Position numbers and translations under genes: made by a program | In this document: piece by piece, positions 1 through 30,312 of the stretch | How positions within the stretch are numbered: the stretch's first letter is position 1 | How the letters are laid out: each line of letters starts with the position of its first letter | The notes under the pieces: generated by a model | Told to the model about the DNA's origin: nothing | Database searches by the model: none | What the model saw: the letters and a program-made list of their open reading frames with translations, nothing else | DNA from: a virus | DNA: 30,312 nucleotides | Reading direction: 5' to 3' (one strand) | Virus record (IMG/VR): IMGVR_UViG_3300044961_000340 | Coordinates: 1-30,312 of that record

Positions 1-103
1 CAGCCCGATGAGGCCCAGTGAAGCACGCATCTGAAGTTCGTCGCTCACTGTAATCCGATTACAGTGAAAGGTCCAGTTGAATGGCCAGGCGTAGGGTGGG
101 ACA
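1..103. repeat. left copy of the 103-bp terminal direct repeat
   Basis: Bases 1-103 are identical to 30159-30261. The copy holds one palindrome at 46-66: arms CACTGTAATC and GATTACAGTG around a single C. Beyond base 103 the two copies diverge. An exact repeat at both ends suggests a circular or terminally redundant molecule opened inside a repeat cluster. The repeat carries no convincing gene; reading frames across it only translate the repeat. Confidence 0.9.
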
Positions 104-132
104 TGCATCGACGTTTTAGAAAGTGAGACATT

Positions 133-549
133 ATGAGCACAGCACAAGATACCGACAACCGAATATCTGAAATCTTACAACTGGCGAACGAGGAGGGACT
201 GCCGCTGGCGCTCTCTCCGCAAACTATCGTCGCACTTGAGGATTGCGGTTGGATTGTTGATCCTTTCACCGGCCAAATCTGGCGTGATTTGGATTGGACA
301 TGCTGTCGAGAACTAGCGATTACCGAAGGTGAAAGAATATGCATGCTTATAACCGACGCGACCGCTATGCCATCCGGCACAATCTCCGACAACGATGTCA
401 CAAATGTATTGAATACATTGCATACTCGCCTAAACGAAACGTCCGCCGATTATCTGTTGACCAGGCCGCTACATCGCCGCCAGGTCATGATGCTTTATCG
501 CATTGTATTGGCATATCAGGAACTCAGACAAAGCCGAAAGGAAGATTGA
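133..549 (+). CDS. hypothetical protein, 138 aa, first gene of the early operon
   Basis: The protein family is not recognised. The 138-residue product is soluble-looking, with no membrane segment and no obvious metal-binding cluster. It is mildly acidic in its N-terminal half, and its C-terminal third looks helical and rich in Arg, Leu and Tyr. The ATG at 133 is the first reasonable start after the terminal repeat; only a weak purine-rich stretch (AAGTGAG) precedes it. The next gene begins 3 bases after its stop, so it probably heads the plus-strand operon. Any promoter would lie in the repeat cluster across the circular junction. It is likely real because of the tight spacing and the clear reading frame, but its role is unknown. 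Confidence 0.6.
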   Translation: MSTAQDTDNRISEILQLANEEGLPLALSPQTIVALEDCGWIVDPFTGQIWRDLDWTCCRELAITEGERICMLITDATAMPSGTISDNDVTNVLNTLHTRLNETSADYLLTRPLHRRQVMMLYRIVLAYQELRQSRKED

Positions 550-551
550 TC

Positions 552-659
552 ATGAAGGAACAAAGCTACGGACGGATTTTTTATCTGATGTTGTTGATCG
601 GAATCATCGGCCTTTTGAGCTTTTTCATCATTGCGGCAGGCGCCGCAGGAGGGATGTGA
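552..659 (+). CDS. 35-aa single-span membrane miniprotein
   Basis: A very short ORF with a good ribosome binding site (AAAGGAAG upstream of ATG 552). The product has a short polar head (MKEQSYGR) and then one continuous hydrophobic helix covering about residues 9-30, rich in Leu, Ile, Phe, Ala and Gly. It starts just after the 138-aa gene ends and stops 2 bases before the next miniprotein. It could be a small membrane modulator, a holin-like or superinfection-exclusion peptide; nothing in the sequence decides this. Spacing and ribosome site support translation. Confidence 0.55.
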   Translation: MKEQSYGRIFYLMLLIGIIGLLSFFIIAAGAAGGM

Positions 660-661
660 AA

Positions 662-778
662 ATGACGCGCTTAAGAAAATGGATTGTGAAGGCATGGCAG
701 ATATGTCCAACGTGTGGGATCATCATCGATCGTTTTGGGCGCTGCGGGTGCAACACGAGGCAACGATGTTCTGGATAG
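662..778 (+). CDS. 38-aa cysteine-rich (zinc-ribbon-like) miniprotein
   Basis: ATG 662 is preceded by AGGAGGG at a suitable distance. The 38-residue product is basic, with an N-terminal Arg/Lys/Trp helix (MTRLRKWIVKAWQ). A CPTCG knuckle and a CGC pair follow about 12 residues later, the pattern of a one-zinc ribbon, with one more cysteine near the end. It overlaps the start of the next miniprotein by 13 bases. A nucleic-acid-binding or protein-adaptor role is possible from the zinc knuckle. The family is not recognised. Confidence 0.5.
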   Translation: MTRLRKWIVKAWQICPTCGIIIDRFGRCGCNTRQRCSG

Positions 779-903
779 CAGTGGCAGTGTGGTTCATGAT
801 CATATGCGCAGCGTTGGTGATGCTTTGGGCAGCATGCGCACTGAGTGGTCAAATCGCAGAGCGCAACAAGGATTTGAAGGAACGGTCAATCAAAAGGAGA
901 TAA
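766..903 (+). CDS. 45-aa single-span membrane miniprotein
   Basis: It starts at ATG 766 inside the end of the preceding miniprotein, with GAGG just upstream. The product begins directly with a hydrophobic helix (about residues 2-26, rich in Ile, Val, Trp, Met and Ala) and ends in a charged tail rich in Lys, Arg and Glu, expected to be cytoplasmic. The strong ribosome site of the next gene (TAAGGAGGG) overlaps its stop codon, so the two are probably co-translated. It is the second membrane miniprotein in this operon. Function is unknown. Confidence 0.5.
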   Translation: MFWIAVAVWFMIICAALVMLWAACALSGQIAERNKDLKERSIKRR

Positions 904-913
904 GGAGGGAAAA

Positions 914-1930
914 ATGGTTCTTGATCAACTGATCGCCGAGGCGGAAGCCACTTTGCGACAACGCGAGCTGCAACAAGAAGAGGTACGACAAGCTGCGGAG
1001 CGGAAGCACGCCGAGACGGTAGAAAAAGCGCGAAATTCGCTCATCGCTTGGCTGAGCGACCTGTGGGACGAGCTGTGGATGTACGAGATCGACGCCAAAA
1101 GTCATGTTCTCACGGTTGACGGCGATGTGCGGAGAGTCGAATACGGCATCAAGTTCGCCCCGCCGCAGATCGCTCCTTTCTGGGCAATAATCCATGACAA
1201 CCAAATAATCCGTGACAATCACTTTTATTTCTCGACTGCGTTCAACGGATACGAGGTGAAGCAGTCGGCGCTCGGCGAGTTCCTCCTGGAGCGCCGACGC
1301 GTATACGAGAAACACACCAGACAGCGCGTCCGTGATCTAGAGGTCGCCGAGCAGGTGATCGCCGCCGCCAGGGAGTTTCTATGCAAATATGAGGAGTACG
1401 ACTCCGCCTGTCGGCAATGGGCGGAGCACTGGACGGCGAGCCTGTGGCGACCGTGGACGGCCTGGCTGGTAAGGTACGTGCCGATCTTCTCCAACCCAAC
1501 CGTCATCGAGTTGCGCTCGCACGATTACAACGAGATCGATCTTTCGGACATTTTCATCCACGAAGCCATGGTCCTGGGAGACAAGCCGCCGGCCGGAGGG
1601 ACGATCGTCTCTGCCGTCACCAAGTGTGGCGAGCGGTACGATAAGTTCATCGGGGCGATCCTGGACGCCAGACTTGTCCGGTTTGACTCCTCCAGCATCA
1701 GCAAGCCTCTTGAATATCATCGAAAATTCTACGCCGGGAGGTACTGCGTGAATATCCGACCGGAAGTTGTCCTCAATCCGTCAATACCCCCACAAGCACC
1801 GTTATGGAATGACATGATCACAAGAATTGACATGCGAGATGCGTCCCAGAGTCTGATGTTACAGATCGGACTTCTTACTATCGACGCAATTGCCCAATCC
1901 GAACCCGATAAGCTCGTGAACGCGCTGTGA
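914..1930 (+). CDS. unknown 338-aa protein with N-terminal coiled coil
   Basis: ATG 914 follows a strong AAGGAGGG site. Residues 1-45 form a charged heptad-like helix rich in Glu, Gln, Arg and Ala, probably a coiled coil. The rest alternates short beta-like and helical stretches. A second charged helix lies around residues 120-165, followed by a Trp-rich stretch (about 166-185). No nucleotide-binding loop, nuclease motif or membrane span is evident. It lies 11 bases after the membrane miniprotein and 18 bases before a zinc-ribbon gene, so it is an integral member of the early operon. It could be an accessory replication or host-takeover protein, but that is position only. I do not recognise the family. 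Confidence 0.75.
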   Translation: MVLDQLIAEAEATLRQRELQQEEVRQAAERKHAETVEKARNSLIAWLSDLWDELWMYEIDAKSHVLTVDGDVRRVEYGIKFAPPQIAPFWAIIHDNQIIRDNHFYFSTAFNGYEVKQSALGEFLLERRRVYEKHTRQRVRDLEVAEQVIAAAREFLCKYEEYDSACRQWAEHWTASLWRPWTAWLVRYVPIFSNPTVIELRSHDYNEIDLSDIFIHEAMVLGDKPPAGGTIVSAVTKCGERYDKFIGAILDARLVRFDSSSISKPLEYHRKFYAGRYCVNIRPEVVLNPSIPPQAPLWNDMITRIDMRDASQSLMLQIGLLTIDAIAQSEPDKLVNAL

Positions 1931-1948
1931 GCGCAAAGGGAGGACAAA

Positions 1949-2323
1949 ATGGCCGGACAAGAGGGCGGGCAGCAAAGAAGAAGGGATAGATGGAACTGCG
2001 GACGTTGCCATGAATGCGGCACAGAACTGCTCATAGTGATGGACGGAGAGCATTGGTGCTGCACCTGCAAGACCTACCGTCGCTACCATAGCCATGGCTG
2101 GGCATATACCGCCAGCGACCCGAATAGTAACCAGTGTCCGAAATGGACATTGGCAATCAGCAAACGCAAATGGAAGCAAATAGTCAAAACGTGGGGCATA
2201 AAGCATGGCAGGCAGCGAGAGGGGAAGAAGAAGGACGATGATGGAATGAAGACAACGGCGAGTGAAAGGATTAAGGATGATGGCGGAAAGACGGATGTTG
2301 TCGGCTTCGATTGCCGAGGATGA
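1949..2323 (+). CDS. zinc-ribbon protein, 124 aa
   Basis: ATG 1949 has a strong AAAGGGAGG ribosome site. The N-terminal third holds a four-cysteine ribbon, CHEC at about residues 20-23 and CCTC at about 37-40, separated by a short hydrophobic turn. A Tyr/His-rich stretch and a Lys/Arg-rich C-terminus follow. This is the look of a small nucleic-acid-binding zinc ribbon. The last 47 bases overlap the start of the replication initiator in another frame, so the two are probably translationally coupled. The C-terminal basic tail may be partly shaped by that overlap. The exact family is not identified. Confidence 0.65.
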   Translation: MAGQEGGQQRRRDRWNCGRCHECGTELLIVMDGEHWCCTCKTYRRYHSHGWAYTASDPNSNQCPKWTLAISKRKWKQIVKTWGIKHGRQREGKKKDDDGMKTTASERIKDDGGKTDVVGFDCRG

Positions 2324-3332
2324 GGCGTTGAATCGATTGAGCATAGAAGCTCAATTGTTGTTTTTGATGACGATTCCACATTTAGACCGTGATGGTCTGA
2401 TAAGTGGTAATCCCCGTGTGTTTTTTGGCAAGGTATGTCCATTGCGGGATGAATTGCGGGATCAGATATTGAGTCTCATCAACGAATGGGTTGATCAGGG
2501 TTTGGTTATTCGGTACGAAGGGAGTAATGGGCCGGTTTTGTTTTTTAAGTCTTTTCGGCGTCATCAGATAGGTTTGGATTATGCACGTGATAAAGCAAGT
2601 CGATTTCCGCCTCCTCCAGGCTGGTTGCGGACGCCTGAGGGGTTGGTGCCTGAGGATCCATATCTGGCGGTGACGTTGGCGGAGTCGTTTGACGTTCGTT
2701 CTGGGTATCGACGGGTATTGCTGGAGCATGCGGCGGCGGGTGGTTTGTCGGTAGCTGACGAAAATCTTACAAAAACGACTTCGCGACAAGATCGCGATAA
2801 TGTCGCGACAACATCGCGAAGACTTCGCGATAATGTCGCGTCTAAGATAAAGATAGATATAAAGATATCTGATGATGATGGCCAGATAGATATTCCTCCA
2901 GCCACTGTTAATTGTGATGGGGGGGGGTGCAGGGGGGGGGATGCGAGCGAGGAAGATTTGCGAGCGTTCTGTCTGATGTTGGTGGATAAAGTGTTTGGAA
3001 CGACGTGGGATGGTGTGAAGGAGTATGTAGAGAAATTGATGTACGACGATTTGCTGAGGCTGATGGGTTGGTTGTGGAAGTGTATGGTGCGTCCGAAGTG
3101 GAGTGCGACGATCGGGGTCGGGTTTATCCGCTCGATGATGGTGAAGGGCTCGACAGCGAGTCTTACCACGGATGAGCATCAGGCGATGGTAAATGCATTG
3201 GATATGTTTGTATTGGATCCGGGTGTTGAGTTGTTTGTTGAAGAAAAAGTTGAGCGGAATGAATTATTGTGTCGATATGTTCCTGAGGAATATAGAGACA
3301 TAATTGTGTGGAAAGGGGAAGAAGAGGGATGA
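2277..3332 (+). CDS. replication initiator / phage replisome organizer-like protein
   Basis: About 351 residues. Residues 1-100 resemble the winged-helix N-terminal domain of phage replisome organizers: a helical start, a run ending in LDRDGLISGNP, and a helix-wing segment through LFFKSFRRHQ. A linker (about 165-222) is encoded by iterons, an AT-rich run and two G tracts. A C-terminal helical domain (about 225-345) contains several Trp residues. ATG 2277 is chosen because GAAAGGA lies 6 bases upstream; an in-frame GTG at 2262 is possible. Known analogues (lambda O, Gram-positive phage DnaD-like proteins) bind iterons within their own genes, and the same layout is seen here. The domain match is by eye, so the initiator role is inferred from the N-terminus together with the embedded iterons. 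It is followed by an ATGA-coupled gene and parA. Confidence 0.7.
   Translation: MMAERRMLSASIAEDEALNRLSIEAQLLFLMTIPHLDRDGLISGNPRVFFGKVCPLRDELRDQILSLINEWVDQGLVIRYEGSNGPVLFFKSFRRHQIGLDYARDKASRFPPPPGWLRTPEGLVPEDPYLAVTLAESFDVRSGYRRVLLEHAAAGGLSVADENLTKTTSRQDRDNVATTSRRLRDNVASKIKIDIKISDDDGQIDIPPATVNCDGGGCRGGDASEEDLRAFCLMLVDKVFGTTWDGVKEYVEKLMYDDLLRLMGWLWKCMVRPKWSATIGVGFIRSMMVKGSTASLTTDEHQAMVNALDMFVLDPGVELFVEEKVERNELLCRYVPEEYRDIIVWKGEEEG
2781..2900. other. putative origin of replication (11-bp phased iterons plus AT-rich element)
   Basis: TCGCGA occurs at 2781, 2792, 2803, 2814 and 2825, and TCGCGT at 2836. That is six copies with an exact 11-bp period, one turn of B-DNA. Because 11 is not a multiple of 3, the protein repeats only every 33 bp, so the periodicity is selected at DNA level. 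Immediately downstream (about 2841-2900) the sequence turns AT-rich (AAGATAAAGATAGATATAAA and on), as expected of a DNA-unwinding element. The layout copies the lambda origin inside gene O. Function is inferred. Confidence 0.65.
2919..2940. repeat. two 9-G homopolymer tracts in the initiator gene
   Basis: G runs of nine occupy 2919-2927 and 2932-2940, separated by TGCA. They encode a Gly-rich linker (DGGGCRGGD) at about residues 214-222 of the initiator. Runs of this length are slippage-prone, and any length change other than three would frameshift the initiator. They sit just beyond the iterons and AT-rich element. Confidence 0.85.
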
Positions 3333-3505
3333 ACCGCAAACCAACACCGTCCGTCCTGGACGCCGTACTGTCTGCCGACGCGCCCGACTGTGCGGCGCTG
3401 CGCAATCGCCTGTGCTACGACTACGCCGCCGTGCAGATGGTGCACCGCAAAGCCGTCGAGGATGCTGCTAAGGAATCTACCATCGTGATTGGTGAACGGC
3501 GATGA
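3329..3505 (+). CDS. hypothetical 58-aa protein between rep and parA
   Basis: ATG 3329 overlaps the initiator stop (ATGA), a sign of translational coupling. The product is short, helical and charged (start MNRKPTPSVLDAV), with three cysteines but no paired knuckle. It ends 9 bases before parA. By position it could be a small regulator of replication or partition. Nothing in the sequence proves that, and no family is recognised. Confidence 0.55.
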   Translation: MNRKPTPSVLDAVLSADAPDCAALRNRLCYDYAAVQMVHRKAVEDAAKESTIVIGERR

Positions 3506-3514
3506 GGAGGAAGG

Positions 3515-4228
3515 ATGACGAAGATTATTGCAGTGGCGAATCATAAGGGCGGTAGTGGGAAAACGACAACCACCTATTATCTGGGGCTGGCGTTGGCGGC
3601 ATCAGGGCGCAACACATTGCTGATCGATTTTGACGACCAGGCGACATTAACAAACAAACTTTATAAAGCCTGGACTCCAGGGCAGACAACAATCGCTGAT
3701 GTACTGGACGGGATGGCGCTGGCGACGGCACTTTGTCAATACGATGTTGGGTTGCAGTACGTACCCGCAGACCACCGGTTGGCGTGGATTGCGGCACGGA
3801 TGCAGGCGTCCAGCCCTAACCATGCCTTCCTGCGCCGTGCCTGGCAGCGGGCCAACATGCAGCCGGAGTATGTGCTGATCGACTGCCCGCCAAGCGCCGG
3901 GGTGCTGCTGATCAATGCGCTGGCTCTGGCGGATTGGGTGCTGATCCCGGCAACGCCAACAGAGGAGAGCTATGCCGGCGTGCTGAGGATGCAAGCGATG
4001 ATTCAAGAGATCGCTTGCACGCTCAACCATCCGGTTAAACCGCTGGGCATAATGGCGACAATGGTATCGCCGTCATCAATAAGCGAGCAGAAGTATCTCA
4101 ACTTGATGGGGGAGATGGAGATAGGGAGAGTGCCTCGAAGGGTGGGGCAGACAGCAGATGCGGAACTGCGTTCGACGTATGCAGAGGTGGCCAAGACGGT
4201 AATTCGGATTCTGGAGAGTGAAAGATGA
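3515..4228 (+). CDS. parA: ParA-family partition ATPase
   Basis: A 237-residue Walker-type ParA/Soj ATPase. The deviant Walker A motif KGGSGKTT is at residues 11-18 and the Walker A' segment LLIDFDDQA at about 37-45. The Walker B-like VLIDCPPSAG lies near residue 120, followed by the ILINALALAD-type helix. It lacks the N-terminal DNA-binding extension of type Ia plasmid ParA proteins, so it resembles the short type Ib or chromosomal Soj form. The ribosome site is GGAGGAAGG before ATG 3515. The stop overlaps the start of the ParB-like gene (ATGA). Such ATPases bind nucleoid DNA and move ParB-centromere complexes so that each daughter cell inherits the plasmid. Its presence argues that this phage persists as an extrachromosomal replicon. 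Confidence 0.92.
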   Translation: MTKIIAVANHKGGSGKTTTTYYLGLALAASGRNTLLIDFDDQATLTNKLYKAWTPGQTTIADVLDGMALATALCQYDVGLQYVPADHRLAWIAARMQASSPNHAFLRRAWQRANMQPEYVLIDCPPSAGVLLINALALADWVLIPATPTEESYAGVLRMQAMIQEIACTLNHPVKPLGIMATMVSPSSISEQKYLNLMGEMEIGRVPRRVGQTADAELRSTYAEVAKTVIRILESER

Positions 4229-5946
4229 GTATGCTGAGCGGGTTGATCAATATGGAGGAGAAAACGACGTTGCTCAGTATCGATCAGATCAAAATCGATG
4301 GAGGCACACAGATGCGTGCCGAACTGCACGAGCAGACCGTCGTCGAGTATATGGAAGAGATGGCGCCGGTGGGCTGGTCGAAATTTCCGCCCGTGATCGT
4401 TTATCACGATGGCGAATCATACTGGCTGGCGGATGGATTTCATCGCGTCGAGGCATTCCGTCGTGTTACCGCCGAATTAGGACTACAGGATACCAAAATA
4501 CCCGCAGAGGTACGCGCTGGCACGCGTCGGGATGCGATTCTCTATGCAGCATCTGCCAATGCAACTCACGGTTTGCGACGAACGAACGCAGATAAACGTC
4601 GCGCAGTTGAAACATTGTTACAGGACGAAGAATGGCGACAATGGTCAGATCGTGAAATCGCACGACGTTGCCACGTAAGCCACAATTTCGTCAAAGAAGT
4701 TCGTCGCTCACTGTCATCCGATTACAGTGAGCGACGATACACAACCAAACACGGCACAACGACGATCATGAACACTGCCATGATTGGCACGTCACGTACT
4801 GCGAACATGGACGAGATTAAGGCGGCGACATGGGGCGACAAACCATATGCACAGATATGGGAAATACAGAATGCGTTGAGGCGTTGGCAACACGGCTTGA
4901 CGGCTACCGAGCTGCGTATACTGGCGAAATCCCGCACCGGTGATTGGTTTAAGTGTCAGGCTGCACTGGGCGAGATGCGTTATCGGAGTCGTGATCTGGT
5001 GCAGGCGCTGAATAATCTTGCTGATGAAATGGAGCAAGAAAGAGCAACAGAAACAGATGCACCAAACATGCCAGTGCCAGTGCAGTCGGCGGAAGGTGAC
5101 CGCTCGTTGACCGGCGCCGATCCGTGGGCGGCGGCCTGGAACTCGACACAGGCATATCAGACTGAGGAACGAGTTGACCGAGTCGCAAAGGCCATGTTGC
5201 CGTGGGTTCAAGACTGGCTGGATGACACCGGGCGCACCTGGCGGGATGTGGCGGATCACAATCCGCAATACGCCATTTCGCCATTCCGCCAGGCGATAGA
5301 AGCTGAGTGGCGTCGACGCAAACTTGATCCAATCAGCAGCGCGCTGCTGGTAAAGGTGATCCGGCGAATTTTTGAGATGATGGCGCTTGCCAATAAGCAG
5401 CAGCAGCAGGATGTCGCTGAACAATTGTTCCAGTGCATCAAGCACAGTGCGACGCTCAATAGAGAACAACAGCGGATCGTCCTTAAAGAGATGATGCTCG
5501 GCAGAGGAAAGCAATATCATCAAATGCTGGCGCCGTGGCTGAATATCGATGAAATAGAGCCAGGCGAGTTGCGCGTCGCCGCGCGGAGGGCGTACATGCG
5601 GCTGCTCGATGCGCAAATGCGATCGGCGGATATGGAAATGCCGGTTGCCGACACGCCGGCGGTGGTTGAGGAGACTCTGCTCGTCGATGCGCCGCTGACG
5701 GCGGCGGATATGGCTGTATTGAAGCCTGCGCAGCAGCCTGACACGCGCACGGCGCAGATGAGCAGGCTGATCAACATATACAGCCAGACGATTGCGACCT
5801 TTGACGAGTACAGCGCATTGACCGGCTGTTTTGTTGAGGTGCTGCCGGCAAAGCGAGAACTGGAGAAACTAATCAAGCATTTACGGCGAGAGATCAGCTT
5901 GCTCAACGGAGAGATCGTATCGGAGGAGGCATTCGCATGCTTTTGA
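4225..5946 (+). CDS. large ParB-like protein (ParB/Srx N-domain plus HTH)
   Basis: 573 residues. Residues 15-110 match the ParB/sulfiredoxin-like N-domain, with LADGFHRVEA at about 68-77 in the place of the GERR-type nucleotide motif. Residues 120-162 form a ParB-type helix-turn-helix (WSDREIARRCHVSHNFVKEV). A YTTKHGT segment, common in phage ParB-like proteins, follows, then a long variable C-terminal half with acidic and Gln-rich linkers. It is much longer than chromosomal ParB (about 280-300 residues). It is ATGA-coupled to parA, so it is the likely centromere-binding partner. Codons for residues 160-171 contain a 35-bp palindrome related to the terminal repeats. A start at Met-10 (4252) is possible. 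A role as a general phage DNA-binding regulator cannot be excluded. Confidence 0.82.
   Translation: MSMLSGLINMEEKTTLLSIDQIKIDGGTQMRAELHEQTVVEYMEEMAPVGWSKFPPVIVYHDGESYWLADGFHRVEAFRRVTAELGLQDTKIPAEVRAGTRRDAILYAASANATHGLRRTNADKRRAVETLLQDEEWRQWSDREIARRCHVSHNFVKEVRRSLSSDYSERRYTTKHGTTTIMNTAMIGTSRTANMDEIKAATWGDKPYAQIWEIQNALRRWQHGLTATELRILAKSRTGDWFKCQAALGEMRYRSRDLVQALNNLADEMEQERATETDAPNMPVPVQSAEGDRSLTGADPWAAAWNSTQAYQTEERVDRVAKAMLPWVQDWLDDTGRTWRDVADHNPQYAISPFRQAIEAEWRRRKLDPISSALLVKVIRRIFEMMALANKQQQQDVAEQLFQCIKHSATLNREQQRIVLKEMMLGRGKQYHQMLAPWLNIDEIEPGELRVAARRAYMRLLDAQMRSADMEMPVADTPAVVEETLLVDAPLTAADMAVLKPAQQPDTRTAQMSRLINIYSQTIATFDEYSALTGCFVEVLPAKRELEKLIKHLRREISLLNGEIVSEEAFACF
4702..4736. promoter_or_regulatory. 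35-bp palindrome inside parB, candidate centromere/ParB site
   Basis: Arms of 17 bp (CGTCGCTCACTGTCATC and GATTACAGTGAGCGACG) flank a central C at 4719 with one mismatch. Its core (4709-4729) and left flank match the terminal-repeat palindromes with a single base change. Palindromic sites inside parB are known for Bacillus subtilis parS in spo0J, hence the proposal. Binding is not shown. Confidence 0.6.
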
Positions 5947-5973
5947 GCGACGCCGATTGAGTCAAAATGAAGA

Positions 5974-6078
5974 CTCCGGCTGATGGTCTGCGCACCAGCC
6001 GGAGCACACGGATGCGATGTCGCCGCATCCGACGCTTATTATACAAGGCGGATTGCAGCGACAGCAATCCGTTTTTTT
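5974..6078 (+). terminator. three tandem hairpins ending in a Rho-independent terminator
   Basis: Hairpin 1 has stem CTCCGGCTG (5974-5982) with CAGCCGGAG (5996-6004). Hairpin 2 has CGGATGCG (6009-6016) with CGCATCCG (6024-6031) and a 7-nt loop. Hairpin 3 has CGGATTGC (6049-6056) with GCAATCCG (6064-6071), a 7-nt loop, then seven T residues (6072-6078). Hairpin 3 is a classic intrinsic terminator downstream of parB. The loops of hairpins 2 and 3 are complementary over 6 nt, so the structure may act as an attenuator before the next gene. Confidence 0.85.
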
Positions 6079-6097
6079 GTTTATTAGCAGAACACCA

Positions 6098-7765
6098 ATG
6101 AGCCTGATCGACAAACTATTCGCCATCACTGTCGCCATCGTAGCCGCCATATTCGGCGGGTTATTGCTTCTCAACCGTGACAGTGCCGTGCGCATCGGTG
6201 GACACATCGAACGCTTTGTCGCCGACGTTCTGCAATTGACGCTGTATTGCTTGATCTTCATCATCATTTTCTCCGCCGTCGCCGGCCTGGTTTTCCTCTG
6301 GGCATTTATCAGCAAACGGCGATTGGAGAACATGCGACAACGGGACGGCTCCTATCCCCTCCAGCGGATCAAAATCAATGGCGGCTGGATATACGTCGAT
6401 CCCAACAAGATCATCGCACCAGCCATCGCTGTTGGCGGGCGCGGCGCGGTAGAGCTATTCACGGCGGATGCAGAGCTGCACCTGCGTCACGCCATCGAGC
6501 GCGCCAAAGTCAGCCAGATGCAGGCGTTGGTTCCCGGCGATGCCGCAATCGAAAGTCGTTACGGTTCGATGTACCGACCCGGTGCTGTTTTCAACAACGC
6601 TACCGGTCGTTACCTGGCGAATGCTTATGAACGAGTGCAGCGTCAGTTGCCGCAGCCGCCAGCAGCGCCGGAGCCGATGCCGGAAGCACCAGCCATGCAG
6701 CGCATCCGCCTGAGCGATGCCATGAACCGCTGCATTCAAACGCAGCTCATCGCCGGGCAGGCTGACGATGGAGCGTTGGCGATTTTCAATCCGCTCTCCA
6801 GCATTCACGGCGGCATTATCGGTGCAACCGGCACGGGCAAAACGACCAGCGTCGGATACAGCCTGGTAGCGCAGGCGTTGCGCACTGGTTACCACGTCGT
6901 CATCATCGATCCCAAAGGCGGCGTCGACTGGTCGCCGTGGTCACAGCATGTAGAGTGGCATGAGTCGACGCCGGATGTGTTTCCGCTTCAGGTCGAGGCG
7001 CTTTGGGCAGAACACGAGCGCCGGATGCGTCTGGTGCGCGAAGCGAACGTGCGCACTATCGACGACATCGGCGGCGTTCCGCATGTCATCGTCGTAATCG
7101 AGGAGTACGGCGACCTCATCAGCCAGTTGCGACGTGGTGACAGACGCACCGCCGACGCCACCGACAACCTGCTCGACCGGCTCATGCGCCTCAGTCGTGC
7201 CAGCGGCATTCACCTGCTAATGATTGACCAGTATCCGGAGGAGTGGTCGCAGCAGGTGATCGGCAACACCAAGTGGCTGGCGACTTTCCGCCTTGGGCCG
7301 AACCAGGGCGCAAAGGTGCGACAGTACAACGCCGACCGGTTGCCGGACTATGGGCGTTTTATTGTGCGTGAGCGAGAATACAACGCATGGTTTGCTGCGC
7401 CGTATCTGGAAAAGATACTGTCGTTTGTGCCGGCGAGCACGTTGCGTGTCATCGATGGCGAGTTCACCGTTCAGCCCGATGGAGGGGTGGCTACCTCTGG
7501 CGAACAGTCCATGAACGGCGCCATGAACGGCGCCATGAACGCACCGTCTACGCTGGAGGGCTGGTACGAGTGGACGCTGGCGAACTACCTTCCGCATCAT
7601 CCTGAACTTCTCCAGGTGGACGCCAACGGTCGAGGCATCGGCGTGCGTGCGCTGGCGGAGGCGATGGCAGCGCATGGACGGGGCGACGTTTCACAATATG
7701 AGGCGATGAAAGGCGTTGCCAGCGAAGTCGCCAAGCGATTGAGAATGAATTTTCGTGCGTCTTAA
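6098..7765 (+). CDS. membrane-anchored FtsK/TraB-like DNA translocase ATPase
   Basis: From ATG 6098 the product is 555 residues. An upstream in-frame start at 6017 would run through the terminator hairpins and is rejected. Two membrane helices lie at about residues 5-25 and 48-72. A cytoplasmic linker with a Pro-rich stretch follows, then a RecA-like motor with Walker A GATGTGKTT at 242-250 and Walker B VIVVIEEYGD at about 329-338. The C-terminus (about 480-555) contains a 12-bp tandem repeat encoding NGAMNGAM and then a helical, possibly winged-helix tail. This plan is that of FtsK/SpoIIIE and of TraB-type conjugal pumps, which move double-stranded DNA through membranes. Its job in a phage could be transfer, segregation or dimer handling. 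It ends tail-to-tail with the late operon. No ribosome site is obvious. Confidence 0.8.
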   Translation: MSLIDKLFAITVAIVAAIFGGLLLLNRDSAVRIGGHIERFVADVLQLTLYCLIFIIIFSAVAGLVFLWAFISKRRLENMRQRDGSYPLQRIKINGGWIYVDPNKIIAPAIAVGGRGAVELFTADAELHLRHAIERAKVSQMQALVPGDAAIESRYGSMYRPGAVFNNATGRYLANAYERVQRQLPQPPAAPEPMPEAPAMQRIRLSDAMNRCIQTQLIAGQADDGALAIFNPLSSIHGGIIGATGTGKTTSVGYSLVAQALRTGYHVVIIDPKGGVDWSPWSQHVEWHESTPDVFPLQVEALWAEHERRMRLVREANVRTIDDIGGVPHVIVVIEEYGDLISQLRRGDRRTADATDNLLDRLMRLSRASGIHLLMIDQYPEEWSQQVIGNTKWLATFRLGPNQGAKVRQYNADRLPDYGRFIVREREYNAWFAAPYLEKILSFVPASTLRVIDGEFTVQPDGGVATSGEQSMNGAMNGAMNAPSTLEGWYEWTLANYLPHHPELLQVDANGRGIGVRALAEAMAAHGRGDVSQYEAMKGVASEVAKRLRMNFRAS

Positions 7766-7971
7766 GCGCTGTCATCCTCCGTGACGGCGCTGCGCTCAAC
7801 CACCCTCATCGAGAAGTCTACATCTATCACAATTTGCGCATCCTCCGGCGCACCGACAGCCGCCAATATCAACTGTACAGCCTGCGCTAGTTCGGTATCT
7901 GCCTGCTGTCGGGCCGCGAGGCGTTGACGTAACAATGCTTGCGCACGCTCCGGTATTTGCCACTCGGTCAT
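7762..7971 (-). CDS. hypothetical 69-aa protein, last gene of the late operon
   Basis: A helical, Gln/Ala/Glu-rich N-terminal half (about residues 5-40), then a short beta-like acidic tail ending EDDSA. It starts by ATGA overlap with the preceding gene. Its stop shares bases TTAA with the stop of the convergent FtsK-like gene, so the two operons meet with no spacer and no visible terminator. Lying downstream of fibre-like genes, it may be a small tail or fibre-assembly protein, or even a lysis protein. It is not recognised, and it has no membrane span. Confidence 0.6.
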   Translation of the reverse strand: MTEWQIPERAQALLRQRLAARQQADTELAQAVQLILAAVGAPEDAQIVIDVDFSMRVVERSAVTEDDSA

Positions 7972-8324
7972 GTCAATACCCTACGAACTCGATTCAACGT
8001 CGTCCGATACACTGCTGACGACGTGGGTTGCCCAGACATAAGTAATTTAATCTGTTGCAACAACGTTATACATGCTGCAAGCTGTTGCGCTGTGATACCA
8101 AGCGCCGCTACATCTTCGTCGGTCCAGTTGCCGACGTCGAAATACTCCGCCTCTAAAGCATCTGCTGAGTCTGCCGCCGCAGCCAAAGATTGAACCGCCT
8201 TGATGATGGCTTTCGCTGTCTCAATCTTTGCCATTGCTTGTCGAGCCTCCTGCTCAGTATTGAACGATTGTTCTTTGCCTTTGTCATTGATATACCAGCG
8301 TCCGGCGCTCTGCCAAATATCCAT
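7968..8324 (-). CDS. hypothetical 118-aa phage protein
   Basis: ATG at 8324 is preceded by a strong GAGGAGAG site. Residues 1-30 (WQSAGRWYINDKGKE..F.T..EA) resemble a short beta-hairpin module seen in phage proteins that cap tail or fibre regions, but this is by eye. The middle is Ala/Leu-rich and helical (residues 30-60), and the C-terminal part is mixed and basic at the end. It is ATGA-coupled to the 69-aa gene and lies 9 bases after the fibre-like gene, so it belongs to the tail-tip end of the late operon. No enzymatic motif is visible. Confidence 0.6.
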   Translation of the reverse strand: MDIWQSAGRWYINDKGKEQSFNTEQEARQAMAKIETAKAIIKAVQSLAAAADSADALEAEYFDVGNWTDEDVAALGITAQQLAACITLLQQIKLLMSGQPTSSAVYRTTLNRVRRVLT

Positions 8325-8333
8325 ACTCTCCTC

Positions 8334-9485
8334 TCACCACGCATTGATCGCTACTCTTCTCCAAGTATTCGTCGCCGTGCACACATAGATATAATTTGCA
8401 TCCCAGCAAATTTCCCCGACATTGCCAGTTGCCGATGAACTTGCCGGCGTCCTGCTCGAGCGGATTCGCAAATTTTGTCCGCCGATGTCTAACCCACTGC
8501 CAGACGAAAAAGTCGGTGAGTCTACATTGATCCCTGCATTACTAGAAAACAGGACAAGAGTCGGCGTTTGAGTTGCGTTTCGGCCGCCAAAAAATCTAAT
8601 GGACATTGAAGAATTTCCGCTGATAAAATTAAGGTTTCCGGCCTGTGCTGACGATCTGAGAAACGCATCACCTGGTAAGCCATAACCCGGGAACTGAGTG
8701 TGTGCAGTGCTTAAAATGCCTAAATCGAACTGCTGAGATGCATCGTTCCGCAACTGAAGCTGCACAGCAGCCGATGTGCCACTGCTAAAGTTTCTAAAAT
8801 GTGCAAGCGTTGCGAATTCGTCCGTTGACTCTCTTACATCAAGTCGGAAGATTGGCGGGTCTGCATTGATTCCGAAACGACCATTTATCGTGTCCACTGA
8901 CACAACTGCCGTATTCCAATCAGCCTTACGAATCTGGAACGCCGTCGTATCGTCTGATGTAGGCGCAACATACGACGTCACTACGCCTACAAACGTCGGT
9001 GTTGCTCCCGGATGCAAATCCTGCGGCATATTCAACGTAATCGTGCCGTCGCCGTTGTTTGCCACGATTACACGATTGGCCGTGCCCACTATCCACGCTG
9101 CCAAGTTGTTGACACTCACCGTCCGCTTGTTTGCATCCGTTGCCAGCAAACGTGAAGCGGTCAGCGTTTCCAGCAAAAGCGGATCACCCGCAATCACGTC
9201 GCCTTTCGTCGCGTGGCTGGTCGATTGCAGCCTCAGGTTATCGCCAGCGCCCGTGCCGCCTGTGAGTGTTTGCCCGCCACTGCGACCGATCAGCAGCGCA
9301 TATTGCGCATGATCATCATCCGCCAGTCCCGTGTGTTCGCCGTGATCGTGCGTCGCCGGCGGCGGATTCTCCGTGCGTAGCCAGTAGCGGCTGTCGTGCG
9401 TGTGGCTACCGCCAATCACAACGCTGCCGCCACTACCCTTTTTTTGCTTGCTGTCGATGATCCGTAGCGGCTGATTTTTTGGCAT
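8334..9485 (-). CDS. tail fibre / receptor-binding-type protein, 383 aa
   Basis: The start at 9485 overlaps the previous stop (ATGA). The N-terminus is basic and Gly/Ser-rich. Residues about 28-75 then carry His-rich collar motifs (SHTHDSRYW, THDHGEHTGLADDDHAQY) and LIGRSGGQTLTGG. These are characteristic of trimeric phage fibres and short-tail-fibre collars that bind metal. The central part looks like a beta-rich shaft. The C-terminus (SSSATGNVGEICWDANYIYV..TNTWRR) is the small knob-like ending seen on many phage structural proteins. It probably trimerises at the tail tip and contacts the host surface. It is placed after the tail hub genes, as expected. The receptor is unknown. Confidence 0.82.
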   Translation of the reverse strand: MPKNQPLRIIDSKQKKGSGGSVVIGGSHTHDSRYWLRTENPPPATHDHGEHTGLADDDHAQYALLIGRSGGQTLTGGTGAGDNLRLQSTSHATKGDVIAGDPLLLETLTASRLLATDANKRTVSVNNLAAWIVGTANRVIVANNGDGTITLNMPQDLHPGATPTFVGVVTSYVAPTSDDTTAFQIRKADWNTAVVSVDTINGRFGINADPPIFRLDVRESTDEFATLAHFRNFSSGTSAAVQLQLRNDASQQFDLGILSTAHTQFPGYGLPGDAFLRSSAQAGNLNFISGNSSMSIRFFGGRNATQTPTLVLFSSNAGINVDSPTFSSGSGLDIGGQNLRIRSSRTPASSSATGNVGEICWDANYIYVCTATNTWRRVAINAW

Positions 9486-9838
9486 CAGATCGTCTCCTGC
9501 TCCATTGCCCATGCGCAGCCGGTCACACGGTAAAGCATTTCCGGCGACAGCCACCCGATCGTGCTCAAATCCTTCACCACGGCTCCAGGCACTTCGCCAT
9601 CGGGCAGCGGCACCGGATCGTTTGCGCCGCTGAGGTCCTCAAGCTGGCCGCTTGAATCATACAGCAGCCAGCGAAAGCAGTGTCTGAAAATCCACCTGCT
9701 GCCCGATCCACCCCACTCCGCAGCCATAAACTGCCGTCCTGCGTCGCTGTAAGCTGCTTCCAGTGTCTCAATTGCATCGGCCAAGCTGTTCAACTGCGCA
9801 GCCGTCGGCTTGGTCAGCGGTTCAAAAAGCGTTGTCAT
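9485..9838 (-). CDS. tail-tip/fibre-attachment protein, 117 aa
   Basis: The N-terminus (MTTLFEPLTKPTAAQLNSLADAIETLEAAY) is a short lead followed by a helix. The neighbouring 136-aa protein starts with a related motif (ASQLNDLVMRVNALE), so both may use the same attachment helix. The remainder contains aromatic, beta-like segments and a Pro/Asp-rich loop. ATGA overlaps link it to the genes on both sides. The position between hub and fibre suggests a baseplate adaptor or short fibre. That is inference from context; the family is not recognised. Confidence 0.65.
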   Translation of the reverse strand: MTTLFEPLTKPTAAQLNSLADAIETLEAAYSDAGRQFMAAEWGGSGSRWIFRHCFRWLLYDSSGQLEDLSGANDPVPLPDGEVPGAVVKDLSTIGWLSPEMLYRVTGCAWAMEQETI

Positions 9839-10245
9839 AGCTCTCTATCCGATTCCACCATATAGCGCAGCGTGAGCGTCGTTCCGCTGCTGTCCTCCTC
9901 GCCCCAGCGAGCCCACACCCGATAGAGCGTGCCGACGCTCAAACCAAAACTCGACAGATTGACGTTGACTGCATACTCGCCGCCATTGCCGGGCGAAGAG
10001 TAGACCAGTGTGTTACCGTAGTAAACCCGCAAGTTTGTTTTGTTGTTGCCTTCGGCAAAGCGCAGATGCAGCCAGTTGTATTTGTGTGTGACCTGGTAGT
10101 ACGCATTCCGGTTTGTCCTCGTCAGCGTTATTTCTGCAAAGCCTAAGTTGACGCCAATGGCGCCCTCCTCCAGTGCATTGACACGCATTACCAAATCATT
10201 GAGCTGCGATGCGCTCAGGATGTTTCCATCATAAAAAGTGGTCAT
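9835..10245 (-). CDS. tail-tip protein with coiled N-terminus, 136 aa
   Basis: Start at 10245 with GAG before it. Residues 8-30 carry the SASQLNDLVMRVNALEEG helix typical of phage tail-associated proteins that trimerise at their N-terminus. The rest is a beta-sandwich-like domain: alternating hydrophobic strands with Tyr and Asn, and no cysteines. The product could be a small fibre or a carbohydrate-binding decoration at the tail tip. It lies 6 bases downstream of the hub gene and overlaps the next gene by ATGA. The specific function is inferred only from position and fold appearance. Confidence 0.65.
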   Translation of the reverse strand: MTTFYDGNILSASQLNDLVMRVNALEEGAIGVNLGFAEITLTRTNRNAYYQVTHKYNWLHLRFAEGNNKTNLRVYYGNTLVYSSPGNGGEYAVNVNLSSFGLSVGTLYRVWARWGEEDSSGTTLTLRYMVESDREL

Positions 10246-10251
10246 AGTATC

Positions 10252-13241
<2,990 letters not shown>

Positions 13242-13257
13242 CTTAGAGTCTCCTTGC

Positions 13258-13348
13258 AAGAAGAGAGAGGAGAGAGAAGTGAGAGGAGAGGAGAGAGAGA
13301 AGAGAGAGTCCTCTCACTCCTCACTTCTTTCTCCCTCTTCCCTCTCTC
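13258..13348. repeat. polypurine/polypyrimidine inverted tract between tail genes
   Basis: About 51 bases of almost pure A/G (13258-13308) are followed by about 40 bases of almost pure C/T (13309-13348). The halves are complementary enough to form one long imperfect hairpin, for example AGAAGTGAGAGGAG against CTCCTCACTTCT. It fills the 105-bp gap between two tail genes. A minus-strand transcript would carry it just upstream of the LamG-protein ribosome site. Confidence 0.8.
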
Positions 13349-13695
13349 AAGCTTCCCATAGTTCAAGTGAGCATCGATACAACAATGCGCCGCCACCTAC
13401 AACAAAAGTCTCGTAGTTCAGCACAGGAGTCATGCCGGCATTGACATTGCAACTGGTCCCGTCCGGTCCGACAAACGGCACATCGCCGGCCACTGCTGCC
13501 GCAAATGCAGACGTGATGACTGCCAATTGTGCGCTCGACAGCGCCACCCACGCAAGCGAAAAGCGTCGCTTCATGCTGCCATTTACCAGGTCACGGCGCA
13601 GATTGCCGTTGGCCAGTTGCACAGCGCCGCCAAGCCAGACTCCCTGCACGGTGTAGGTCGTCGGATCTGCCAGCGTTACATTGTTGAGCTTCGTG

Positions 13696-13706
<11 letters not shown>
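13347..13706 (-). CDS. small tail protein, 119 aa (tail-tip assembly region)
   Basis: The start is taken at Met-Ala-Ser-Asp (13706), overlapping the tape-measure stop by 11 bases; the upstream extension is tape-measure sequence in another frame. The product is beta-rich with a VWLGGAVQLANGNLRRDLV stretch, a helix rich in Ala (AQLAVITSAFAAAVAG) and a C-terminal strand pair (YRCSLELWEA). Its position directly after the tape measure matches small distal-tail-type proteins. The fold resembles tail-tube relatives only loosely. Assignment is by position; no enzyme motif is present. Confidence 0.7.
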
Positions 13707-15930
<2,224 letters not shown>

Positions 15931-15978
15931 AAATCAGCCTTTATTCAGATAAATGTCAGATAACATCGTTGCTCATCG

Positions 15979-16002
15979 TGATATACTGAAAGTAAAAGGA
16001 GG
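15979..16002 (+). promoter_or_regulatory. extended -10 promoter and strong Shine-Dalgarno of an antisense small gene
   Basis: TG-A-TATACT at 15979-15987 matches an extended -10 element, with no good -35. The AGGAGG Shine-Dalgarno lies at 15997-16002, 6 bases before ATG 16009. Both are on the plus strand, opposite to the surrounding late operon, and would drive only the small membrane ORF. Confidence 0.45.
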
Positions 16003-16008
16003 CCCCCA

Positions 16009-16146
16009 ATGACACCTGTCGAAAAAATAGTCTTGCAATTTACTCTACGCATTTTTTTGCGTTCCATTCAACTGTTGGGCATCGTCTTGGCAATCTGGTT
16101 TGCTGCTTTTCTCCTACGTCTGATCGGCTTTGCCCTCGGCTTCTAG
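16009..16146 (+). CDS. 45-aa membrane miniprotein on the opposite strand to the late operon
   Basis: The reading frame starts at ATG 16009 behind an optimal AGGAGG and ends at TAG 16144-16146. The product has a short amphipathic start (MTPVEKIVLQFTLRIFLR) and a hydrophobic segment of about residues 19-44. It is inserted between the tape measure and the tail chaperone genes but on the other strand. Its last 33 bases overlap the end of the chaperone extension. Own promoter, own ribosome site and opposite strand are the hallmarks of a phage moron gene. Such genes often alter the lysogen's surface or exclude other phages; nothing here proves a specific role. Confidence 0.5.
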   Translation: MTPVEKIVLQFTLRIFLRSIQLLGIVLAIWFAAFLLRLIGFALGF

Positions 16147-16524
16147 CCGGTCATGGCGTAAAATCATGCGCCACTCATAAGCGTTCGGTTTGATCTTGCC
16201 TTCCAGGAAGGCCTGCCGGACATTCTCCACATCGAGGATTTCTCTTGTCTGCCATGCACGAATCAAGCGAGGCCAATCGATCTTGTCCAGATCCTCCAAC
16301 GTCTTTCCGGGAAAATGACGAAGGAGGATAGCGTCCCAGAGCGCGTCCGGCAGCATCTGAAGCAACGCCAGTTGCGCGGCGCCGCGTGCCTCAGGCGTCA
16401 GTTCGGCGTCTTCGCTGGGGTCGTCGGCTGCGCTATTTCGACGCCATCGAACAATAGCCGCCTCCTCTCTTCCCCCAGCGCCAATAACTCCTGAATTGCT
16501 CTGTTGATGCCGCCAGCCAGCCAA
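16114..16524 (-). CDS. tail assembly chaperone extension (gpT-like), likely reached by -1 frameshift
   Basis: The frame lies in the -1 frame relative to the upstream chaperone and overlaps it by 127 bases. Its only early start is a TTG without a ribosome site. The product past the overlap (about 95 residues, acidic then basic) is helical: LTPEARGAAQLALLQMLPDALWDAILLRHFPGKT, split by turns. Sequence immediately before the tape measure in siphoviruses usually encodes the G/GT chaperone pair. There a -1 slip yields a fusion that folds and delivers the tape measure. A run GGGGGAAG in the overlap (about 16461-16468) is a possible slip region, but it is not a perfect XXXYYYZ heptamer. Confidence 0.6.
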   Translation of the reverse strand: MAGWRHQQSNSGVIGAGGREEAAIVRWRRNSAADDPSEDAELTPEARGAAQLALLQMLPDALWDAILLRHFPGKTLEDLDKIDWPRLIRAWQTREILDVENVRQAFLEGKIKPNAYEWRMILRHDRLEAEGKADQT

Positions 16525-16775
16525 CGCACCAGGCGAATGTCGAGATCATCAAAGCGTGCCACCAGCGTCTCGCCATCCTCGATCAGCGTGCCGTCGGGCA
16601 GCAGGATATGCACCTGTACCAGCTTCTTCGCCAGCAGATCAAACAATTCAGCTTCCGGTGCGGCGCCGATTGTCGCCAAACTCCAGCGCTTTATTTCAGC
16701 GCGCGTCCATTGCTCAGCAAGTTCGATCCAGTTATGGCGCAGCCCGTCTATTGTGCATTCGAGCCGGATCTTCAT
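16398..16775 (-). CDS. tail assembly chaperone (gpG-like), 125 aa
   Basis: The start is MKIRLE at 16775, just after the duplicated ribosome-site segment GGCGGTGAGTTA. The product is helical with a short N-terminal beta region and a middle LLPDGTLIEDGETL hairpin. It ends in a Pro/Thr-rich tail (AQPTTPAKTPN) shortly after the overlap with the next frame. Its place between the tail tube and tape measure genes, together with the -1-frame partner, supports a gpG-type chaperone. The chaperone would coat the tape measure during tail assembly. The protein itself carries no diagnostic motif that I can name. Confidence 0.65.
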   Translation of the reverse strand: MKIRLECTIDGLRHNWIELAEQWTRAEIKRWSLATIGAAPEAELFDLLAKKLVQVHILLPDGTLIEDGETLVARFDDLDIRLVRWLAGGINRAIQELLALGEERRRLLFDGVEIAQPTTPAKTPN

Positions 16776-16809
16776 TAACTCACCGCCCTGGATTAACTCA
16801 CCGCCCTGG
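16774..16809. repeat. 18-bp tandem duplication at the tail-tube/chaperone junction
   Basis: The segment ATTAACTCACCGCCCTGG occurs twice in a row (16774-16791 and 16792-16809). On the coding (minus) strand it duplicates the stop codon and the GGTGAG ribosome site at the gene boundary. The likely effect is a second ribosome site before the chaperone start. Confidence 0.9.
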
Positions 16810-17194
16810 TCGGCACACCGCTGAGCCGGATCGTCGGCGAAGCCGTGAGCTTGCCTGTCGCCGCTGCACTGATTCCATATCCCGTCACGAACGCCTTCGT
16901 CCACGTATAGGTGACCGTATCGCCTGACGCATCTTTGAACGCAATCACTGCCGTCACCAATCCCGGCGTAATCGCCAGCGTCCCCAACACATCGTCAACT
17001 ACCTTGTCCCACCTTGTCACGCTGATGTTCGCATCGTATGACGGCAGGCCAGGTATGAATTCCTGCGCCGAACTGTCGAGGTTCGTCGTTTCCAGTTCCG
17101 CCACCGCCATGTTCAGATCGACCTGCTCCACATACGCCGTCAGGTTCACACCGTTCAGCGTGAACGTACAATTTTTTGGACCCTTGACACCCAT
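16793..17194 (-). CDS. tail tube-like protein, 134 aa
   Basis: ATG 17194 has GGAG 8 bases upstream. The 134 residues are nearly all beta-strand: CTFTLNGVNLTAYVEQVDL, then DSSAQEFIPGL, ANISVTRWD, and a later TVTYTWTKAFVTGYGI. This is the size and texture of a siphovirus tail tube subunit, which polymerises around the tape measure. The preceding gene (17206-17913) shares the SAAQEF(L/I)P motif and a similar strand order, suggesting that the two are paralogues. The stop codon lies inside the 18-bp duplication. Which of the two is the major tube protein cannot be told by eye. Confidence 0.75.
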   Translation of the reverse strand: MGVKGPKNCTFTLNGVNLTAYVEQVDLNMAVAELETTNLDSSAQEFIPGLPSYDANISVTRWDKVVDDVLGTLAITPGLVTAVIAFKDASGDTVTYTWTKAFVTGYGISAAATGKLTASPTIRLSGVPTRAVS

Positions 17195-17205
17195 GATTGT
17201 TGCTC

Positions 17206-17913
17206 CTATGCATTCAAACTGACTACTGCCATACAACGAATTGCGGTCGCCCCACCCAGATCGGTGCACGACAACCGCACATAGCGCCCGACCGTACCCG
17301 TCAGCGTCAGCGAGTATCCGCCCACCGCCGACAGGGTAAACGTGCCTTCATTCACCCACGTGTTTCCATCCGCCGAGGACTGCACTTCAATGGTTGCATT
17401 TCCCGCCGTACCGGTGATGCTCGCCACGTGCAAAAATGCAGCGCCGCCCTTGGTCGTACCAACCCCAAAATCGACCGTAGCGCCATTCTCCACAGCGTCG
17501 AAAATCCCGTCATAGACACGCAATCCACGACGCACCGCATTTGATGTACCCCACTGCCCATTCAACGTCACCAAACCATTCACAGGCGCCCCAAACGCCA
17601 TGTTATAGTTGCTGGCGTCAGACAGCACATAGGCAACACAGTTAGCATCGCTGGCTTGTGTGAGCACGGTGACGATCGCCGATTTTTCTGCAAAGCGATC
17701 TGCCAATTCCGCCTCAAAGCCGTTGGGGAGCACGCCCTCAAAGTAACCGTTCTGCGTGACGGTGCACTTGGCCAGCATCGGTAGAAATTCTTGTGCGGCG
17801 CTGGTTAAACTGGTGCGTTCAGCCTCGCCCACTTCGATCACCAGCTCAAGCTGGCTGGTCGACGAGGAAAAGTCATATTCATCCACCCAGATACGCAGTT
17901 CAGTTCCCTTCAT
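17206..17913 (-). CDS. major tail protein-like, 235 aa, with C-terminal Ig/CBM-like domain
   Basis: The start at 17913 overlaps the tail terminator gene (ATGA). The N-terminal 130 residues look like a tail tube fold (LRIWVDEYDFSSSTSQLEL, SLTSAAQEFLPML, CTVTQNGYFEG). Residues about 140-235 form a separate beta-sandwich (VDFGVGTTKGGAAFLHV, IEVQSSADGNTWVNEG, YVRLSCTDLGG) like the Ig or carbohydrate-binding decorations found on many tail tubes. Tube plus decoration domain is a known major-tail-protein design. It lies directly before the smaller tube-like paralogue. The decoration may bind cell-surface or environmental glycans; that is inference. Confidence 0.8.
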   Translation of the reverse strand: MKGTELRIWVDEYDFSSSTSQLELVIEVGEAERTSLTSAAQEFLPMLAKCTVTQNGYFEGVLPNGFEAELADRFAEKSAIVTVLTQASDANCVAYVLSDASNYNMAFGAPVNGLVTLNGQWGTSNAVRRGLRVYDGIFDAVENGATVDFGVGTTKGGAAFLHVASITGTAGNATIEVQSSADGNTWVNEGTFTLSAVGGYSLTLTGTVGRYVRLSCTDLGGATAIRCMAVVSLNA

Positions 17914-18308
17914 ATCTCCGCTCCGTCGTCATACTCGATCGTCAATGTGACAACTGCGCCAAACGCCTCCAGTTCCGGCGCATACTCGTCGGCACCGTCG
18001 CTGACGCTGATAAACCGGATTGAGCCGGTCGAACTGGTTTCGCTATAGGCGTCGAACAATTGGCGCACCGCTTCCGCCAGCGTGCGGGCTTCGGTGTAAT
18101 CGGCGGCCCAACAGACGATCTGCAACGTCACCGTGCGCCAGCCAGCCCGCCCCGCCAGCGTGTAACCTGGCGCGCTGTCAAGCCGCCGATATACCAGCGC
18201 CGGCAGTTCCGTCTCCTGGCGCATAACGACGGGCGTCACACGTCTGCCTACGGCGTCTGTGATCGTCGTATCGGTCAGCAACATGGCTGCGATGCGTTTT
18301 TCGATCAT
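17910..18308 (-). CDS. tail terminator / DUF3168-like protein, 132 aa
   Basis: Residues 1-60 (MIEKRIAAMLLTDTTITDAVGRRVTPVVMRQE, PALVYRRLDSAPGY) followed by LQIVCWAADYTEARTLAEAVRQLF match the pattern of DUF3168-type tail completion proteins. These have an N-terminal helix, two strands, then the helix that packs on the tail end. They cap the tail tube and join it to the head connector. It is in the canonical order after the gp10-like gene and before the tube protein, with ATGA overlaps on both sides. Confidence 0.8.
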   Translation of the reverse strand: MIEKRIAAMLLTDTTITDAVGRRVTPVVMRQETELPALVYRRLDSAPGYTLAGRAGWRTVTLQIVCWAADYTEARTLAEAVRQLFDAYSETSSTGSIRFISVSDGADEYAPELEAFGAVVTLTIEYDDGAEI

Positions 18309-18823
18309 CCGTTGTTCCAGGTTCTTTCAATAAGCTGCACCAGGCGGCGCTGCACATGGACTTCCGCTGCGCGGCGCATCTTGCGTTTTGCGTTTTGAAA
18401 GAAAGGACGCTTTTTCATGCGCCCCACGGCTCTCCATTTGCGTTTGGCGCCATGACCAGCGTTTTGCGTGCGCACGGTTCGCCCAAATTCGACGAAGCGA
18501 GTGTAAAAAACCGATGCCACAACCAATGCTTGATTAGGGCGAGGCGGAAACTTCAACGGCGAATTGAGACGCTGCCCATTGCGTCTGCGCACCAATGGCC
18601 GGTACTCATTACCGATAATGCTCGCCACATAGACGCCTCTCTTCATCTGTCCCGTGTCTACCGGCGCATTTGCCTGCGCTTCTCGCTGAATCATTTGGAC
18701 GCCCTCATGCAGTGCACGAGCAATTGAAGGTCCGCGCAACGCCACCTGCTCCGCTTTAAGTTTCTGCGATACGTTTTCATCAACTTTTATCCGCAGCCGA
18801 TTTCGGCTTCGTCGCCGCGCCAT
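18305..18823 (-). CDS. HK97 gp10-like head-tail protein, 172 aa
   Basis: The start is taken at MARRRSRNR (18823), which overlaps the CHAT gene stop as ATGA; an earlier in-frame start reads into CHAT sequence. The signature is ALHEGVQMIQREAQANAPVDTGQMKRGVY, followed by a basic loop, FYTRFVEFGRTVR and a basic C-terminus. The APVDTG and V(E)FG segments are diagnostic of HK97 gp10-like tail completion proteins. It is more basic than most (many Arg/Lys), which may reflect DNA contact or high growth temperature. Its coupling to CHAT means that CHAT translation probably affects its level. Confidence 0.88.
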   Translation of the reverse strand: MARRRSRNRLRIKVDENVSQKLKAEQVALRGPSIARALHEGVQMIQREAQANAPVDTGQMKRGVYVASIIGNEYRPLVRRRNGQRLNSPLKFPPRPNQALVVASVFYTRFVEFGRTVRTQNAGHGAKRKWRAVGRMKKRPFFQNAKRKMRRAAEVHVQRRLVQLIERTWNNG

Positions 18824-19653
18824 CAGCGCCGCCCTCCCCACCACATATACGACCACAACACTGCGCTCGCCGTATACGATAAAATCGCCAGACTCAGCGC
18901 CAATTGCCAGTCGATGCCCAGCATCTCGCGCACCTCGACGTAAAAGAGCGGTATGGGCAAGAAGAGCAACACAAATGCACCGATAAACACCATGTGATGT
19001 AACGGCGATAACCGTACCGCTATATCGATATTGATGTTCAACTGGTCAATGTCTTTACGCAAAGCGTTAATTTCTTGATTCATGCGGCGTTCTAGAGCGT
19101 CGATTTTGCTACTTAGTTTGTATCCCCACTCGTTGAGCATCAGAATCGTGCGAGTTTCCGTCGCCTCATTGTGCAAGTAGTCATAGAACAGCATATAGCT
19201 GGCGTTTTGCCCAGGTTTCGACATATCATATGCAGCTTTCACGTCTTTCGTTTTCGCCAACGCCTGCGCCAGCAACGCGCCGGTCTGGTACGCTGTTATG
19301 TCGTCGATTTCTGTCACAGTCGTGATGACCGAAACCTGCAATTCATAATGCAATTCCAGCCCGATTAGACGACTCGAACACGTGTTTAATATAACCAGCC
19401 AGGCGTTTGATGCTCGTACAATTGCTGTCAGGTCATTGATCGTGATATATCCATCGCTTAATTTGATGCCCCGTTCGTTGCCGTGTGTCGCAAACCATAT
19501 CACGTCCCAAATGTGACTTTGCAGCGCTTGCAATACGTCACGCCGGGTGACCGTACCATTGAGAATGACCGGGTGCAATGCCAGGCTGACAGCGCGCACC
19601 TCGTCGTTGACAGCCGTCAGCCCCAAATCGGGAGCGATCAGCAAAACGTTCAT
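18823..19653 (-). CDS. CHAT-domain (caspase-like) protease with two C-terminal membrane helices
   Basis: From ATG 19653 the product is 276 residues; a GTG at 19707 would add 18. Residues 1-12 form the first strand (MNVLLIAPDL). The caspase-hemoglobinase dyad is visible as WFATHGN with His-57 and VILNTCSS with Cys-92, the CHAT arrangement. Residues 180-212 form a charged coiled coil. Two membrane helices lie at about 221-239 and 249-270, with a short basic C-terminus. CHAT proteases are known in bacterial conflict systems, where they cleave effectors such as gasdermins or type III-E CRISPR partners. Here the gene sits inside the head-tail operon, between the head closure and gp10-like genes, coupled by ATGA to the latter. 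It has no structural counterpart in siphoviruses, so it is a cargo gene. Substrate and trigger are unknown. Confidence 0.82.
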   Translation of the reverse strand: MNVLLIAPDLGLTAVNDEVRAVSLALHPVILNGTVTRRDVLQALQSHIWDVIWFATHGNERGIKLSDGYITINDLTAIVRASNAWLVILNTCSSRLIGLELHYELQVSVITTVTEIDDITAYQTGALLAQALAKTKDVKAAYDMSKPGQNASYMLFYDYLHNEATETRTILMLNEWGYKLSSKIDALERRMNQEINALRKDIDQLNINIDIAVRLSPLHHMVFIGAFVLLFLPIPLFYVEVREMLGIDWQLALSLAILSYTASAVLWSYMWWGGRR

Positions 19654-19734
19654 GCCACTTTCGTTCGATAGTGCACCGATATCCGCACCGCCACCATTAC
19701 CAGGCACAGCACCGTCAACGCCTTTACCGCCTAA

Positions 19735-20066
19735 CTATCCCTGGTATTCTGCCTCTAAACAGCGCATCACTATCAAATCTTCAGCCGGCTTGGGCGTCAC
19801 CGCTTCGATGTGCAGTAGCTTACCACGCCATTTCAGTCGATCCTGATGTGTCACCACGACCCCGCTGCGGATTGTCACTTCGTAGCCAACAAGCATTACT
19901 GGCCTATCCGCTATGATCGACTCCCGTCCCGACCGGTCGAACACATTCGCCCATACCGTCTCGCCGTCTGCCCAATTCAGCACTTCGCCACCGAACGCAT
20001 CGCGCTCGACCGTCGCCCTCTGAATTGTCACCCGTTCGCGCAGATCGCCTGCGGTGATTCGCCGTC

Positions 20067-20070
<4 letters not shown>
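19735..20070 (-). CDS. head closure / head-tail adaptor protein, 111 aa
   Basis: The start at MRRRITAGDLRERVTIQ (20070) overlaps the connector stop (ATGA). The pattern RERVTIQRA, then D.FGGEVLNW and VWANVFDRSGRE, with a C-terminal IEAVTP strand, matches SPP1 gp16 / HK97-type head-tail joining proteins. These are small beta-barrels that close the connector after packaging. It is in the canonical position after the gp6-like connector. A 27-bp gap then leads to the possible early start of the CHAT gene, the only place where this head-tail run is interrupted. Confidence 0.82.
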
Positions 20071-20663
<593 letters not shown>

Positions 20664-20675
20664 GGTGTCAATCCT

Positions 20676-20900
20676 TTAGTTGCGCGATCGTACAGTCGGA
20701 CGCACATCCGCCGTTTCCCCGCGTGGCGCGGCAATAGCAGACTCTGCATCACTCGCCCTCACCCACTGCGCGCGCTTCAACGCCACCAACAGCGCGGCGT
20801 CGGCCTTGTCCACCTCCACCACAGACCCAGCCTCGACGATTTTCGGTTCATTCTCGCCGATCACCGTCACCACCGTCGTCCGTACAATCTTCACTTTCAT
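20676..20900 (-). CDS. small protein between capsid and connector, 74 aa
   Basis: The start (MKVKIVRTTVVTVIG) at 20900 has GGAGG about 8 bases upstream, after the hairpin that follows the capsid gene. The N-terminal half alternates strands and ends in the segment AGSVVEVDKADAALLVALKRAQWV, a pattern often seen in short proteins of this slot in phage genomes. The tail is Ala/Glu/Arg-rich and disordered. It may be a head-completion or decoration protein, but no specific family is recognised. It lies 12 bases before the connector gene. Confidence 0.65.
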   Translation of the reverse strand: MKVKIVRTTVVTVIGENEPKIVEAGSVVEVDKADAALLVALKRAQWVRASDAESAIAAPRGETADVRPTVRSRN

Positions 20901-20917
20901 CGTTCCTCCAATGTTTC

Positions 20918-20947
20918 CAGGAGAGCAGGCGAGCGCCTGCTCTCCTG
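20918..20947. terminator. 14-bp perfect hairpin directly downstream of the major capsid gene
   Basis: The arms CAGGAGAGCAGGCG (20918-20931) and CGCCTGCTCTCCTG (20934-20947) are perfectly complementary, separated by 2 nt. On the minus-strand transcript it falls 13 bases after the capsid stop and just before the next ribosome site. It has no U tract, so it is a weak terminator, RNase barrier or mRNA stabiliser rather than a full stop. The capsid end also carries a 9-bp tandem repeat (20952-20969) that duplicates the stop. Confidence 0.7.
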
Positions 20948-20960
20948 CCTCTCAGTTCGT

Positions 20961-22280
20961 TCAGTTCGTCAGCGCATCCAGCATCACCGCAAAACTTTGC
21001 GGATGTCGCACTGCCACATCGACATCCTGCAACGCAATCACGCGCCGCGCTCCGGTCGTACCCAGGCTGTACGGATCAACCAGCAGATCGAGCGTGCCCC
21101 ACATGCCTATGATCAGATCGTTCCAGTTACCAAAAAAGATCGCCGAGCACACCCCCGTCGATGTCCCCTTATCCAGATTACTTGCTACCTGACTGGACAC
21201 ACTCACCGGATAGCCGTTCAACGGATTGTCGCCGTCGCTCCACACAAACTGCCCTGTATTGGGCGCTTTTTCCGTCACCTTCAATTTGCCTCTCACCTTC
21301 GGGTTTGTGACATAACGCAGCGCACCCACATCGGCGTTATCAACAGCCACCTCCGTCTCCAGTGCCACAATGTGCGCCCACGTCGGCTCCGCCCCATTCG
21401 TGCCGCCCACCACTGCACCGATCCCGCTGGTGGCCGCCACGCCGCGCGGCTGATTGTTCGTCGCCGTCCCGTGCAGCGCCGCACGGTCGATTTCGATCCC
21501 CAGCACACGCGCCAGATCGGTGCGCACGAATGCCTCCACGCTCAGCGCCGACTGCAACAGCAGTTTGCGGCTAATATCGACATAGCCGCCCAGCGTCTTC
21601 GGCGTCATCGCCACCTGATCGAATGCAGGCTGACTTTCCGTCGGCGCCCCATTTTCGGCCACCCAGTACGCAGTGCTGGCCGCCGTCTGTCGCGGGATTG
21701 CAATATCCCCAACCAGACCATCGAGCACCGTCGCTCCCGCGCCGATCACAACCACCCGATTGCGCAGCAGATCGATGAAATCCTGTGCCAACAGGTCCGT
21801 CGCCACCGTATAGCCGCCGGCCGTGTTCGTGCCTTTCACCAAATCACGCCTCTCAGCATTCGCCGCTAACCAGTCATACGGCACGAACAACCCCTGTGGC
21901 TCGAAGCCCAGCCGTTTCGCAACCGCCTGACTCGCCTCAAGCTCCAGCCGTGCATTGCGCCAATCCCCGGTCGCCAACGCATTGATCGCACGCACCAAGC
22001 TATAGCGACGCACATCGCTCTTGTCCATGTCGATCATCGTCTCGCTCGGTCGAATCGGCGCCCGCACCGGTTCACTGAGTGCGTTCTCACGCCGCTCCAA
22101 ATCCTGCTCCCGCTCGATCTTCGTCTGCAACCCATCAACCGCCGCAAGCAGATCCGAATAACGTTTCTCCTCATCCTCATTCAGCCCGCGGTTTTCCGCC
22201 TCGGCGCCGTCCAGGATCGCACGCGCCATCTGCAACTTCGCCTGGCGCTCATGCATCCATCCTAAAATCTTCGTGTTCAT
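20961..22280 (-). CDS. HK97-type major capsid protein, 439 aa
   Basis: Start MNTKILGW at 22280, overlapping the protease stop (ATGA). Residues 1-100 are a charged coiled coil (delta domain) normally removed by the prohead protease. The HK97 fold follows, with recognisable blocks: FVPYDWLA, GGYTVATDLLAQDFIDLLRNR, LVGDIAIPRQTAASTAYWVAENGAP, TPKTLGGYVDISRKLLLQS, and the C-terminal HPQSFAVMLDALT. Subunits assemble the icosahedral shell around the genome. It is followed by a strong hairpin. Codon use and GC match the neighbouring head genes. Confidence 0.95.
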   Translation of the reverse strand: MNTKILGWMHERQAKLQMARAILDGAEAENRGLNEDEEKRYSDLLAAVDGLQTKIEREQDLERRENALSEPVRAPIRPSETMIDMDKSDVRRYSLVRAINALATGDWRNARLELEASQAVAKRLGFEPQGLFVPYDWLAANAERRDLVKGTNTAGGYTVATDLLAQDFIDLLRNRVVVIGAGATVLDGLVGDIAIPRQTAASTAYWVAENGAPTESQPAFDQVAMTPKTLGGYVDISRKLLLQSALSVEAFVRTDLARVLGIEIDRAALHGTATNNQPRGVAATSGIGAVVGGTNGAEPTWAHIVALETEVAVDNADVGALRYVTNPKVRGKLKVTEKAPNTGQFVWSDGDNPLNGYPVSVSSQVASNLDKGTSTGVCSAIFFGNWNDLIIGMWGTLDLLVDPYSLGTTGARRVIALQDVDVAVRHPQSFAVMLDALTN

Positions 22281-22930
22281 CGTAGTAATCTTCTCCTGTA
22301 CAACTCCAGCCGTTGCCGTCGCACCTCCAGGAGCGATTGCCACTGCTGATCGGCCAAATTTATCTCAGCGACCGCCTGGTCGTCTGTTTTCTCAAAATCG
22401 GGCACCACTGCCCGCACCTGCACCGTTGTCGCGAGATACGCCGGGAACGTCACTGGCGAAATCTCGTACAGCACACTTTTTAACACCGTACGCCGTGCCA
22501 CGCCATCTGCGCCCGGCTTTTCCCAGGTATCGGCGTTTGACTCGAATAGAAATGACATCCCGTTTACGTCACCTCGGCGGATCGCAATCAGCGCATCCTG
22601 CCCCCAGCTATTGGCCGGTGGATCGATCTCGAAACGCAGTCCTATGGCGTCGATGGCAATTCTCAAAGTGCCCCGACTCATCCGCGCAAGCGGCATGTCC
22701 GCATTGTGATTCCACAGCGCAACCAGTTCTGGATTATTTTGCAGCCAGTTGTCGAATACGCCGGGCGCAAACCGCTCCACGAACGGTTGTCCGTTCCAGT
22801 CGTACAACGTCCTGCTCCACACATTGAACAGCACTGCATAACCCGTGATCACCGGCGCACCGCCCTCAACCTGGCGTATCTCCAGCCCTTGTGCGGGTAT
22901 TTCACGCTGTTCCATCCGCTCACTTTTCAT
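22277..22930 (-). CDS. HK97-family prohead protease, 217 aa
   Basis: A Ser/His peptidase of the phage prohead type (U35). Visible blocks are ITGYAVLFNVWS, RFAPGVFDNWL, ALWNHNADMPLAR (catalytic His-75), NGMSFLFE (catalytic Ser-126) and LYEISPVTFPAY. The C-terminal 40 residues are charged and helical, consistent with a scaffold or autoprocessing tail. It cleaves the delta domain of the capsid protein during head maturation. It overlaps the portal by 11 bases and the capsid gene by ATGA, the standard portal-protease-capsid order. Confidence 0.95.
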   Translation of the reverse strand: MKSERMEQREIPAQGLEIRQVEGGAPVITGYAVLFNVWSRTLYDWNGQPFVERFAPGVFDNWLQNNPELVALWNHNADMPLARMSRGTLRIAIDAIGLRFEIDPPANSWGQDALIAIRRGDVNGMSFLFESNADTWEKPGADGVARRTVLKSVLYEISPVTFPAYLATTVQVRAVVPDFEKTDDQAVAEINLADQQWQSLLEVRRQRLELYRRRLLR

Positions 22931-24458
22931 CGAGCAACTCCTTCACAGCGTTCTGATACGCCGTTGTTATCCAATCTTCAATTTCTGCCATTGTGAAGAC
23001 TTCTTCCGCCGACATCAGTCCCTTATCCACCGCATCGTTAACCAGCGCCATCAGCATCCCTTCGCCCGCCTGGCGCCACTCATACATCTTCGCCTTGCTC
23101 CACTCTGATAGCGCCAACCGTCCGCCTGTGCGCAACGCCTTGCCCCCGCCCTGTCGCACATCATTCGTGATCCGTGCCCGCAGCCGTCGCGCCACGTCCG
23201 CCAGCATCACCTCCAGCCAGCCGCGCGCCACAGCATCGCTGTCAAGCGCATTCTCCTCATCCTGCGTTTTTTGCACCGTCGTCATATTCAACGGCACCAA
23301 GTAGATGTCACCGCCGTCAATTGGATTCATATCCTCCAATTGACGAATATCATTCGGTGACATCGCCCCTATCTGTTGCATCGTTGAGTAATACTGCGCG
23401 CGGTCGATATGCTTCCCGCGCAACAGCGCCTGCGTGCGGAAATGCGCATAATAGCCTGCCCTGCGCTCCTCCTCCGTCAACAGATCACGATAGATCGCCT
23501 GTTGCCATCCTTCAATGTATGGCATCAGCGTGTAATCGACGAACTCCTGCGCCTGTTCCTCGATATTGCTGAATGTGGCGCGGTCAAGGTCGTTAATCAT
23601 GTGCGCCGGCACGCCAAAGAGCGCCGCAATCTCCTGACGCGTAAATTTCTGACTTTCCAGGAATTGCGCATCGGTCTGTGGAATTGACAGCGTCGTAATT
23701 TCCACCCCGCCATCAAGCACCGCCGTGCGTCCGGCCGCGCCCGGACCCCGATGCCGATCCTCCCAAGCCTTGCGCAGTGCGCTGATGCGCTCCGCGTTCA
23801 ACGTCCCCGGATAGCGCAGCACGATACCAGGCGATGCGTCATTCTGCCAAAACGAAGCACTATACTCCTCCATGCGCGCCTTTGTATCGAATGCACGCCG
23901 CGCCAGCGCAATCGGACTCAGACCGATCAGACCGTCGAAGCTCATATGTGCAATGTGCATCACCTCGCGCTTTGTCAACATATCCACGCCGCCGTCTGAT
24001 CTGGAGTATTGATAGATCAGCTCGCCGCTGCGCGTCCGCTCTAAACTCATACGATCCGGACGCAAGGGCCACAATTCCCTTACCCGTCCACCGCCGTCGA
24101 ACACAATCTGCGCATATGCGTTGCCATATAGCGCCAAATGCACGCCGAGCGCCATGCGAAATTGAATGCTGGTCATCTCAGGATTCGGCGTCCAGCGCAG
24201 AATTCTCGCCAGCGGATGATCTTCCACGACCTCGCGACGATTACCATTGCGGCGCATGAGCACCAACGGCAGCGTGGCAATGTTGGTTGCAATCACACGC
24301 ACGCAGGCGTACACGGCCGCAATCTGCATCGCCGTTGCCGGTGACGTTGTCTCAACTACTCCCGTTCCCGTGCGCAGCGCGCGCACTAACTCCCCGAAAC
24401 TAGTCAGGTCGAGCGTGCGCGATTCGGCGCCAAAGAAAATGCGGGTCAGTACGCCCAT
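22920..24458 (-). CDS. HK97-family portal protein, 512 aa
   Basis: The sequence is typical of the phage portal family: N-terminal AAVYACVRVIATNIATLPLVL, then YGNAYAQIVFDGGGRV, DGLIGLSPIALAR, FSNIEEQAQEFVDYTLMPYI and PNDIRQLEDMNPIDGGD. These blocks are all family hallmarks. The portal forms the dodecameric DNA gate. Start ATG 24458 has AGGTGAT upstream. Directly upstream lies IS-derived DNA, so the terminase part and the head part of this operon are now separated by about 700 bp of foreign sequence. A candidate -10 (TATAAT) in that DNA could supply a new promoter. Confidence 0.95.
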   Translation of the reverse strand: MGVLTRIFFGAESRTLDLTSFGELVRALRTGTGVVETTSPATAMQIAAVYACVRVIATNIATLPLVLMRRNGNRREVVEDHPLARILRWTPNPEMTSIQFRMALGVHLALYGNAYAQIVFDGGGRVRELWPLRPDRMSLERTRSGELIYQYSRSDGGVDMLTKREVMHIAHMSFDGLIGLSPIALARRAFDTKARMEEYSASFWQNDASPGIVLRYPGTLNAERISALRKAWEDRHRGPGAAGRTAVLDGGVEITTLSIPQTDAQFLESQKFTRQEIAALFGVPAHMINDLDRATFSNIEEQAQEFVDYTLMPYIEGWQQAIYRDLLTEEERRAGYYAHFRTQALLRGKHIDRAQYYSTMQQIGAMSPNDIRQLEDMNPIDGGDIYLVPLNMTTVQKTQDEENALDSDAVARGWLEVMLADVARRLRARITNDVRQGGGKALRTGGRLALSEWSKAKMYEWRQAGEGMLMALVNDAVDKGLMSAEEVFTMAEIEDWITTAYQNAVKELLDEK

Positions 24459-24616
24459 CCGGTATCACCTGTGACGTGCGTGTGCTGTTCAGTTCGGGGC
24501 GATCACGATGGGGGCAACAGCCTGGGGGACGACTGAGAAAAATGGGTGAGACGCTGCCCCCGAATGACGCTGATCAAGGAATAACGCCGATCAAGCGTCC
24601 AGCGTCCACCCGTTTC

Positions 24617-24622
24617 ATTATA
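24617..24622 (-). promoter_or_regulatory. possible -10 element upstream of the portal gene
   Basis: On the minus strand TATAAT occurs at 24617-24622, in the non-coding strip between the IS remnant and the portal. The -35 region is poor. It could restart transcription of head genes after the IS insertion. The rest of 24459-24660 holds only a GGGGGCA...TGCCCCC inverted pair and a short GATCAA repeat, and no gene. Confidence 0.3.
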
Positions 24623-24660
24623 GCACAGATGAGCGATCGTGCGCCCTGCCAGTTTTCCTA

Positions 24661-25184
<524 letters not shown>

Positions 25185-25188
<4 letters not shown>

Positions 25189-25349
25189 GATTTGGGCGTT
25201 GTGTGGCGGTCAAATTGCAACGCAAACAGAACAGCCAGCACGCCGACAAGCAGCAGTGTAAATGCAAAGCCCAAAAGCAGGTAAACAGCGATGCAGATTG
25301 CGGCGAGTCCGCACAGCAGCATCATGTCGCCAGCGTCGATTCGTCTCAT
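25185..25349 (-). CDS. small membrane protein, probably truncated by the IS remnant (54 aa)
   Basis: The start at [10 protein letters not shown] (25349) overlaps the upstream stop (ATGA) and has duplicated GGAG sites. One or two hydrophobic helices cover about residues 7-41 ([34 protein letters not shown], broken by a Gly-Phe pair), followed by a short charged tail. Its stop codon TAG is formed at the junction with the IS end, so the natural C-terminus is probably lost. A holin-like role is possible by position near the terminase genes. It is the best illustration of IS damage here. Confidence 0.55.
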
Positions 25350-25569
25350 GATTGATTCTCCGATTGATTCTCCGGGTGATGGCATTTACAAGCTGGATTC
25401 TCGCAGATATGCCAGCGGTGCGGGCGCGTCGCCGCGCATGTGCACGCATGGCCACCGGCGCAACGGTATGGACAGGCCGCCAGAGTGCTGCGCGTACGGT
25501 GGCCGGCGCGCTGCAAATCGCGCAAAGGCGACGGGAGAGGGGTGACGGGTGAAGGGCGCGCGGCGTTGC

Positions 25570-25573
<4 letters not shown>
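25346..25573 (-). CDS. small cysteine/histidine-rich protein, 75 aa
   Basis: It begins at ATG 25573 overlapping the TerL stop. The N-terminal half is Pro/Arg-rich. The C-terminal half carries Cys/His pairs (CPYRCAGGHACTC at about residues 34-46 and CENPACKCHH at about 57-66), consistent with one or two zinc sites. A 12-bp tandem repeat near its 3' end (25351-25374, GATTGATTCTCC twice) encodes the ENQSENQS tail and doubles a GGAG ribosome site for the next gene. The sequence is low in complexity and function is unknown. It may be a modified-start remnant, but the ATGA overlaps on both sides favour a real gene. Confidence 0.5.
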
Positions 25574-27149
<1,576 letters not shown>

Positions 27150-27150
<1 letters not shown>

Positions 27151-27617
27151 CACTTGAAAAAGTCGTCGTCGTCGTCGTCGTCCGATTCACTTACCATCAA
27201 CCTGGCGCGCGCTGATGGGTTCAACCCAAACAGCACACTGTACAGACGGAACGCCGCGCTGTTGTCGCGCAAGATTTGCAACATCGGATGCTTGCGCTCC
27301 ACGCCCTCTTCATCCTTACGGGTCAATTCCAGCTTACCGTCATCGTTGATCATGGCGGCGAGCGCAGCCTTGGCAATGGCGTAGTGGATCGACATGAGGT
27401 CGAGCGCGGCGATATCCGCTTCAGTCAGCACGCCGAGCTTGTCGAGCATCGGCCCGTATTTCCGCCAGAATTTGCGCACATCGGGCAGGCTGTTGGGCGG
27501 CGGTTTGAGCGGCGTGCGCAGCGGATCGGGTTTGGGTTCGTTGTAGTTGAGCTTGCGCTTACCCGGGTTGCCTTCAGCGACTTTGAGCGCGGTGGGTTTG
27601 GGCGGACGTCCTTGCAT
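27150..27617 (-). CDS. terS: terminase small subunit, P27 type, 155 aa
   Basis: The N-terminus (GRPPKPTALKVAEGNPGKRKLN) is the P27-family signature. A helical core follows (LTEADIAALDLMSIHYAIAKAAL), and a C-terminal acidic run of seven Asp is encoded by a GTC-type triplet repeat (about 27163-27182). TerS recognises the packaging start site and regulates TerL. The poly-Asp tail is unusual and built from a simple repeat, so its length may vary. It overlaps TerL. Confidence 0.93.
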
Positions 27618-27620
27618 GGC

Positions 27621-27989
27621 TTATTCTCCGGCGGCGGTTTTTCGGGAGTGGCAGCGATGGCAAAGGGGTTGCAGGTTGGCCGGGTCGTCACTGCCGCCCA
27701 AACGTTTCGGAATGATGTGATCGAGATCGGTGGCTGGTTCAACGATGCCGGCGGCCAGGCACTGCACGCAGAGCGGGCCGGTGTGGGCGCCCGGTTCGGC
27801 GGCGAGGGTGGCGACGCGCACTTTGCGCCATCTGCGGTCGTAGCCACGGCGGGCGGCGCTGGGGCGCTTGTCGGGCCGGCGTGCGCTGGCGGTGTAGCCG
27901 CAGCGGTCGCAGCGTTGGGCATCGCCAGAAGCGCGCACAAAGCCGGCGCAGCCGGGACGGGGGCAGGGACGGGCCAGGCGCTCAGGCAC
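27621..27989 (-). CDS. HNH endonuclease with N-terminal zinc ribbon, 122 aa
   Basis: The N-terminal four-cysteine ribbon (Cys-9, 14, 27, 30) is followed by a basic linker and an HNH core: CVQC (74-77), DH at 90-91 in ATDLDHIIPKRLGGSDDPANLQPLC, Asn-105 and CHRCHSRK (110-117). HNH nucleases next to TerS/TerL of HK97-like phages are needed for specific DNA cleavage at packaging. Here it sits just upstream of TerS, as expected. All catalytic positions are present. The extra N-terminal ribbon probably adds DNA binding. Confidence 0.92.
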   Translation of the reverse strand: MPERLARPCPRPGCAGFVRASGDAQRCDRCGYTASARRPDKRPSAARRGYDRRWRKVRVATLAAEPGAHTGPLCVQCLAAGIVEPATDLDHIIPKRLGGSDDPANLQPLCHRCHSRKTAAGE

Positions 27990-27997
27990 GGCGATCC

Positions 27998-28222
27998 TCA
28001 GCGGCTGTTAGGCGCCACCATGCCGGCCAATGCACCGACAGCGACGCTGCCGAGAACAATGACGGATTCGGGCAATTGTTTGTCGGCGTATGCCAGCACA
28101 ACGCCGCCGACGACGGCGAGGACGCCCAGCGTCGCCAGCGCGCTGACGACGATTAAAAAAATGTTGATGGACTTTGGATTGCTGATAATCGGCTCCGGGA
28201 GAGCATGCGGAAGGTCTTTCAT
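27998..28222 (-). CDS. small two-span membrane protein, 74 aa (holin candidate)
   Basis: MKDLPHALPEP at 28222 is preceded by AAAGGAG, inside the 3' arm of the operator-like palindrome. Two hydrophobic helices cover about residues 17-43 and 53-70 (INIFLIVVSALATLGVLAVVGGVV, VIVLGSVAVGALAGMVA), with short polar ends. Two-span proteins of this size at the head of a late operon are often holins, but no endolysin accompanies it. It is the first gene transcribed from the candidate late promoter. Its function is inferred only from topology and place. Confidence 0.6.
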   Translation of the reverse strand: MKDLPHALPEPIISNPKSINIFLIVVSALATLGVLAVVGGVVLAYADKQLPESVIVLGSVAVGALAGMVAPNSR

Positions 28223-28232
28223 TAACGCTCCT

Positions 28233-28293
28233 TTGCAATAACGGTTCAACGTTACGTTATTGCAAGGATAGCACAAAATACCGGTTGACTCAA
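28233..28293 (-). promoter_or_regulatory. late promoter with overlapping operator palindrome
   Basis: Read on the minus strand, TTGAGT (28288-28293), a 17-bp spacer and TATCCT (28265-28270) form a sigma-70-like promoter. The perfect inverted repeat TTGCAATAACG (28233-28243) / CGTTATTGCAA (28255-28265) with an 11-bp gap begins at the -10 and covers the start site and the AAGGAG ribosome site. A repressor bound there, or an RNA hairpin, would block the late operon. Confidence 0.6.
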
Positions 28294-28344
28294 GAAGGAA
28301 AAGCCAGAGGAAAATCATTTTATTTCGCGGGAGCGTGCGCGTAT

Positions 28345-28388
28345 GTGGGCGAGCGGTCTACGCCGATATGGCGTAGATATTTGCCCAC
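28345..28388. promoter_or_regulatory. compound inverted repeat between divergent promoters
   Basis: The inner arms TCTACGCC (28357-28364) and GGCGTAGA (28370-28377) have a 5-nt loop. The outer arms are GTGGGC (28345-28350) and GCCCAC (28383-28388). It lies between the minus-strand late promoter and the plus-strand promoter of the HTH gene, the place for a shared operator or an integrase arm site. Confidence 0.55.
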
Positions 28389-28440
28389 CCCTACCTGCCC
28401 GCTCTGGTTGTCTAACCCGAACTGACGTTAAATTTAGGTA

Positions 28441-28469
28441 TTGACATGCTACCGGATTGGATATACAAT
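28441..28469 (+). promoter_or_regulatory. strong sigma-70-type promoter for the HTH gene
   Basis: TTGACA at 28441-28446, then exactly 17 bp, then TACAAT at 28464-28469 (within TATACAAT). The start site would lie near 28476. GGAG at 28498-28501 is 8 bases before ATG 28510. This is the best promoter match in the window. Confidence 0.75.
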
Positions 28470-28509
28470 ATCACCATTATTAACTGCATTAACAATCGGA
28501 GATCACAAA

Positions 28510-28722
28510 ATGCCTGAAGTCAACGGACCGCAGGCCGCTGAGATTATCGGAAAGTCGATCATGACAATTCATCGAAAGGTAAATGACGGAACGCTACCAG
28601 CCAGGCAGGAAGGCACTGGCAAGCGAAAGTTTATCTACATCGAAATCGATGATCTCAGACGGTTTGCAGAGAAGTATGGCTACCGCTTCGACGAGGCAAT
28701 AGCTGCCAAGTACATCAAGTGA
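28510..28722 (+). CDS. small helix-turn-helix protein, excisionase/MerR-like, 70 aa
   Basis: Residues 1-25 (GPQAAEIIGKSIMTIHRKVNDGTLPARQEG) read as a typical Xis/MerR winged-helix entry: recognition helix, then a wing, followed by KFIYIEIDDLRRFAEKYGY. The size and shape match excisionase or helix-turn-helix-17 proteins. It is on the plus strand, divergent from the late operon and convergent with the integrase. It may control excision or the late/lysogenic decision at the nearby palindromes. Its own promoter is strong. No separate CI-like repressor is recognised in the window. Confidence 0.8.
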   Translation: MPEVNGPQAAEIIGKSIMTIHRKVNDGTLPARQEGTGKRKFIYIEIDDLRRFAEKYGYRFDEAIAAKYIK

Positions 28723-28728
28723 TCCAGA

Positions 28729-28771
28729 GCGACCGCCCCACCCATTCCGCCAAAAGTGATGGAGCGGTCGC
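28729..28771. terminator. inverted repeat after the HTH gene
   Basis: GCGACCGC (28729-28736) and GCGGTCGC (28764-28771) form an 8-bp stem with a 27-nt loop. A second pair, CACCTTTACA (28781-28790) and TGTAAGGTG (28803-28811), follows directly before the tRNA fragment. Neither has a T run. They may end the HTH transcript or be part of the attachment region. Confidence 0.4.
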
Positions 28772-28812
28772 CTAGAAACGCACCTTTACAACCGCATAGG
28801 GCTGTAAGGTGA

Positions 28813-28859
<47 letters not shown>

Positions 28860-28924
28860 CGGATCAAACCGTTGACAGGGTGCAGATCAGCCGTTTTTCT
28901 CTCTGGAGAACACCTGATCTATAC

Positions 28925-29812
28925 TCATCTGGTCAGGGTCGCCAGCGCCGCATCGTACTCGCTGCGCACTGTGCTCGCCGTCGTGTGCGCATAGACGGCC
29001 GCCGTGATCGCCGGGTCGCTGTGACCCATCGCCGTGGCAACCGTCGTCAGCCGCACGCCGTTATTGAGCATCCACATCGCAAAGCCATGACGGAAGCGAT
29101 GGGGGCCGAACTTTGGCAGACCGGCCCGCTTGCACCGCCGGAAGATCATCTGGCGCACACCCTCCGGCTTCAGCACGCCGGCAACGCCGCCGTAACCATT
29201 GGACGATAGCCACAACTCCGCGCGATGTTCCGGTCGCAGGAAGAGATACGCCGTCAGCGCCGGGCGCACCTCCGGCGACATCGGCACCACGCGAGCCTTG
29301 TCGCCTTTGCCACGCCGCACCACCACCTCCAGCGACGCCACATCCAAATCGTCAACCCGGAGCGCGGCAATCTCACCCAATCGCAGCCCGCTAAAAAACA
29401 GCAACAACAGGATCAACCGATCCCGCTGACCGATCCAGTCGTCGGCGCAGGTCGCCAGCAACTGGCGCAGTTCTGATAGCGTGACATAGGGGCGCACCGT
29501 CTTCGGCACGGACGGCGCTTCCATCATCGAGATCGGATTGGCGTCACGGTCGATCTTCCGGCGCTTTTCAAGGAAGCGAAACAGCGCCTTGAGCGCACGG
29601 TAGCGAGCGTGAACAGTGGACGGCGACAGACCGGCGTCGTGGCAATCGGCGAGAAATCGCTCGATTTCCTCGACATCTGGCAGATCGCCATCCTTGCCAC
29701 GCCAGGACGCAAACGCTGCAAATTGCTCTGCGTACCACGCCAGCGTTTTGGTTGCGCGACGACGTGAACGTAAATATGTGCAGTGCAGGGAAATTGCTTC
29801 ACTGTACAACAT
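28925..29812 (-). CDS. int: tyrosine recombinase / integrase, 295 aa
   Basis: ATG 29812 is chosen because AGGAG precedes it at 6-7 bases; an earlier in-frame start lacks this. Residues 8-88 are a SAM-like core-binding domain. The catalytic domain carries Arg-144 (SGLRLGE), Lys-169 region (RRGKGDKAR), His-238xxArg-241 (HRFRHGF), His-264 (MGHSD) and the Tyr-274 nucleophile (VYAHTT), so all catalytic residues are present. It is closer in size to XerC/D-like simple integrases than to lambda Int, lacking a long arm-binding domain. It should recombine the adjacent attP with a tRNA-Gln gene. It could also resolve multimers. Confidence 0.93.
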   Translation of the reverse strand: MLYSEAISLHCTYLRSRRRATKTLAWYAEQFAAFASWRGKDGDLPDVEEIERFLADCHDAGLSPSTVHARYRALKALFRFLEKRRKIDRDANPISMMEAPSVPKTVRPYVTLSELRQLLATCADDWIGQRDRLILLLLFFSGLRLGEIAALRVDDLDVASLEVVVRRGKGDKARVVPMSPEVRPALTAYLFLRPEHRAELWLSSNGYGGVAGVLKPEGVRQMIFRRCKRAGLPKFGPHRFRHGFAMWMLNNGVRLTTVATAMGHSDPAITAAVYAHTTASTVRSEYDAALATLTR

Positions 29813-29899
29813 ATCGGACTCCTGTTGTAGTTGTAAAAGGGAAAACTTCTTACCGGCACAGGTGTCCGCACTGGTGTCATCGCAACTCCAGTGTAGCAC

Positions 29900-29929
29900 A
29901 AAAAGAGCGACTGTTTAACGCAGTCGCTC
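29900..29929 (-). terminator. intrinsic terminator upstream of the integrase gene
   Basis: Read on the minus strand, GAGCGACTG (29921-29929) pairs with CAGTCGCTC (29905-29913) around a 7-nt loop, followed by five T residues (29900-29904). It would stop minus-strand transcription coming from the repeat cluster, insulating the integrase gene. Confidence 0.75.
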
Positions 29930-29935
29930 ATCATT

Positions 29936-30025
29936 CCGGTCTGCGTCGCAGCATCCTCCTAATTCTGAGCGCTACACCTTCTCTATTTCCTCTTCTTCCT
30001 CCGCTTCCGCTGCGGCGCAGACCGG
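29936..30025. repeat. 16-bp inverted repeat with pyrimidine-rich loop
   Basis: CCGGTCTGCGTCGCAG (29936-29951) and CTGCGGCGCAGACCGG (30010-30025) pair at 15 of 16 positions. The 58-base interval is rich in C and T. It marks the left edge of the terminal repeat cluster. No gene is visible in 29936-30312. Confidence 0.7.
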
Positions 30026-30312
30026 AGCCATTCAGCCCGATGAGGCCCAGTGAAGAGTGAAAGGTCCAGTTGAATGGCCAGGCGTAGGGTTGGACACGCA
30101 TCTGAAGTTCGTCGCTCACTGTAATCCGATTACAGTGAAAGGTCCAACCGGAGCCATTCAGCCCGATGAGGCCCAGTGAAGCACGCATCTGAAGTTCGTC
30201 GCTCACTGTAATCCGATTACAGTGAAAGGTCCAGTTGAATGGCCAGGCGTAGGGTGGGACACGCATCTGAAGTTCGTCGCTCACTGTAATCCGATTACAG
30301 TGAAAGGTCCAA
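30026..30312. repeat. terminal repeat cluster with three palindromes
   Basis: Three modules alternate here: A (ending CAGCCCGATGAGGCCCAGTG), B (GCATCTGAAGTTCGTCGC, then the palindrome and AAAGGTCC) and C (GTTGAATGGCCAGGCGTAGG). The palindromes, with arms CACTGTAATC/GATTACAGTG around one C, lie at 30117-30137, 30204-30224 and 30282-30302, 87 and 78 bp apart. Bases 30159-30261 equal 1-103. In this stretch of about 290 bp nothing codes for a protein. It may be a centromere, a transfer recognition site or a host-type dispersed repeat. Confidence 0.85.

Follow-up and report, generated by a model that had tools for sequence, protein, structure and literature searches.

A probable replication origin of six phased 11-bp iterons within the initiator gene of a metagenomic phage

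The segment from position 2781 to about 2892 of the viral metagenome record IMGVR_UViG_3300044961_000340 is very probably a phage replication origin that, as in lambda, is embedded in the gene encoding the phage's own initiator. The DNA analyzed, hereafter the window, is the whole of that record (30,312 bp) and encodes terminase, portal, head, and tail proteins, an integrase, and ParA, ParB-like, and FtsK-like proteins. The origin reading appears well supported by the anatomy of the segment and by comparison with relatives, both judged at the level of sequence. Placement of an origin inside the initiator gene, as originally predicted, draws support from an excess of phased repeats over codon shuffles, from the adjoining least stable DNA of the record, from the predicted disorder of the encoded linker, and from the periods found in homologous genes.

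The array occupies positions 2781-2841 of the plus strand and consists of six 11-bp iterons with the consensus TCGCGANNANN. Its TCGCG motifs start at 2781, 2792, 2803, 2814, 2825, and 2836, in exact steps of 11 bp, and extend to TCGCGA in the first five copies and to TCGCGT in the sixth (2836). Re-checking returned the same coordinates and spacing as those first reported for these TCGCG(A/T) copies. Each unit joins a fixed core, which is a 6-bp palindrome, to a spacer that varies. All six units agree at columns 1-5 and 9, five of the six agree at column 6, and pairwise identities in the remaining spacer columns are 0.13-0.40. A search of both strands of the whole 30,312-bp window for three phased copies (at most two mismatches) returned eight overlapping matches versus 0.04 expected; all eight fall within 2781-2841, and the array is the sole phased run of at least four copies anywhere in the window. 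It is also the one iteron cluster in the window's initiator gene, which, unlike the genes of many relatives, has no cluster near gene nt 170-200. A helical turn of DNA measures 10.5 bp and the 11-bp step is slightly longer, such that the phasing would drift slightly across the six copies. The regular 11-bp spacing first described thus stands, whereas its description as exactly one helical turn should be amended to slightly more than one turn.

A plus-strand AT-rich tract at 2843-2892 is the proposed DNA unwinding element. By nearest-neighbor energy, the 30-bp and 50-bp segments that start at 2843 are the least stable in the 30.3-kb record, which bears out the AT-rich stretch noted behind the repeats. 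The interval 2781-2900, to which the repeats had been assigned, needs dividing: its array part ends at 2841, and the remainder is the AT-rich tract. AAGATA-like repeats at 2844-2867 within this tract (TRF period 6 x 4) were considered as an equivalent of the 7- or 8-bp tandem element of relatives described below and were rejected, since 816 of 3000 synonymous shuffles reach a 6-bp period. No significant lag of 7 or 8 was detected in the window's initiator gene, and plain AT-richness seems to stand in for that element there. Two runs of nine G residues lie at 2919-2940, inside the initiator gene and directly behind the AT-rich tract. GC skew, put forward earlier as a marker of the origin, follows gene orientation and shows no turn at 2.8 kb; it is uninformative in this record and lends the origin no support.

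The plus-strand frame that contains the array (2277-3332) encodes a 351-residue RepA/DnaD-like replication initiator, identified by PHROGs, by tblastn, and by a profile of its relatives. The protein matches phrog_1408, 'replication initiation protein' (E 1.2e-6, residues 14-117), and phrog_16167 (E 3.8e-4), in agreement with the original assignment of the array to an initiator gene; weak PHROGs matches to DnaD-like helicase loaders were also obtained. In tblastn, the N-terminal third matches Paenibacillus phage DnaD-domain proteins and the replication initiation protein of Pseudomonas F10, the gene for which is followed downstream by those for a DnaC-like loader and then a DnaB-like helicase. 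A profile made from relatives alone, with the window excluded, aligns to residues 12-97 at 17.8 bits, a score that marks the window's initiator as divergent from them. At E 0.1, the protein has no match to any Pfam family (RepA_N included) or to an O-like family in PHROGs, and a single-sequence query returned no close homologues from viral and genome contigs. One near-relative contig (26,446 bp) stops short of the initiator gene and contains nothing that matches it, and the first 8 kb of the window has no DNA-level relative among GenBank phages.

In the AlphaFold model of the initiator, mean pLDDT is at least 75 in each ten-residue block up to residue 160. This model and structural matches point to an N-terminal winged-helix domain of approximately residues 1-150 (coded at 2277-2726, plus strand), which is the proposed iteron binder. 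The linker encoded by the iterons (residues 169-190) has a pLDDT of about 50 or below and is predicted to be disordered. Beyond it, helices at residues 225-240, 245-253, and 256-271 (block pLDDT about 76-83) make up a predicted C-terminal domain (residues 225-271, coded at 2949-3089, plus strand) that may contact the replisome or helicase. In structural comparisons, winged-helix domains of ORC2/Cdc6 and plasmid initiator or Rep entries were among the best matches with Z values of about 6, a level at or below which, by the aligner's own note, similarity may reflect the common fold alone. Four entries titled as initiators or Rep-DNA complexes (4pql, 4pt7, 5kbj, and 4pta), which we take to be pSK41-type Rep, reached Z 5.3-5.9, a level that unrelated winged helices attained equally. 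Foldseek against the PDB returned nothing significant (best E 0.17), the initiators being ranked only by the second aligner at modest Z, and the N-domain profile had no match up to E 1 among sequences of solved structures.

With a step of 11 bp, which is not divisible by 3, the six cores occupy all three codon phases (0, 2, 1, 0, 2, 1). Among 40,000 protein-preserving recodings of the gene, none reached the observed run of six phased cores; the longest phased run was 4 in 20,000 within-gene synonymous codon shuffles and 5 in 20,000 codon redraws from the phage's own codon usage. This result supports the earlier claim that a period out of step with the codons reflects selection at the DNA level. 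A motif-free test, which counts identical bases at a chosen lag within the best stretch of 33 positions and compares the count with synonymous shuffles, gave a consistent picture: in the window's initiator gene, lag 11 was reached by 5 of 3000 shuffles and lag 22 by 0 of 3000. Applied to lambda O as a positive control, the test picks lags 20 and 23, the annotated iteron spacing (NC_001416). The array exceeds what the protein needs and is not a by-product of the encoded protein.

The same test was extended to homologues selected by protein (first-pass pattern RIR[ST][IL]KPEx). These comprised 98 genes, namely that of the window, 23 from named phages, and 74 from a set of 80 viral contigs retrieved with an N-domain alignment; the other six contigs were dropped for a gene of less than 450 nt or the lack of the motif. 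Removal of genes with at least 75% N-domain identity left 48 representatives, the window included. A lag was scored as significant if it was reached by no more than 3 of 300 shuffles, uncorrected over 36 lags, with the empirical rate given by 41 control genes (12 from the window and 29 annotated neighbors in relatives' records). None of these 41 was significant at lag 11, none at lag 7 or 8, and two at any lag from 5 to 9. In the homologue sample, which was seeded with array-bearing proteins and that of the window and leans to array-bearing lineages, 28 of 48 divergent genes (window included) have an 11-bp period beyond codon chance. The implication of the original prediction that homologues should conserve the period along with the amino acids is therefore borne out in part: 28 of 48 retain it against protein-preserving shuffles, while 20 of 48 stay below the lag-11 threshold, versus 0 of 41 controls above it. 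Of these 28 genes, 11 have their 11-bp peak at gene nt 169-179 and 15 at 339-397; in the other two, which include the window, it falls beyond these positions. Some lineages that lack TCGCG carry other palindromic cores, for example CTCCGGAG and CTCTTGAG, and homologues with such cores also retain the 11-bp period.

A second element was common in the same genes. A significant tandem repeat of 7 or 8 bp was detected in 36 of the 48 representatives. In most of them it starts at gene nt 390-450; with the iterons in the linker, its usual start is 44-69 bp after theirs. Its unit is GGAACAGG in many actinophages and GGATCAGG-like in others, while in several proteobacterial phages it is CTGATTCC-like, which is close to the reverse complement. 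At least one significant period of 7, 8, 10, or 11 was present in 44 of 48 homologues, the four without being L204, L216, L167, and L195. The GGAACAGG-type repeat was observed after the iterons, at initiator gene nt ~390-500, in L205, L206, L208, L215, and many others. An iteron cluster at gene nt ~170-200, inside the part coding for the winged helix, was seen in L169, L186, L193, L196, and others, and in some genes it accompanies the linker cluster. Genes neighboring those of relatives include a DnaC-like loader, DnaB, SSB, and RusA. Further, one N-domain has relatives in 455 GenBank phage records.

Viral contigs were also scanned for four TCGCG motifs at 11-bp steps, which yielded at least 119 loci. 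Among the 119 listed, 63 have the array within an open reading frame hit by the N-domain profile of the initiator family, and no locus with such a frame has the array elsewhere. In 31 more of the listed loci, the array lies in other replication-initiator, primosomal, or helicase-loader families (15 assigned by scan and 16 by near-identical N-termini judged by eye), giving a total of 94 of 119 assigned to replication genes. The other 25 lack such an assignment, indicating that the TCGCG pattern by itself lacks specificity; four of them (L042, L099, L109, and L118) were scanned with no initiator match, and for the remaining 21 coverage extends to a listing of their frames. In bacterial genome contigs, the full TCGCGA pattern is much less specific than in viral contigs, with 6 of 32 loci in the initiator family, and many of the non-initiator bacterial loci resemble simple tandem repeats.

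This recurrence within initiator genes, rather than at promoters, bears on whether the array is instead an intragenic operator or copy-control site, bound by the initiator for autorepression or handcuffing, with the origin located elsewhere, such as upstream or at palindromes near the record ends. We consider this improbable. It should be noted that in iteron plasmids initiator-bound iterons often regulate copy number as well, and that the window has a separate set of repeats, a 21-bp palindrome CACTGTNATCCGATTACAGTG in five near-identical copies at 46-66, 4709-4729, 30117-30137, 30204-30224, and 30282-30302 (0.00 expected). However, the least stable DNA of the record lies directly next to the array, as in the layout of lambda ori, and the presence of the ParAB genes makes partition sites the better explanation for the palindromes.

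Very unlikely, in turn, is that the array has no function as DNA and is a protein-level repeat of 11 residues (SRxxRDNVAxx) or a tandem duplication of recent date. Across two units, the peptide indeed shows this 11-residue pattern, iteron units 2 and 5 are identical, and a 22-bp period obtains the top TRF score. Against this, six phased cores arose in 0 of 40,000 protein-preserving recodings, the cores are fixed while most spacer columns vary, the 11-bp period is kept in homologues that have other palindromic cores, and the linker in question is predicted to be disordered. Least probable of all is that the array is the centromere (parS) of the ParAB pair encoded just downstream (3515-5946), for although the parS of mycobacteriophage RedRock is described as arrays of short direct repeats with eight 8-bp repeats (PMC7157519), the array tracks the initiator gene even where the annotated neighbors (~1.5 kb on each side) include no par genes, and the five-copy 21-bp palindrome is the better candidate in the record.

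The partition genes themselves follow the initiator gene in the same direction on the plus strand, with a ParA-like gene at 3515-4228 (phrog_164, E 2e-42) and a ParB-like gene at 4225-5946 (phrog_1033, E 3e-22). The 21-bp palindromes are candidate partition (parS) sites; each copy is preceded by the same 13 bases, and one copy lies within the ParB-like gene. Four copies are at the record ends, and the record may thus be a circular genome cut there. The presence of an integrase (28925-29899) together with the ParA/ParB-like genes (3515-5946) is an unusual-looking pairing of integration and partition, and with both carried, a separate origin for prophage maintenance is possible. Elsewhere, a purine-only AG-rich repeat tract of ~47 bp (13262-13308) lies beside the start of the minus-strand gene at 12144-13259. 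No Rfam family and no tRNA were detected in the window.

Among known systems, one of the closest layouts to the origin proposed here is lambda ori, described as iterons in the middle of the O gene with an adjoining AT-rich tract (PMC7466680). The window shares with lambda ori, and with the O genes of Stx phages, both of these features mid-initiator gene, and its iterons likewise encode a predicted disordered linker. The position is also similar, in that lambda iterons start at about nt 349 of O and those of many relatives at nt ~340-400. The two differ in their repeats, four 18-bp iterons 20-24 bp apart in lambda (NC_001416 annotation) versus six units of 11 bp, each built on a 6-bp palindromic core, in the window, and the initiators show no homology, with no O-like PHROG at E 0.1. 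The parallel originally drawn, that of lambda ori with shorter and tighter repeats, is accordingly apt, with iterons and AT-rich tract in the gene and units of 11 bp versus 18 bp.

RepA_N replicons of the pSK41 type offer a second parallel. The winged-helix N-domain of pSK41 Rep binds boxes central in the rep gene, its linker is encoded by ori, and both its N- and C-domains are structurally DnaD-like (PMC5703833). In the window's initiator, the linker is likewise encoded by the putative origin, and the predicted winged-helix N-domain may resemble that of pSK41 Rep through the common fold alone. The window has six 11-bp units versus four Rep boxes, and its protein lacks a RepA_N Pfam match (E 0.1). 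A further close system comprises the RepA-like initiators of actinophages (phrog_1408, 16167, and 2149), for example those of Mycobacterium phages Butters and Bipper and Propionibacterium phage PFR2, whose N-domains are homologous to that of the window and whose genes contain 11-bp TCGCGA iterons. In these genes there is also a tandem 7/8-bp element, for instance GGAACAGG, and frequently an iteron cluster near nt 170-200, whereas the window has a single cluster and an AT-rich tract instead. Of the phrog_1408-type features, the N-domain match and the intragenic 11-bp iterons are thus present in the window and the second 7/8-bp element is absent; it should be noted that both repeats are common rather than universal in this type and that the 7/8-bp element is outside the published family definition. 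For the RepA of cluster A mycobacteriophages, the origin is reported to lie probably within repA or next to it, and no repeats are reported from the region examined there (PMC7157519). Miko RepA was considered as an experimentally supported relative and rejected, as it has no N-domain profile match and no 11-bp period; not being homologous to the window's initiator family, it provides no direct support.

A mechanism can be proposed for such an origin. The winged-helix N-domain would bind the TCGCGA cores from nearly the same side of the double helix, and binding at regular spacing may form a compact nucleoprotein array that strains and opens the adjoining AT-rich tract. The C-domain, together with a helicase loader, would then recruit the replicative helicase. 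With sites placed in linker codons, binding could dictate the DNA sequence at little cost to the protein, and the intragenic placement would couple the specificity of the initiator to its origin during exchange of phage modules.

The comparative data also suggest, tentatively and with somewhat less than an even chance of being right as a whole, a broad class of origins, with no report in the literature searched, among phages of Actinobacteria, Proteobacteria, and Firmicutes. In this class, phased iterons followed by a 7/8-mer would lie within the gene for a winged-helix/DnaD-like initiator. The iterons would have a period of 10-11 bp and lineage-specific palindromic cores, such as CTCGCGAG, CTCCGGAG, and CTCTTGAG, and within ~45-70 bp there would be a tandem 7/8-mer (GGAACAGG, GGATCAGG, or the near reverse complement CTGATTCC). 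As part of the same joint reading, the 7/8-mer may be a sequence-specific single-strand or helicase-loading element as opposed to plain AT-rich DNA, and in the window, as a variant, an AT-rich tract may take its place. A literature search, with the bulk of subscription papers and every bioRxiv preprint outside its coverage, returned no report of 11-bp iterons or TCGCGA origins for these phages. It likewise returned no layout of short phased palindromes plus a 7/8-mer, while intragenic iteron origins are known (lambda O and pSK41 RepA). The kind of origin is thus already known; its new aspects appear to be palindromic iterons that are short and tightly phased and, above all, the bipartite layout that recurs in the relatives.

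For most sequenced phages, no replication origin is known. If the proposed class is real, the origins of hundreds of phages would be readable from sequence. The pairing of iteron core and winged helix across lineages would then constitute a natural data set for rules of DNA recognition, one that would also be useful for replicons in laboratory actinomycetes, and the tandem 7/8-mer, if functional, would represent a second origin element.

Follow-up and report, generated by a model that had tools for sequence, protein, structure and literature searches.

Internal parS sites are known in spo0J, and the canonical chromosomal parS is a 16-bp TGTTTCACGTGAAACA-type site. Phages often encode orphan ParB-like proteins, for most of which neither the DNA target nor the function has been established. 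Related orphan ParB folds bind CTP, ATP, GTP, or nothing, according to a survey that covered nucleotides and domains (Kaljevic 2025, PMC12704722). On the Streptomyces linear plasmid SCP1, parAB1 is surrounded by three identical inverted repeats to which ParB1 binds, and one of the three lies within parB1 (PMC13245405). The operator of StrR is experimentally known and reads GTTCGActG-N11-CagTcGAAC (PMC8306873, PMC8406272).

Here, we analyzed a 30,312-nt stretch of DNA from a virus record (IMGVR_UViG_3300044961_000340; the whole stretch is called the window), which contains terminase, portal, capsid, and integrase genes. As in SCP1, a parB-like gene of the window carries an inverted repeat, and copies of its core lie around the parA-parB operon.

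RESULTS

A palindrome within the parB-like gene

The features of the window to which we refer are as follows.

3515..4228, plus strand: ParA-like ATPase gene (phrog_164, E 2e-42; Pfam AAA_31), with a 4-nt overlap with parB
4225..5946, plus strand: gene of the ParB-like protein P0001 (phrog_1033, E 3e-22; ParB-CTPase fold, helix-turn-helix, beta-hairpin wing, long C-terminal part)
4648..4725, plus strand: helix-turn-helix codons, residues 142-167, from the structure model
4701..4737, no strand: embedded palindrome TCGTCGCTCACTGTCATCCGATTACAGTGAGCGACGA, inside the parB-like gene
4729..4773, plus strand: codons of the predicted wing hairpin, residues 169-183, tip K175-H176-G177, covarying with the outer half-site
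46..66, no strand: intergenic copy of the palindrome core, upstream of the gene at 133-549
30117..30137, no strand: intergenic copy of the core, in a tandem array with 78/87 bp spacing
30204..30224, no strand: intergenic copy of the core, probably overlapping the left-end copy in the circular genome
30282..30302, no strand: intergenic copy of the core

The AlphaFold2 model of P0001 had a mean pLDDT of 86.8. Its 72-row alignment comprised only the window protein and proteins of related loci. In the model, an N-terminal ParB fold is followed by a helix-turn-helix (helices 142-149 and 153-167) and a beta hairpin (169-173/179-183), which we read here as a wing. Foldseek with P0001 returned ParB, Noc, Spo0J, and KorB (E 1e-6 for ParB/Noc; E 5e-5 and TM 0.50 for KorB), and the A1 family profile matched ParB chains at 2e-8.

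The palindrome at 4701-4737 is the strongest of the whole window. It is 37 bp long, with 18-nt arms, a 1-nt centre, and one mismatch, and it begins in the codons for the end of the recognition helix and reaches those for the first wing strand. An earlier note on this DNA had described it at 4702-4736 with 17-nt arms, which is the same object.

Intergenic copies of the core

The 21-bp core occurs four times outside parB in the window, where none was expected (100 shuffles). Positions 33-67, and their equivalents at the other copies, are identical to 4696-4730 at 34 of 35 bases, GAAGTTCGTCGCT included, as the earlier note had reported (about 35 common bases with one substitution and a shared flank). 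The four positions that it gave for these copies also hold. However, they are not separate sites at two ends: bases 1-109 of the contig are repeated at 30159-30267, so that the ends overlap, and the near-identical contig G001 reads through the end junction and holds three core copies there. The copies therefore form one intergenic tandem array of three or four members, flanked by the integrase gene, which points left, and the early operon, which points right.

When 257 Gb of cellular genomes were searched for the core, three matches were found. The core, whose abundance across host chromosomes would have marked it as a generic repeat in the terms of the earlier note, is therefore not a generic dispersed repeat in the cellular genomes covered by this search. 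One of the three matches is a decayed relative of the parB-like gene: a fragment at a contig edge of Aminobacter sp. J41 (L035:461-481), in which the helix-turn-helix and the linker palindrome are retained.

Because the array begins ~220 bp from the integrase start, its copies could be recombination or attachment sites of that enzyme, with the parB copy a chance occurrence or a decoy. This is very improbable, since the in-gene palindromes of relatives have no intergenic copy, and a candidate att sequence resembling a tRNA 3' end lies across the integrase, on the side opposite the array. The latter sequence, at 28815-28880, just downstream of the integrase gene, resembles the 3' half of tRNA-Gln with anticodon CTG and is a probable attP core; ARAGORN found no complete tRNA there.

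In the related phage contig G002, the palindrome CACTGTCATCCGATGACAGTG is present both in parB and in the intergenic region, with a core unlike that of the window. The intergenic site of G002 is a 47-bp perfect palindrome with flanks that differ from those of its parB copy, and the intergenic site of L028 is identical to it. In the window, TAATC/GATTA is found at the intergenic copies and TCATC/GATTA, an intermediate form, at the parB copy. The left flank of the intergenic copies is of the parB type and the right flank of the intergenic type, as if a parB copy had recombined into the array.

The exact G002 core was also met in two other viral contigs, which were not counted as evidence. In L029 (10314-10334), it lies inside a portal gene, and the family member of this contig, L078, has another palindrome. 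In L026 (1216-1570), it lies in a hairpin cluster upstream of a capsid gene, made up of different short palindromes including TCACTGTCATCCGATGACAGTGA and a repeated TGTTCCTTTCGGGAACA.

A family-wide palindrome at the helix-wing junction

Relatives of P0001 were gathered from plasmids, phages, and viral contigs. For the viral contigs, alignment queries were required, as a single-protein ParB query found one relative there and none in genome contigs; the alignment queries brought the viral relatives to ~570. A search with ParA gave relatives only at 30-33%. The pooled set contained 115 non-redundant genes of phages and plasmids, and an earlier set contained 81 non-redundant linkers. One of 190 Alphaproteobacteria genomes had a strong relative, so the family is mainly phage- and plasmid-borne in this sample.

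A palindrome of ~22-25 bp was present between the recognition-helix and wing codons in 75 of the 115 genes (65%), with at least 9 of 11 symmetric pairs. The same threshold was reached by 1.9% of 2563 windows elsewhere in these genes and by 4.3% of synonymous shuffles. With at least 10 of 11 pairs, it was found in 56/115 genes, compared to 0.27% of other windows and 0.96% of synonymous shuffles. A stricter count gave 41 of the 81 linkers, against 10/1992 equal windows of the same genes and 7/1620 synonymous shuffles. The pattern CT[GT]-N10/11-[AC]AG with inner symmetry was likewise found in 41/81 linkers versus three occurrences in 79,212 nt elsewhere in the genes. About one-third of the family genes lack a clear palindrome.

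The palindromes vary in sequence from gene to gene but share CTG-N10/11-CAG and one homologous position. On two plasmids of Candidatus Chlorohelix, for example, two paralogues are near-identical except for the helix-turn-helix and the palindrome, and they carry different perfect palindromes at the identical position. Relative to the reading frame, the palindromes take three different registers (e.g., SLGTVPSE, VTANVRSE, and LSGNGFQI), which indicates that selection acts on the DNA. The innermost pair was kept in 28/33 and 12/12 cases, and the inner 10 pairs contained no G.U. Together with the registers, this points to a DNA dyad and not to an RNA hairpin. A transcript of the gene would hold a perfect long inverted repeat, but selection for an mRNA hairpin is hardly credible and was rejected: with centres of 0-1 nt, an RNA hairpin would have no room for the innermost pair, which is nonetheless conserved; no inner mismatch is of the G.U kind; copies exist in intergenic DNA; and the palindrome covaries with a DNA-binding wing.

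The terminal unit of the window is tandemly duplicated, as a mobile palindromic repeat inserted in frame might be. Yet such a repeat, or chance, is the least probable explanation of all, close to negligible, because the sequences differ between genes while the position is constant, shuffles reach only 1-4%, and the core is nearly absent from the 257 Gb; the survey thus already contradicts it.

In 29 other contigs, the site is single and lies inside the parB-like gene, and a search for second palindrome copies in these contigs found none. Extra intergenic copies were seen only in the phage family of the window, beside the parA-parB operon. Two relatives have other arrangements. In a ParA-linked one (G006, L047:4652-4692), the linker palindrome is absent, and a palindrome of 41 bp, the only copy on the contig, lies instead toward the 3' end of the parB-like gene. 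In phage MW202545 (L042:3477-3520), TACTAGTCAGACTAGTA occurs twice in the linker of the ParB-like gene.

Match between wing motif and half-site

The outer half-sites fall into two classes, TCACTG and [T/C]ATCTG. Each class goes with one wing motif, [KR]HG or R[GNS]G, and this held for 44/44 genes and for 18/18 new loci, that is, for 62/62 genes when pooled, with 15 changes on a tree from which the palindrome and wing were left out. Well-supported branches hold only 4 of these 15 independent half-site switches (sign test p 0.125), and because the wing codons adjoin the palindrome, co-inheritance is possible. Protein columns before the palindrome had z values of at most 4.0 versus 13.8, and recognition-helix residues correlated only weakly with half-site class, the signal lying in the wing. 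The C and T were invariant in all 66 half-sites of the odd class.

The sequences by themselves show that the palindromes exist, that they sit at one fixed place across the family, that selection acts on the DNA, that wing motif and half-site agree, and that the cores match within each phage. The family-wide position, the 62/62 match, and the StrR-type spacing make it very probable that the embedded palindromes are the cognate sites of the ParB-like proteins. Through these three lines, the earlier reading of the copies as sites of the ParB-like protein receives strong, though indirect, support.

Genomic context and possible roles

As in partition systems, a ParA ATPase gene stands beside parB in the window, and several identical inverted repeats lie near parAB. 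The overlap of parA with parB points toward a centromere and makes one plausible here, as do the identical sites near the operon, of which parB itself contains one. The presence of an integrase, the att-like tRNA sequence, and the lack of a canonical ParA-binding motif speak against simple plasmid-style partition. The motif, (L/F/I)G(K/R)G(L/F/I), is absent from the P0001 sequence, and P1 ParB likewise lacks it (PMC12704722). Whether partition is the main job of the sites in the phage of the window is, we infer, about evenly balanced. In the family as a whole, a ParA-type gene or motif is near only 3/81 members, and most relatives have no adjacent parA. This, together with replication-gene neighbours, indicates that partition is not the general function of the family, for which an autoregulatory, replication, or spreading role may apply.

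A StrR- or KorB-like regulator of the divergent integrase and early promoters would fit the placement of the intergenic array between them, the StrR-type spacing, KorB among the fold matches, and the missing parA in most relatives. The in-gene site would then be an autoregulatory roadblock or a spreading nucleus, with ParA incidental. We regard this as possible but doubtful, given that in the 29 relatives the sole site is in the gene and none is at a promoter, which is unusual for a simple operator.

Less probable still, and in our view unlikely, is that the palindrome serves as part of a replication origin, with the ParB-like protein acting as initiator in the manner of lambda O. The lambda ori does lie inside the O gene (PMC4488673), and replication genes are frequent neighbours in the family: the phage helicase phrog_16 is directly downstream in 19/72 cases and second in 13/37, a primase is present in 8/37, and a RusA resolvase is upstream in 13/52. 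Against an origin, there is a single palindrome and not iterons, no AT-rich element was found beside the embedded palindrome (deviation at most +0.05), and a distinct initiation-like gene of the window (phrog_1408, 2262-3332) contains iterons of its own. These TCGCGA-type iterons at 2775-2840, with 11-bp spacing, are probably a second self-embedded cis site and likely the replication origin. A pac-site idea (a site in a packaging gene) was rejected, as the neighbours are replication genes and terminase is rare. Downstream of parB, the window has an FtsK/HerA-like translocase gene (6017-7765), and G002 has one too.

With parA, several sites by the operon, and the separate initiation-like gene with its own iterons favouring a parS-like role, the best reading of the sites in the window is as parS-like loading sites, perhaps operators too.

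DISCUSSION

We propose that the ParB-like protein recognises the palindromes through its winged-helix domain. Each protomer of a pair would take one half-site (consensus TCACTG or [T/C]ATCTG, with 10-11 nt between the two), and the wing hairpin that follows the recognition helix would read, or help to read, the outer bases. Binding itself, the dimer mode, any NTP dependence, and partition are steps that we infer. One site would lie in the protein's own gene, in the codons of the helix-wing junction, so that the shuffling of phage modules would not part the protein from its site, the two being passed on as one cassette. In the phage family of the window, the site would also have been copied into an intergenic array that separates the integrase from the divergently oriented early operon, where the copies would most likely serve as loading sites for a ParAB partition or DNA-positioning complex. 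This explanation as a whole (winged-helix sites, self-embedded, and parS-like in the window) appears reasonably likely.

Internal parS sites and origins within initiator genes are already known, and so is, therefore, this kind of arrangement; the earlier note had pointed to internal parS sites in other parB genes, and SCP1 parB1 is one (PMC13245405). In the open-licence papers searched, we found no description of a family-wide, self-encoded site that is fixed at the helix-wing junction and obeys a wing/half-site code, and the words 'palindrom', 'embedded', and 'own gene' are absent from the main text of Kaljevic 2025 (PMC12704722). We consider it likely that a large phage family of ParB/StrR-like winged-helix proteins self-encodes its site in the helix-wing codons with a readable wing-to-half-site code, which makes protein and target one cassette and predicts the specificity of hundreds of orphans. 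If the palindromes are cognate, each gene reveals its own target, and the binding sites of many uncharacterised phage proteins could be read from sequence alone. This hints at why, in general, a DNA-binding protein might have its cis site within its own gene: the mosaic reshuffling of genomes would then not separate the two.

Compared to canonical ParB-parS, Noc-NBS, and KorB-OB, the family has the same ParB-CTPase fold with a helix-turn-helix and a palindromic site, but the site differs in sequence and length. In place of the canonical chromosomal parS, there are TCACTG half-sites with 10-11 nt between them. The family further differs from canonical ParB in that the predicted wing covaries with the outer bases and in that most members are orphans without ParA. 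It belongs to the same broad group as the orphan phage proteins with a ParB-CTPase fold, which include methyltransferase fusions like those of the Chlorohelix plasmids (Kaljevic 2025, PMC12704722). Lambda O and ori-lambda share with it a cis site inside the gene of the binding protein, but ori-lambda has four iterons and an AT-rich element, whereas the family has one dyad (PMC4488673). Mycobacteriophage RedRock carries a phage-borne parABS, as the window does, but its parS consists of eight 8-bp direct repeats flanking the genes, and RedRock has no integrase (PMC7157519).

SCP1 ParABS1/ParABS2 resemble the window in having identical parS repeats at the parAB operon and one in parB. The SCP1 sites are 13 and 19 bp long with a sequence unlike that of the window, and the available part of that report describes no family-wide position rule or wing/half-site match (PMC13245405). 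A kinship of the proteins with StrR is suggested by annotation, relatives on phages and plasmids being labelled 'streptomycin biosynthesis regulators'. StrR/CmlR-type operators and the family palindromes have CTG-N11-CAG or ACTG-N11-CAGT in common (PMC8306873, PMC8406272). The outer flank GTTCGA of StrR is replaced in the family by TCA or [T/C]AT, and StrR sites lie in target promoters, whereas the family sites lie inside their own gene.

Follow-up and report, generated by a model that had tools for sequence, protein, structure and literature searches.

Why does a phage carry a gene for a caspase-like protease among its head and tail genes? The question is raised by virus record IMGVR_UViG_3300044961_000340, whose entire 30,312-nt stretch we call the window; the feature under study is one gene of this stretch, which had been predicted from the sequence alone to encode a CHAT protease with a membrane anchor. 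The window is the record of a linear 30-kb phage with integrase, ParA and replication-type genes. Its late strand reads, in order, terminase, portal, S78 protease, HK97-type capsid, gp6-like connector, head-closure type, CHAT, gp10-like, tail terminator and major tail protein.

The ORF that the original prediction gave at 18823-19707 is present, on the minus strand; it has 294 codons and is limited upstream by a GTG codon at 19707. Because homologues begin at the same N-V-L-L-I-A-P, at the position of ATG 19653 in the window, the CHAT gene probably starts at this ATG and codes for a protein of 276 aa. Counted from ATG 19653, the numbering given earlier for the putative catalytic residues, H57 and C92, is correct. 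The features of the gene and of its surroundings are the following.

18823..19653, minus strand: CHAT-domain protease gene, probably 276 aa (Pfam CHAT, homologue starts and structure model)
19186..19653, minus strand: predicted CHAT/caspase-fold domain, residues 1-156 (AlphaFold2 model m949a59419384, SAVED-CHAT match)
19483..19485, minus strand: H57 codon in the WFATHG motif, predicted catalytic His (invariant in 26/26)
19378..19380, minus strand: C92 codon in the LNTCSS motif, predicted catalytic Cys (invariant in 26/26)
19015..19155, minus strand: long helix, likely coiled coil, residues 167-213 (AlphaFold2 secondary structure)
18835..19005, minus strand: C-terminal membrane region with two predicted helices, residues 217-273 (hydropathy and model)
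18305..18823, minus strand: HK97-gp10-like/Neck1 protein (PF04883, phrog_5), start overlapping the CHAT stop
19735..20070, minus strand: head-closure-type ORF of 111 aa, upstream of CHAT (matches a putative head-tail adaptor among PDB sequences with E 2e-6; L006 has a homologue at the corresponding place in its gene order)
20067..20663, minus strand: gp6-like head-tail connector (PF05135, phrog_442)
25570..27153, minus strand: terminase large subunit of the same late gene set (PF20441, PF03354)
28001..28222, minus strand: 74-aa two-TM protein, upstream of HNH and TerS genes, homologue of the CHAT-coupled protein of L005/L007 and candidate partner

The CHAT gene does lie between a head-closure gene and a gp10-like gene, as proposed (PDB match at E 2e-6 for the former, PF04883 for the latter). 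The coupling to the gp10-like gene, described as ATGA, turned out to be a TGATG junction, in which the TGA stop codon of CHAT (18823-18825) gives its A to the ATG of gp10 (offset 0). On the other side, 81 bases separate the head-closure ORF from CHAT. A scan for sigma-70-type promoters alone found none around CHAT in the window (0 found versus 1.6 expected), and the idea that the gene has its own promoter was dropped for want of a site of this type.

Several other elements of the window may be mentioned here. An inverted repeat of ~30 bases lies just behind the capsid gene (20918-20947, detected as a reverse self-match) and may be a terminator or attenuator hairpin. The genes at 2262-4228 and 28925-29899, which code for a replication-initiation-like protein (phrog_1408), ParA and a tyrosine integrase, give the record the look of a phage-plasmid or an integrative phage. 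The TerL-portal interval contains a small hydrophobic ORF (25188-25385, minus strand), and similar short TM ORFs are seen by eye between terminase-like and portal-like ORFs in the homologous loci L108 and L116. An FtsK/HerA-like ATPase with two N-terminal membrane segments is encoded at 6017-7765 on the plus strand and has relatives in the CHAT phages G004 and G005; L081 codes for a DUF87 ATPase with two TM segments (10425-12068), so that this ATPase type recurs in CHAT-bearing phages.

The window protein matches the Pfam CHAT family (PF12770) at the margin, with 24.1 bits for the 294-aa form at a cut-off of 24, and it matches no other Pfam domain above cut-off. In a whole-record search of eight records, including the window and a near-identical twin, all matched CHAT with E ≤ 2.4e-6; six scored above the cut-off, with up to 37.8 bits among the relatives, and the window (22.9) and its twin (23.0) fell just below it. 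Among more distant relatives, L062, L064, L066, L067 and L081 passed the cut-off and L082 (21.8) and L080 (16.5) failed it. When a 12-member profile was searched against all PDB sequences, SAVED-CHAT came first (E 3.7e-5) and caspase-3 second (E 0.035). In this search, H57 aligned with the His of HFIGHG in SAVED-CHAT and of THG in caspase-3, and C92 with the Cys of LNAC and of QAC, respectively. 

An AlphaFold2 model built from 26 sequences has a mean pLDDT of 87, with block means of 82-96 up to residue 160. Foldseek placed SAVED-CHAT far ahead of all others (E 3.2e-9), and VIA aligned the model with SAVED-CHAT (PDB 8tl0) with Z 20.4 and 2.1 Å for 161 residues, over residues 1-163, at 20% identity; the next VIA matches were caspases (caspase-6/7), legumain and gingipain (Z 13.6-14.8). 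An earlier model from seven close sequences had a pLDDT of 70, and its top Foldseek matches were SAVED-CHAT and caspase-4. VIA ranked SAVED-CHAT sixth for it, with Z 9.1, among receiver and Rossmann folds, an ambiguity that is settled by the Z of 20.4 of the deeper model. The structural check proposed at the outset, against CHAT/caspase folds, has therefore returned the caspase-hemoglobinase fold. In BFVD, the best match was A0A1P8DJ94 (264 aa, E 1.2e-7), and in PADLOC residues 52-112 of the 294-aa ORF matched BovA weakly (E 8e-4). A single-sequence phmmer search against the PDB returned nothing but designed Pizza proteins, through a 21-residue repeat, which we took as chance. No holin family was matched by the CHAT protein, for which Pfam gave CHAT and one sub-threshold hit and PHROGs one match at E 0.096. 

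Beyond the CHAT domain, the model has a 47-residue helix (residues 167-213), likely the coiled coil that had been proposed, followed by C-terminal helices at residues 217-231 and 249-273. Kyte-Doolittle averages likewise bear out two C-terminal membrane helices in the window protein, a strong first segment at residues 221-239 (2.46) and a weak second one at residues 251-269 (1.45). A C-terminal membrane segment exceeds the hydropathy threshold in 13 of 14 intact loci found later. Model and Pfam together account for the 276-aa protein as a CHAT domain, one long helix and two membrane helices; they reveal no fused sensor of the SAVED or TPR kind. The Pfam match, the PDB profile match and the structural likeness all agree with the CHAT/caspase identity first proposed, and the view that the ORF encodes a CHAT-domain cysteine peptidase (caspase-hemoglobinase fold, clan CD) with a predicted His/Cys dyad and a predicted membrane tether is well supported by computation.

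We then compared the locus with those of the relatives, which come from many other uncultured phages and whose ORFs were called by a simple longest-ORF rule that sometimes takes the wrong frame. The close members of the family, 61-68% identical to the window protein, are L003, L005-L008, L045, L058 and L078. Seven of the nine close members, the window included, are found in related head-tail connector clusters, and the other two (L058, L078) were placed by eye. The nearest arrangement is that of L006, whose connector, head-closure and gp10 genes are homologous to those of the window and in the same order. L003, L007, L008 (read as L044) and L045 share one family in the upstream, connector place and one in the head-closure place, and the gp10-like genes of L003 and L007 tie their loci to the window type (phmmer E 2.8e-7 for L007 against the window). 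L005 is close kin of L007, with a CHAT protein 91% identical. Judged by eye, L058 resembles these loci in its gene order and L078 in the gp10-like gene that comes after CHAT. The CHAT gene directly follows the connector-place gene in L003, L005, L007, L008 and L045, and the head-closure gene in the window and L006. An ATGA overlap joins CHAT to the structural-type gene upstream of it in L045 and L058. The gene thus recurs at this kind of locus in related phages, L006 being an example, which is what the original prediction had proposed to look for. 

The rest of the head genes are not necessarily shared. By tblastn, L005, L007 and L008 gave no match to the TerL, portal, protease, capsid or connector of the window, so CHAT is common to phages with different heads. 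Conversely, no CHAT match was found in 30 other capsid-related loci (L010-L039), nine of which extend at least 2.5 kb past the connector. An S78 prohead protease is present in both the window and L006.

In an alignment of 26 distinct members, the window included and the near-duplicates L109, L114, L115 and L117 left aside, residues A7, E18, H57, G62, L65, N90, C92, S94, D118, A129 and A141 are invariant. Both H57 and C92, whose conservation had been named as a check, are thus kept in 26/26, an invariance that is partly by construction because His or Cys motifs served to find some of the members. L058, L062, L064, L066 and L067 came from a pattern requiring WFATHG and LN.C, and the later scans used patterns on the His motif, a TAY-type motif or the Cys motif. 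The motifs that led to L003, L005-L008, L045 and L078 lack at least one of the two residues, and L078, L080, L081, L098, L105 and L119 deviate from the His pattern of their own scan. The flanks of the His motif vary (FVSHG, VLAHG, VAGHG, LGHS, CGHA, CGHM) while H57 and C92 stay. Codon comparisons indicate that the CHAT gene is under purifying selection: third codon positions are the most divergent in every pair compared, and for L005/L007, the closest of these pairs, dN is 0.068 versus a dS of 0.716 (dN/dS ~0.1). Two variants of the gene were also noted. The CHAT gene of L078 (903-1766) encodes GKNYLLFH twice in tandem, a short internal repeat by which a loop is made longer, and L118 (6001-6252, on the same contig as L086) is a truncated CHAT of 83 codons to the first stop, followed by a separate hydrophobic ORF.

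The divergent members, ~25-36% identical, comprise L062, L064, L066, L067, L080-L082 and the 14 intact loci of the last scan; the truncated L118 is excluded from all counts. We searched 21 divergent records for TerL domains. In 13 of the 18 with a match, TerL lies at most 3 kb downstream of CHAT on the same strand. Several records are near-identical phages (L108 and L109 have the same protein, L114-L117 nearly the same), and the counts are not those of independent events; by lineage, the proportion is ~9/14. In L106, L098, L082, L084 and L085, CHAT is not just before the terminase. Apart from TerL genes with Pfam matches, the terminase, gp10 and connector names in L058, L078 and L098-L119 were assigned by eye.

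A second recurrent feature is a small membrane protein encoded immediately after CHAT. We counted an ORF as a coupled partner if it starts at most 12 bases from the CHAT stop, codes for 40-200 aa and has a strong hydrophobic segment. By this rule, which was set after cases had been seen, the next gene is a partner in 8/16 CHAT loci, including the close kin L005 and L007, versus 4/168 other genes on the same contigs (Fisher p 1.9e-7). Before the last scan, we had predicted coupled membrane ORFs in at least about half of the loci still to be found. The yield was much lower than this: the rule was strictly satisfied by 3/14 intact new loci (L099, L105, L106), with L104 a near miss. Against the same baseline, this later set gives a Fisher p of 0.011, or 0.004 if counted as 3/10 lineages. 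Seven of the nine close members (the window, L003, L006, L008, L045, L058 and L078) have no small membrane gene adjoining CHAT, and in the window CHAT adjoins gp10.

The coupled partners are small proteins with one to three TM segments that belong to several unrelated types. L005 and L007 code for a two-TM protein, and the L007 partner is homologous to the 74-aa two-TM protein encoded at 28001-28222 in the window (phmmer E 1.4e-15). The multi-TM partners of L081 and L099 are homologous (phmmer E 1.9e-8); those of L081 and L082 are alike in a single BLASTP comparison alone (E 2e-4), with no phmmer match at 0.05. A one-TM protein with a Cys-Pro-Gly stretch is shared by L064 and L106 (E 6.5e-26). 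In addition, a two-TM protein of G004 recurs in L082 right behind the CHAT cassette. Searches with Pfam and PHROGs gave no confident holin match for the coupled partners, nor any gasdermin match, and these libraries could miss a divergent gasdermin; the immediate neighbours in the window are the head-closure-type and gp10-like proteins. The small membrane ORFs of the window were also considered as holins, and the matches were sub-threshold: CyanoTRADDas_TM (E 0.008-0.07), Phage_holin_5_2 (0.17) and CATASP (0.22). Diverse holin-like sets are known in phages (PMC9671378).

In two phages, the CHAT cassette extends to a lysin. L064 and L106 share the order CHAT, membrane protein and M23 lysin, and the lysins, which are large and homologous, are 31% identical over 620 aa. 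The first (in L079, the record of L064, 8635-10899) has Pfam M23 and SLT domains and an N-terminal stretch that looks glycoside hydrolase-like by eye; the second (L106, 7706-9760) has an M23 domain and lies behind CHAT. Since these phages carry both genes, CHAT is not simply a lysin replacement. No lysin of four families (M23, Amidase_2, SLT and NLPC_P60) was detected in the window, G004 or G005, and none appears among the Pfam matches listed for 50 chosen ORFs of these three records (best 25 of 29 families). M23 lysins occur in 3/13 capsid kin without CHAT versus 2/27 CHAT records, many records being fragments; the difference is not significant (p 0.18), and loss of lysins from CHAT phages was dropped as an argument. 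In the two measurable capsid kin without CHAT, the M23 lysin lies 1.3 kb before TerL. Amidase_2 was found in neither set (0/27 and 0/13), and among CHAT records SLT occurs in 1/13 and NLPC_P60 in 0/13.

We looked for the family in sequence databases. In tblastn searches of 50,697 deposited phage records, the CHAT proteins of the window, L064 and L066 found no match; the family may therefore have gone unnoticed. Two pattern scans of a genome collection gave one match, L045 (CALJZP010000306.1), a 16-kb phage contig binned as Azonexus. It is possibly a stray phage contig or a binning error, because among 200 genomes drawn from the phylum of this bin only the bin itself matched. The TerL of the window matched 1548 deposited phage records, all below 60% identity and with diverse hosts. 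The CHAT protein of L064 matched two Halorussus plasmid records and one from Streptomyces, over 37-38% of its length at ~30% identity.

How does this protein compare with known CHAT proteases? SAVED-CHAT, a type III CRISPR effector (PDB 8tl0), resembles it in the CHAT fold of residues 1-163 and in the aligned His and Cys motifs. SAVED-CHAT, however, confers immunity and joins the protease to a SAVED domain that binds cyclic nucleotides (PMC11229360), whereas the phage protein has a predicted membrane anchor and no SAVED domain was found in it. The genes of bacterial gasdermins often adjoin those of the caspase-like (C14/CHAT) proteases that cleave them, and endolysin-like genes sometimes lie close by (PMC9612521). 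The likeness is that of a protease encoded beside a membrane-acting protein; the differences are that the phage partners are small 1-3 TM proteins without gasdermin matches and that the phage protease has a predicted membrane anchor of its own. Csx29 (TPR-CHAT) of Craspase is likewise a CHAT cysteine protease and cleaves Csx30, a substrate of its own locus (PMC10028731). In contrast to Csx29, which has TPR and pseudo-caspase domains and is activated by RNA, the phage CHAT has no such parts.

Phage lysis cassettes, which combine holin, endolysin and accessory membrane proteins, offer another parallel, given the small 1-3 TM proteins, the M23 lysin in two phages and the position near the terminase. 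Lysis genes near the terminase are the lambda-like order. To our knowledge, lysis cassettes are not known to include a caspase-fold protease, and none was described in them among the literature matches listed. Nor did these matches, which leave subscription papers and preprints out of scope, include a description of a phage-borne, membrane-anchored CHAT family. CHAT proteases are already known; what appears to be new is a conserved phage family with a predicted C-terminal membrane anchor and membrane partners.

By analogy with these systems, we tentatively favour, at somewhat less than an even chance, a membrane-tethered CHAT protease that is expressed late and cuts a membrane-associated protein to promote or time lysis. 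The original prediction had offered exclusion of rivals, host death and a missing lysis factor as possible roles. Across the genomes compared, the coupled membrane proteins (less frequent in the later set), the pre-terminase position in most divergent records and the two M23-lysin cassettes tip the balance towards a role at the membrane or in lysis, and a late membrane-tethered protease is favoured because the pattern resembles systems made of a protease and a neighbouring target, i.e. gasdermins and Csx29/Csx30. Its computed support consists of the fold, the conservation of the dyad, selection, membrane-helix prediction, operon position and the association with small membrane proteins, and we infer late expression, orientation and topology, catalysis, substrate, effect and the link to lysis. 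The CHAT protease would be expressed together with the late structural genes, with its C-terminal helices in the host cytoplasmic membrane, its protease domain toward the cytoplasm and a catalytic dyad formed by H57 and C92. It would cleave a membrane-associated protein late in infection, the likeliest substrate being the phage's own small membrane protein. Several relatives encode such a protein immediately beside CHAT; in the window, the substrate would perhaps be the two-TM protein of 28001-28222. Cleavage would help to depolarise or permeabilise the membrane or to time lysis, much as bacterial CHAT/caspase-like proteases act on neighbour-encoded gasdermin or Csx30. 

That the gene serves another end has to be weighed against this. 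The closest CHAT protein of solved structure, SAVED-CHAT, is an immune effector (PMC11229360), PADLOC gave a weak BovA match (E 8e-4), and the gene is accessory, being absent from the 30 other capsid-related loci, including the nine that reach at least 2.5 kb past the connector, and common to phages without detectably similar capsid genes, as expected of cargo. All of this would suit superinfection exclusion or inter-phage competition, in which a dormant tethered CHAT protease would respond at the membrane to host signals or to a second phage and then put the cell or the rival out of action. We nevertheless regard such a role as rather doubtful: no sensor domain was found, the coupled small membrane genes and the lysin neighbour would be left unexplained, and separate expression in lysogeny is doubtful because of the ATGA overlap with the upstream gene in L045 and L058 and the lack of a sigma-70-like site around CHAT in the window. 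The accessory distribution would also fit host take-over or anti-defence, in which the protease would play no part in lysis but would cut defence sensors or membrane proteins of the host during infection, and a host substrate would agree with an anchored protease that has no adjoining membrane gene in seven of nine close members. A place in the late operon is, however, late for counter-defence, and the coupled membrane genes and lysin cassettes again find no explanation, which makes this unlikely. 

The location itself speaks for morphogenesis, with CHAT processing a head-tail connector or tail protein or riding in the virion, since seven of nine close members are in related connector clusters despite differing neighbours, L058 probably too by its gene order, and the gene overlaps structural genes. 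Yet capsid kin of the same connector family do without CHAT, the window and L006 already have an S78 prohead protease, the divergent relatives are mostly elsewhere and membrane helices are unusual in virion proteins of tailed phages; we consider this role decidedly unlikely. Finally, the window protein taken alone sits at the Pfam cut-off (24.1 and 22.9 bits versus 24) and might pass for a dead or non-functional look-alike of CHAT, but the invariance of H57, N90, C92, S94 and D118 in 26/26, the dN/dS of ~0.1 for L005/L007 and the Z of 20.4 to SAVED-CHAT make that highly improbable.

Returning to the late, membrane-tethered protease, one form that it could take is a caspase-like death switch of tailed phages in two parts, the anchored CHAT protease and a small membrane protein whose cleavage would open or depolarise the host membrane as infection ends. 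We see this as a possibility to be held with considerable doubt. If true, it would be a viral counterpart of the caspase/gasdermin pair that lyses the host rather than stopping a virus, and the timing of lysis would involve proteolysis, beyond holin accumulation alone.

Caspase-fold CHAT proteases are known mainly from cellular immune and cell-death systems. If many phages keep a conserved, anchored CHAT protease with their packaging or late genes, viruses would be turning this death machinery to their own purposes, and the family would offer a new mechanism of lysis or exclusion. The recurring small membrane partners provide a concrete list of candidate substrates for a CHAT protease that may help to kill or burst the host cell.
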